Assembly (NCBI GenBank): GCA_004335835.1
Contig: RWJK01001842.1
Span: 152,477-216,476, forward strand
Source of the DNA: Scenedesmus sp. ARA3
Lineage: Eukaryota; Chlorophyta; Chlorophyceae; Sphaeropleales; Scenedesmaceae
Reading direction: 5' to 3'
DNA length: 64,000 bases
Shown here: positions 1 to 64,000 of the stretch, one piece after another
How positions within the stretch are numbered: position 1 is the first letter of the stretch
Layout: the number at the start of each line of letters is the position of its first letter
Translations under genes and position numbers: made by a program
Notes under the pieces: model-generated
Databases searched by the model: none
The model's input: the letters and a program-made list of their open reading frames with translations, nothing else
What the model was told of the DNA's origin: nothing

Positions 1-3000
1 TGCTGGCGACGCAGCTATGTCGCAGTCATACCGTAGCGAGATGCCGTCCGTTTGTACTGCAAGCCTGCCGCTGCTGCTGCCAGCTGCTGCTGCTGCCGCC
101 TTCTGCTTCTTCTTGCTGCTGCTCCTGGGTGTTAGCCAGCCCCAGATGCCGCTTCCAGACGCCGGCGAGGCTGCTGCTGCTGTTGCTGCCTTGCTGCTGC
201 CCAGTCCAAAGCTGCGTGGTGTCCTGGGCGTCTGTTGCGCGCTGCCCCTGGGCGTCTTAGAGCCAGCCTGCACTGCCTGGGCGCTGCCAGCTGTAGCATT
301 GCCTGCTGCTGCTTTTGCCGTGTCTGGCGTGCACAGGTCGATCACTGTCAGCTGTCCACTGCTGCTGCTGCTGCTGCTGCTGCTGGGCTTGGCGTGCAGC
401 GGCCCAACAGTCGCGGCTGAGGCGCCCGAGGCAGCTGATGCCTCTGATACGCGGCGGCATGAGACAGAGCACGCCCCATCAGGGCTGGCAGAGAAGCTGC
501 TGCTGTGCCTGGCACTGGTGCCGCTGCTGCTGGCATGGCTGCGCTGCAGCATGGCGTGCTGGTAGTAAGCCAGCATGTCCTCAATCAAGTGCTGCTTCAG
601 CTTGCGCTTGCCACACGGCAGGCTGCAGAGCAGAGTAACAGGAGCCGTCGCAGCAGAGCAGCAGCATGTTAGTGCACGTGTGCGCAGCAAGCAGCAGCAG
701 GCCAGTCGATTCCCTGGAGCAACCATGAGCCAGATTAGCTGTGGCGTTGCCGGCGCAAGCACCACCACCGCGGCGTATTGACCAAGCAACGAACACACGC
801 CCACACACTCAAGCCCCATGTGCTAGCGTTCTGTATCCAGCAGCATATCACCTGCCCTCCAGCACCACCATGCAGGTGCACCAAATCAGCAGCCTCAGCC
901 CAGCCCCTGCCTTCACGCGTGCCTCACCTCATGCTGTGCGCCATGCCGCCCATCCTGCAGCCCTTGAGGAACGCCTTCAGCGGCTCAACCTTCAGCTCCT
1001 CACCCTCCACCTCAGCAAATGCACGCTGCGCTGCTGCCACGTCCAGCTCATGCTCCGGCCTGTACACTGACGGCCAACTGCTGCCGGGGCCTGCTGCTGC
1101 TTGCCCACCCTCCGCTGCTGCAGCTGCTGCCGCTGGCGCTGCCGCAGCTTCCTGCAAGCCAGCCATGCTCAGGCGAGGCAGTGAGACCCGCACGCTGCCG
1201 CCGCTGCTGCGGGGAGCGCTAGGCTGCTGCTGCTGCTGCTGCTGCCGGCCGCCGTGCTGCACAACTGGCTCTTCAATGTGCGCCAGGTGAGCACTGGCCA
1301 GGGATGCAGAAGACCCATCAAACGGGCTGTCAGCGCGGTCGTCAGCAAGTGACAGAGACTCACGGTCTGACACGCTGCTGCCCTGCGCACTGCTGCCACC
1401 TGCTAGCGACGGCTCCACCTCGTATCCGCTCTCACTGGCCAGCTCCCCATCTCCACCCTCGTCTGGCTCTGCAGCTTCGCTGTCCTCCTCGCTGTCCCCT
1501 GCTTCAACTTCCCGCCCCTGCTGCTGCTCCGTCTCATCTTCTTCCTCAGGCTGCCCCGGCAGCTGCTCATACCTGCTGTTCTGCTTGCGGCCCTGCTGCT
1601 GCTGCTGCCGCTGCTCAGGCAGCTGTATGCCTCGGCAGGGCTCTTCTGCAATCACTGCTGCTGCCACAGGTGTCTGAGCGCCAGTAGGCGTCTCAGGCAG
1701 CTGGTCCACCACTTTGGATGATAGCGCCGCTGACAGGCTTTGGGCCTCAGCCATGAGGTCATGCACCTTCAAGGAGATGTGCTCCCTGCAGCGCAGCTTG
1801 TCTGCGTACAGCTTCTGCACGCTGCTCTGCAGACTGGCCTCCAGCTGTTCTGCATGGCGCTGCTGCAACTCAGCAAGCTGCGCTGCATGTGCCGCCTTAT
1901 CATCAGCAGCCTGCCGCTGCAGCTGCAAGATGGTGGCCTTGGCAGCGTCACTCGCTTGCTGCCACTCCTCACGCTCCTGCTGCAGCTGTGCACGCAGCTG
2001 CGCTGCCTGCTGTGCAGCCAACTCGCGCTCAGAGTTCAGCAGCTGCTGCTGCTGGTGCAACTCCTGCCGCAGCTGCTTGCTAGTGCTGCGTTCGGCATCC
2101 AGCAGCTGCTGCATCCCCTGTGCGCCAGTGACACAGCTACTGCAGGTGCCGCCTGCCCGCGCATGCTGCATCTGCTGCCTGCGCAGCTGCTGCTGCAGTC
2201 GACTGCAGTCTGCAGCAACCTGCTGCATGCTAGCACTGACTGAGGTCAGCAGCGTTTCTGCTGCCAGCCGCGCCTGCTTCTGAGTTTGCAGCTGCTGCTG
2301 TGACTCTGCAAGCTCCTGCTGCAACTGCTTGTGCGCTGCTGCAGCGGCTGCTGCCGCGTGCTGCATCTGCTGGCCGAGCTGCCGACTGCTGTGCTGTGCA
2401 GCTTCCGTAGCAGCTTGCTCCTGCTTTAGGTTATCACCCAGCTGTGCTGCTAACTGTTCTGCTGTTATCCTGGCTGCAGCCTCTTGCTGCAGCTGCTGCT
2501 GCAGTGCTGAAGCCACAGCTGCCTGCTCTTTCAGCTGCACCTGCAGCGATTGAGCCACTTGCTGCTGCTCAGTGCACATGTCGCTGGCGGAGCGCGCTGC
2601 AGCCTGCTGTGCGGTTAGCTGCTGCTGCAGCTGCTCACACTGGCCAGTGATAGACTGCAGGCCTGACTCAGCTGACCTGAGCAGTGCAACCGAATCTGCC
2701 TGCCCTGCCTGAGCCTGCTGCAGTGCCTGCTGCAGCTGTTGCATCTTAGCCTGGTCAGCTGCCTGCTGCCGTTGCAGCGCTGCCTCCCTTGCATTAGTAA
2801 CACACAGCTCCTGCGACACTGCTGCCAGCTGCTGCTGCAGCGAGCTGCTGTGCTGCTGGGAGGCCACTGCTTTAGCTTCCTGCATGTCAAAGCATTGAAA
2901 GGTAATCAGTCACAACCCAACTGACTGTACTGGCAAGTTTCTTGGTTTGCAGCGGCAACTACTTGATAGTATGTTGCCTGCCTACTATATCGCAAGCCAC

Positions 3001-5773
3001 GCCAAAGCCACACAGTTCTGAACCAGCGTTGCATGGTACCCACCGTTTCCTCCCGCAGCTCCGCGTATGCTGCTTGAACAGCGTTCAGCTGCTGCAGCAG
3101 CACCTTGTCGCTGCCCACGCCCTTGTTGAGCACCGCAGCTTTGGCCAGCTGGTCCTGCAGCTCCTCAATCTGCAGCAGCAGGACATCGGGTTGTCAGCAA
3201 CCCGCCCTCAACAGCCAGCGCAACTGGCGATGCCCATGCTGCTGTGCCGCGCATGGGTGTGGAGCACATGTCAAGCTGGAGCTAGCGGGTGGTGCAGCTG
3301 CAGAATCTGTCACCATGTGCGCGCTGCTCAGGCAGCATGCTTAGGAATGAGCGATGATGCAGTCCACCCCGCAAGGTGCTGACCTGCTGCTGCAGCCGCG
3401 TGATGATCTCGTCCTTCAGCTCCCGGTTCACGGTGGGCTTGTTCTTGATCGCCCGAGCCATCTCAGCAAAGCGCAGTGTCTCCTTGGTCAGCGCCAGGTT
3501 CTCCCGCGCGGTGCTGATGCATGCAATGACCAGCAGCTTGCTGTTGCCGCCGCCCAGCGCGTCCCGCAGCTTGTAGGTCAGCTTGCTGTTCCTGCAGGCC
3601 ACACGGGGATGCAAGTATTGTCAGCATGCTGGTGTTGTGACAGCGAGGACAATAGCAATCGGCATGCGTTGCGTCAAGCAGCTCGGATGAAAACACAGGC
3701 AACCTGGTGTTGAGGTGTGTACGAGGTTCCACCCAATCAATGGCCATCAACGCGTAAGCTGTGTTGTACCAGTTGCAGCAGCCTTAGTGACAGTGTGCCC
3801 AAAGTCTCACCTGTATGTGGGGACCTTCTTGCCCTGGAATACCTGGTCGATGACTGTTTTGAGGTGGCACAGGCTCTTGTTGATGTCGCCCGCCTCGACC
3901 TGCTGCTTGCCCTCAGCACCACTGCGCTTGATGTTCTCTGAGCCAGCCAGGTCAACCAGGTACAGCTTGCTGCAGGGGCATACATGTTACGGAGGAATTT
4001 GTCAATAAAGGCGACGATATAGGTCGTATTGTTTAGCTGCATACACCTTGCAATTATACCTGCTGCTGTGGTGCCGGTGACACCATTGCAACACCAGTTG
4101 AGACATGCAAATTGTCAAAACAGCAGCCAGTGAGTATCTACATCAGCTGGCTGGCCTCATCCACGTAGAAAATTATACAGAGGGTCCATGCTGCATCCAT
4201 CATCCACAGCAAAAGCAGCACCCACCCTGTGAGGTATGTGAATACCCCGTCATCGCCTGCCTTGCCTGCTGCGTCGCCCTCGCTGCGTGGCGACTCCAGA
4301 GCTGCGCTGCTGCCTTCTGCATTGAGTGAGCCAGATGAGCTGCACCGCCTGCTTGCAGCCCTGCTGGCACCTGGGCTGCTTGCAGGACTGCTGTCACTGT
4401 CGTCATCATCACTGATAGCAACGCCATCGCTCCTCACGCGCTTTCGCTGTTGCAGCGTGAGTGTGATGATTGCATGCGAGCGGCTGCTGGTCTCATTGAG
4501 CACAGTGGCAGCTGTCTTGCGCTTGCGCAGCGCAGCATGTACCAGCTGCTTCAGCTCCTTGCTGCTCCTGACTTCCTTCCCTTCCAGCAGCCTCGCAGGG
4601 CCTTTGCTGCTGTTGCTGCTGCTGCTGCTCTTGGTGGTTAGCTTGGCAGATTGCCTGGGTGTGGCCAGGATTGGCTGCACAGCTGCTTGGCCTGGCAGTG
4701 CTGCCACCAGGTCCGTGAAGTTCTCCTGCAAGCATAAAACAGGCACAGGAGCAACAGCATGCTGTGAGCATAAACGCGTGCAGGTATCCAGTTGGCACTT
4801 ATGCACGCTGGTACAGGCGTCCAAGACGGCTACCCAATTGCGGCACATGCATCGGCAGCAGTGCGCAGTTACTGTCTTGCAGGTGCTGGCTACTGCTTAC
4901 GTTGTACAGCTCCTGGATTGACACCGCCAGAGTGCAGGTGCGTGGGTCATAGAAGGCAAACAGCTCATCAATGATCCGGTTTGCTAGCCCAGGGCTGTCT
5001 CTGTTGCCCAGCATAGTGTAGGTTTTGCCAGAGCCCGAGGCACCTGTGGCAGCAGCATCAGTGCGGTTGTGTCCGTGTCAATCGCCCCAATCGTCCTGAG
5101 CATGCAGTGGTGCTTGCTGCATGCTGACACACATGCCCTTGCCGCAGGTGCTGAACCCCAAACTAAGACAGTGCTGTGCATGCTATACAGCACACACACG
5201 CTGCCAGGCAAGCCAGCATGTTTTTGTGGGGAATTTTGGTAGCACAGCAGACAACTGCGCCGGGGATTCTGCTCAAGGGCATCCTCACCATATGCCAGGA
5301 TGGTTGCATTGAAACCCTGATGCACGCTGTGCACGAGCGGCTGCACCTCTTGCTCATAGACAGCCTCGTCACCATCCCTAGGCAGATACACTCCATCAGC
5401 TTTGAACTCCTTGGCCTCCCTGTCTTTGCCAGATGCAAGGGCAACCTGGGACAGAGTCAGGTAGAACCAGGCAGCAGCTGTAAGGTGGAAACTCAGTCAA
5501 TGCACGCAATGATCACCCACCAGAGTTCCAACTATTGCTTCATATATTGGTTTGTGGGTTGAACAGCAGGCACTTCACACCAGCTCACAGCAGCAGCAGT
5601 ACTTCGGGCAGTACTCATGCTGCCAACTTGTCTTGGCTACCTGGCCGGCTGCAGAGCGGCCTGCTTACCTTTCCTGTGGATGGTATAGATATGGAGTCGC
5701 CTAATGCTTCCTGCTCAGCTGGCACGAAGGTCGGCCTTGCCTTCACAACAACCCTTCCTTGCTCTGACCGCAT
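1..5773 (-). CDS. Kinesin, N-terminal motor with long coiled-coil tail (3' end beyond window)
   Basis: Microtubule motor ATPase. Exons, high to low: 5773-5669, 5445-5289, 5043-4901, 4725-4226, 3969-3811, 3591-3384, 3169-3044, 2879-928, 622-1. They give 1324 codons in frame to the window edge. The start, M-R-S-E-Q-G-R, directly precedes the first motor strand (VVVKARP). The P-loop at about residues 88-95 reads YGASGSGKTYTM, switch I is NETSSRSHA (about 213-220) and switch II is LVDLAGSE (about 306-313). The motor ends near residue 400 with LRFAEMARAIKNKPTVN, which resembles the kinesin-4 group. The tail is Gln/Ala-rich coiled coil, then acidic and Ser-rich sequence. The TGA near 924 is avoided by a donor (ATGAG/GTGAGG at 927) that joins in frame to CGKRKLKQHL in exon 9. 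Two Ser-rich inserts interrupt the motor, one before switch I and one of about 70 residues before switch II. The subfamily is uncertain. Confidence 0.92.
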
Positions 5774-6417
5774 TCTCTCCAGCAGCTCCCGCAGCTCACG
5801 ATGTATATTTCATTCAACTTCTTTTCTGATGGTCCGTGCAAAGGCGTCTGACCAGCAGCTCGACAGGAAAACGCGAGACTGTTGGCATGCCGTGCCTCTG
5901 CAGTTCATCCTTTCCGCATGATACGTAATATGTAGCCTCATTTGACGTCGTGGATCAGCCAAGCTGCTCAACTGTGCCACAGTCAGACGGATTGTTCAAA
6001 CGCCTTGTTGTGACAGTTACAAGAGTTTTGTGCTTATTGCTCGCCTGCTGGACGTCCCTCTCGCCACTGCTGCAGCACAGCGACCAAATAAAGTCACAGA
6101 GTTTGCTCCGATGCTTCAGCAATGCTTTGCCAGACTGTGTAGGCCCTCTAGCCTGTTGTACTGCATGGACAGCCGCCAATTGCAAGGGCTGTCGTACTGT
6201 GCTGACAGTCACTTCAGAACTGCCTGCTTGCAATGACCTGCAGACACCTGGTGCAGTCACCCCACTGCTCGATCACTGCACAGTAAGTCCGCGCGTGTAA
6301 ATTGTTACCATTCGTATGCCCCGGTCAACCATCCAACCCTATATCCGTACCCAAACCCCGACCTGCCAATCCTAACCCTCGCCAACCCCAGCAGCCTCAC
6401 CCCTAGCAGTGCTGCAT
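5774..6417. other. Intergenic: kinesin 5' side and bL9 3' flank
   Basis: No gene is seen here. The stretch holds the upstream region of the kinesin and the downstream flank of bL9, both on the minus strand. A minus-strand TGTAA (6017-6021) about 400 bases past the bL9 stop could be a poly(A) signal, though it is far away. A C/A-rich run near 6320-6400 resembles a degraded CCCTAA-type repeat but has no regular unit. Confidence 0.5.
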
Positions 6418-8606
6418 TTACTTCTTCTTTGCCTGCGCGTTCTTCTCCCGCTGGATCAGCACGTTGAAGGTGCCGGTGACCTCTGGGTGCAGCTTCACGC
6501 TGCACTCAAAGGTGCCCAGTGTCTTGATGTCTGGCACCTCCAGCTCAAACTCAGCAATGCTGCGGCCTGTCTGCTGGTAGATGGCGTCAACAATCTCCTG
6601 CTTGGTCACGCTGCGAGTGAAAGGCAGCAGAAACAGTAAAATAAGGCAGTTGTTAGGCCCCTTTCCTCGCACTGCCTGAGTCGCTGCCACGTGCACTTGT
6701 ATTACGTTGGAATACAGGCGCGCTATAAGCCGAACTCACGGCTTCTGCTAGCTAGCAGACATCGTGGCGTGCACATGCAGACAACTACAGCCTTCAAGCA
6801 TGTGGCTCTGTGCCGCAACCATTCTAGTTTGAGCTGCGCTGCCCCGCACCTGCCGAAGAGCTGGTCCTTGTCGCCTGCCTTCTTCTTGAGCGCAAACTTG
6901 CCGATGGTGGACAGAGCGTTGGCAAAGGCCTGCGCCTGTGCCTTCTCCTGCAAGCATAAAGTACATGCACAGGTTCAACAGGCAGTACTGCGCACCTTTC
7001 TCGACAGGTAAGCATCTCCAACCTTTATAGACAGCAGCACAAGCAGCCTAGCAACAGCATCCAGCACGGGCGCATGAATGATCAAACGCCACACATGCAC
7101 CTGCATGCCTCTTTTTTGTTACCAGCTCTACAAGACTAGCAGACACCAGGCTGGTTGGTCGTGCCGCAGCTGGGTGTAGCTGCTGCTTCGCACCTCTAGC
7201 TTAGCCCTGACAGCGTTCTCCTTCTGCTTGCGAAGGTCCCTGCAGCACAGCACACCAGCAAACCAGGGTCAGCCAGCATCAAAGGTAACCCATCTTGAGC
7301 GCAGCTGTCCCTGCTGCTGCGCCTTGGTGGGAGAACCCAGTGCAGTGCAGTGCACGTCATGGCAGCCTAACCAAGCATGTCTAGGACGCCATTGCGACAC
7401 TGCTTGCTGCTGCCGCCACGCGGCTGTGCGGCACCGCTGCAGCAGCACCACTCCCACTCCCAGCAGCATTCACCAGCCAGCCAGCTGACAAATCCCAGCA
7501 TGCAGCCAGCCAGCCAGCCAGCCCGCCGCAGCCCGCCACTCACTCCAGGATGCGCTCGTTGGCGATCTTTGCGATGCCCTGGGGCTGCAGGAAGTTGCGC
7601 CAGTAGCCGATGGGCACGTTCATCAGCTGGCCTGTGCTGCCCAGCTTCTCAATGTCCCTCAGCAGGATGACCTGGCAGGGCAGCAGAAGCAGCAGCAGGA
7701 GCGTCAGCAACATAGAAGCACAAAACAGAGAGGTGCGGAACCCCCCCGTGCTGCACAAGCATTCTCAAGCGCGCCTGCGCACGACAACTGCTGCAACCAC
7801 GCTGTCACAATAACTGCGCTGACAGCATACTTCACCAATCCAGGCTGTGTGCAGCACTGCTGCTGCTGCCGCCGCTGCTGCTGCTGCTGCTGCTGCTGAG
7901 CACTGAACCACCGCCGTTACTGTTCTGTCTGGCAGCCAGTGCACCAGTCCCTTGCTGATGCTGATGCCACCTGGGAGCCAAGAGACTGTAGCTGCTGCCT
8001 GGTGTTAAGCGGCCCTGCTGCACTTGCTTCTGCTGCCTGGCGTCACGTGGCTTATGTGGTGCACCACTGGTGACTGCTGCCAGTTCCTGCTTCAGCCTGC
8101 CTTGCTGCTTCTGCTTCTGCTGCTGCTCCTGAACCTGTTCACACCTTCTGCTTCTTCTGCACACGCTTGTTTGCCTCCACGACCAGCGTGCTGCGGGACA
8201 TGGCTGGGCGCACAGCGCTGGCCTTGAAGGTGGTGTTCTGCAACGCAGCAGGGATGCATAACAAGTGCATGTCTGTGAGCCCATGGAATAGTTGTATCTA
8301 TCAGGGTCTACATTGGCGATGCACTGGGCCCCAGCCACTGCCCTGCTGCATCCGTGCCATGCTGCTCGTGCTGCTGTCCCTCTGACAGCTGCTGCTGTGA
8401 CCTGCTGGCATGTGCTGAAACGGCTGTTACGGCTATCCGGGGCTTTCAGGACTGCAAGCCACCACAATGAGCCGCGGTGGGCGGAGAGACTGATGGCTGT
8501 GTGGCGCAGCAGTCCCCTGCCCCGGGATGGTGTCGCAGCCAACATACTGATAGCTACCATTGACAGGATAAAACATTTTCGTGCTCACCACGCTCATGGT
8601 GCGCAT
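6418..8606 (-). CDS. PRPL9: Chloroplast 50S ribosomal protein bL9 precursor
   Basis: Large-subunit protein bL9 of the plastid ribosome, which binds 23S rRNA through its N-domain. Exons: 8606-8589, 8237-8145, 7671-7544, 7239-7194, 6947-6850, 6610-6418, giving 191 aa. The N-domain signature is [16 protein letters not shown] followed by [16 protein letters not shown]. Next come the charged connecting helix ([14 protein letters not shown]) and a C-domain with [10 protein letters not shown] and [11 protein letters not shown], as in bacterial L9. The first ~35 residues are rich in Ser, Thr, Arg and Ala and end in [12 protein letters not shown], as expected of a stromal transit peptide. The first exon codes only six residues (MRTMSV) and is the weakest part of the model. 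The rest is frame-checked and matches the family over its whole length. It diverges from NF-YC across a shared upstream region. Confidence 0.92.
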
Positions 8607-9168
8607 TTTGACGAGCTGCTGTTGCAATACAGGGCTGGCAGGCGATGTGTTCAGCCTCCACCTCTAGTGTGAAAGTCAGCAAAGTCGTGCAGCAGGCTGA
8701 GGAGATCGTGAAGGTGACATTCCGTTGAATAGGTCGAAGCGTAATTTGCTCAGCTGTGCACCACCCCGTACCCTGGTGTAACATTTTCGTCTTGTCCTCC
8801 TGTTCTCCTGTGTTGGTTCGCCTCGTTACCAATGCATCTGGTTCAGATTTTACCTTTCATCGAATTCCTACCTGCTGTCATTGCAAGTTTCCACTGTGCC
8901 ACGCACACCCGCAAGTTTATCCCCAGTCCTGGCTATTCAGCCTGCGCACCTTCGAAGTGCAAGAGCAACAATCCTATCCAGTTGTAGTTTGTCGTTGTTT
9001 TGTGTGGAGTATCCGACTCTCATTCAGGTGAGGCCTCACACACACTCTCCTCTGCAGCAGAGTCAGCAAATGCACCCATCCTATGGTTAGCATAACCCTG
9101 TCTGCAGGACAGCCAGCAACTCCAAGCTTATTACTCACTTTCAGGCCAAGTGTGCTGCTGCTGGGTGC
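8607..9168. promoter_or_regulatory. Divergent promoter region, bL9 (-) / NF-YC (+)
   Basis: Head-to-head intergenic stretch of about 560 bases that must hold both promoters and 5' UTRs. It has fewer CTG runs than its surroundings and is pyrimidine-rich near 8770-8960. No clear TATA box or other defined element was recognised. Confidence 0.5.
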
Positions 9169-9689
9169 GTGCAGGCAGCAACAGCAGCAGCAGTCATGTC
9201 AGGCTATGGGGGCAACCAGTACACGCAGCAACAGCAGCAGCAGTATGCAGCAGTGCCGCAAGGCGACATGTATGCAGAGCTGCTAGCTCCATTTTGGGAG
9301 CAGCAGGTACAAGAGGTCGGCCAGGTTGGCAGGGACGCAGCAGAGTTCAAGAACCACCAGCTGCCGCTGGCCAGGATAAAGAAGGTGGGTGCAGGCATAT
9401 TTGCATGGCATGTGATGCTGTGCCAGCATTGCCGACGCCAGTGCTGATGCTGCTGCAGTCAATTTGTCGAGCAGTCTCCTGCATGTTCAACAGGCATCAA
9501 AGCAGCAGATTCTGGCGTTGTACTAGACGTAATGTTTACGACTCGCAGTGCTCGCTACGGGCAGCAACTCAACCCATAGCAGGGCACATTGAAGGGCTAG
9601 CTACATGGACTGCCAGTTTGCTAGTTCATCTGCCAATTGTTTTGAGTCGTGCTGCGTCTGCTGCTGCTGCGTCTGCTGCTGCTGCTGCG

Positions 9690-9737
<48 letters not shown>

Positions 9738-10765
9738 GCTGCTGCTGCTGCTGCTGCTGCTGCTGCAGATCATGAAGTCTGATGAGGACGTGCGCATGAT
9801 CAGTGCGGAGGCACCAGTACTGTTTGCCAAGGTGAGCGTCACCCACACATGGTGGCAACCACCTTCACAGCAACTTGGGGAGCCGGTTCAAGCAGCGCGT
9901 CATAAACAGCATGCTTACCCGTGTTACACGGAGCGCTAGGATTGATGGTTGCGTACATGTGCGTGCACACTGACTGAGGTTGCTTCTGTTGCTGCTGCTG
10001 CTGCTGCTGCTGTTGATGTCACTGTTGTGCGTACCAACCATGCTGTGCATTGTGCATGTCTGTGCTGTGCCCTGCCAGGCGTGCGAGATGTTCATCCTGG
10101 AGATGACGCTGCGCAGCTGGGCACACGCGGAGGAGAACAGGCGCCGAACGCTGCAGCGCTCTGACGTGGCGGCGGCCATCAGCAGGAATGAAATCTTCGA
10201 CTTCCTGGTGCGTGGTTGGTTACATTACATCACATCATAAACACAAACACACGATGTTGATGTGATGCCTTTCCTGTCTCTGGCACCTGGCCTGCCTGCC
10301 CATCTAACTGCCTTTGTTGAGTTGACTATCACACAGCCCTTTGCCACCTTAAGAGCTTTTCCTGTCATAGAGCTTTTTCCTGTCATAGAGCTTTTTCCTG
10401 TCATTGCTAGCTTTTGTATCTCAAAATTCTTTCTTGGCCAACCTATGGTACGTACCTGTTGCACTTCGTCATTTGCCTGCTGCGCACAGGCTGACGTTGT
10501 GCCAGTGGACGAGGCAGCCAAGGAGGGCGAGCAAGCAGCAGCACCTTCGCCGGCAGTGCAGCCAGCAGCAGCTGCTGCAGCACCCGGCATGTACGCTTAC
10601 AACTATACTGCAGCAGACCAGGCAGTAGCAGCAGCAGCAGCAGCAGCAGCTGGAGGCGCAGTCGATCCTGCCATGCTGGCGTATCAGCAGCAGGCGGGGT
10701 TGGTGCCGGGGCAGCAGTGGGCAGCAGGCGGGCTGCCTGATGGCGCAGCAGATGGGCAGCAGTAG
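9169..10765 (+). CDS. NFYC: NF-YC, histone-fold subunit of the CCAAT-binding factor
   Basis: Subunit C (HAP5) of the trimeric CCAAT-binding transcription factor; it pairs with NF-YB through a histone fold, in the nucleus. Exons 9169-9384, 9769-9831, 10079-10207, 10490-10765 give 227 aa. A second in-frame ATG at 9196 ([11 protein letters not shown]) would give 218 aa and may be the true start. The conserved core runs from [11 protein letters not shown] through [50 protein letters not shown] and [20 protein letters not shown], a complete and typical NF-YC histone fold. The tail is Ala/Gln-rich, as in other NF-YC proteins. Intron 1 ends in a long CTG run that leads straight into the acceptor, and intron 3 holds a threefold 17-18 bp repeat. 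Confidence 0.95.
9649..9768 (+). repeat. (CTG)n tract abutting the NF-YC exon 2 acceptor
   Basis: About 110 bases of nearly uninterrupted CTG with scattered CGT and CCG variants. It ends directly in the CTGCAG acceptor of exon 2, so the repeat occupies the place of a polypyrimidine tract. Confidence 0.9.
10352..10404 (+). repeat. Threefold tandem repeat in NF-YC intron 3
   Basis: Three head-to-tail units at 10352-10368, 10369-10386 and 10387-10404, each AGAGC followed by four or five T and then CCTGTCAT. It lies entirely within the intron. No function is evident. Confidence 0.9.
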
Positions 10766-12781
10766 CAGCGGAGGCTCTCCACAGCAGCTGCAGGGGCCTT
10801 TGTGCCTGCTCAATGCTGTGGCTGGTGCAGCGTAGCACGAAAGACGAGAGCGTAGAATGGCTTTGCGGCAGGTGCCCATAAGGTGTCAAAATGTACGCAT
10901 GTGAATGTGCTGTTTGATGTGGCTTGGCTGCAGTGTATGTTGGCAGGGACCGTAAGGGCAACAGTGACTACTGGGTGCCTGCGCCTCAGCCAGCTGGCAG
11001 CAGCAGCGTGAGCTTTGGCGGGTTTGATCAGGTTGTTGGGGCATTGATTGTAGCCAGGTGACCCCCACAGACCGTGTATGCCTGGTTCTAATCACACCAG
11101 CTGCGCTGCAACCAGCTGCCACAGCTGGTGTGACGGTTGAATTTCACACTAAGCAGGGGTCTGGTTTTTACAGAGCATAGCAGTTCACAATGCATTGACC
11201 ATGGTCGCACTGATTGTAACAGCCCAGGCCTCAGACTCTGGTTTGGAACCTGGCATGCAACGGGCCAACTTGGCTGGTGACTGGCCGAGACGTCTCGGCT
11301 TGTCGACAAGCGCGATGACACCGCTGGAAACCTGCCAGCTGCCAGCATCCTGGCACAGCACAATGCCAAACAACAGCAGTCGTTACCTAAGATGGCGCCA
11401 GGACCCACATGTAACTTTCCTCTGTTAGCAAATCACCACCAGCCATGACAAGCTTGTTACAGTATCACACCGTGGTGAATGCACCACCAAAGGTCCCGGC
11501 CTGCATCATGCAGGCAATGATTGCCTTCGAAACCCCATGCAAACCACGGGCTGTTGCAGCCACCCGGTGGGCCAGAGGCATCAATCACAGCCCTAGAGCA
11601 GCGTGCACACCAACCTTGAAGCCACAAGCCCCGCAATAGGACACACGCCATAGCCGCCTGGGCTGGATAGAGCCTCTGGCAGCAGCCTTGCATTGGCAGA
11701 GACCCAACTGAGCTGTACTGGCTTGCAAGCCCTAGAAGCGTGTTGCCGCAGCGGCGGCGCTGCATGCTTGTTGGCAAGCTAGCCACGACAGCTTGCTGCA
11801 ACTGCAGCATGCCAACAACCAGGCGGTGGCTGCACCAGCAGGCGCAGAAATGCTCTGCAGGTCGGCTCAGTACAGCATGACACCACATGCAGCGCTGGAC
11901 CAGCTCACACAGGTGTTGTGGTGCTGGCCAAAACAAAGACGTCGAAGTGTCACACAACCGCACAACACCATGCAGCACAAAACAAACGAGAGACACACAA
12001 GACACAAACACCGCCTGAGCCGAGATGACGCCACGATACCAGCCACACCGAAGCAGGCTGCTGCTTGCTCAACGCAGCATTTGCCCACACCTGCCAGCTG
12101 GCCTGCGCCCTCTCACCACAACTGCAACAACAACAACCCAGAACACACTCTCTGCCAGGCAATGGTGCTGCTGCTCTGCGCCAACCTGGTTGCATGTCAA
12201 TCAGAATGCAGCTGCAGCTGTACAAGGAGCCACGATCATCAGCAGCAGCTGCAGCTGCTCAGTGCCCTCAGCACTGAATTGCCCTCAGCGCTGCTGCTCA
12301 GCGCCTTCAGCACTAATGCTCCGCACTAGTGCTCAGTGCCCTCGGCGTTCCTCTCAGTGCCCTCCCACTGCTGCTCAATGCCCTCACCACTGCTGCTCAA
12401 TGCCCTCACCACTGCTGCTCAGCGCTGCGCCAGTCCCTCCTGGCTGCCTGCAGTGCCTGTCTTGAGCCGCGCTGCTGCTGCTGCTTCCTGTGCTACCGCG
12501 CTGCTGTCGCCCCTGCAAACACAGAATATGACCGAGGAAAAGCTCAGGCACTCATATAAGAATCCTGCAATGATGGCTGGTACTGGATCAAGTTGCATAT
12601 GAGGACTGCATGAACAATGCGTGACAGAAATGACGACAGGCAGCATCCCTGGCCATGCATGTTGCAGGCCTACAGCAGCCGACACCATGCCCAGGTGCTA
12701 CAGGCATAGCGGGTACAGGATATGACGAGGATCCCTGCAGGATGCTGAGCGGGCCCTTCTCCGGCACACAAATGGAGGCTG

Positions 12782-12831
<50 letters not shown>

Positions 12832-12834
12832 CGC
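10766..12834. other. Convergent intergenic region, NF-YC (+) / SCO1 (-)
   Basis: No convincing gene in about 2 kb. It should carry the 3' UTRs of both neighbours. TGTAA motifs on the plus strand at 11215 and 11410 could end NF-YC. A degenerate tandem array at about 12243-12425 (22-26 base units with CTGCTCAATGCCCTCA) and a CAG run at 12783-12830, next to the SCO1 stop, are the only clear structures. Open frames here, such as minus 11457-12011, lack family features and spliceable neighbours. Confidence 0.55.
12243..12425. repeat. Degenerate 22-26 bp tandem array
   Basis: Successive units around CTGCTCAATGCCCTCACCA. The last copies, near 12369-12420, are almost identical and the earlier ones are diverged. 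It lies in the 3' intergenic space between NF-YC and SCO1. Confidence 0.8.
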
Positions 12835-14338
12835 TCACCACTTGGCGATGTGCTGCATGATGGAGTCGGCCAGCTGCCGTGCAGTGAAGTTCTTGCCATA
12901 GAACGTCACAAACTCGCCGGCGGGGTCGATGAGGTACATGATGATGGAGTGATCCACCAGGTAATCCGTCTCGCTGTCACCTGTCTTGTGGAAGTACACC
13001 CTGTTGCAGTGCAGATAGGAAGAAGTTGTAACAGAAGTTGTGACATAAAGGGTAACAAGTCGGCTGCACAGGGTCTGGTGAGGCACATGCTAATGAAGTG
13101 GTCCACCAGGTGATCGATGATGCTGTCACCCCTTTTGTAAAAGTATGATGACTACATACCAAGTAACAAGTCAGCTGTACATGACAGCAGCAGGTCGCAT
13201 TATTAGTCGCTGCTGCAACATGTGACCATAAATGAAGGCAGCGCGCATGTTGTGATGCCCTGTGCCATGCATGCATGCATGCACGCTACACCGTGTTGCT
13301 TGCCCATGCGGCATGCCTACACCACCCCAAAAGCAACCATACTGCTGTACCAGCAGCAGGGCCCACCTGTAGGCCTTGCTGCATGCCTTGACTGCCTCCT
13401 CGCTGCCTGTGAGCCCGATCAGCCGCGGGTGGAACTCCTTCACGTACGCCTTTACCGCTTTAGGAGTGTCGCGCTGCGGGTCAACGCTGATGAACACGGG
13501 CCGCACCTGCAGCCAGTGAACAAATTTTGAGATGAAATTGTGATTAGCAGCACAGCGGTGACCAGGTAAGCAGGCAGCTATTGCATGTGTGAGCTTGCAT
13601 GTACTGCCTTGTGTACAGCATGCTGTTTGGTTGACCTGGTGAAGCATACATGGTGCAACTGTGCATGCAAGAAGACAACGTGCTTGTGGTGCCGCATAGG
13701 GCACACACGCTCTGTGCAGTGCTGGCAACAGCTTGCAAACTGCCTTGTTGCGCCACAAAAGCCGCTTGCAGGAAACCCACCTGGTACTTTGCCTCTGCCT
13801 CAATTGTATCCAGTGCCTCAGCAAGCTTCTCAAGCTCATCTGGGCAGATGTCCGGGCAGTGAGTGAAGCCAAAATACAGCACGCTGAACTTGCCCAGCAA
13901 GTTTTCATTTGTAAATGGCTTGCCATCTTGGTCAGTGAGCGTGAAAGGCCCGCCTACTGCTGCTTTGCCCACTACCTCCTGACTGCGCTGCATCATTCCC
14001 TCCACCTTCTGCTGTGCTTTGTTTTGGGCTACTGCTACAACAGCTAGGAAGCAGCCCACTCCCAGCAGCATGCTGTTGAAGGTGATGGGGCTCTTTTTGC
14101 CTGTGCCCTTGCCTGATGCTGCTGCTGCTTGGCCTGCTTCTGCTGCGAAGCCACGAACCATCGCAAGACGCGTCCAAGCCGCGTCCTGTGCGTGTGCAAG
14201 CTGCAGGCTGCGGGCTGGTTGGCGCCATGCTGCTGCTGCTGCTTGCTGCCATGGGTGCAGCAGCTGCTGCTGCTGGGTTTCTGCGAACGCCCTCAAGCCA
14301 AGCCTGCCCGTTGCAAGCGCCTGTCGCCTGAGCGACAT
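12835..14338 (-). CDS. SCO1: SCO1-type copper chaperone for cytochrome c oxidase
   Basis: Inner-membrane mitochondrial thioredoxin-fold protein that delivers copper to the CuA site of COX2. Exons 14338-13781, 13506-13367 and 13000-12835 give 287 aa. The first ~75 residues are Arg/Gln/Ala-rich with no acids early on and fit a mitochondrial presequence. A single membrane span (SMLLGVGCFLAVVAVA) follows. The copper ligands are visible: C161 and C165 in THCPDICPDE, and H250 in DYLVDHSIIMYL. The family block FISVDPQRDTPKAVKAY is intact, as is IGLTGSEE. Length and order match SCO1/SenC proteins. Intron 2 holds a diverged copy of the start of exon 3 (about 13095-13180). Orientation is opposite to NF-YC. 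Confidence 0.95.
13095..13180. repeat. Diverged copy of an SCO1 exon 3 edge inside intron 2
   Basis: The stretch with GGTCCACCAGGTGATCGATG, GCTGTCACC and then GTAACAAGTCAGCTG mirrors 12950-13075 (GATCCACCAGGTAATCCGTC, GCTGTCACC, GTAACAAGTCGGCTG). It sits about 150 bases away in direct orientation. It is a decayed tandem duplication covering the exon-intron junction and is not needed for the coding frame. Confidence 0.75.
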
Positions 14339-15207
14339 GTCTGCTGATCAGCTGCGTTGTGTGGCTTGCAAGGCGTGGACGCTCGGCAGCAAGGCACTCG
14401 TGATCCCGCAACAGCAAGCAATGGCATGCAGAAGGAAGACGATAAAACGGACGTGTGAATGGAAAAAAGTTGCAGAAGCTCTGTGTCAGGGGGCCAGGTG
14501 CGAGTATATGCGGGTGCTGTCATTGCCTGGCAAACACTGGTGTCACCTGGGTTACTACCTGGTTACTACTCTCCAGGGCGGCACAAAACGACTGCTGCGG
14601 CCACAGCGAGCAAGTTTTATGTGGCTAATATATGCCCAGGCTTCAGGAAACCACCTATGGCATTGTCCTATCGTGGAAGTACAAGATGGCAGCAAATGTA
14701 TTGCTCATGCTGTTGCTGTTGCTGCAGCTTGTGCACTGTATACTTTTTTTGCCAGCAAATCGTGTTGCTGCTGTGAGTGGTACCAGCGCAATCACACCTA
14801 AATCTCAGCAAGGTTGCTGCTGCAGTCATACGAGCCGACATAATGACAGTGCTACTAGCAGTGTGTTAGCACGGTAGGCCTTGCTGTACTTCAAGAAGGT
14901 GTGCACTGTAGCTACTCATTTGTTGCTGCTGCTGAAGAAAATACGTACAGACAGAGTTACCACAACAGGTTACAATCCAGCTTCTTTCGCCCGGCTGCTC
15001 CTGCTGCAAGTGCACAATGCAACACGTGCAGTCAACAACTGTGTTCAACAAGAACCTCAACTGCCCACAAGTCCTGCTCTGCAGACACAATCACAGTGCC
15101 ACTTCCCTCACACCCGACAATCGCCTGCCGCCAGGCCTGCTGTACACTGCCACCTGGACAGCAAAGCATCCTCAATGTGTTATAGCTATAGCTATGGCTA
15201 CAGCCAC
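14339..15207. other. Intergenic: SCO1 upstream and hydrophilin B 3' flank
   Basis: No gene recognised. A minus-strand TGTAA at 14970-14974 lies 234 bases past the stop of the downstream hydrophilin gene and is a fair poly(A) signal for it. The remainder should contain the SCO1 promoter. No clear promoter motif is seen. Confidence 0.5.
14970..14974 (-). terminator. TGTAA poly(A) signal, hydrophilin B
   Basis: TGTAA on the minus strand, 234 bases downstream of the TGA at 15208. TGTAA is the usual green-algal poly(A) signal. The assignment rests on position only. Confidence 0.45.
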
Positions 15208-16673
15208 TCAGATACGGCCCTGCTCCAGCTGTTTCTCCGCCTTGTACTCCTTGTGAGCCTGCGTGCCTGCAGAGGATGGCAATTGCGCACACGGCGGCAG
15301 CAGCAGCAGCAGCAGTTAGCATGTTGGCTTGGGTACTGTATGTGCCATTTAGCCCGTCATTGCGCGGTGGGTGCACAGCGAAAAGCAGGTGTCTGTTTCT
15401 GTTTATGCAAGAGGTACTGTAGGATTGTGCACAGAAGGCTGCCGTCACATGTGGAGCGCTGCCAGCAGTGCAGCTGTCGCCTTGCATGCAAACACCTGCA
15501 CCCGTGCAACTGGAGTCAGCCTGCATGGACGGGTGACGATGAAGCTTTTCTTAAGGCAGTACCACAGCTGCGACCCCACCCAAATAGATTTCGCACCTAG
15601 TTCGTTGCTTCCCACTGTGAACTTCCCAGTCTGCGGCCTCACCTGGGATGTGCTCCTTGATCTTCTCTCCCATCGGCTTCTTCTCTCCCTCGTGGCCAAG
15701 GTGCTGTCCCTGATGGTGGTGGTGGCCCTCAGTGCGGGTGACACCAGCAGTGTCACCAGCAACAGTAGTGTGGCCTGCCTGGATTGGCACCACTGGCACA
15801 AACACGCCAGTCACCTCAGTCTGGCGTGTCTCAGTGGAGCAAAGGTCCCTGTCTGTGACGGTGGCGGCGGTGTTGCCGCTAGGGGAGATGCCGGTGGTGC
15901 CGAGGCCTGTGTCGGTGCCGGTGTGGGCCATGCCACGGTGCTGCTCAGTGCCAGCTGCAGGGGGCAGGCAGCGATGAGGAGGTGTGCATTTGGATTATGG
16001 TGCTGCTGTTTGAAGGCTGGGGGCCAAGGAACAACAGCATAGTTTGGCTGGCATTGCTGCTGCACACACAGCATGCATAAGAGCGGATGCAGGTGTTGCT
16101 GCTGCATGTGGCAGGTGTGCGTTGCAATGCAGCACTGCTGCTATCAGGTTCTATCGTGTGCATTTCATCAAGGCATGGTGCATACGCATGGTGCATACGC
16201 ATGCGACACCCAACTTCCTGCATTCTGTGATGGCAAATGCCTAGCATTATTGTAAAGCGGTTTAAATACGCACCCAGGGTGGGGTCTGTGCCACTGATGC
16301 CGGTGGTGTGCTGAGGTGTTGGCAGGCCAGCTGCAGCAGCAGAAACAGCACAGCAGCAGTGCAAGCAGGGGAGTGAGGCAACAGCAGGAGCCATGCTGGG
16401 CATCCGTTCGTCTGCATTCTTCCTGCTGTTCGACAAATTTTACTCACCACTTGGAAGAAGAGGAGCTAGAACTGAAGCTTGAATACGGGCTCCACAGCTG
16501 TTCTGATCCAGTGCTGCTGAATGCGCATGCATGCAGGCAATGCATCACAGCAGCAGTGCCTGCCAGGCGAGCAGCTTTGCTCAGGTTGCAGGGACCACAC
16601 AGCAGGTTGCACACGTCTCAGCTCAACACTCCATACCTGTGACCTTCGACTGCTCGAAGCCCTGCCTGTCCAT
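15208..16673 (-). CDS. Dehydrin-like hydrophilin B
   Basis: Predicted intrinsically disordered stress protein of 154 aa. Exons 16673-16637, 16330-16274, 15954-15643 and 15266-15208. It starts MDRQGFEQSKV, like its tandem neighbour (MDRHTGYAH). Every intron is phase 1 and splits a Gly or Ala codon. Near the C-terminus stands EKKPMGEKIKEHIPG, close to the dehydrin K-segment (EKKGIMDKIKEKLPG), followed by GTQAHKEYKAEKQLEQGRI and the stop. The rest is Gly/Thr/His-rich with a HHHH run and one Cys. There is no membrane segment or signal peptide. Dehydrins protect membranes and enzymes during drying or freezing, and that role is inferred here only from the K-like motif. The short first exon is supported by its parallel in the neighbouring gene and by exact frame closure. 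Confidence 0.78.
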
Positions 16674-17921
16674 GATGGGCTCGGTACGCACGGATCGGAT
16701 GTTGCTTCACGTTTCGAAACGGGGTTGTTCGGCTGAGGAAAACTGGTTCGTAGTGATTTTGTGATAGCACTGTCGAAGCCTGATACGAACGTCTTATACA
16801 GACGGACAAGGGCGTGTTCTTTCAGCTGTCAGACTGTTGGACAGCTGCTCTGTGACGCGCAGCAGACAGGTCCAAGGATTACACTGAGCAGTCCAATCTC
16901 TTTCTCTTGCGCAGTCGTATCTGGTGTTGAGTACATATGTCCGCGAAATTGTATTTTTGATACCTCCAACTTCATCTAAGTGAGGCGGCAGAACGCACTA
17001 GTTGGACAAGCTGTACCGATGCATGCACGTGGCAGGCGAGTGGCAGCTGCACCTGCACTTGCTGGTGAAACTCCAGCCAGATTTGCAGGCGAACAATCTT
17101 CTGTGATAGGCTGCGCCCGTACTTACCAACCCGCATTGGTTGACCTCAGGTTGAGGACTGGGCACTACGACGCTCTCTCAGCAGCGCTGTACGACGCTCT
17201 CAGGCTGTTGACTATTCAGCTGCACCCACGTTCCAGATGTATTGAGATAACAAACTCTTCAGGTGCAGCAATAATGTGCGCAATTCTTCCTGTCCCGGCG
17301 ATAATAATGTCTGTCAGTGGTACATGGTGTGGTTACCATGGTGGCCACGCTCATGCCGCTTGCATCTACACAGAGCACAGACAGACGGCAAATAGCCGAC
17401 CTTCCACTTGCATATTTTCCACCTTCGTGCAGGCGCACCTGCTCAACTGAAAACACTCCTCCTTTCATCACACCCAACCCTGGCTGCCTTATGCCATCAA
17501 CCAATTATTGCAGTCAACGTGGCCACAACACCTGCAAATGGCCGAGCATAGTGCAAAAAGCACACGCTCATTGGTGCAACCCTGTCAGTGCACAACAAAA
17601 TTCGCAACGTACAACAGGTCATCACCATTTCACAAATCACTGCATGCACCGATTCTGCAAAAACCGTTATTGCACCCATGATATCAAATCAGCATGCCTC
17701 ATCATTTGGCCGCATGCCTGCCCACGTCCTGCCACAAGTCCAGTGCCGCTCTCCCACCCAGCCCAAAAGATCACAAGGCTCACTCAATCTGCCCCCATCA
17801 AGGGGTCTTGTGCAGCTGCAGCTCCCTGCACCACAGCTTCAGCATGACAACACAGCGCCTAGCAGCAGCCGTTCAACAGCAGCCCTTCATGGCCGCTTCA
17901 GCAGCAGCCGTTCATGGCCGC
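16674..17921. other. Intergenic between the tandem hydrophilin genes
   Basis: About 1.25 kb separating the stop of hydrophilin A (17922) from the start of hydrophilin B (16673), both on the minus strand. It should carry A's 3' UTR and B's promoter. A minus-strand TGTAA lies at 16879-16883. It has few triplet runs and no recognised gene. Confidence 0.5.
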
Positions 17922-18654
17922 TTAGAACCTGCCCTCAGCCATCTTCTTCGCCTCATGCTCACGAGTGCCTGCAGCGATGTTTGAAGATGAACAGCAGCAG
18001 CAGCAGCAGCAGCAGCCGCTGAGAAGGACGGGACGTACGCAGCAGCAACATCCATTCTCTTGCTATATACCAGCAGATGTGGGCAAGTGGACACAGCAAG
18101 CGGTAACTAAGCTGAGATAAGGGGCACATGATGGCAGCGAGCATACCGTGCTTCCCCCGCATGTGTACTGCTCCTACCACTTTTTTATGCACAGCTTGAC
18201 AAGCACCCATAAAGCTGGGTGGCAGCATGTCTTTTCATTGCTGCATGGCGAGGCAGCCATACAACAGAAATGTACACCACAGAAGGCATACCACACAACT
18301 GTACAGCTGCCACCCGCAGGCAACAGGCTGTTGCCACATCTACATTTGGCACTGTGCAAAAGGCGAAAGCCATACCCAGGGAATTGTTTGCACTGTCAAC
18401 TTTCCAGTCAGCACCCTCACCTGGGATGGCCTCCTTGATCTTCTCACCCAGGCCCTTCTTCTCACCCTCCATGTGGCCCATGCCGGTAGTGTGGCCCATG
18501 CCGGTAGTGTGGCCCATGCCGGTAGTGTGGCCCATGCCGGTGGTGTGGCCCAGGCCTGTGTCGGTGTGGGTGCCCATGCCGGTGGTGTGGCCCATGCCAG
18601 TGCCGACCATGCCAGGGTGGGTGGCCTCGTAGATGCGGTGCTCCTCAGTGCCTG

Positions 18655-18692
<38 letters not shown>

Positions 18693-20183
18693 GTGTGTGT
18701 TCAGCACCGGACTGCATGACCAGGGGCTGGTCGCTGGTTGGAAAGCACCACATGAGGCAGTGCGCAAGGTGACTGCAAGCAGGCTACATCCAGAGCTACA
18801 AGCCCTGGAGAACAGCCCCATAGGTGCAAGCAGTGCTGATGCTCTGTACAGCTCGCTCAAGCTGTACAAGTACCTAGTCTTGAAGAGAGGTTTGAAGTTG
18901 TATTACTACTCACCAGGGATGTGAGCCTTGCCCTGCTCCACGGTGCGGTGTGCGCCGGTCATGCCATGGGTGGCCTCATACTCGTTGGTGCCTGGGATGG
19001 CCTGCTTGATGCGCTCACCTGTATTGCAGATAGAAGGAAGGGGCACAAACACATGAGGCAGATGGCATCAGCAAACGGAGTTGTGAGCAGCATTCACAGG
19101 CATGTGGGTGCAGCGCATGCAGCATCAGCAGGTCTGCAAAGACATACACAGAGGCGTGATGGATGCGATGGGCAGCAAGAGATCCACCCCAACTTGAGGT
19201 GGGCAGCAAGAGTGCACCACACAGCCACGCGTTTGAAGCATTGCCCTGAGGCATAACAGCAGTAGCACTGCATGCTCTGGATGCAAGGCATGTGTGTGCA
19301 ACAGTTCTGCAGCTGAGAGGGGATTGTGCCACAGTGTCAGCGTTTGTGCAGCTGGCAAGCCACACTCACCCATGGTTGGCTGGCCCATGCCGGTAGTGTG
19401 GTGGGTGCCCATGCCTGCGCCTGTGCCCATGCCGGTGCCGTGCACCACGCCAGCCTGGGCCATGCGGTGCTCCTCAGTGCCTGCAGAAGGGGGCAGGGAG
19501 AGGTGCGGGGCAGCAGTGACGGCAGCACAAACAATGAACGCAGCAGTTGCCAGTTTGCATGAATTCCAGACAAAACCGTCTACCTCGAACCTTGCCGTGA
19601 GGGCTGCAAGCGGTGTGGGAGGAGCAGGTTTGTGCTGTAACCGTGCAATTCTGGCCAGCACTGTTGTGACCTGCGCAGAAAGCACAATTAACCAGTTGGC
19701 AAAGACCCCACACACCAGCAGCAGCAACACCAGCAGCAGCAGCAGCACCTTGCCTCACCTGGCACGTGCGTCTTCATCTGCTCCACGTTGTAGTGGGCGC
19801 GGTCCACGCCGTGTGTGGCCTGGTACTCCTCGGTGCCTGGGATGTGCTCCTTGATGGTCTGGCCCATGGGCTTGCCTGTGTGGCAGCAGCAGCAGCAGCG
19901 ACAGCAGCAACAGCAAGGGCAGCGGCGGTAACGTCAGATGCATATTGACCGATGTGCGGCATCACTTCGTGTGCAACTCTCTGTCGTGCGACTGCAGTCA
20001 ACATATGCATGCATGGATGCATGCATGTCATGCAGCAGCGCATGGATACTGCCAGTACAAGCAGCGCTGATGCTGGGGCCTGAGTAGCTGTAGCATCACA
20101 TTTAAAAGCGTCTGTAGAAGTCTGGAGATGCTCTAAAACGCACCTGAGCCAGTGTTGTGCGCGTAGCCTGTGTGCCTGTCCAT
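17922..20183 (-). CDS. Dehydrin-like hydrophilin A
   Basis: Predicted disordered stress protein of 216 aa. Exons 20183-20144, 19875-19759, 19480-19370, 19018-18914, 18651-18421 and 17968-17922. All five introns are phase 1 and interrupt a Gly codon. Internal exons of 117, 111, 105 and 231 nt are all multiples of three. Repeating modules are visible: GQTIKEHIPGTEEYQATHG and GERIKQAIPGTNEYEATHG, each followed by VEQ-x-K-x-H-(V/I)-PG and then a GTEEH exon rich in GMG. The last K-like motif, EKKGLGEKIKEAIPG, shares 10 of 15 positions with the plant K-segment. Exon 5 carries an 18 bp repeat coding GMGHTT. The end, GTREHEAKKMAEGRF and stop, matches the design of gene B. No Cys and no hydrophobic segment are seen. 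Function is inferred from the K-like motifs; assignment to true dehydrins is unproven. Confidence 0.8.
18474..18606 (-). repeat. 18 bp coding tandem repeat (GMGHTT) in hydrophilin A exon 5
   Basis: Four near-identical 18-base units at about 18478-18549, plus looser copies to 18606, encode repeated Gly-Met-Gly-His-Thr-Thr. The unit length keeps the frame, so copy number can change without a frameshift. Confidence 0.9.
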
Positions 20184-20866
20184 GCTGACGATCGAGAGTC
20201 TGGATACGAACGAGAGATGCTGCGGCAGATGTGAGACGCGCTGTGTACAGTTAACTGCTTTGATTTCAGATGTCAAGAATACGTCTCAGGAATACTCACA
20301 AACAACCCGCTATATAGTTTGCTTGCAGAAAGCTGACGGTGTGTACTCGCATATTGACAGGACGTGACGCGCACCATGCCACCGTGGCAGTCCAAGGCAT
20401 GGAGCCGTTGAATTAGACGCGATGACGTTCGGCGGATGAACACCGTTAGACGTAGTTGAAGTCGACCCATTTAAGTATGCCTTCTCGCTTTGTTGCAGAG
20501 GCCTGCCATGTGGGCAGCCCGACACCTTGCTGCGATAGGGACACGTGTCGTGAGAGGCGTTGTTCTGTCACTCGTCAAAGGGGACGTGGTGGAAGAGCTT
20601 TATCAGACTATGTTACAGTGAACAAAACTGATGTTGTAGATAGTTTTCGCAGCAGCCATGCTACTAGATCCGGGCCGGTGACTGCAGCGGTGCAATTGCC
20701 TGCAACTGTCCTGTCCTGAGCAGTGCAGTTGTGCGCAATTAAACAGCAAAGGCAACGCGTAAACATCGACAACATATCAGCAGTGCCATTTTACACGTTT
20801 GTTCACATGCCAAGACTGCGCAGGCCTGACTGAGCCCCTGCCATTCCAGGTCCCACTTGCAGATGG
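20184..20866. other. Intergenic: hydrophilin A promoter side and P4H 3' flank
   Basis: About 680 bases, with fewer CTG runs and more A/T than the neighbouring introns. It contains the upstream region of hydrophilin A and the 3' end of the prolyl hydroxylase. No gene is seen. Confidence 0.5.
20791..20795 (-). terminator. TGTAA poly(A) signal, prolyl 4-hydroxylase
   Basis: TGTAA on the minus strand about 72 bases past the stop codon at 20867, a typical green-algal distance for this signal. Confidence 0.6.
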
Positions 20867-23800
20867 CTAACGCCTGGTGCTGTTGCCCAAGTGCCTGTCA
20901 CTGTCCATGTCATCTTCCTCATACACCAGGAATCCAGCTTTGCGCCTGTTCTCATTGTAACAGGCCTTGTCAGCAGCCGCACACACAGTGCAGCTGCCGC
21001 AGGCGCGAGCGCACTTGCCAGCACCACCAATGTCACCCACCTGCAGCAGTAGCAGCAGCAGCAGGGCGGGCGGTGGGTTGTAGAACTCTTGCGCACGCAT
21101 ACAGTGGAGTGCCTTCAAAACACTGTAAACATGAGCAGCTTCAACTGCATCCACATACTCCTAATTCCTTGCCTTGCCAGTTCCATGCTCATCTCCAATA
21201 CGAAATGCTCTTTGTATGTCATCTGCTGTGCTCAGTGCATGGCTCCATGGAGCAACCAGTTCAACAGAGCACAATAAACAACACACAATCCACGCACAAA
21301 ACAACATCAACATATCATCACAAGCGTTTATACAATAAAGATTCACAAACTGCACATGCCCCTCACCATAAACTTTGCGTTCTTCTTGCACTCCCCAGAT
21401 TTGGCCCACTCCTCGCAGCGCTTGTCATAATCCTTGCACAGTCCTGGGTCAATGACCTCGTACGGCTCAGTGTTGCCGTATGTCTCGGCTGCAGCAGCAG
21501 CAGCAGCGGCAGCAGCAGCAGCAGTGTGACTGGAGTTCAGCACGATGCGGGCAGCAGGGCAGTAGATGCAAGGAGTGCCGCACGAGTAGCCCACCCACAA
21601 AACTGATGTTGCTAAGAACGTGGCTGGTACAGCGTTGCCAGCGTAGTGAGCATGTGCTGCTTACGTCTGAAGGGCCGACCGTGGATCCACTTGGTTGCTG
21701 TCCACTTGACCCCCTTGAGCACCGGGCAGCCGGTGTGCATTGAGTAGGAGTCCTGCCGGGTGCCGTCTGGGTGCACAGACCAGAACATAAACGCATCACC
21801 CTGCAACAGCAGCAGCAGCAGCAGTGGTGGCGGCAGCGGCGCATACAGTAGTGACATAGGCTGGCACGGCCGCTTGGTGCAGGGAAGAAAGCTCAGCTGC
21901 TGATTCTATCCGTGCTGCGGATCGTCAGACTTGCAGCAGCACAAATTTCCCACCCACATTTCTTGGCTTGAAGACCACAGATGGGCTGCCACCACCGCCC
22001 ACAACAAGCCGATCAATGCATCAGAAAAAAAAACTTAGGTGTGTACCTTGGCAAATAGCTGCTGCCCGCTCACCCTTTTAGGTTTGAAAGCCACTGAGCC
22101 CCGTGCGCAGGGTGAGAAGGGCCCCAGCTTCTGATTGAACCCGGGACTGCAGATTGTCACACTTGCAGCAGCGCAAACTTTCTAGGCCCACTCACCTTCC
22201 TGGGCTTGAAGGCCACTGAGCCGCGTGCGCAGGGTGAGAAGGGCCCCAGCTTGCCCGGCAGCGAGCTGTCCACCCAGTGGTTGCTGTCAGGGAAGGCCGT
22301 CTCGCCACCCTCGGGAACATCTGCGGCAGCGGCAGCAGCAGCAGCAGCAGTGGTGGTGGTAGTGGCAGCAGCAGCGGCAGCAAAGGCAGGCATAAGCTGC
22401 TGCTGCTGCTCCTGACGGGGCAGGAGTTTAAGCACGTAATTGAGTGACGTCAGCAGTACAATCATGCGGAGCTGGCTGACAACAAAACACACCAGCTGGC
22501 TGACATGGCTAGACACCAGCGTAACCGCGCACTGTCAACAGTGCAGCAGCACATAGTGCTGAGGTAAGCTTGCGCTGTGGCGTCTCTAGCCCGCCGCGTT
22601 GTTGTTGCAGTACAAATGCTGCAGTGTGGCTCACCGTTGAGGTACAGCAGCACAGTGCACAGGCGCGGCCCTGCCACATCATCACTCAGTGAGTCCATGT
22701 GAGGCTTGTACTGCTGCCCTTCTCCGTACCGCAGCACCTGCACAGCAGTACAATCAGCAGCACATTCAGCTGTGCAAACACAAGAGTGGCTTGATCCTGG
22801 GCATGCGCTGCTGGCCCTTAAATTTCTGCAGACCCCTGCTTGACGATGCAAGTGGTGCAGCTGATCATTCTGCCACACCTAGCAGGCACAGTAGATGCTG
22901 CAGAGCCCACTCCAAGCATTGTGCTGCTGCTGCTGCTGCTACTGTCCTGTGTGGCAATACAAACCGCAGTTGGCACTCCCTTCAGCTAGCAGGCGGGCAT
23001 GCAGGCGGGCAGACTCGCTGAGCACTGTCACTCCCCGTGCAGCAGCCCACCGGCAGGCAGACAGCCATGCAGGCCCACACAGCGCACTGCACCACAACTT
23101 TTGCCAGCGCATCGGCAGGCAGGCAGCTAATCAGTCAAGCAGGCAGGCAGGCAGGCCCACACACTGCAACACGCACCCCCCAGGCCCACTGCGCACTGCA
23201 ACCACCCCTGCCCCTCAGCGCACCTGCAGGTCCTCTCCGTTGGTTGCAATACAAACAAGCACCCGTTGGCTCAATTCCCCCAGCAGGCAGGCAGGCTGGC
23301 AGGCAGGCTCACACACTCCACCACGCATCCCCTCACACACTCCACCACGCATCCCCTCAGGCTCACACACTCCACCACGCATCCCCTCAGGCTCACACAC
23401 TCCACCACGCATCCCCTCAGGCTCACACACTCCACCACGCATCCCCTCAGGCTCACACACTCCACCACGCATCCCCTCAGGCTCACACACTCCACCACGC
23501 ATCCCCTCAGGCTCACACACTCCACCACGCATCCCCTCAGNNNNNNNNNNNNNNNNNNNNNNNNNNNCAGGCTCACACACTCCACCACGCATCCCCTCAG
23601 GCTCACACACTCCACCACGCATCCCCTCAGCGCACCTGCAGGTCCTCCCCGTTGATGGGTGGGATCTGCGCCCACTGCGCCAGCCGCGCCTCAATGCCCT
23701 CCATCACCCCATCAGCCTTGCGCCTGGTGCATGGAAGGTGAAGAGAGAGAAGGGCATGTGTTGCATGCAGAGTGGCAGGTACAAAGCAGGGCCACTCTGC

Positions 23801-25539
23801 GCGTGTGACGGCTGGCAGCAGTGCAGCAAGCATGGCACAGCAGGCTGCAGGGATGGCACTGGGTGGCAGCGCAGGGCCGGGCAAGACAGGTGATGAGCAA
23901 ACGGACAAGCCGTGCCGCAGCTGGGTGATTGTTTGGCCTGCTGCTGCTGCTGCTGCTGCTGCTCCTGTTGCTGCTGCTGCTGCTGGCTGTCTCCTGTCCG
24001 AGTGCGCAGCCCCTCACTTTATGAATGTGCCATATGACGTGCGGTAGCCGTCATACACACTTTGGCCACCAGCGCCGACCACAGTGGAGCGCTTCAACTG
24101 CACACACAGCCGGCAGCAGCAGCAGCAACAGCAACATCAGCACACCAATCGGGTCAGCAGGATCATGCATGCTACATATGCGATTGCATACTGCCTCGCC
24201 ACCACAAATGGTTGAACATGCGCTTTGAAGCTCCACAAGGCGTGACGACTCAACCTCTCCCACAACCATCAAGGCAAGAACTTGCCCTCCCACTGCTCAC
24301 AGGCTGCCTGCTGTTGCTGCTGATGTGCTTCTACTGCAGCTGTTGCTGCCAGAAATCCTGTGTCCCTGCTGCTGCTCCTGCGGCATAACCCAGCTGCAGT
24401 GCTTTGGGCACCCGGCAAGCACAGCAGACGCCGCTGGTCCTCCCCGCTGCCATGCTTTTTGTTTGCTTGTTCATGCGCTGCTGCCTGATGCTGTGTGTGA
24501 ATGCGCTGCTGCCTGATGCTGTGTGTGAATGCGCTGCTGCCTGATGCTGTGTGCTCTGCTGCTGCTCACTGTTGGTGCTGCCAGCTTCTTGATGTGCTCT
24601 GCCTCTGCATCACTCAGGAAGTTGTGGTAGATGAATGCGCGCGGCTTCCATGACACTACCTCAATCCTGCGAGCAGCAGACATCAAGAAATTGAGCGGCA
24701 GGCAGCACAATGAGCAGCAGACAATCAAATGACACTACCTGTATCCTGTAAGCTGCAGCAGACATCAAGGAGATGTGCACCAGACAACACAATGTGCGGC
24801 AAGAAAGTGGGGAGGTGCTGTTAGTCTTTGTTGTGTCTCAGGGGCAAGTGATGCTTGTTTGGCTTTGGCTGCTACATGAAAGACAGGCTACTGTGCTGGT
24901 CCTGCAGCGTGCTGGAAGGTGGATGAACTGTGCCACTACTATTACTGTGCCCAGGGCAACATGTAGCGCTTCGGTGGATACACAGCTGTGCTGCTTCTGC
25001 TGCTGCTGATGTATGTTCTAGAGGGTGTGCAGGAGTTCAGGTGAGCTCAGGAGCAACCAGCAGTGCTTTTCTTCGGTGATGAAAAGTTTCCACGTCAAGC
25101 ACGATAAGCATACAGCGCAGCATGATGCCCTCAGCACGTCTGCTGAGCTTTTGATTCTCACCACTTCTTCTTTCCTGCATGCTGTCCCTGCAGGACACAA
25201 CGCATTGATTAGTGTCACAAGTTGCAGAATGAGATCATAACAACTGCGGTGCATCTCAATTGGGCAGCTGAAAGCAGCTTTGAACAAGTGGCAAATGCAT
25301 TCAGCTGCACATTGCTGCAGCAAGTTGCTGCGTATGCCTTTGCCTCTCACCTCCTCTTCGGATGCTGGCTTGTAACTTTCACCTTGCCAGCCTACGAACA
25401 ATTCTTGCGACTGTGTGTTGAGCGCTCTAGCGCTGCTGTTTCCCCCGTTGAGTGCTGCTGCCAGCAGCAGCAGCAGCAGCACCACTGTTTCGAGCAGGCT
25501 GCCTCGCCCGCCTGGACGCAACACTCCACGCTTCAACAT
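20867..25539 (-). CDS. Prolyl 4-hydroxylase, membrane-anchored, with C-terminal ShKT domain
   Basis: Fe(II)/2-oxoglutarate dioxygenase that hydroxylates proline in secreted proteins, acting in ER/Golgi. Exons 25539-25351, 25187-25162, 24666-24570, 24097-24018, 23723-23636, 22737-22635, 22320-22196, 21800-21665, 21488-21367, 21040-20867 give 379 aa. A Leu-rich N-terminal anchor (LLETVVLLLLLLAAAL) precedes IEVVSWKPRAFIYHNFLS. Iron ligands are H173 and D175 (KPHMDSL) and H258 (MHTGCPV); K268 in GVKW is the expected 2-oxoglutarate contact. EGGETAFPD and KWIHGRPF are family blocks. The tail has the six-Cys ShKT pattern (CKDYDKRCEEWAKSGEC, then C-x3-C-x2-C), as in other algal and plant P4Hs. The 26-base exon 2 is the least certain part. 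Neighbouring Pro-rich wall proteins are natural substrate candidates, by inference. Confidence 0.93.
21900..22330. repeat. Three ~120 bp direct units at P4H exon 7
   Basis: Exon 7's 3' part (AGGGTGAGAAGGGCCCCAGC) recurs at about 22100-22135, with CCACTGAGCC and CGCAGGGTGAG intact. A more decayed third copy lies near 21950-21990. The units include the donor and about 60 bases of intron (GTTTGCGCTGCTGCAAGTG-like), so the duplication spans the junction. Confidence 0.8.
23309..23635. repeat. 30 bp minisatellite in P4H intron 5, with assembly gap
   Basis: At least nine nearly identical units of GGCTCACACACTCCACCACG plus CATCCCCTCA. The array runs up to the donor of exon 5 and is interrupted by 27 N (23541-23567), so the true copy number is unknown. 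The array edge at 23214-23245 also repeats the exon 5 boundary (GCGCACCTGCAGGTCCTC). Confidence 0.95.
23541..23567. other. Assembly gap (27 N)
   Basis: Run of N inside the 30 bp minisatellite. It is probably a collapsed or unresolved array. Confidence 0.98.
24473..24554. repeat. 28 bp threefold tandem repeat in P4H intron 3
   Basis: Units begin ATGCGCTGCTGCCTGATGCT and end GTGTGTGA at 24473, 24501 and 24529, the last one partial. It lies just downstream, in the gene's sense, of the exon 3 donor. Confidence 0.9.
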
Positions 25540-26602
25540 CACGTATGTCTCCGAGACAACATCAGCAATTCAACCACAAACGCCTACACAATCGACAGAT
25601 CCAGGGGTACGACAAACTACAGTGCGTGAGGAGAATAGTACCTACGTGAGGCGACGGCTATGCTTGTAAAATGTAGTCGAGCTTGTAATCAGGTGGTTCC
25701 CTGACGTGTCAGGAACACGTGTGTTCTCGGCCCCAGTGTTTTACAGGCTGAGCCCAGCAGGTTTGATTGGGCATGCTGCAGTCAGCTGTGCCAGCATCTC
25801 CTCATACTCAGTTATCAAGATAAGTCAGCCCAATTTGGTTGCTGCAACATGCTCTGTTGAGATGGTGCCACCTCGATAGATGTAGCCAGCCTGATGCTGA
25901 TGCAGAACAGCAAACGCAATGTCCTTCAAACTCCTACTGCTGCTTGGATGTGCACAGAAGGACAATAATGTTGCACCAGACGCTTTGCTCACATGCAGTG
26001 AAGGGCTGCTCTTGCCTCTTGCCCCTTGCACACACACGTGCGCAGCTCAGGTCAAGCAGACCGGGCCGGTTCCAGGTACGGCGTGCTGCGTTCATAAACA
26101 GCGACCTTTACAATATTGATGTTAAATAAATTTTATCGTGGCCATTGTTGAGACCGGCCGCAACAGGCAAAGAGAGCGCTGGTCACTCCAGTTCCCAGCT
26201 GTTCCCTGGGCTGTCTGTCTCTGCCGTTGTTTCTTACTTGAAGAAGTTCAATTCACTTCTGCTCTGATATCTGATATCTTCAAAGCACAGTCAAACGATG
26301 ATACGCTGAAGCAATAGAACTGTACCTAAAGCCTGCCTTTCTCTATCCCAGCGCCAGCTTCCCCACAGTCATGGATATTCAACAATTTGTTAAACAGTTT
26401 ATATGAGTTGTTACGACTATGCATTAAAGTTGGATGTTCTGTGCCAGTGATCTCGCACTTGCACCTGCTTCTGGGTGGTGACAGCCGTTCATTAATATTA
26501 TTTTTTAACCTATTACAACTCGCTGTACCCGACAGTCTGTTCGCCAACAGTCGCAACCAAACCAACGCACAGGTTCACATCGCATAGGACAATCAACACA
26601 CC
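25540..26602. promoter_or_regulatory. Divergent promoter region, P4H (-) / LRR protein (+)
   Basis: About 1 kb between head-to-head genes. Composition becomes more A/T-rich from about 26100 to 26560. No gene and no clear factor-binding element recognised. Confidence 0.5.
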
Positions 26603-29071
26603 ATGCTTCGTCCACGCGGGGGTCGCTGCATCGCAGTAATTATAGCAGTAGGAACTTTAGGGCTGATTCTGCAGGCGCAGGCGCAGGTTACGGTGCCACA
26701 AATCGACATCCTGGCGCAGAAAGGCTGCAGTGGTGGTGGCACCGCGCTGGTGCCCAACATGCAGGACTGCGTGGTTGATGAGGTCATGGGATCGAATGGC
26801 ACCCTCTCATTTACGTTCAACGTTGGCCCGAAGGCCAAGCACTCGCTGCTGCTGACGTTGAGGAGTGTGGGAGGAGCTGCTGTCATGTAAGTGGTGGCAA
26901 CTTCCATGGGCCTAGAAGACAGCCTTTGGATAGCTGCAGCAATATAGACCGCAACATGAGCAGTTGTGATAAGATTTGCTGATCATGCACTGGATCAAGG
27001 GGAAGTGCATGTGTTGTGTCACTAGCAGTAGTTACACTGCAGTAGCAGCAGCAGCAAACAATGAGGGTGTTACCACCAGGTAAGCCAGCATTTATGTCAT
27101 GCACAAAATAAGAAGCAAGTTGGTTGTCCTGCAAAGTGACGGGTTGCAGAAGGTCTGGCCGACAGTCCCAGCACCTGAACAGGAAGGTAACAGCAGCTGC
27201 AGTGCATGCAACTCGCACGGTGCTCGCAACAGTCCATGCGAAGCACGCTGCTGCATGATTTGCCATCCAAATCTTCTATCTGCCATTGCGGCTGCTGCTT
27301 CTGACGTTGTTGTCACTGCTGCATGCTCCTCTGCTCTCATTGCTGGTCCGGCTGCTCACTCCCGCTGCCTATGCTGCATCCAACTCTGCGTGACACTGCT
27401 GTACAACACGAAGCACGGTGCCATAATGCTGCTGCTCAGCATGCTCACTGCCTCTGCCTCACGCGACTGCGTCTTCAACACTTCCGCAGGCATGTGTACA
27501 ACAAGAAGGACAGCGCGCACACCAGCCACTTGTGCAAACACTGCTCTACCTGCTGCCCTCGCTGCTGACGTCACTGCCCCTGCCGCATGTAACACTGCCT
27601 GTCACACCGACGACACAACTGCAGGCGGCTGTACAACAAGAAGGACACTGCGCAGAACGGCCAGGTGGTGTACTACAATGATGCAGTCACCGAGTCCTTC
27701 CTGCGCGTGCCCGCCAGCGAGCTGGGCCCTGGGCAGTACACGCTGGTGGTGCAGGGCATGGGCGGAGCAACGCAGAAGATCCTGCTGTACCTGCGGGTAG
27801 GGTTTTAGTGCTTCTAGGGTAGATTTTAGTGTTTCTAGGGTAACGCTTTAGTGTTTCTAGGGCCTACGGGGCAGTAAACGCTGGTGTGTACAGGGCATGG
27901 GCGGCGCAACACAGAAGATCCTGATGTACCTGCGGGTAGGGTTTTAGTGATTCTAGGGTAAGGTTTTAGTGACTTTGGTGCCTGCAGGGCAGTACACGCT
28001 GGTGATGCAGGGCATGGGAGGAGGAGCAACGCAGAACATCTTGCTGTACCTGCGGGTAGGGTTTTTGGAGGCGGCAGTTCAGGATGCAGGGCGTAGATTA
28101 GGTCTGGCACATGTGTCTAGCGCTTGTTGGGCAAGAGTACGAAGAGGCAACACAAATGATGCTTGTCAAATGACATGAGAGATGATTGCTGAGGCAGTGC
28201 CATGTTGCTGATCATCAGCACCTGCACCTGCTGGCTGCAACACACCTGCTGCTCGCCTGCAGGTCCAGACGCCTGCTGCTGCTTAACTAGTAGCAGCAGG
28301 CCGCGGCTCAGTTGCTGCATGGCTGAGTAGCGTGGTTGTGTTGGAGAGCAGTTGGTATGCGCCAGCAGCGATGCATCCTATCACTGCATCATCATGTGCA
28401 TCTGCATCTGGCCTGATCTTGCTGCAACACACCTGCTGCTCGCCTGCAGGTCCAGACGCCTGCTGCTGGCGCCAGGCTGGCCCCTGCTGACAAGGGTGCC
28501 CTGGTGTCCATCATGCGCGAGTGCTGCCCCAAGCAGAAGGGGCCCATGTCCCCGGAGATCTGCACCACCTTGTGAGTGTTGATATTTACTATCCTCTCAG
28601 AAATATATTATGTTCTTTATGTGATAAATTGGCTGCTTTGTTGCTTTGTTGCGAACATGAGACATAAGCAGTGTTCTGCTGTGGCCCCCAAGCAGAAGGG
28701 GCCCATGTCCCCGGAGATCTGCACCACCTTGTAAGTGATGGATCTTGATTATGTTCTTTTAAAGTATCTGTAGGATGTCCTGTGATGTTGTGGGCATAAG
28801 ACAGATGCAATGTTCTGCTGATGACCGTGTTGCTGTTTGTTGCCATTGCTGCGGTGTATATGTACCACAGTACTTTGTGAGGCATACAAAAGGCGCAGCA
28901 GAGCAGTACTTGGTGCAGGGGGTCGCATGCATGGCCCGAGCTGCTGGTGTGCCAACTGTGCCACACGTCAACACAGATCTGCAGTGTTAGAGAAGCGGTA
29001 ATGTGTGCATCACAATCAGCAGCTGTCACAGCCGGCTCTGAAGTTGGCATCGTTAGCTGACTGTAACGTTG

Positions 29072-29164
<93 letters not shown>

Positions 29165-29696
29165 GCTCCTGCGTGCAGCCTGCCTGCTGCGCTGAATGCC
29201 AAGCAGCCTGAGGACGACCTGTGCAACGTGGGCGACTTTGTGTGCGATGAGGACGGCCACCTGCAAAAGATTGACTTCAGCAACGCAGGTGTGCTGTGGC
29301 AGCAGCAGCAGCAGCAGTAGCAGTGCACGCATGCCGTGCGGCATCGAGGCAGCCGCGACTGCATGGAGTTGACACCTGCTTCCCTCAAAGCAATCACTGT
29401 ACCCTGCCACAGCAGACCTCTTCCGGCGCTTCCCTGTGCAGTGCTCGCCTCCATAGCAACTCTGGGTGTCCCTTACACCAGCATTCTGTAGCATCTGATC
29501 TGCACTTCTCATGCTATGTTGTTGTCCTTGGTTCTGTCTCTGCTGCTGCTGCTGTTGCTGTTGCTGCCATGCAGGCCTGGTGTGCCCCAAGGGCTTCCCT
29601 GCAGCCTTTGGCAGCTTCCCTGCCCTTGAGACGCTCATGCTGCGCTACAACGACTTCAGCGGGGACACCCTCACAAACGTGGCTGAGGTGCGCCCG

Positions 29697-29756
<60 letters not shown>

Positions 29757-32700
29757 CGTTATGTACAGCAGCGCGTTATGCACAGCAGCAGTATCCTGCA
29801 AGATCGCGTGCACGTGCGCTGCTGCTGCTTTGTGCTTTGGTGCCCTTTTCTCGCTCTGAAACCCGTCACGTCCTAGATGGCGCGGGGTTCACGGCGCCAC
29901 TGCTGCGTCGTGGCTTCGAAGTGGGTGCCTGATGCACTGCTGATGCCGATCTGAAACATATATATTCAATCTGTTAAATACGTCCCGCCGCAGATTCTGG
30001 GCCCTGTCAAGACACTGCGTCGGCTGATGATGGGCTCCACCAACCTGACTGGTTGATGACGAACCAACATGTTATTGAATGTGTTGTTTGTATATGCTCA
30101 TGTGCCGCAGGTGCTTGCGCCCGTCAAGACGCTGCGGCGGCTGATGATGGGCTCCACCAACCTGACCGGGACTGTGCCGTGCAGCCTGTTTGAGGATCAC
30201 GCGCTGAAGACGCTCATGATCAGCATAAACCAGCTGGAGGGCAGCGTGCCTGCCTGCGTGCTGGCGGTGAGCAGACGGGGTGATTCAAATGTTACTTCCT
30301 CTGGCATGTGCAGTCTTAGCTGATAGTGGTTATGTTCAACCAGCTGCGGGCTGCTCCGTGCCCGCCTGCTTGCTGGCGGTGAGTGACTATTTGCCTGCTT
30401 AAGCACACAGTGACACACAAACAATCTGCTGCCTGTTTACACACAGTGCACCATGCTACAGGAGGTTGACTTTGCATGCCCTGCATCACATTAAGCTACT
30501 GTGTAACAGCAGCACTCTTGTCAAGATTAAATCACATCACCTTTGCCACCGCATTGCTGCATGTCGTTGCAGAGCACTTCACTCGAGGAGCTCTACATGT
30601 CCCGCACCACCCTCAGCGGCGAGCTGCCAGACTCCTTCTCCCCTGACTCCCAGCTGCGCGTGTGGTACGCCATCAACAAGGACCCAGCCACAGGAGACAT
30701 TGCAGGGCCTGGATTCACTGGCACCATACCCAGCAGTCTCAGCAATGCAGCAAATCTGGCTTTTGTGGAGCTGAGTCATCATCAGCTGACGGGCGGCGTG
30801 CCGACGCTGCCGGCCAAGATCCGCATGTTTGAGTCGCAAAGCAACGCGCTGGATGGCACGATCGCATGTGAGTGGTGTGATCGTGGTGTTTGCAGCAGGG
30901 GTTGACAGCAGCTTTTGATGTGTCTGCCATGATCTAGACAGGCCATGCGACCACAAAACTCCCGCGCCGAAAATATAACTTGCTGGTCCTCAATGCGGGT
31001 CTTTGTGGGTCACCCTTGGCAGCAGCAACAGTGCCACGCTCCACATTGCCGCCACCTCAATCCCTCCTCTTGACCTCACCGCCTCTCCTGCTCCACCTCT
31101 CCTGCTGCACCCATCCCCCTGCATGCATACCAATAACAACTGTTGCACCTGCACACCGCAGCGCCACTGCCCAACGAGCTCGTGTACATCGACGTCATGA
31201 ACAACAGCCTCACTGGCCCCCTGCCAGACTTCTCGGAGACCCCGGAGCTCACCCTCGCAGACTTTTCCGACAACATGCTCACTGGCTTCCTGCCTCCTAG
31301 CTTTGGTGCAGCCGCCAGCAACATGGTGTACCTGGATCTGAGCCAGAACAAGCTCAGCGGAGATATTAATCCTGGCACGCTGTGGGAAAGGCTGCCGCAG
31401 CTGCAGTACTGCTTCCTGCAAGAGAATGCACTGGAGGGTGAGCCCTGAGCTGCTGTATGGATTGTTGACTTTTACTTGTTGGTGTGGTAGTAGCGGTCAA
31501 GACAAGCAGTGTACAGCAGCAGCAGCAGCAACAGCAATGAGTGGCAGAGTCAGGCAGCTGCACAGTAGAAGGTGACAGGTTCTACACATTTGTTTGGTCT
31601 GCCGCCAGTCATGCACAGCACACTTCTGCCGGCTGCACGGTGCGGCTGACGTATGCAGCGCAAAGCAGCGGCAGCAGCAGACTTGCCTACCCATCTGGAC
31701 CCAGGTCGGGCGGCTGCTGACAACAACCCCTGCAACTTTCCTGCGACCTTCCTGCAACTTTCCTGCAACCGCACAGGCGTCGTTCCTGCAAGCCTGGCAG
31801 CCAACTCCAAGATGGTTGCGCTCAACCTGGCTTACAACAACCTGGAGGGAGACCTGGATGCATTTGCCAGCGCCATCAACCCTCCTGCAACACAGTCACC
31901 ACAGATGGGCCCTGCAGGCACACCCAAGCGCAAGCTGCAGCAGCAGCAGCAGCCCGGCACTGCAGCTGCTGGCCAGCCTGCGCACTCACTGGTTGCTAAG
32001 AAACTGTTTGGAAGCTATGAGGAGTACACTGCACCAAATCCTGCAGGCTGGCAGTTGGACCGCGAGTATGTTGCTGCGCTGGCAACACATACTGTTGATG
32101 CAGCACGCCGCCGGCTGCAGCAGGCAGCTGTGCAGGATACACCCGCGCCAGGCGGTGCCACTACGACTGTTGTCGCGCCACCAACAGCACCCGCTGCTGC
32201 TGCCACTGCAACCAAGCCCGGTCCTGCAGCTGCCACTACGCTGCCGACTACTGCTGCAGACCTGCCTGCCACCACAACACCTATCGCAGAGACCCCTGCC
32301 GAGCCGGCTGTGTCAGCTGTGGCGCCAGAACCCGCAGCAGCAGCAGATCCGGCTGCAGATCCCGCTGCACCTGCAGAGCCTGCAGCAGCAGCAGCTGAGG
32401 CTCCAATTACTCCCACAGGCAGGGCTGGTTCTGTGCCCACAGTACCAGGCGAGCAATCCGCTGTGCCGCTTGATCAGCAGGTGCCAGGGCAGGAGCAGCA
32501 GGTGCCAGATGTGGAGCCTGTGGACCCTGCGGCTATGCCAGATGCAGCAGCGCAGCAGCAGGAGCCTGCGGCAGAGGTGCCGGGCAGTGCAGCACAGCAG
32601 GGGCCAGACCAGGTGAGCCTGAATATGTTATGATGTTGCCATGATGTTTGAGGTGAATGGGATGTTTCTGTCTTGGAAGGAGGCCTGTGAAAGCCCTGTA

Positions 32701-34108
32701 TAAGAGGAAGTACATGGGTTGTGTCACTGCTAGTGTGTCACTGCTGTCAGCAGCAGTTACACTGTGGCGATGGAGCATGTTGCCATTGCGATCTCATGCT
32801 GTGTCGTTTGCTCCGCACCCATCAGGTAATGCCTGCACACACGATGCCGCGTCACGCCTGGCCAGCCTGCCCTCTCACTCACTCGTCCGATGTATGCATC
32901 CAATGTTTACATTTGCTGCTGATCTGTGCATCTGTTTCACCCTGCAGGCGCCGGTGGGCGAGCAGCAGCAGAACGACATCGGCTCCATGCAGATCCCCAC
33001 CAGCTCCGCGCTTGCAGGAAACTCCTTCCTGTACCTCAACGTGAGCAACAACTGGATCAAGGGCGGCGTGCCGGAGGCTATGGGCGGCCTCGAGATGTTC
33101 AGATCACCCGCAAACAGCACGGACCCATACGATCTGTACGTCTTCAACCGCGGAGGCCCCGACAGGACATTGGACGTCACCAATAACGCGATGTACGGCG
33201 AGTTCCCGATGTTTTTGATCAACCAGGCTCCGGATCTGCCAGACTCGTGCCTGTGCAACACGGACTTCAACGTGACTGCCGGCAACAACATCTTCTGCCC
33301 GACGAAGGCCACGCTGGGTGCAGCAAAGTTCAGCAAGCAGCAGCTGCAGCGGCTGGACGAGGCAAAGTACACCTGCCTCATGCCAGGTGCCAACGGCGCG
33401 GCGTCACCGGTGAGCCGTAACTGCTGCACAGCTTCTGCATCATCATAGCTGCTGGTTGCGGCTACAGTACTGCATGTCTCGTGATGGCTGCATCGTCAGC
33501 AGCTGCGGGGCGAGCTGCAGCAGCAAGGAAAAGTAGCAGCACCTTCATCACGCCGTCTGCCGCCGTCACCACCAGTCGCCCTCTTCTTAGTCAATCTCAT
33601 CAGACCATCACAGTAACCTCTTTACTGCTCCTAACATTGTTACTTCTTGTTATGCCTCTTGCAGGTGTCCCTGTCTTCCTACCTCGGCAAGCCAGCCAAC
33701 TGGCTCACCGAAATCCCCGCAGAGTCAACCCTACCCGAAAAGGCGCCCCGCGCCAGCCAGGTCAGCGCCCCAGCCGCCGCATCCCGCGGCGCTGGCGGCG
33801 GCAGCGGCAACCTCGGCGGCGGCGCGATTGCAGGCATCATCATTGCGGTGCTTGCAGGACTCGCAATTCTTGGATCCTTGGCCTACTTTGTAGGCTACAA
33901 GAAGTTCTACCAGGTGCATAAGGCCACAAGCTTTAAGCGTGGCGTGCTGCCTGATGGGCCGGCTTTCGAGGGAGCTGGCGCACCCGGGCCCTACCCTGCT
34001 GCAGCATATGGCGCGGGTGCTGGTGCTGGTGCCGCGGCTGGCAGTGCGGGCGGTGCTGTGAGTCCTGATATTGAGATGCCTCCGCCGTCACGCTCAACTG
34101 GCTTGTAG
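26603..34108 (+). CDS. LRR single-pass membrane protein with Pro/Ala-rich insert, no kinase
   Basis: Predicted cell-surface protein of 1089 aa. Exons 26603-26886, 27625-27796, 28450-28571, 29179-29288, 29575-29687, 30111-30266, 30573-30867, 31162-31437, 31777-32612, 32948-33409 and 33665-34108. A signal peptide (VIIAVGTLGLILQAQAQ) leads into a beta-rich N-domain of about 150 aa (PGQYTLVVQGMGGATQKILL). About nine plant-type leucine-rich repeats follow, such as MVYLDLSQNKLSGDI and MVALNLAYNNLEGDL. Then come about 220 residues rich in Pro, Ala and Gln, two more repeats (FLYLNVSNNWIKGGVPEAMG), a Cys pair (CLCNTDF) and a C-terminal membrane span (IAGIIIAVLAGLAILGSLAY). The tail is about 75 residues, Gly/Ala/Pro-rich, with no kinase domain. 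It may bind a ligand or wall polymer; partners are unknown. Introns carry several decayed exon copies. Confidence 0.9.
27480..28075 (+). repeat. Decayed copies of LRR-gene exon 2 edges
   Basis: The start of exon 2 (GTACAACAAGAAGGACA) also occurs at about 27492-27508, upstream of the real exon. Its end (CAGTACACGCTGGTG with GCAACGCAGAAGATCCTG) recurs around 27870-27940 and 27988-28060, each followed by the same CTGCGGGTAGGG donor. Only the 27625-27796 copy fits the frame of its neighbours. Confidence 0.85.
28225..28285 (+). repeat. Decayed copy of the LRR-gene exon 3 start
   Basis: CTGCTCGCCTGCAGGTCCAG, then ACGCCTGCTGCTG, at 28249-28281 duplicates the real acceptor and exon 3 start at 28436-28470. 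The copy runs into an in-frame TAA a few codons later. Confidence 0.85.
28685..28740 (+). repeat. Decayed copy of the LRR-gene exon 3 end
   Basis: CAGAAGGGGCCCATGTCCCC and GGAGATCTGCACCACCTTGT recur at about 28692-28733, matching 28535-28573, followed by a GTAAGT donor where the real exon has GTGAGT. Confidence 0.88.
29074..29163 (+). repeat. Pure (CTG)30 in an LRR-gene intron
   Basis: Thirty uninterrupted CTG units end 15 bases before the acceptor of exon 4. It is the longest pure triplet run fully resolved in the window. Confidence 0.97.
29993..30056 (+). repeat. Decayed copy of LRR-gene exon 6 start with stop
   Basis: GCGTCGGCTGATGATGGGCT plus CCACCAACCTGACTGG copies exon 6 (30111 onward), including a CCGCAG acceptor. 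In the exon's own frame it ends in TGA right after ...STNLTG. A partial copy of the exon's other end stands at about 30335-30385. Confidence 0.85.
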
Positions 34109-35331
34109 GCGTGCGTTGAGCCGTGGTGGTTATAGCTGGATGCAATAGGCGTCAAGTGCTGGTACTTTTCATTGGAGGCTTTGTGTGATGGCATTCGTGC
34201 CCCTGTGTGCTTGTGTTGTTAGGAGATGCGCAACTCAGCGCTTGTTCAGTGTGCATAGGTGTGCGAATGTATTTATTGTATCAGGGGTTACTTCCTCTAA
34301 CTGTGATTATGTTGTCTAGGTCAATTTTGGAAGCTGCCTGTCTGAGGCAGCCTCTTGTGTATTTGTTGGTGTTGACAACAGTACTCGGCTTTGGATGCTT
34401 ACGTGGAAGCATGACTGCATGCATGTTCTTGGGGTTCTAATCAGCCGTGTGTGGTTATCAACCTGCCAAAAAAGTCATGCACTGCCTTGCATGGCGCTGC
34501 CTGGACAGCAGTGCTTTTTGTTGTGTGCACCAGCGCTGGTAAAGCAGCAACAGGCAAGCGTGTGGCAGGCGCTGGCAATACAAACAAAAGCGTGTGGCAG
34601 CTTACGAGTGCCTCGGCAAGCAGCAGTGCCTTGCATGGAGTGGTGCACCGTACATTACGCATCGGCAGGTTTAAATGTCCAGGGTTCCTTGTCTGGTGAT
34701 TCTGTGCATAGACCTACACCTGCACACTTCATAGCAGATGGATAGCATATGGGCATTTGTTGTGCGTGTTTCGCAACTGCGTACACCACATGGGTAGCAG
34801 TCGGCCTGCAGGACGGCTGTTGCTGATCTTGCTTTGCTGTGCGCTGCCAGCGGGTGTCAAACATACCATGCGCTGTGCGCTGAGTGCCAGGGACATCACA
34901 CCTTTTCTGAATCAGCTATTCCACTGCTGAATAGGCATGTGCTGTTCAGCATTCGCTGTTGCTCTGTAACCTTTTTGGCGTTTTGCTGGATCAAGCCCAG
35001 GGTTGTGTTCACCTGCATTGTGACATTGCAATGTGTGGTAACTGAAACTCTACTGCAACTCCTCACACAAGCCCGTGTTTCCTTGTCTGATTTGTAACAC
35101 CGTGTAACACCGAGTTGACCACAACCCTAGGCTCAACCCTAAGGGTACTCGGTGCTGGCGACGTGGCAGCTTACCCTCGTACATCTACTCGAACTGGCAA
35201 GCAACTGATTGTGACACCGTTTTGGTATAGAGGCTGGACATGACGTGAACAACAGGCGACTTGCTGCAACTCAAATCCTCGGTAACAATTCGCCCCGTTT
35301 GTCGACGTTTTTGCTCACAGCAGAACTCGCC
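34109..35331. other. Intergenic: LRR gene 3' flank and RluA promoter side
   Basis: About 1.2 kb with no recognised gene. TGTAA motifs at 34965, 35094 and 35104 on the plus strand are possible poly(A) signals for the LRR gene, all rather distant. Confidence 0.5.
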
Positions 35332-36928
35332 ATGGCGAAAGGTATATACGTTGTTAAGGCTACCTCCGATCTGGTTGCTGTTCATAAGCCGGCAGGTAAC
35401 AGAAAGACCTGCTGCTGTGACTGCTGCTGCTGCTACTGCTGGTGCTGCTGCTGCTGGGCAGCATCATTGCCCAGAGTACTGCTGCAGCCATTCCTGCAAG
35501 TTTGGAATCCCACCTTCAGCTTGAACGATGAATCGAGACCTCCACGTGGTTCTTTCCCATCGTTCTGCATTGCTGGGGATGCAGGCGTGCCATTTCACTC
35601 AATGGGCAACCAGCAGGGCTTGCTAGCAGCCATCAGAGCCAACCCAGCATTCCTGCTGGACTCATCTGCACCAGCAGCACAGCAGCAGCAGCAGCAGCAG
35701 CAGCTGGATGAGCAGCAGCGCTTGTTTGCAGTGCACCGTCTGGACACTGGCACCTCTGGCCTGGTGTGCTTTGCCACAAGCGCTCATGTTGCGGGCTTGG
35801 TCGCCAAGGCCTTCAGGTGCGCTGCCAGCTGGGGTGCTGACTGCGCACGGCCCGGCCAAGCCTTCACAAGGCAACATTGACGCCCGAATCGCTCTCAGGC
35901 TTACATTTCAAACCGCAAACTTTCTGTCAACAACACTGCTTGCCAGCGCTGGCTGCTGACTGCGCACGGGCCAGCCCAGCTTCCACATACAGCAGGCTAT
36001 AAGGTCGCTGACCTGCAGACATTCGCACATGTCTGCTCATTTGTTTGCCAGCTGCCAACCACAGCAGACAGACAGGAGGGGGAAAAGCAGAAGCAATCAG
36101 GCAGCAAGCTGTGCTTTTCCAAGGTGCTGCTGGGCTGCTGCATTGCTGTGCTGCTGCAGGGAGCGCCGCGTGGCAAAGTACTACGTCGCCCTCTCAGCAC
36201 GCAAGCCAGCACGCAAGCAGGGCAGCGTCACCGGTGACATGACACGAGGCCGCAGCTCTAGCTGGAAGCTTCTGCGCAGCAGCAGCGACCCCGCAGTTAC
36301 ACGCTTCCAAAGCTACAGCCTGGCCGCAGTGCAGCCGGGGCTGCGGCTGTTTTTGTTGAAGCCCGAGACAGGCCGCACCCACCAGCTGCGGGTGGCAATG
36401 AAGAGCCTGGGTGCTTCAATACTTGGAGATCCGCTGTATGGGGCTGCGGCAGCAGCAGCGGAGCAGCAGCGCATGTATCTGCATGCGGCAGCGCTGCGCG
36501 TGCAGTTGCCGGATGGCAGTTGGTTCCAAGCTGTGGATCGGCCGCCGATTGCAAACGGGTTGTTTGGGCATCCGGCGGTGCAGGAGCTGTGTGGGCGGCT
36601 GCTGCCTGATGGGCTGGAGCAGGACTTGGGGCCTTGGTTTGAGGAGCATCCGCTGCTGGTGTCGCGGACAACGGTGAGCGGTCAAAGTCTTGGGTATCAT
36701 ACCCCAAAAAACAAAGCAAGCTGGCCAAACTGCTCGTCTCTCACTGAGAGCAGTTTGACCAGCTTGACTTGTTTTTTGACTATCTTTGTAAAGGATGCAG
36801 CATGTTTCAAGGTGTTGTCGGAATTCATAGCACTTGCCAGCGTGATGGCCTTCAAGCAGCATCATGGCCTTCATAGGAGGGACTGCTGCAAGCTGCAGCC
36901 CTGGCTGCAGCACCTGGTAGGAAGCTAG
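35332..36928 (+). CDS. RluA-family pseudouridine synthase
   Basis: Converts uridine to pseudouridine in RNA. Exons 35332-35395, 35585-35816 and 36160 onward. Catalytic Asp75 lies in HRLDTGTSGLVCFA. ETGRTHQLRVAMKSLGASIL followed by GDPLYG is the conserved C-terminal signature, and LVAVHKPAGVPFH is the N-terminal strand. A Gln-rich insert precedes the catalytic loop. The start is at the fold's edge with no obvious targeting peptide. The 3' end is unsettled: a GTGAGC donor at 36674 joining to CCCTGGCTGCAG at 36899 gives 279 aa, while reading through the same frame to 36928 gives 354 aa but translates a large hairpin. The short form is preferred. The target RNA and compartment cannot be read from the sequence. 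Confidence 0.87.
35818..35995 (+). repeat. Duplicated donor-side segment in RluA intron 2
   Basis: GCTGACTGCGCACGG with CCAGC and CTTCACA-like flanks occurs at about 35833-35870 and again at 35952-35985, about 120 bases apart. It is a small decayed direct duplication at the exon 2 edge. Confidence 0.6.
36706..36777. repeat. 30 bp-arm near-perfect inverted repeat
   Basis: Left arm 36706-36735 (core CAAGCTGGCCAAACTGCTC) and right arm 36748-36777 (core GAGCAGTTTGACCAGCTTG) pair with three mismatches around a 12-base loop. It lies just after the RluA coding signature, in the probable last intron or 3' region. Confidence 0.9.
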
Positions 36929-37395
36929 CACTGAAGTGCGCTAGGGAAGGTCACTTCGTTCACATGTGGCAAGTTTCCTCTGATATTTGTTATACTTCAT
37001 CTACATTTTATAGTTTTCAAACGGCCGCTTTACGTTCACCGACACACGGCGATTGTCCCCCCGGGGAGAGGAAGTCCTGTCTTTGAGCGTGCACGTGCTT
37101 GATTGTGCCGGGACAGCTTGTACACCCAACTGTACTCAAATCGTTGTATTTTGAAGGGCTTGGGGCTGCTTTGTCGCTCCCACCCAGCTCGCACGCCGTG
37201 GGCATTGGGGACATAGACCAACGCGCCGGCCTTCGCCCAGCTCCTGCTCGGGTGCCTTGGTGCTTGTTCATCCAACCATTGATCATTGTTTTAATTCAAG
37301 CTCTATGAGGCGGCCCAGTTCTGTGATTCTCCTTCTTGGCTTGGGGCTGCTTTGAGGGGCTGGCTGTACAGTAGCAGCACCAGCAGCCCCGTGGG
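36929..37395. other. Short intergenic stretch, RluA / wall protein C
   Basis: About 470 bases that should hold the 3' UTR of the RluA gene and the promoter of wall protein C, both on the plus strand. CTTGGGGCTGCTTTG occurs twice (about 37160 and 37341). Nothing else is recognised. Confidence 0.5.
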
Positions 37396-39401
37396 ATGAA
37401 ATCGAGATACTCGAGGCTTCACACCCTTTTCATCGTTATAGTATTGGCAAATGCTGTTTTGCACGTGGCTGCAAGGTGAGTGCTGCCTGCTGTAGCGCTT
37501 GGTTGCTCTGTTCACAGCTGCTGGGTCTGCCTGTGGGACGCAATAGACTCGATGCACTCACTAACAACTCTATTGGTGCACAGCAGTTCAGAAGGACTAA
37601 AATACACAACGAAATGCCTGCTTGTGCATGCTGCAGGCCATGGGCACACCTGCAGGGGCAGCCACACTGGAAGGAACCAGCTATCAGAGCAGCAGCAGCA
37701 GCAGCAGCAGCAGCTGAAAGAGATGCAGCACTTCCTTGCCAGCTGCTCAGCATGGCAGTCGAGACAGCAGGCGCAGGCCAGCAAGCAGCAGCAGATCTGG
37801 CAAACTTGCCCCTAGCTGTGTGGCTTGGTGCAGGGAGGACAGCAGCTGACAGCCAACATGCGGTAGCAGGTGCTGCTCGCCGGCTCACTGCTGCCTCCCC
37901 AGCATCAGCAAGGGCAAAGCGGCAAGCACAACAAAGCAGCAGTAGAAGCAGCAAGCGTCTGGCTGCTCAGGCTGCTGCCAAAGCTTCCAACAGCAGTGCC
38001 GGAGCTAGCCCGCCGCCGCAGGCTGCAGCAAGCAGCGCTAGCCAGGAGTCAGCTGGTGCAGCAATGGATTGGATTGGGCAGATGTCGCAGTCAACTGTGG
38101 TGATTGCATCACCAGCGCGCCGCAGAATCTTCCCCTCGCAGTCAGCGGAGGGCGGCACTGTGCTGCTGGACTCCACAGGCACCAAGGCGGAGCTCGGGGG
38201 CAGCATAAAGTCCTTCACATGGACCATCACAGGCACTGGGACAGACAACAAGGACTTCAAGCGCATAGTGGACGGTGCAAACGCCACCGTGCTGCTGCCA
38301 GCAGGCAGCTACAGCGTGTCACTGCTGGTGGCGACGCCGAGTGACACTGCGAGTGACAACGTGCCGCGGTTCACAGTTGCGGCATTTGTTGCGCCCAGCC
38401 CCTCGCCAAAAGCATCCCCACCAGCTAGGAACCCGAACGAAGGCGTGAAAGCAGTGGACCTCACTAAACCGCCAGCGTCGCCTTCGCCTGAACCGGCGCC
38501 GCCAGCCAGGAACCCCAATGAAGGCGTGAAAGCTGTGGACCTCACTAAACCGCCAGCTGCGGGTGACACCACACCTGACACACCGCCACCGCCACCTGGT
38601 GGTACAGACGTGCCGGCAGGCCCCCCTCCACCTGCCGACAAACCTCCATCAGCAACCCCACCAAGCACTGGTGGCACACCTAGCCCTGCCAGACCAGCGG
38701 CTGGCAGCACCCCTACGCCGACACCGACACAGCCACCTGCAGCGGGTGACACACGACCGCCACCTGGTGACACTGGTGGTGCGGGTGACACTGGTGGCAG
38801 TGGCGGCAGCAGCGGCAGTGGCGGCAGCGGTGGTACTGGTGGCAACAGTGTCAACGGCGGCAGTGGCGGCAGCAGCGGCAGCGGCAGTGGCAGTGGCAGT
38901 GGTGACACAGGAGACACAGCAGCAGGCACAGATGCCACACCACCTCCACCTGCGGATACACCGGTGAGTGAAGGATGGATGTGGGCTCCTGCTGCTGAGC
39001 CCGACTGTGCAGACAAATGAGGCTGCTACGTAGCCACATGAATGTTGTGATGCAATAGCAACTCACGTGACCTGCTTGCACACCAGCAGCTGATTTGTTG
39101 GCATGGTGCCTTGTGAGTGTGTGCACAGGCACCTGCAACACTGCTATTGTGGGGCTTGTGCCCAGCAGAACCAGGCATTAGCAACCCATGGATTGTGCTG
39201 CACACTGCGTAAAAGCAAAGATTATTGCAATGTTTGCTGCTGTTGCCTCCTACCAGGAGCCACCGCCTGAGCCAGCGCCTGAACCCCCTGCAGCAACACC
39301 CCAACAACAGTGCTTGCTGCTGCTGCTGCCTCCTACAGGAACCGCCGCCTGAGGCGTCTGAACCCCTGCAGCAACACCCAAACAACAGTGCTTGCTGCCA
39401 C

Positions 39402-39454
<53 letters not shown>

Positions 39455-39504
39455 NNNNNNNNNNNNNNNNNNNNNNNNNNNNNNNNNNNNNNNNNNNNNN
39501 NNNN

Positions 39505-39560
<56 letters not shown>

Positions 39561-41294
39561 TACAGGAACCACCGCCTGAGCCAGCGCCTGAGCCCCCTGC
39601 GGCAACACCCCCTGCTCCTCCTCCTGCCAGGCCACCCCCAGCCCCAGCACCCGCCCCAACCCCGCAGGAGCCACCACCAGCACCAGTGACACCTCCACCC
39701 ACTCCAGTTACACCACCGCCAGTGCCGGTTACACCTCCACCAGCACCGGTTACACCTCCGCCAACACCGATTACACCACCGCCAGCGCCGGTTACACCAC
39801 CTCCTGCACAGCCGCCTCCTGTCACCCCTCCTGCTCCAAGTGAGCCGCAGTGCTTGGCCAAGGTGCGTACATACGTGGCAATTGGCGTCCCAACAGGCCA
39901 CACCGCAGCAACTGCACAAGCATGTTCTAGCCGCTAGTTGTGAGGCGCACTAGCAGGTGTTTACTGGCTTTGCGTCTGCAGTGCTCAAGACTTGTTTTGC
40001 ACCATTTGCGGCACATATAAGGCTTGCAAGTGGCTTTTGGATGGCAGCTGCGGGTGCTGGTGCTCAGCAGCAATCGGACTGCTGCAATGTGTGCCGTCTG
40101 GCCTGGTGTTGTCTTGCAATTCTAAACAACACATCTGCTGCTGCTGCTGCTGCTGTCTGCCACTGCTGACACGTTTAACGCCGGACGACAGGACATGGGA
40201 GACATGCGCTCGGATCCGGATGCATGTGAGTATGCTACGCGGCTGATGCAGGCAGCAGCTGCCGCAGTCAAATGTGCAAGCTTTACCACCACAGCTCAGC
40301 TCATGTGTGCTGACTTATGTCTGCTAGCTCTTTTTGTGTGCGCTTTCCGCAAGTACCTGTCGTGGTGTCTCTGCAGGGGATGAAATGAAGGCCTGCTGCG
40401 ATGACATGAAATCCGAGCCAGCTGCTGTAGAGCCAGAGTGCAACAGCCTGCCTCCCCGCCCAGCTGCTGCTGCTGCTGCTCCACCCCCAGCAGCAGCAGC
40501 ACAGCCGCCAGCCCCTACCCCGGATGCTGCTGACGACATGAGCTGCAACAAAGCGGTACGGGCAGCGGCAGAGCAGCTTATAAACTAAAGATTTTATGGT
40601 GCTTGGCAGCATTTGCATGCAGCAATGCTTCACGCATTGCTAGGCAGGCAGCTGGTACCCGCAGCACACAAGCTAATCAGGGCAATCTGTTCAGCGCGAA
40701 GAATGCTTTGTGAAGAGCCAGCTTCCTGGCAGTTGGTGGCAGCATATTCTGCTAAGAGATGACCTGAGGCTAGGTTGCATTAATGACATCTCAGGCGTGC
40801 CGCTGTTTGGAACTGCAGCCTTACCAACAGGCAACACCGCTGCTGCCATGCTGTGTGCTTGCAGGATTATGGGGACCTCAGTGACCCTGACTTTTGGTAA
40901 GTTGCTAGACACCCGTGTCTGTTGTGATGCATTTTCTGCAATGTGATGCTTCATGTACGTGCAAAATGCAGCAGGGTGATTTTGGAGTGTTTGTTGTGTT
41001 TGACGTGACACATAAGATCGGCGGAGATTTGCAGGCTTTCAAAACACACGGTCGTTGGTCAAGAAAGCATGCTCGCAAAGGCACCCCAAAGTTATCTTTG
41101 AGCTTCGAAGGCTTGTACCACGTCAACATTATGCACACTGCACCTGTGTCTGTGAAGGCATGCCCTGACAGTACCATCACTGCTGCCGCCGCTGCTGCTG
41201 CAGGCAGGGTTTCAGCGACTGTTGCGCAGAACAGAAGGCTGCAGGCAGGACCCCTCCTGACTGCAGCAGCATTCCGCCAAAGCCCGCAGGCTGA
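37396..41294 (+). CDS. Pro-rich secreted wall glycoprotein C: PKD-like domain and two 4-Cys modules
   Basis: Predicted wall or matrix glycoprotein of 679 aa. Exons 37396-37475, 37637-38963, 39566-39862, 40192-40225, 40377-40555, 40865-40896 and 41204-41294. It has a signal peptide (HTLFIVIVLANAVLHVAA) and an Ala/Gln/Ser-rich region. A PKD/REJ-like beta domain follows (GGTVLLDSTGTKAELGGSIK, then SFTWTITGTGTD). Next come Pro/Gly/Thr-rich repeats with two copies of NPNEGVKAVDLTKPP and a PPPxPVTPP array, both likely hydroxyproline O-glycosylation sites. Two copies of a Cys module end the protein: one around DPDAWDEMKACCDDMK to PECNSLPPRP, the other DPDFWQGFSDCCAEQK to PDCSSIPPKP. It is an inverted paralog of 46534-50058, and exon phases agree exactly. 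A gap in intron 2 does not touch coding sequence in this model. Confidence 0.85.
39246..39565 (+). repeat. Repeated exon 3 starts, CTG run and assembly gap in wall protein C intron 2
   Basis: GAGCCACCGCCTGAGCCAGC (39257) and GAACCGCCGCCTGAGG (about 39340) precede the real exon 3 start GAACCACCGCCTGAGCCAGC (39566). Each has its own CAG acceptor. Between them lies a long CTG run (about 39403-39559) broken by 50 N (39455-39504). Confidence 0.88.
39455..39504. other. Assembly gap (50 N)
   Basis: Run of N inside a CTG repeat. The real length of the repeat is unknown. Confidence 0.98.
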
Positions 41295-41306
41295 GACGTT
41301 GCTGAC

Positions 41307-41383
41307 ATAATTCGGTGACACAATTCAATGGCGTTGATGCTATGGCTTGATGGGTAACATGATGATGATGATAATTCGGTGAC
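41307..41383 (+). mobile_element. Micro-retroposon copy 1 with 13 bp target-site duplication
   Basis: A 51-base insert (41320-41370) sits between perfect 13-base direct repeats ATAATTCGGTGAC (41307-41319 and 41371-41383). In its sense direction it reads ATGGCGTTGATGCTATGGC, then TTGATGGGTAACATG, and ends in an ATG-triplet tail. The same core is at 45566-45616 and 55405-55451 in other contexts. It lies 12 bases after the stop of wall protein C. Confidence 0.72.
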
Positions 41384-41856
41384 TTAGGACCTGATGAAGG
41401 TGATGAGCCTGATGAGGCACATTGGGGGCTGCAGTTTCAGCTGTTGACAGAAGGATGGGATTTTGCTAGTAGGCGAGCGAGTCAAGCGATTGCAGCTGTT
41501 TGCTGCGTGGCGTTGCAGTCCAGCTGTCTGCACCCGGGTGGCTGGACTGTTGCGGGGCCGGTTGCTGGCTGCTTCTGCAATTTGTCAAGCATTTACTGTT
41601 CAACAGGCTGCATGGCACAGCTGGGTGTGGCACGACCCTCAGGGGTTTGCACAGGAGTTTTGGTTGATGCGCTCGGTGGTTGTGCCAGCCCTGCCCTGTG
41701 CCGTGTAGCTTAGCAGCTACTCGGCCCAACCTGCTGTGGTGCTTGACAGGACTGTGGATTCGGCTATGTACATGTGCAATCTGTACATGATTGATACTGT
41801 GCATTTTGCTCAAAGTGATTGCAATTAATGCTTTATGGTCAAACACATTGCACTGT

Positions 41857-41861
41857 TGTAA
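41857..41861 (+). terminator. TGTAA poly(A) signal candidate, wall protein C
   Basis: TGTAA 563 bases past the stop codon. Assigned by position only. Confidence 0.35.
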
Positions 41862-42798
41862 CTGGACAGAGAGCTCGCTTCACTTCAGCCTGACTAACGG
41901 CACAACTGCGATCTTTGCACGGCTGTCGTGGCTACCAGTGTAATCACACCTGCCAGGCATGATGCCGCAGCAGTGCGCTGCGCTGGTTGACAGCAACCGA
42001 ATCACTGGCCGCCTGCGGCTGGCAGGAACAGGACGCATGCTGGTGGTTACCTGCTTCCTTTCCAACAGTATCAGTATGTGCACGACACCATGAACACACC
42101 ATACAACCGTGCTTAGGTTGCTGCTGTTGGCCACAGCCACGCGGCATGCATAGGTCAACAACAGCCAGTGAAGTGCAGTACCACGCAAGGCAGCTGCAAG
42201 CAGCACAACTCTTTTCAACACACGACATCACAAAACTGCACCTTGCCACAAAATTGGTGCGTCTCAAGCAGCTCACCAAAACACTGCCTTTGGTTATACG
42301 GGAGCAAAAATCCACGCCAAACATGACGTCATCACATAACAGCAACAGCCACAAGAGGCAGCAGGACTTGAGGTAAGGCAGCCACATCCGACTAGCGTCC
42401 TTCAAGAGATTTGAATAGTGTTGCTCGCATCTCAGCAAGCACGCGCATCACTGCTGCGCGCAGAACATCTCAACATTGTACAAAGGTTCACATGTTGAAC
42501 AAACAAGTGCAGCATACTCAACTCTCAGCTGCACACATACAATCACAACAGCGCTTCCTGCAACACCGCCCAGCGCAGAATACGCATGCGCTGCAATCTG
42601 GCTAAGCTACCACACTGCTGCCCTTCTGCTACCAGCTGCCATGCGCTCTCACAGTTTGCCATCCAGTACACAGCAAACGCTCGCACACCACCCCCTGCCT
42701 CAAGTTGCGTGTCTGCAGCACAACCTGCTGCGCTGGGTGGTGCGGCGCTACAGCAGCAGCCCGGTGGCCTCAGCAATGCCTCAGCGATGAGGCTTGCC

Positions 42799-44992
42799 TC
42801 ACTTCTTCTCAAGGCCTGGCAGCTTCTTGATGATGGAGCCCTGCAATGGCAGCAACAATGCAGCAAGATGAGCGCAGCAATCTTTTAGACGCAATCTAGA
42901 AGGATAGCAAGGGGAAAAGAAGATGGTTGCATACATGCAGTGAGCAGTTCTGCTGTGTGATGTGCGCAGGAAGACGGCTGCCTTCCTGCCTCGCGCATCA
43001 ACTGTAGCCTGTACTAGTCGTCTGCCACAAAGCACCATCCTCAGTCCCGCTGCTGGTGTTTAAGTGCGTGGTTCGTAGCATGCAGATGATGCTGCGGGCT
43101 CCTGTGCCATACGCATGTGCCGTGCGCAACACAATATCAACAGCAGCAGCATCCACTGCGCCTCACCGCCGCTGCCTCGATGTCCTTGGAGGCGTCGTTG
43201 CCGTCCACGTACCAGCGCACCGCCAGGTAGGGCAGCGTGAGCAGGCCCACCAGCTGCACAGGGAAGCCCAGCACCTGGCGGGCGCAGCAGCAGCAGCAGC
43301 GGCGGCGGCGGCACGGACACACCACGGGAGGATGCCAGACGTGAGGAGTGACACAAACGTCTTGTGCAGCAGCCGGCACATTCTAGCGGAGTTGCACGAA
43401 GCTGATGTTGCTGCCGCAGATGCTGGCCGTGACGCCCATGCAAGCATACTGCAGGCCTGACCAACCTTGCTTCCTGCAAGCCGCTTGCAGATTCGCCACT
43501 TGATACAATACATCTTAGGATGGAAAGCTGCTTCAGGGACATGCCCAGCGAGCCGCTACTCTGTTCACTCACCACGTCCAGTGCGGGCAGGTGGATGAGC
43601 CACTCTGCGATGAAGAAGGCTGACACTGCTGCAGCCACCCAGCCAATCACCACAGGCTTGTTCTCGGTCTTCTCAAACTGCACGCGGCAAAGTGCATAGG
43701 CAATGGAAGCGCAGGGGCAGTGCGGAAGTAGCGTGGAGCGTCAGCATCAACAAACATGAGCTGCATTGATGAGCAAGTAAGCTAAACAGAAGCCACAGGC
43801 TTGTTCTCGGCCTTCTCCAACTGCATGCAGCAAGGCACATGGGCAGTGCAGCGGGTGCAGAGCACATGCGGAGCATCAGCATCAGCACCAGCAGCGATGT
43901 TACGCAATGTTCTTGGGCTTCTCAAGCTGCCGGCAGTACAGTGCATAGGCAACGGAAGTGCAGGGACAGTGCAGAGCATCAGCATCAACAAACATGAGCT
44001 GCAGTGACATGCAGGCAAGCTAGACAGAAGCCAGCACGCTGGCTGGCACGACACTGCCAGGGAGCGAGCAGTGGCAAAGCACGGTACCAAGGTTGCCATG
44101 CTCTGTTGGAGCAGAAAGGTACAGGACCTGCACATGAGCACAGAGGGGTGAAAGCAAAAGCTGCTATTTTGGAGTGTGCTGCGGATGCAGGTGCGCTGCT
44201 GTTGTGGGGTGTGCTGCAGGCGCAGGTGCGTTGCTGGTGTACGCACCTTGTCTGCCCACTCAGCCAGGTATGCATCAAAGTCTGCAGTGTAAGGCAGGGC
44301 AGCAGAAGGCAGGGCAGCTCAGCGCCAGTCCACTACTGCACATGCAGGCCGCGCAGCAGCTGCTGTTGAGCTGTATTGCCAGCAGGCAACTGCTGATGTC
44401 TGCTTGTGCTGAGCTGGCAGCGGTTGGGACGCTGCGGCACAGCGAAATGCTGGAGCTTGATAGCAGCGCTTTGAGAGCCCCAACAGGTCTAAACTACGGC
44501 CTCACCCTTGCTTTCTGCCCTGACCACCACGCGAGCTGCAAGACAGACAGGCACACAGACAGGAAAGGGGGCACAGGCAGCAAAGGGCAGGGCAGCGGTT
44601 TGAGCTACCGCAGAAACAAGCATCACCGTGAAGGCTGATCAAAAGCTGTGAGCTCGATCAGGCATTTCCACTGCCGTGCGTACACTATGGGGCCCAGATC
44701 ACGAGTTGTGCCAGTTCAAACGACCCAGGAGCAAACCGGCTGTTGAGAGCTAGCAGGGCTGCTTGCAAGCCGAAATATGCATCAAGCTAGGATATTTACG
44801 GCAAGGAGATCCTCGCAAGCCTGCAGAGAGACAGCGGGCGCTGCAAGCAAGCTGCAAGCCCGGGTCATAGCGTTCCGCCTCACCGCTGGGTTGAGGAGCA
44901 GGCCTGACAAGGCGTGCTGGCACCACTGGCACACGGGCGGATGCAGTGCTGGCAAAGGACGCACAAGCACGGCGCTGCAGCATTATGGCCAT
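42799..44992 (-). CDS. CURT1: CURT1/CAAD-type thylakoid membrane protein
   Basis: Small thylakoid protein of the CURT1 family, which bends grana margins by oligomerising. Exons 44992-44884, 44535-44506, 44281-44247, 43677-43573, 43274-43167 and 42840-42799 give 142 aa. The start, MAIMLQRRACASFASTASAR, is a Ser/Ala/Arg-rich chloroplast transit peptide that runs to about VVVRAES. The mature part begins DFDAYLAEWADKFEKTENKP with an amphipathic helix. Two hydrophobic hairpin segments follow (VVIGWVAAAVSAFFIAEWLI; VQLVGLLTLPYLAVRWYV), then a charged helix ending IIKKLPGLEKK. Length and order fit CURT1. Assignment rests on this layout and the ENKPVVIG block. It is framed by the two inverted wall-protein paralogs but is unrelated to them. 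Confidence 0.85.
43790..43990. repeat. Two decayed copies of the CURT1 exon 4 acceptor edge
   Basis: ACAGGCTTGTTCTCGGCCTT at about 43796 and TTCTTGGGCTTCTCAAGCTG at about 43909 copy the exon 4 edge at 43652-43681 (ACAGGCTTGTTCTCGGTCTT), each with the following GTGCATAGGCAA-type intron bases. The spacing is about 115-145 bases. Only the 43573-43677 copy keeps a full coding frame. Confidence 0.8.
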
Positions 44993-46471
44993 TCTGGTTG
45001 AAAGCAGACGCGATACAGCAGAGCGCTGGTGCAGGTCCTTGTATTCGACAGGGACAGAAGATCAAGTAGGACTCAAAAACGATACAGCAGCTGTGAGATG
45101 AGCTCTACGGGCTTCGAGGATAACACTTCAGACTGGAAGTTGATCAAGCGCGGTGCTTTCAAATCTGTCGTGGTTGAGCAGCACTCCCCGCACCTAAGCA
45201 CTCTCCATTGTTGGTCATGGCTTATCATCCGTGTTTCAATATCAGCCATTGATCGTCAATGGTAGGACAGGCAACAGACAACTATCCTTGATGTACCCAA
45301 CCAAGATCCACACGTCAGGGAGTCAAAATCAAGCACTTCCCCTCTGGAAAACTGTACAGGCTGTACTACACTCACGCCCTGACAGCGTTGATGGCTGCAT
45401 ACCCCTATCCGGGCGTGCAAGCACACTGCTTGTCACGTGCTGGGCCCTAGCGGCGCGACTCACTGCCGCTGCGGCAGGCCCACGTGGGCTGACACCAGCT
45501 GCGCACAGGCACCATGCACCACAGGCTGGCACAACACATGCAATGGGTGCTATGCACACACCCCTCATCATCATCATCATGGTACCCATCAAGCCATAGC
45601 ATCAACGCCATCGGCCATGCACACGCCCCTGAGAGACAACAACAACCCGACGCTTATGAACCCGGCGGTAGGCAGCCGACGCTGACTAAGAGGTTGACAC
45701 CACGCTTCCAGGATCACACTACACGACGCTGCCTGTTCAACAGGATAATGCTCATCAACAATGGCTGCCGCAGCAGCACATAGCGCACACGATACAGGGT
45801 GCACTACGGTTCGCTGTGTGACCGTTACTCACAAATACACACGCGCGGGGCATGCGCAAAATAGGCGCGCCAACTCCCCAGTCATGATGATGATGAAAGT
45901 AATTCAGTTGAACATCATGGTTGGTATGGTAACAGGAGCACCCCACTGGCTACATGCACCAGCAGTGTCGCACTTCACGTTGAACTGAGAAAGCTGGCAT
46001 GCAGCGTGCGCCAACAACTTGTGCACGTCAGCACTGAAACTAAACTATCAAATTGATGTATGTATGCGAGGCAAGTTCAGCCCAAGCCAAGCTGTCGAAC
46101 GCAGTGGTGCAGTACTCCAAGGGGATGGAAGTGATGTGTTGTGTTAATGATCATCCATCCTGCAAACTGGTGTACAAGCGTCAAGCACCGTAGCGGGGTA
46201 GCAGGATGTGTGTGTGAACTGTTTGGCTGCTCAGTAAGTAGCATAGTAGATGCGTCCCAAGCTCCATGTTTGGCACCGTATTGCCCGTCACAGAGTGCGT
46301 CAGTGGCACTGCTGCAAAATGCTGTGCGCATGCCGCCCAAACAATGTCTGCAGCATCGCACCAACACATATGTGGCAAGCACACCTTCAGCAATCCAGGC
46401 ACCGACCAGCAACAGACGTGAGCTGGCGCGTTCATGGGCAGGGCGCCTCACACATCAACCACTCCTTCGCC

Positions 46472-46523
<52 letters not shown>

Positions 46524-46533
46524 AGCGCTGCGC
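44993..46533. other. Intergenic: CURT1 upstream and wall protein D 3' flank
   Basis: About 1.5 kb, no gene recognised. It contains one copy of the 51 bp interspersed element (45552-45630) and a CTG run (46471-46522) next to the stop of wall protein D. Confidence 0.5.
45552..45630 (-). mobile_element. Micro-retroposon copy 2 with 14 bp target-site duplication
   Basis: A 51-base insert (45566-45616) lies between ATGCACACACCCCT (45552-45565) and ATGCACACGCCCCT (45617-45630), matching at 13 of 14. On the plus strand it begins with five CAT triplets and contains CATCAAGCCATAGCATCAA and CGCCATCGGCC. The sense strand, with a terminal ATG tail, is therefore minus. Confidence 0.72.
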
Positions 46534-48430
46534 TCAGTTGCTCTGTGGCGGCGGGCGTGGCGGGATGCTGTTGCAGTCTGGGAAGTACCGTCCAATGTCG
46601 TAGCCATCAGTCTTGGCGTCACTGCAGCACTGGCTGAAGCCGTCCCTGCAGCAGCAGCAGCAGCATTAGGGTGATAAGTGACAGGGTCAGAAGCGATCTG
46701 GTTGGTGCTGTGAGAGCTGTAGGCTGAACCATTGAGTACAGTGCTGTGCCTGCCAAGCTGTTGAACGCCAGCTGGCAGCCACGCAGATGCTGCTGTAGCT
46801 GACACAGTGCACGTGTGTAGCTGCTGTTAGCTGCATTGCACTCAATATATCAGCATCAAGTCGGCTGTGAGTGGTTGCCGCTGCAAGGTGCTGAGACTTG
46901 AGCTGCAGCAAAAGACGTCTGCCAGCAGAGCAGGCATGGGCCAGCAAAGGTTCCAGCAGCACCACGCACCAGGAGTCTGCGTCTGTCATGTCGTAGTCCT
47001 GCAGGCACAAAAAGAAGGCAATGCAGGATGCAACAGCAGTAGCAGCATCAGATTTGACCAGTTGCATGTGAGTTGAATGCACACAAACACACCAGAAGCT
47101 GCTGGTATCTTGCTTTCACATGGCAGGCAAGCTGCATGTGTGGGTTGTTGTTGAGTCAGCACAGCACCTGCGGCACTGCTCGTGTCCTGCTTTCCAATTC
47201 ACGCCGCTAATGGCTTCAGCACAACTCTGCACAGGCACGCACCCCTTTGCTGCACTGGTAGTCCGGTGCCTTGTCTGGCGTGGGCGCCGGGGTGGCAGGT
47301 GCAGGTGCCGGCGGCGGTGTAGCAGCTGGTGGTGGTGGTGTTGGCGCAGCAGCTGGGGCAGCTGGCCCTGGGCGGGCCGGCAGGCTGTTGCAGTCTGGCT
47401 CCACAGCACCCGGCTGCGCCTTTGCTTCATCGCAGCACTGCTTCATAGCATCCCCTGTGGGTGGGTGGTGAGGATGCGGGTGTGCAGGGCAAGCGCAGTG
47501 AGCAAGCAGTTGCAATGCAAAGCGGTGAGCAGTGTATGCTCGACAACATGGCGAGTATCACCTGTGCATGTGAGGAGAGGACAGAGTTCAGGCACATAGT
47601 CAGATTGCTATAGAGCTAGGCTGGCTGGAGAGTGTCTGCTGCGCTTGACACTGTGTTACTGCTTGTGTCACAAACAAGGGACTATAGGCCTGCACGCTTG
47701 CAAAGTTAGCTGTGGTGGCACGTGCATCAGCAAGCCATTTGCTTCGTGGACTCACATTCATCTGGGTCTGCCATGTTGTAGTCCTGTAAGGCCACGCCAG
47801 CAGAGTGACATGTGCAGCAGCAGCAGCAGCAACAGCAGCAACGAGTGTCAGCACTCTGACTCTTGCTGCTGTTGTGCAGCCGTCAGTGCAGTTAGTCCAA
47901 ACAAGCCACACACCAGCAAATAGCTGCGTAGCTAAAACAGCACGTGGTTCTGGAAAGTTCAAGCCAGCGTGCACCCGCTGGTCAGCACAAGGTGTGAACA
48001 TGCATGCACGCTCCTCTACAGTCGTGTCGTATGGTATCCAGTGCATGGAGATGTCAGTTACATCATGTTACATCAAAGTGCATGCAGTTGCAAGTTACAT
48101 CATGTTGTTACATCCTTGTAACATGCTTGATGCGCTGCTTCGTGCCGCATGCACACCGCACCTGCACGAAGCACTGCCGCTCATATGATGCTGGGGGAGG
48201 GATCGCAGGTGGTGGCTGCGCCGGGGGTGGTGTCGGGGCGGGTGTGGGTGTCACCGGTGTCGGCGGCGGTGTCACCGGTGTCGGCGGTGGCACCACAGGC
48301 GGGGGTGTAACCGGGGTGGGCGGTGGGGTGACAGGTGTGGGGGGAGGGGTTACAGGTGGCGGTGCCGGCGCTGGCGCGGGCTCCGGGGGAGGTGTTGGTT
48401 GGGGAGGAGGCGCCGGCGGCTGTGGCCGGC

Positions 48431-48472
<42 letters not shown>

Positions 48473-50058
48473 GACGGCAACAGTGGTGTGTCAGTATGGT
48501 GGCTGGAAGGTGTTTAGTTTAGGCTGGAGCTGTGGCATCAGCGCCTGCTGCTGCTGCACACGCACGCAAGGTGAACAATGGACTGTTACAGATATGCCTA
48601 TGCATGCAAGTGCAGCTGCTCATCACCGCCCGGCAGGCAAGCTCTCACCGTTGTTGCTGGTGGCGGCGTAGGCGTGCCACCTGATTCGCCAGTGCCACCG
48701 CTGCCGTCACTGGCCCCACCGCCAGTGTCACCCGCAGGTGGCGCAGGTGTGGGTGTGGTGGCTGGTGGCGGTGTGGTACTGCCGCCTGAAGTGTCACCCG
48801 TAGGAGGTGACGCTGGTGGTGGTGTAACCGGGTTGGGTGTCCCAGCAGGCGGTGTCACCGGGGTTGTGGGGATGGGGGTACCACCAGACACTGGTGGTGT
48901 GGTCGGCTGCGTGGTGTCAGGTGGAGGGGTGGTGGAAGTAGGTGGCGGCGTGGGCGTAGTGACACCAGCTGGTGGTGGCGTCACCGGTGGCGGCTGCTGA
49001 CCTGGCGGTGTCACTGCTGTGGGTGGGGAGGGTGAGCTGGGTGGCGGGCCCGGCGGCTTTGTTAGATCTACTGCTATCACACCCTCTGCTGCTTTAGGCA
49101 TAGGTGTGGGAGATGGGCTGGGGGCGGAGAATGGATCCACTGTGAACCTCGGCACACTGTCACTCGCAGTGTCTGTTGATGCCACCACCAGCAGTGACAC
49201 ACTGTAGCTGCCTGCCGGCAACAGCACGGTGGCATTGGCGCCGTCCACTACGCGCTTGAAATCCTTGTTGTCTGTGCCAGTGCCTGTGATGGTCCATGTG
49301 AAGGACTTTATGCTGCCCCCGAGCTCCGCCTTGGTGCCTGTGGAGTCCAGCAGCACAGTGCCGCCCTCCGCTGACTGCGAGGGGAAGCTCTGCCGGCGTG
49401 CTGGTGATGCAATCACCACAGTTGACTGCGACATCTGCCCAATCCAGTCTGTTGATGAAGTAGCAGATTCTTGGCTGATGCTGCTTGCAGCAGCCCGAAG
49501 CGGTGTTGGAGTGCTAGCAACACTAGCAACAGACGCTGTGCGCTGCTGCGTATTGGCAGTCTTGCTGTTCCGTTGCGCCTGCTGCCGTGTTGCCCTTGCT
49601 GACTTTGCAGCTGCTGGTGACGCAGCAGTGAGCTTGCGAGCTGCTGCTGCAGCTGCACTGCTGTCCGCTGCGTTTGCTGAACCATGTTGACCTCGTTCGG
49701 CTCCTTCACCTGCTGCTGCTGCTGCTGCTGCTGCTGGGTTGCTGCTGCTGAGTTGCTTGCCTGCATGTGGGCAAGCAGCTTTGCTGTCTGGTGCAGCGCT
49801 GTCACCTGCTGCTGCTGCTGCTGCTGCTTCTGCCTTTCTGGCAGATCCCTTTGATGCCAGGCCTGTCCAAGGCCTGCAATAAAATGGTGAGCAGCGTTTT
49901 GTTCAGCGTTCAGCTGGGCTGGCCTGCTGCAGCCATCATGTTAGCAAAACTCGACAGGTTTGCTGCAGCACCCACCTTGCGGTGAAGAGAGCGCTCGCGG
50001 AGTCCGATACTAACAGGAAGCAAATTAATGCTAGAAGTCTTCTGCTTCTCGCCTCCAT
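46534..50058 (-). CDS. Pro-rich secreted wall glycoprotein D: PKD-like domain and two 4-Cys modules
   Basis: Inverted paralog of wall protein C, 648 aa. Exons 50058-49976, 49873-48649, 48419-48162, 47783-47756, 47454-47243, 46998-46970 and 46645-46534, with the same number and phases of introns. Signal peptide MEARSRRLLALICFLLVSDS, then an Ala/Gln region. The PKD-like domain is nearly identical to that of C at DNA level (GGTVLLDSTGTKAELGGSIK). Pro/Thr-rich repeats (AVDLTKPPG; arrays of PVTPPPT) are likely hydroxyproline glycosylation sites. Two Cys modules follow: DPDEWDAMKQCCDEAK to PDCNSLPARP and DADSWDGFSQCCSDAK to PDCNSIPPRP. The CTG run of intron 2 abuts the exon 3 acceptor. Likely exported and hydroxylated by a P4H; wall function is inferred from composition. 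Confidence 0.87.
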
Positions 50059-52574
50059 TGCTCGGCTCGAAAGCATATCGTGCTAATCTTGGTGCACCGA
50101 GCACCCGACCAAGCCACAGGCCGGGCGCCCTTCTTACTGCAAAGAATGTAATCTTTTAGCCATTTAAGGAACGAAAACTCAGGATTGAACGGTGTCACCG
50201 CAGGGAACTGTGAGAAGCCTGAAGTTTTTGAAGGAAGGTCGTGGGCTCGATCGTGTAGCTGAAATCGGCTAGCTTGATATGTTTTGTTGATAACGCGATG
50301 CAGCGTATGGCGGGATGTTTGCGTGCATCCATGCTCCGTGACTCCCACCTCAAAACCTCTGCTAGCAGGCCAATAGCCACGGTCATTTTATGAAATGTGG
50401 GAGCTCATCGTAGTATCGGCATCGCAGATTACAGTCCAAACAAACGTAAGTATGCGTTACAGGATGGGCACGTGGCCTACTTGACAATCAGACTCGCGAA
50501 CGCTACAGGGTGCATCCAATGCTGAAGAGTCTTCAAGCCCTGTACAGTTGCACGGACGTTGCACGTGCAGCTGCTGCCCTGCCTTGGAGAAGCAGCCATC
50601 AACGTGGCTGAGCAAGCCCAGGTTTAGCATCCGCGATTGCAGCAGGTGGGCTTTGCAAATTGTGCCAGTGCATGTGCCTGCCATTCTCCAATGTTTGAGT
50701 CACCAGCGTTCAGCGGCTGGCGGAGAGAGCGGTGTGACCCAAGATTGCTTTGCAGCGCCTGCAAGTGGGAGCTGTACAGAGCTTAATCCATGACGCAATC
50801 TGTGTGAATCCATGACATGCAAAGGCCCTTTGCGCGGTACACGGTGCACGGTGCACCTATCGTATGCCTCTTTCTGCTGCAAGCTTTGCCGTGGCCCAGG
50901 ACAAGTGCAACTTGTCCTAGGCGAGCAGCCAACGTAGCACTGCAACTGTTCCCGGAACAGCAGAGGCTCTGCATGAGCTCAGGCATTGATCAATGCCTCA
51001 TGAGGCAGCTGCAGCTCAGCTGGAGAGGGTTTGGAGGGTGCCACCAAGGGTCCCTGGGTGCTGCAGCTGAGCTGCAGGAATGTGGTCCAAACTCTCTCAA
51101 GCTGAGCTGCAGGAATGTGGTCCAAAGGTGGCTCCCTTGGGGCCTTGAGCAGCTCAAGTTGAGCTGCAGTGCCAGGCACTTGAGGCCATGGTGGATATGG
51201 CTGAACTCCTTGGTGCAGGTGCAGAATACGCTGAAGCCTGCTGAGCCCCCCCTCACCCGCCAGGCAATGCATGCATTGCTGCGCAGCAGCGGCTGCTGCA
51301 GCTGGTAGACCTGCAGCTGCCCCGGCCGACTGCATCTTATGCCTATGATAGGCACCAGCTGCACGTCAGCAGCTGCTGACGTGCAGCTCAAGCATACTCA
51401 GACAAATGTGCGCATGCGGATCAATTAATCTGCGTTGCAGGCGGTGAGGAGCAACTCAAACAAGTCCGATCACCAGTAGTTGTGATGGCATATTTCTGCT
51501 GTCGAAGCTCTGATTGCAATTGCCACTGCGGCATGGTGGCGGCCATCATGGCAGCAGTAGGCTGTAGCACTGCAGGTGTTTTGTCAGACTGTGATGAAAG
51601 CACACCGACATCGCTCCGCCCATCAACCACCTTCTGCAACATGGGTCATCATTTTTCACTTGAGAGTGGTACCACTGCGGAGCGCAGTGCATGATGCTTC
51701 AGACAGTGCTGCACAGCAGCGCCAGCACCTGCGTGCGTGACGACGCATGTATGAGTTTCAATTTTCAACGACACATTATGCATATAGCTATGCTACGTTT
51801 GCGCCATGCAGCGCATTCATTGGACAGCCGATCAGGCATCGCGCGACAGCTGCAGGACCCTAGGGTCCCTCAGGCCTGCGGCATGCGCTGGCCTGGGATG
51901 CAGTCAAGCCTGGCTTCAAGCAACAATTTCTATGCCTTGAACAAGGGCATGCCTGTGCAAGGTGTGCTGCACGCCCTCTGAACGTACCCAGATGGCATGC
52001 GTGATCAGCGGAGTTACGTGGCCCAGTGCGGCTTGCTGCAGTTCAGCTCAGCTGGCCTAGCGGCTGGCTTTACGTCACACCTGCAAGCAGCAAGCTTGTT
52101 AACTGATAGATATCACATGCCCAAAATTTCTTCAATGGTAGAAGGTTGCTGCAAACTCGCATTAGCCAAGCCTTCTCCCTACTGCCAAAAGATTGCCTGT
52201 CGATCAGCCTGGCCCTCAGGGCCTGCACAGCACAGCGATGACAAGAGGTGGATCGAGCCACGCATCGGAGCAGCACTTTTGCACATTTCAACCTCGTTGA
52301 ATGCAGTTTCTATCACAAAGGAAATGCAAGCCACGCCACGCGATCCTGGTGGAGCGCACTGCAACTGGCGCAACCGAGTGCCACTAACTGTTGATGTAAC
52401 AACAGAGCTTGAAGTCACCGGGCAGTGCAGCTCACACATTACTCAGCAACATCAATGCGATTGTTTCAAGGCAGAAATCGTGCGATTGTTGCGCAACGTT
52501 TGCGCCATTCATTACACACAGCAACGGACTAGCGAACAGTAGAGCGGCTAGAGGAGTTCAGCAAGAAAGCAGCG
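50059..52574. other. Long divergent upstream region, wall protein D (-) / fasciclin (+)
   Basis: About 2.5 kb between head-to-head genes. It should hold both promoters. The only clear structure is a direct repeat of GCTGAGCTGCAGGAATGTGG plus TCCAAA at 51066-51091 and 51101-51126. The open frame at 51997-52542 (181 codons) has no recognisable domain or splice partners. Confidence 0.5.
51066..51126 (+). repeat. 26 bp perfect direct repeat, 35 bp period
   Basis: Two identical 26-base copies start at 51066 and 51101. A partial third (GTTGAGCTGCAGTGCC) follows near 51158. They lie between wall protein D and the fasciclin gene. Confidence 0.88.
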
Positions 52575-53634
52575 ATGAGGCAGTCAGCAGCATTAGTTGC
52601 GCTGACAGTGCTTGCAGGTGGGTGAATGGGTGCAGCACCTAATCAGTCACCGAGACCGTCGGGCAAGGTGTCACTGCTACGCTTTCTAGGCATTACAGCA
52701 ATGCAACTCCGTCGTAATGCATTTCAAAACTTCTAAAAGGTGTAATTGAGGGGACGTGGTCCACGATAACGACGAGTATGAAGTCGTTGACACCCGCCCC
52801 AGCAAACGTCCTGCTGTTGGTTGATTCCGAGGGGAGGTCGCAGCGATAGGCCATAAATTTTGATCGTTGAGTACGTACCTTTGACGTATCTGCTGAATCA
52901 GCATTCGTCTGGGTGTGTCACCAGTGTCGAGCAGTGTCACCAGCTCTGTTGCTTGCTCCATGCTGACCATCCCCCGCACTTCCTGCAGGCGCACTCGTGT
53001 CAGCATACGCACAGGAGGCTGCAGGACCAGCCCCAGCAGCAGCAGCACCAGCAGCTCCAGCAAAGACATGCAAGACAGCGCTGGACCTCATTGCCAGCCA
53101 GAACATGAACCTGCCGGTGCACCCAGTGTTCCAGAACATCCTGAACTCTGAGCACCTGAAGGGCACTCTGTTCATCCCTACTACCAAGGCATGGGACTCC
53201 TTCTTTGCCACCATGCGCCAGCGCCAGGGCAACCCTGCTGCGCCCGCCATGGTTGCGCGTTATGGCCAGATCCTGCTGTACCATCTCGCCAAGGTGAGGG
53301 GGGCATGAACAGCATATGAATCCCATGATATGAGTGTTTTGATGTTGTCTGCACTACAGATGCCGCTGCAGAACTCATGTCCGTCTAATTGTATTCGTAA
53401 GTTGGCTGCTGACGAGCGCCGTCACTGCTTTCTAGAGTTGCCCTGCGTCAATCCTCAAATGCATCTACACAGTCAAGGTGGCTGCATCCACACAAGGCTT
53501 GCCAGCTTGCTGATATCAGTGCACCCCCGCACACACTAGCCAGCGCTATCAATGGAAGCAGCCCACATTCACATGTACGTCCTGCAGCTGCACACCAGCT
53601 GACCTCCACCTGCTCCCGCTGGTTATCGTGCTGC

Positions 53635-53669
<35 letters not shown>

Positions 53670-56600
53670 CTGCTGTGGCCTGCAGGATGTGCAAGTGCCT
53701 GTTGCTGACGCCACGCCCGGCATCAACAAGTTTGCTGTGGACACAGCCAGCACGCTGCAGTGCACCTTTGGGCCCGGCCTGCCCAACAACAGGCTGGTCA
53801 TCAAGAAGACACCAGAGGCCATCATAGTGAGTGGACCCAGCATTGTTGATGCAGCAGCAGCGGCAGGATGCATTGCACCAGCACCCAAGCTTGTACATGC
53901 TGGACAACGCATCCTTTCCCTGCTTGCGCAGTGTAATTGAGCAGCTGGAGTGGCTGGCGCATTCCTGCTGCTGTGCAAGCATCGCGTCGTAGCAAGCAGC
54001 ATGCAATACGGCGCGTTGGTTGTTGCTGAGCGGTTCTCCCTGCTGCACCTGTTTGCTGCCTGCTGTTTTGTTTGCTGTTTGCTGCTGCAGGTGCAGCACG
54101 GCACCGGCAACGCCACCATCATGAGCCAGAAGATACAATACTGCGGAGGAGAGGCCTACCTGGTGGACCAGGTGGGGCACTGCTGCTGCTGCGGCTGCTG
54201 CTGCTGCTGCTGCTGCACAGCGTCACTGCTGATGCAAAGTTATGCAGTATCCTGATTGCGCCTACCCTTCGTAGCTGCGACTGCTGTGAGGAAACGAGGC
54301 TGTCCAGCCAGCGCAGCAGCAACGTGCAGCACTCTCCAAACTCTGCCTGCGTGGTGTTCTTGTACGTTGACGCCTGTGCAGTTGAGCTGCAGCTTGCTGG
54401 GACAATGCCTGAGACAGATCTGCACATTCTGCGCTGTACTTGTAACACCACTGGACTGCATTGTCTCGCTATGTGCTCGCCTCCGCGGGTGCTCAACCTC
54501 CGCAGCAACATCTCCGCCATCATGGGCAGGGTACAGCCTGAGGCAGATTCCAGTCCATTGTTTGTTCTGTGCTGTACTGAACAGCATTGCGCCTTGTGCT
54601 GCCCCTCCGCAGGTGCTCAACCCCTGCAGCGACATCGCCGCCATCATGGGCGAGATCGCCAACATCCCCAGCCCCTGCAAGAGCAACGTGGAGGGAGTGC
54701 TCAACAAGAACGAGCTCACATACTTCAACGCGCTGCTGCTGGCAACAGGCGTGCAGCGGCCCATCTTCTCCTCAGGTGAGCTACAATAGGACATGTACTT
54801 CATGCCTGCGCATGCCGCTAAACCACCACCTGCGTGATTTGAGGAAGTAAGGAATCAAGAAGTAAGGAAGCAACATACCAGCCACATGGCGCACAATTTG
54901 CTGCTCCTGTGTGTGCTCCGCTGGTGTTCTTTTGCCACTGACTGCTGCTCTGCTTGAGCATGACACTCACTGCTCTTGTGTGCCGCTGCTGCTGCTGCTG
55001 CTCTCCTGTCCACACAGTGCGCAACTTCACACTGTTTGTGCCCTCTGATGAGGCCATCCAGAACGCATTCCGCAGCGGCGCACTGAACTACCCCTACCTC
55101 TACGCCAAGAATGCCACCCTGCTGGAGGGCATTGTGGCATACCACGCAGTGCCGCAGTTCCAGTTTGCGGGGCCCAGCAAGCAGACGCTGAGCATGAAGA
55201 CGCTGCTGACTGAGGTGAGCGCCAGCAGCCAGCCAGCAGCAGCAGCAGCAGCCAGCAGCGGCGGAGGCAGCAGCAGTTGATGAGCTGTTGTGTCTGGGAT
55301 TGTATGGCAACCTGCAGCAATGTATTTGCCTGCAGCACAACCGGCCTGTGTTGCCGTAGTAAGCATGCGTGCAGCGCACTAGTAACACCTCATGGACTGC
55401 ATCTTATCATCATGTGACTCATCGAGCCATAGCATCAACGCCATCGGCCCACATGGACTGCATCTACAGCGACCTCCTGTGCACCGCCATAATTTGCGAC
55501 ACAGCACTGTCCTACTCAGCTGTCTCATTTGCCAGCTGGTTTGCTATGAATGTTACATGCAAACGTCATCAAGGAGTCAACAACACACCCGCAGGGCACG
55601 GATGAGGCGCAGTGCTTCAACCCCAGCCTCATCACGCTGCTCCACCCCTGTGGAACACACTGCAACACCGCACACATCCCTAAACCCTTTTGTACGTGCG
55701 ACAACTGTCTTCCGCAACCCGCAGGGCACCGGCGAGGCGCAGTGCTCCAACCCCAGCATCAGCTGGCGCCCGGACGGCTTCGTGTACGGCGGCACAGGCT
55801 CAGCACGCGTGAGCGAGGGCGCAGACCGCGGCTGCAACACGCAGATCCGCGTGATTGATGAGGTGCTGCAGCCCTGCTGCAAGCCCATGGCTGATCTGAT
55901 TGGCGGGCCCTCTGGGCTGGCTGCCAAGGCTCCTAAGGGCTCCATTCAGGCAAAGGCCTACCAGTACCTGCTCAGCAAGGTCAAGGTGAGAATGGAGGCG
56001 GCAAACATAGAGGACACCTGAACTCTTACACTTGAAATGCTACAGTTGTTGTGAGGGGGGATTGATGACCATCGCATAGACAGACCTACCGGTACCTGCT
56101 CCGCAAGGTCAAGGTGAGGATGGAGGCAGCACGTGCAAGACCGAGGAGATTTGAAGTTGGGTTGTTTTTTACAATTTTCAGTTTGCAGTTGGCTTGCAGT
56201 TGAGCTGATTACCTGTTCGGCAGAAGGGCCCCATGTTGACTGTCGTGGGGTGTCACAGCAGAGCAGTTGCTGCGTAATACGACAGCAAGCATCCATTCCA
56301 CGTGACAGCACGGCTGTCAAGGACACTGCCGCTTGGTTGCTGCATCTTGTGCCTGCAGGATGGCACCGCTAGCTGGTTGATGTGTTTGTACACACTGTAA
56401 TGCATGACAGCAAGTTCGCATCCATCTGCCATGCTAGCACTCACACCCAACTCCATTCCGGAATGTCACACAAGTCTCACGCTGTTAGCTTTTTCCACCT
56501 GCAGGATGGCGCCGCTGGCACCACTTTCATCATGCCCTCAGCCGACGCCTGGGCACAATTCGAGGCCGACGCAACAGCCCAAAAAGTCAACCTGACAAAT

Positions 56601-57842
56601 GACAAGCTGGAGGTGCTCTTCAGCTACCTGTCAACCTCAGCACCCATTACTGCTAACTCCTTGGCAGCTGGTGCACAAGTGCCTATGAACCTCGCAGCAG
56701 CACCCAAGAAGTCCATAGCAGCACTCTGCCCAGCAGGCACCAACGCCACCATCGCATTCGCAACCGACACGTCTGCGCAGCTCCCGGCAGTGTCAGACAC
56801 AGCCACCGCAGCACGCACGCAGCCGGCCCCAGCAGCCGCCATGCCTGCCGCAGCGTACCCGTCGGCTGCCGTTGCCCCTACTGCGGGCTTCGCTCCTGCT
56901 GCAACCGGCCCTGCTGCATTTGGCGCAGCCCCTGGATTTGGCGCTGGTGCTGCACCAGCATTCCCCGCTGCTGCTCCTGCTGCTGCCCCTGGTTTTGGCA
57001 GGAAGCTGGCTCAGGCGGCTGGTGCCACAGCACCTGCCAGTGACCTGCTGCTGCCAACCACCTATGTGGCAAAGCCAGACCCCACAGTCGGCTCGGGCGC
57101 CGCCACTTCAGCAGCAGCTGCCGCAGGTGAGGCCGCAAACGCTCCTGGTGTGATTGCTACGGCTTGACACGTGTTACGGCTTGACACGTGCTACGGCTTG
57201 ACACTGGGGACTTGATGTCAAGCACCTGCACCTGTGATTGCTGAGTGGCCAGCGGATGTTGAAGATGTGCTGATCAGCTGGGTCGTTCCTCAACTGCAGC
57301 TGCAAATTCAAACAAGACTATGTGGTCAGTATGGTGACTGCACACCGCTGACGGTAGTGTCAGCTCAGAATGTCTGCTGTGCCGACTTGTCCCCATGTGT
57401 GCTAGCATCTGCAGCCTGGTTTCAGCAACTCGCGTGCAAGCCAGCCTGGCCTTTAACCATTGCTAACACATGTACCCCTGCTGCTGCTGCTGCCCACACT
57501 CCACCACCCACAACCCACCACCTTCCAGGCCCCGTGGTGCTGGTTGATGGCCAGGAGATGGAGCTGCGTGCTGGCCTGGCCATCCCAGTCAGCAGCATGA
57601 CCTACTCCTGCGACGGCGCAATCTACAACACAGATGCAGTGCCGCTGCCCTGCAACGTGCTCAACCGCACCGTGGTGCTGCCCCCACCGCCACCCCAGGT
57701 CAACCTGACTGATGTAGCGCCGGCAGTGGCGGCAGCTGATGCAGCGAATATCACCGCAGCGGCGAAGTCTGCTGCTGCTGCTGCTGCTCCCCTGGTGGGA
57801 AGCTTGATGGCGGCTGTGCTGTTTGCTGCTCTGCTGCTGTAA
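52575..57842 (+). CDS. Fasciclin (FAS1) domain secreted protein, GPI-type C-terminus
   Basis: Predicted cell-surface adhesion protein of 708 aa. Exons 52575-52617, 52989-53293, 53686-53826, 54091-54171, 54613-54775, 55018-55214, 55725-55985, 56505-57126 and 57529-57842. The signal peptide (MRQSAALVALTVLAGALVSA) is split by intron 1. FAS1 units are seen as GTLFIPTTKAWDSFF with ILLYHLAK, FTLFVPSDEAIQNAF with IVAYHAVPQFQF, and a weaker third, TTFIMPSADAWAQFEADA. Cys pairs (CSNPS, CCKPM) lie between. An Ala/Pro/Phe-rich region follows. The end is hydrophobic (PLVGSLMAAVLFAALLL, stop) after an Ala/Ser-rich stretch, as in GPI-anchored FAS1 proteins. It is one of a group of wall-related genes. Introns 4, 6 and 7 contain decayed exon copies and intron 6 holds a micro-retroposon. 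Confidence 0.92.
54480..54540 (+). repeat. Decayed copy of FAS1-gene exon 5 start with destroyed acceptor
   Basis: GTGCTCAACCTCCGCAGCAA and CATCTCCGCCATCATGGGC copy the exon 5 start at 54613 (GTGCTCAACCCCTGCAGCGA). The acceptor dinucleotide AG of CCGCAG is GG here (CCGCGG), so this copy cannot be spliced in as exon 5 is. Confidence 0.88.
55391..55465 (-). mobile_element. Micro-retroposon copy 3 with 14 bp target-site duplication
   Basis: A 47-base insert (55405-55451) lies between perfect 14-base repeats CATGGACTGCATCT (55391-55404 and 55452-55465). It shares GAGCCATAGCATCAACGCCA with copy 2 and has a shorter triplet tail (TATCATCATG). It lies in intron 6 of the fasciclin gene. Confidence 0.72.
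55590..55660 (+). repeat. Decayed copy of the FAS1-gene exon 7 start
   Basis: CCGCAGGGCACGGATGAGGC and GCAGTGCTTCAACCCCAGC at about 55590-55628 copy 55721-55760 (CCGCAGGGCACCGGCGAGGC). The acceptor is kept but the sequence decays after about 40 bases. Confidence 0.85.
56065..56130 (+). repeat. Decayed copy of the FAS1-gene exon 7 end and donor
   Basis: CCTACCGGTACCTGCTCCGC and AAGGTCAAGGTGAGGATGGA at about 56083-56122 copy the exon 7 end and its intron start at 55957-56000 (AAGGTCAAGGTGAGAATGGA). Confidence 0.87.
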
Positions 57843-59202
57843 ATGCAGCAAGGGTGGGCGCAGAGTGTGTGTTGGCTGTTGGATGTAGAGGGTCTCTTTC
57901 AGATCGGCAAATGAGGCGGTGTGTGCTCTGCCTACTGTAGTAAGCTGACTTTTGAGCATACTATGGAATGGTGGATGCATGCACAAGTTTAGCAATGCAT
58001 AGTGATGAACAGCTGTGCAGAGTTGCACCATATGCATGGAAGGGCATGGTGACGGCAACACATGTGAGCGTGCAACATCTGGTATGGGTGTCCGCGGCAG
58101 CATACCTGAAGCGTTTGGGTGCATGCATGCATGTCTCTGGGGCAGTTCTGGCAGAGACACAGCGCAACTGCAAGAGCAGCAAGCAGCGCTGGTCGAGGCT
58201 CCAGTGCTGCAGGTGCTGCAAGGTGCAGGGATTGATAGGGCAGGGGGTTGTGCACGATGCTGTGAAGTTGTCTGGTGTTGACTGTGTTACTATATTTTAC
58301 ATATTGAAAAGTTTCTGAGAGGTGTTTGCTTTTGTGCAAGCCACCCAAATGGTGGCCCTGCAACACATACAATCAGCCTGCTGTTGAGTCAAAGCAGCGG
58401 GAGCTACACAACATATGTGTGCACCACACAGCATGTGATACACGATGCATGCAGCAACAACATGTTACCTGAGCGCCGGAATGAATTCAAGCAATTGCAT
58501 GTCACCTTTGGCACATCAGCCACGCTGTTTTGTGGCTTTGCACGGCGTGCAAGCATTGCAGCATGGCCTAGCACAGCTGACATGCCTGTGTCGGATGTGG
58601 CTGCATGCGTGCCAGGTTGGCATCAGATTGAGGCAGTTGCGCATGGATTCTTTCCCGCTCTACATACACTGTGCATGGGTTGGTTGCATGCAGCATCATG
58701 TTCCAGCAGGCGCAGGATGATCAGTCACTACGTTACTCGTTATTTCGATGTGCAGATTGAGGTTTGCATACCTGGCAGTGCATCTTCAGCATGGCTGCTG
58801 CTGCTGACGTTTAATCTATTATTTAAGTAACCCAGGTAACCCGCTATACCACGATCATGTTTCCGATGGCATCATTGCTAGGGTAATTCTGAGCCATAGT
58901 ACAAAGTCGGTACTTTGAGGATGATGCGAATGTGACGCTTGGGTGTGCAGGCTGCGAGGCTTCTGTGCCCCTTCATAGGCTGAGGATGCCGCACCCAAAC
59001 TGCAGCAGTAGGAAAGGCTAGCCTGGCTGCAGCTCACCACTGTTAGACGGGCTGAAAGTTGCACCAGAGTTTGTGCTCATTAGAGCTGGTGAGCAAACCG
59101 GAGTCATCAAGCCCTAACACACCGGACACAGAGAAGCCGTGCAGCATCATATTCATCAACCAGTGAATCTTGACAGACATCTAACAAGTCTTGTGGTGTG
59201 CT
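57843..59202. other. Convergent intergenic region, fasciclin (+) / WSC-GH16-like (-)
   Basis: About 1.4 kb that should hold both 3' UTRs. No gene recognised. The open frame at 58384-58830 has no domain and no supporting splice signals. A GCATGCATGC-type simple repeat occurs near 58120. Confidence 0.5.
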
Positions 59203-59361
59203 TCACTGACACACCCAAGCCCACCTGCTGCGGCGCATGCAGGCCAACCCCTCAGAGCAGCAGTGCACAGGCCATTGGCTGTCTCTGCACTGGCAGCCCT
59301 CACAGCCATTGCCCAACCCTCCACACACACCACCCCTAGACACCTCCCACTCACACACACC

Positions 59362-59404
<43 letters not shown>

Positions 59405-59994
59405 GGTGGACATGCAGCGGGAGGCTCGCAGCTCCAGAGCTGCTTTGACTTCCGCGCGCATTCAAACCCTTGGCTGCAGCAGTGCCCGGGCCAGGGCGCA
59501 TCCCTGCACTTGCGGCCTAAGCAGTCGCCAAACCAGCTTGCGCCTCCGCACACACCAAAAGGTACCACTGAAACTCTGCAGCTTGCCGGCTTGCTGCTGC
59601 TGCTGCTGCTGCTGGTGATGGCGGGGTTGGATGCAGGTGCTGGGTTGGCATGGACAGCAGCACCATGTGAAGGTGGCGCAGGCTGCTGCTGCTGCATATT
59701 GGGCTGGGGTTCACTGCTTGCATCATCAACAAAGCCGATGGCTGTGCTGCCTGGAGCAGCACCTACAGCATCATCAGCCTGATGCTTCCTGGGTGGTGAC
59801 AGCGTCACAGAGAAGCCTCCAGCATAGCTGCCTGGCAGGGCTGTGCCAGGGGCTGGCGGTGCAGGCTTCACTAGGGAGCCCAAGCCTGAAGGCTGTCCTG
59901 CCAGCCATGGCCATGCATGTGACATGGGGGACCCCTGCTGAGGGTTGATCCCTGCTGAATCATCTGAAGGGGTAAATGAATCTGTGCTGTCGTA

Positions 59995-60027
<33 letters not shown>

Positions 60028-62325
60028 AGTGCTGCCATCCAACGAATTGCTGCCATTACCATCACTGCCGTTGCTGCTGCTTGCTGCTAGAATGTCTTCC
60101 CCAGCATCATCAAAGCCATCGCTGGCATCCCATGACTGCCCCACATACAGCCAAGGCGGGCCCCGCACTGAGCGGTGCTGCCTGGCTGCTGCTGACACTG
60201 CCTGGTCACACACGATGCGCTTGAGCCCAGTGAACTGGCTCAGGGCTGGAAGGCCATTCGGCAGCATAGCTGGCTGCTGCTGCTGCTGCTGCTGCTGCTG
60301 GATGGCTTGGCTGCTCCATACGCTGAAATGGACGCTGGCTGGTTGACTTGGGGATGCAAAAATGGCACTGCAAGGATAGTGGGCAATGGGTAAGCATGTC
60401 AGCGGTTGACTGTGAATACAGGTCAGGTGCATGCGCATGCTGCAGGCATAGGTGAGTGGCGCTCACGGATGTAGCATATCAGGTGTGTGGCCCAGTACTA
60501 GTGCAGCTGTGGCAGGCAGTACGTATGCCAACTATTTTGCATGACACTGTCTACTAGGCAGAGTCCAGTGCCAGCTAACCATGTCACAGAGCTAGATATG
60601 CTGGAGATCGTAGATCATCAGCTGAAAAGCTGTGACACAGCCTCACCTGAGCTGCTTGCCGCTTGCATCCGTCCACTTCACCTCCTGGCCAGCCTTGCGG
60701 GTGGCCAGGGGCACGCCCTCCATGGCATATGTGACTCTGCTGCTCTGCCAGGAAATGGTATACTCGATGAAGGTGTTGTTGGTCCTGCTGCCCCAGCCAA
60801 GGTTTAGCCGCTTCTGGTAGTCACCCGGCTTGATCAGCGCCTCACCCATCACCGCGCCTCTGGAAACAAAGCACGGAAACAGCAGCAGCCGCAGCAGCAA
60901 CAGCTGATAGCACACATCGCATCGCATGAGATGAACATGCGCAGGTGTCACAGTCAAACAGCCAGGATCACTGGCATAAGCATGCCATGGGAGCCAGACC
61001 TACAAGGTGGCAAAGCAATGAACCAACCCTGAAACTGGCCACCACGCACAGCCGACTGCTTCTCAAACCTGCCACGCAAGTCATTTCAAGGAGATTGAGC
61101 GCCATGCTCTGGCATTGCAACTGCGCGTAACACTTGTAACGCCAGCCTGCTCAACCCGGCTTACATGGCGTCAGCGCTGCGCACCTTGTGGCAGAGCCCA
61201 GCAGCACACTGTTGGCCACAGGAGGGCTGCCGCCAGTCACAAACTGAAAGGAGATGCGGTCCCCGCTTTTGCTTGGCACAGCAGCACTTGTGCTGCAGCT
61301 GCTGCTGCTGCTGCTGCTGCTGCTCTGCAGGTCAAAGGCTGTGTTGAAGCCGTCCATTGCTGCGTTGACCATGGCAGTGACCTCAACCTGGCCGTATAGC
61401 ATGCTGCTGCCCTTCACTGCTGCTTGGGAGACGCTGCTGCTGCCAAGCAGGCCCAGTGTTAGTGACCGGGCAGGGGCGTTGAATGTGGCGCTGCTGCCAC
61501 TGCTGAGCTGTACAGTGTCGGGTGTGAGTGGCAGCGCCTCCAACCGACACTTCTGCTTGCCTGCAACTGCAGCACAGAAGAGGAACGAGCTGTAGTTGCT
61601 TGACCCCCAGCGACAACCATTGTACTGGACTGTGCACATTGCTTAGGATGCCTCTCAGCATATCATGCAACAGGACTGATCAGCACAGGATGCGTGCAAG
61701 TGCTTTAGCAGTCTGTCTGTTTGCGCATACATTTGTGGTGGCCTGCTGGTTGCTGCTTTTGCTTTTGCTGCTGCGGCTGCTAGAGCTGGTGAATGGCCGT
61801 GCCGTTGCGCATGCTGTGCTGCTGAAGACAAATGCTTGTGCTCTTTTGCCATTGTCATTGCTGCTCTGCTGCTGTTGTCCTGCCGCGGCACTCACACTCG
61901 TGGTGGTAGAAAACAGCAGCGCCAAGCTCGCTGCTTGCTGCACAGGCAGCCTCCGACAGCTGCGCCTGCACATCAGGCATGCTGATGGCACACCAGCAGC
62001 GATAAGCTGGTGTGATGATGCTGAGTGAATAGCCATTGTACTTGCAGTCTGGCATGCACTGGCGGATGGTGTCTGCTGTGAACTGCTTTCCCTCCTTGCC
62101 CTCTACGCCACGCATGTACAGCAAGCGGCTGAGGGAGAAGCAGCCAAGGTATGCGCCATACGGGGCATTGCTGCTGGTCTGTGTCGCGGCTTGCGAGAGT
62201 GCTGGCAGCAGCAGCAGCAATGATAGTAGCAGCTGTGCTGCGGGTGCTGCCGCTGGCTGCTGTGACGCAGCAGGCGTGCCTGACGCGCCCTGCGTGCAGT
62301 GTGTTGTGAAGGGTGCAGATAGCAT
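59203..62325 (-). CDS. Secreted WSC + GH16-like (catalytic acids missing) + two Cys-rich modules
   Basis: Predicted wall carbohydrate-binding protein of 727 aa. Exons 62325-61896, 61560-61185, 60859-60647 and 60367-59203. A hydrophobic export signal (LLLSLLLLLPALSQA) is followed by a WSC domain of about 90 residues (YGAYLGCFSLSRLLYMRG; CMPDCKYNGYSLSI; YRCWCAISMP). A jelly-roll-like segment resembling GH16 comes next: SSMLYGQVEVTAMV, GDRISFQF, FIEYTISWQSSRVTYAMEG and FASPSQPASVHFSVW. The usual GH16 catalytic strand DEIDIEF reads DRISFQF here (residues 244-250), so glycosidase activity is unlikely. A Ser/Asp/Pro-rich linker leads to two Cys modules with VCGG, CRDxxWPxHCCSxG and W-x-C endings, loosely like small cellulose-binding modules. 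The stop follows directly after the second. GH16 affinity is a judgement from pattern, not a search. Confidence 0.84.
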
Positions 62326-62883
62326 TCACCAGCCGCTACTGTGACCTGCCGTTTAAGTTTGATCACACCGTGCTGTAGTGCTTTGCAGAAGCAGCATGCT
62401 TTGGTTAAAGCCCACTCGCTGCACTGCATTGCATGTGGCACAGCATTGCTGCTGCAGCTGGCTGTCAAAGCACAAATCTGAGTTGCAGGGGTGCTGAGTC
62501 TGTTAGCGCCACACCTTCATCGAAGAACCACCGGTGTCTCAAACGTCATGTCAGGTCCACCTCCTGCTCTTTACTGCTTCACAGGAAACTGGCACACCAG
62601 CAGCTGCAGTGCCTCGCACAGCTCCCCGCGCTTCTATCTTTGTGTGCGCAAAGCACCGTACAGGTGTGTGTGCAGGAAGTCTAACCAAACTAATAAAAAA
62701 GCAAGCGTGTCAGCCGCTATCACAGCGCGTTCACCGGTGCACAGGGGTAACCGAAACGCAGGACTTGTGGAACGACCGAATGTGTGTACCGACCGATGTA
62801 TGAGTGAGAGTCAACTGAATATGTTCGACAGAATCACCGATGGGATCAGATAAAAGAGCTTAACGCAGCAGGGGGGTTCAATA

Positions 62884-63269
62884 ATGCTTTATAATATAAA
62901 GTTTATATGGCCGGTGACACACAAGTGCCATGGCTCAGGGCCTGTTTCTCTGGAACACGCCGTGACCGTGTCTTTTACACACGCTGTACGGACCGTCAAC
63001 GGTTTGAACCCACAGTCACGTCATGGGCATTTCCATAGACCGTGGACAACGTGATGGGGAACACAGTGAACGGAATCCTGAATTCTGGCTCCTCGGCTTG
63101 CTCGATGCGCTCTATATGTAATCGCTTTGGTTGAAATGCGTGTATTGCGAGGCCACCAGGGGCCAAAACGAGTAAGGCAAGGGTTGTTGACTCGAGTGAA
63201 AGTTCATGGGCAGCGCTTGATCGGCGTCGTTACCTACTGGAAATTGTTTCTAACTACATTATAAAGCAT
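62884..63269. mobile_element. Possible MITE-like element bounded by 12 bp inverted repeats
   Basis: ATGCTTTATAAT (62884-62895) and its exact complement ATTATAAAGCAT (63258-63269) enclose about 390 bases that differ in base composition from the genes to the left. No clear target-site duplication was found and the 12-base match is short, so this is only a suggestion. Confidence 0.25.
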
Positions 63270-63299
63270 TTGGGCGAAATGAAAAGAGCAGGGTATCGT

Positions 63300-63339
63300 C
63301 ACGAAGTTGATGGACCCCTGGGGTCCATCAACTTTCGTG
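63300..63339. repeat. 19 bp-arm palindrome with one-base bulge
   Basis: CACGAAGTTGATGGACCCC and its inverted copy GGGGTCCATCAACTTTCGTG meet at a single T. One extra T in the right arm is the only mismatch. It would form a strong hairpin or cruciform; function unknown. Confidence 0.9.
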
Positions 63340-63876
63340 TACTTCGTGTCTGGGTCACCGGGCATGACGGTCATGAGACACGGTGCTCAGAAACCCCGTC
63401 ATGCCCATCACGCCGTTAACGGAGTGAAACAACACGGTCACGGTCATGTGTTCACGGCCAAAGAAATGGGCCCTCAGTGTGGATGTCTGCTATCACACAT
63501 GTCCATCCAGAGTAAAACATTGGCTTTCATTGTTGTTTGATCTTTTGTGTATGCCAGACCTGAGGCTAATCGCAGTGCTGAAGGTGCACTGCTCTGGCTT
63601 GCAGCACCCATGCTTCTGCGTCACTGTGAGCTGACCCCCCCTGTTTCAGCAGACATTAGGCAGAATTCAGCGCCTGCACCACTGAATTTTGCTGATCGCG
63701 GTGAATTTTTCAGCTGGCCTCTGAAGTCGGGTGAAAACAAGTTGATTTTTAGGTGCACACTTTCAGCATTTCTCACTGCTGAGTATCCCTGAATTTCTCA
63801 TCACCCGCCCGATTTATCAGTGTTTCTAGTCCTGGCTAGCTCTCAAGATCACTCTCAAGCTCTCTGTGTCAACACT

Positions 63877-64000
63877 ATGAAGCATTCTAAGAATGTTAAG
63901 TTGAATGGTCGCGAATATGGAGAGCCTTGCAGTCATCGACACTATGATCACCAGACAATCAAGATGCAAGTCAAGGCACGTCCAGTTGCACATCATGCAA
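63877..64000 (+). CDS. Possible 5' end of an unidentified ORF (partial)
   Basis: From an ATG at 63877 the frame stays open for 41 codons to the window edge, beginning MKHSKNVKLNGREYG and rich in Lys and His. Base and codon use are more A/T-rich than in the confident genes. I do not recognise it. It could be a transposon ORF or chance. Confidence 0.2.
   Translation, partial: MKHSKNVKLNGREYGEPCSHRHYDHQTIKMQVKARPVAHHA

Follow-up and report, generated by a model that had tools for sequence, protein, structure and literature searches.

The three short repeats found in the window (the whole 64,000-nucleotide stretch of DNA from Scenedesmus sp. ARA3 that was analysed) are almost certainly independent, severely 5'-truncated insertions of one green-algal family of non-LTR retrotransposons (LINEs), probably a family of the Sphaeropleales. 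The repeated unit consists of the last six to eight codons of the LINE reverse-transcriptase (RT) open reading frame (ORF), the stop codon, an 8-nt 3' untranslated region (UTR) and an (ATG)n tail. No name for this algal LINE family was present in the titles and abstracts returned by literature searches. Truncated LINE 3' ends as a kind are already known; only the unusual shortness of many of the insertions stands out, and the mechanism behind them is a known one.

A preliminary description had placed three copies in the window, each enclosed by its own flanking repeats of 13–14 bp, and a direct re-check found all of them in place (Table 1). They share a 19-nt core, GCCATAGCATCAACGCCAT, which is exact in all three copies (41328–41346 on the minus strand, 45593–45611 and 55426–55444 on the plus strand), and with three mismatches allowed, three or more matches occurred in none of 100 shuffles. 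The element parts were aligned using L087, a longer copy of the element, as the reference. The shared sequence of the 47–51 bp unit described earlier was borne out, with the refinement that the unit has no fixed length (see the parts aligning to L087 in Table 1). The extra bases of copy 1 sit between its upstream repeat and the element part, and copy 3 is the most diverged of the three, with CGA at its stop-codon position.

Table 1. Positions of the three LINE 3' ends and their target-site duplications in the window.
Feature	Position	Strand	Basis
Copy 1, upstream target-site duplication, ATAATTCGGTGAC	41307–41319	+	Identical to 41371–41383 (13/13)
Copy 1, eight extra bases	41320–41327	+	No alignment to element; element alignment begins at 41328
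Copy 1, LINE 3' end, last six codons onward	41328–41370	+	100% over 44 nt (41328–41371) to L087 3' end; frame from longer copies
Copy 1, TGA stop	41348–41350	+	Reading frame in longer copies
Copy 1, 3' UTR, TGGGTAAC	41351–41358	+	
Copy 1, (ATG)4 tail	41359–41370	+	
Copy 1, downstream target-site duplication	41371–41383	+	13/13 identical to 41307–41319
Copy 2, tail-end target-site duplication, ATGCACACACCCCT on + strand	45552–45565	-	13/14 against 45617–45630
Copy 2, LINE 3' end with (ATG)5 tail	45566–45616	-	98% over 49 nt (45568–45616) to L087; tail count
Copy 2, target-site duplication at element 5' end	45617–45630	-	13/14 against 45552–45565
Copy 3, tail-end target-site duplication, CATGGACTGCATCT on + strand	55391–55404	-	Identical to 55452–55465 (14/14)
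Copy 3, LINE 3' end	55405–55451	-	93% over 45 nt (55406–55450) to L087
Copy 3, target-site duplication at element 5' end	55452–55465	-	14/14 against 55391–55404

Comparison of the outer 200-bp flanks of the three copies revealed no long collinear segment in common. The strongest matches (best E 1.8e-4) paired 19–32 nt of the copy 1 5' flank with the 3' flank of copy 3 at 81–90% identity, and these fall in tandem-repeat-like (CAG/CTG-rich) stretches. With no long collinear segment common to the outer flanks, a reading of the three copies as one segmental repeat, which the preliminary description had named as counting against its own interpretation, was ruled out. A possible fourth copy at 45883–45896 was rejected, being an ATG repeat alone with the remainder of the element absent. 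The window also carries an ORF with a Fasciclin match (FAS1, PF02469; 54954–55277 on the plus strand; E 1.4e-5, 25.7 bits, cut-off 22). Copy 3 is situated just downstream of this ORF, perhaps within an intron of the same gene; a Pfam search of 55392–56018 for a downstream exon of the FAS1 gene gave no match.

The whole-genome search proposed in the preliminary description was undertaken on the 87.3 Mb, 1567-contig genome and identified 442 occurrences of the 19-nt core with up to two mismatches, and none of the reversed pattern. Copies were sampled from a list of 100 core places, all exact, of which 70 were taken, the remainder being four near contig ends and 26 from contig C741 on. With one extra copy having two mismatches, beside a listed copy, this gave 71 copies from 68 loci, and the three window copies were added (n = 74); core copies within loci L086–L138 lie outside this sample. 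At L054 (G000:C620), two insertions of the family occur ~130 bp or less apart. Element copies with part of the core apparently deleted were seen at L096, L107 and L134, the deletion in L107 falling between two ATGGC repeats.

Read in the sense direction, a typical copy is composed of ATGGCGTTGATGCTATGGC, TTGATGRGTAAC and then (ATG)n. An ATG triplet tail of varying length at the sense 3' end had been noted from the window, and a tail of 3–6 triplets is found in 61 of the 74 sampled copies. Going upstream from the core, copies part from one another at various points, and 30 of the 74 extend into GTTGCCGCTCCATTGGGGCGCGGGGCCG or a close variant, several of them for hundreds of bases. In the long copies a single frame ends in ...VRNACKHDGVVLPSVAAPLGRGADGVDAMA (...RGADGVDAMA), with the TGA stop located within the repeat unit and followed by the 8 nt TGGGTAAC and (ATG)n, while some end in a shorter variant, ...KHEGVVAAPLGRGADGVDAMA. 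The unit is thus the 3' tip of a LINE whose copies have many different 5' ends, in agreement with one of the two origins first suggested for it, the truncated end of a larger LINE. The element also becomes rarer going upstream: a query with the 81-aa C-terminus matched at least 146 places, the preceding 89-aa stretch at least 28 and the 107 aa before that at least 11. Near the C-terminus, 42 of 63 retrieved proteins retain RGADG, and because this motif is encoded just ahead of the tail, RNA recognition may be part of the reason for its conservation. A stable 3' hairpin was considered and rejected, since the predicted fold of the 71-nt 3' end (-24.6 kcal/mol, z -1.14) was matched by 24 of 200 shuffles and is not significant.

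On the evidence of protein comparisons, the ORF that ends in the unit is the C-terminus of a reverse-transcriptase protein. Three protein searches returned 9, 25 and 39 relatives, with a precomputed PF00078 assignment in 23 of the 39, and seven relatives are named Scenedesmus sp. NREL 46B-D3 (Sphaeropleales). One protein, P0033 (697 aa, JGI source), possesses an RVT_1 domain at residues 98–319 (E 1.9e-25) together with a zf-RVT match below the cut-off, and its residues 486–697 share 72% identity with the algal C-terminus. The ARA3 genome has an RT fragment at a contig end (L079, contig C201), and over 149 residues this matches P0033 with 82% identity. RT and tail did not appear together on any contig read from this genome, where the copies meet contig ends or gaps; P0033 joins the RT of L078/L079 to the C-terminus, and the link from RT to tail in this genome therefore rests on a protein of another source. 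Longer members, or a LINE with the same 3' end, were among the things to be looked for according to the preliminary description, and both the long copies and the coupling of RVT_1 to the same C-terminus in P0033 answer to this. When compared with solved structures, the RT of P0033 resembled R2 proteins best (E 8.7e-11), with human L1 ORF2p at 2.8e-4. A search of the window with P0033 gave nothing significant (best E 2.4).

Several other sequences were rejected as the parent RT or as parts of it. L070/L085/L081 and L075/L077 showed no overlap with the C-terminal copies, L078/L079 being fitted instead, and a 1156-aa 'open frame' at C495 proved to be mostly a run of N. Following a long copy upstream on C94 (L133, L137) led to no recognisable RT. 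The recovered sequence holds no N-terminal part, and an endonuclease was not found in it. The genome additionally harbours remnants of one or more further LINE-like RT lineages (L070, L080, L081, L085), several at contig ends. Its best RVT_1 match (E 5.8e-43) is a 609-aa open frame, L069 (G000:C1497:8631–9287), which from its appearance by eye is presumably similar to an organelle group II intron maturase.

Target-site duplications were sought by comparing the sequence just past the tail with that around the 5' junction, using a threshold score of ≥9. Direct repeats at this threshold were found in 56 of the 74 copies, compared with 6 of 1457 control pairs in which the flanks of different copies were combined. 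The flank test suggested at the outset thus shows most sampled copies to carry duplications, and the originally proposed target-primed reverse transcription (TPRT), leaving a duplicated target site and a triplet tail, fits these 56. The repeats range from 9 to 21 bp (median 13). They are present in 29 of the 36 copies whose upstream extent is ≤12 nt from the core, 19 of the 21 at 13–60 nt and 8 of the 17 at >60 nt, a group that includes three copies which served as alignment references. Half of the 18 copies below the threshold (9) are among these 17, some long copies falling below it because they run to the end of a contig or to the limit of 420 nt set for the search. In 35 of the 56 a C precedes the duplication, and in 37 the duplication begins with A, which possibly reflects a target preference, the boundary being partly ambiguous with the ATG tail.

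Shortness is the most distinctive property of the insertions. Among these copies, all selected for containing the core, the 5' end lies ≤12 nt upstream of it in 36 of 74, giving a total length of about 50–60 bp, at 13–60 nt in 21 and at >60 nt in 17. Genome-wide, with up to two mismatches, the tail alone was counted 651 times, and the addition of 8, 16 and 24 bases upstream of TTGATG reduced this to 477, 365 and 209, although these counts are rough, the patterns being of unequal length and the last two containing less tail. Since the counts fall without a break, and since examples of copies shorter than the core were also seen, the unit has no fixed length.

This bears directly on whether the unit could be a ~50 bp SINE or minimal independent retroposon, transcribed and mobilised as a whole with a 3' tail borrowed from a LINE. 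A preferred start could be read into the 23 of 74 copies that end 0–2 nt upstream of the core, and the tail is held in common with a LINE, as in the SINE/LINE pairs described for Chlamydomonas (PMC3747384). However, there is an edge at the core boundary because the copies were chosen for containing the core, and the genome-wide counts drop steadily as the pattern is extended upstream. A SINE would also have a 5' head of its own, with an internal Pol III promoter, common to the copies, but comparing the 74 copies over the 150 nt that precede the element part yielded just six alignments (four of 21–28 nt, one further LINE match and one overlap of two neighbouring copies) and no shared non-LINE head. 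Moreover, the window gave no Rfam match at gathering scores, and the unit is LINE coding sequence. Given the variable 5' ends and the absence of a shared head, a SINE was rejected as very improbable, and with it the 'minimal retroposon' of the preliminary description.

A short non-autonomous DNA transposon or introner-like element would likewise be short, dispersed in both orientations and accompanied by duplications, yet no inverted repeats were found at the three window copies, the duplications of the sampled copies vary in length (9–21 bp), the triplet tail occurs at one end only, 5' truncation is variable and the unit is continuous in coding with a reverse-transcriptase ORF; such an origin is improbable in the extreme. 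Three features expected of a LINE were, by comparison, observed: an RT (through P0033 and the fragment L079), target-site duplications that differ in length, and variable 5' truncation with a constant 3' end.

If the copies are truncated LINE insertions, a putative LINE endonuclease would nick the target, and the RT would prime on the nick and reverse-transcribe the element's RNA starting at its ATG-repeat 3' end, in many cases halting within tens of nucleotides. Second-strand cleavage and synthesis would then leave the dead copy flanked by a target-site duplication, and slippage probably varied the tail length. Early termination of reverse transcription suffices to account for the short copies. 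A stronger proposal, which we regard as tentative and rather doubtful, is that the usual insertion of this family is a fragment under about 60 bp, the RT typically quitting no more than tens of nucleotides after priming, perhaps owing to an RNA recognition structure inside the last ORF codons, and that hundreds of ATG-repeat micro-insertions are left as a result. Should the skew to tiny insertions hold in a complete assembly, this would be a LINE with an extremely short usual TPRT product, and if so it would help in studying what determines the length of 5' truncation. Several hundred short repeats of this genome are explained as LINE debris, and they are therefore not to be annotated as SINEs or minimal retroposons.

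With respect to clade, the algal family points two ways. Its very short 3' UTR (8 nt plus (ATG)n) is an RTE-like trait, while a CCHC-like motif follows the RT in 44 of the 63 retrieved proteins, fragments included. A C-terminal CCHC after the RT is not known to be typical of the RTE clade; a CCHC after the RT is found in the L1 clade.

The truncated RTE copies of Lepidoptera described by Tay et al. (2010; PMC2887409) are the same phenomenon as the algal units. In those RTE elements the 3' UTR is extremely short and built of simple repeats, often trinucleotides, and their abundant truncated copies consist of the RT ORF end and the repeat between target-site duplications, all of which is shared by the algal family. 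Those authors warn that truncated RTE 3' ends can be mistaken for SINEs, and their table of microsatellite clones includes partial lengths down to 39–60 nt, some of them maybe cut by the clone end. The hosts there are animals and the target-site duplications given in the discussion are 6–12 bp, whereas the algal duplications have a median of 13 bp. Among green algae, the account of Chlamydomonas in PMC3747384 includes the LINEs L1-1_CR and RandI/Dualen, with SINE partners that share their 3' ends, those of RandI (SINEX) ending in simple repeats such as (ATT)n. The present family resembles these LINE/SINEX systems as a green-algal LINE with a shared 3' end and differs, going by the descriptions given there, in its tail, (ATG)n as opposed to poly(A) in L1-1_CR and (ATT)n or (CTTT)n in SINEX families. 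In its variable truncation, target-site duplications and dead copies far more numerous than long ones, it is like ordinary 5'-truncated LINE families. Defective LINE members are, however, put at 100–1000 bp in that account (PMC3747384), while nearly half of the core-containing algal copies (36/74) are about 50–60 bp in all.
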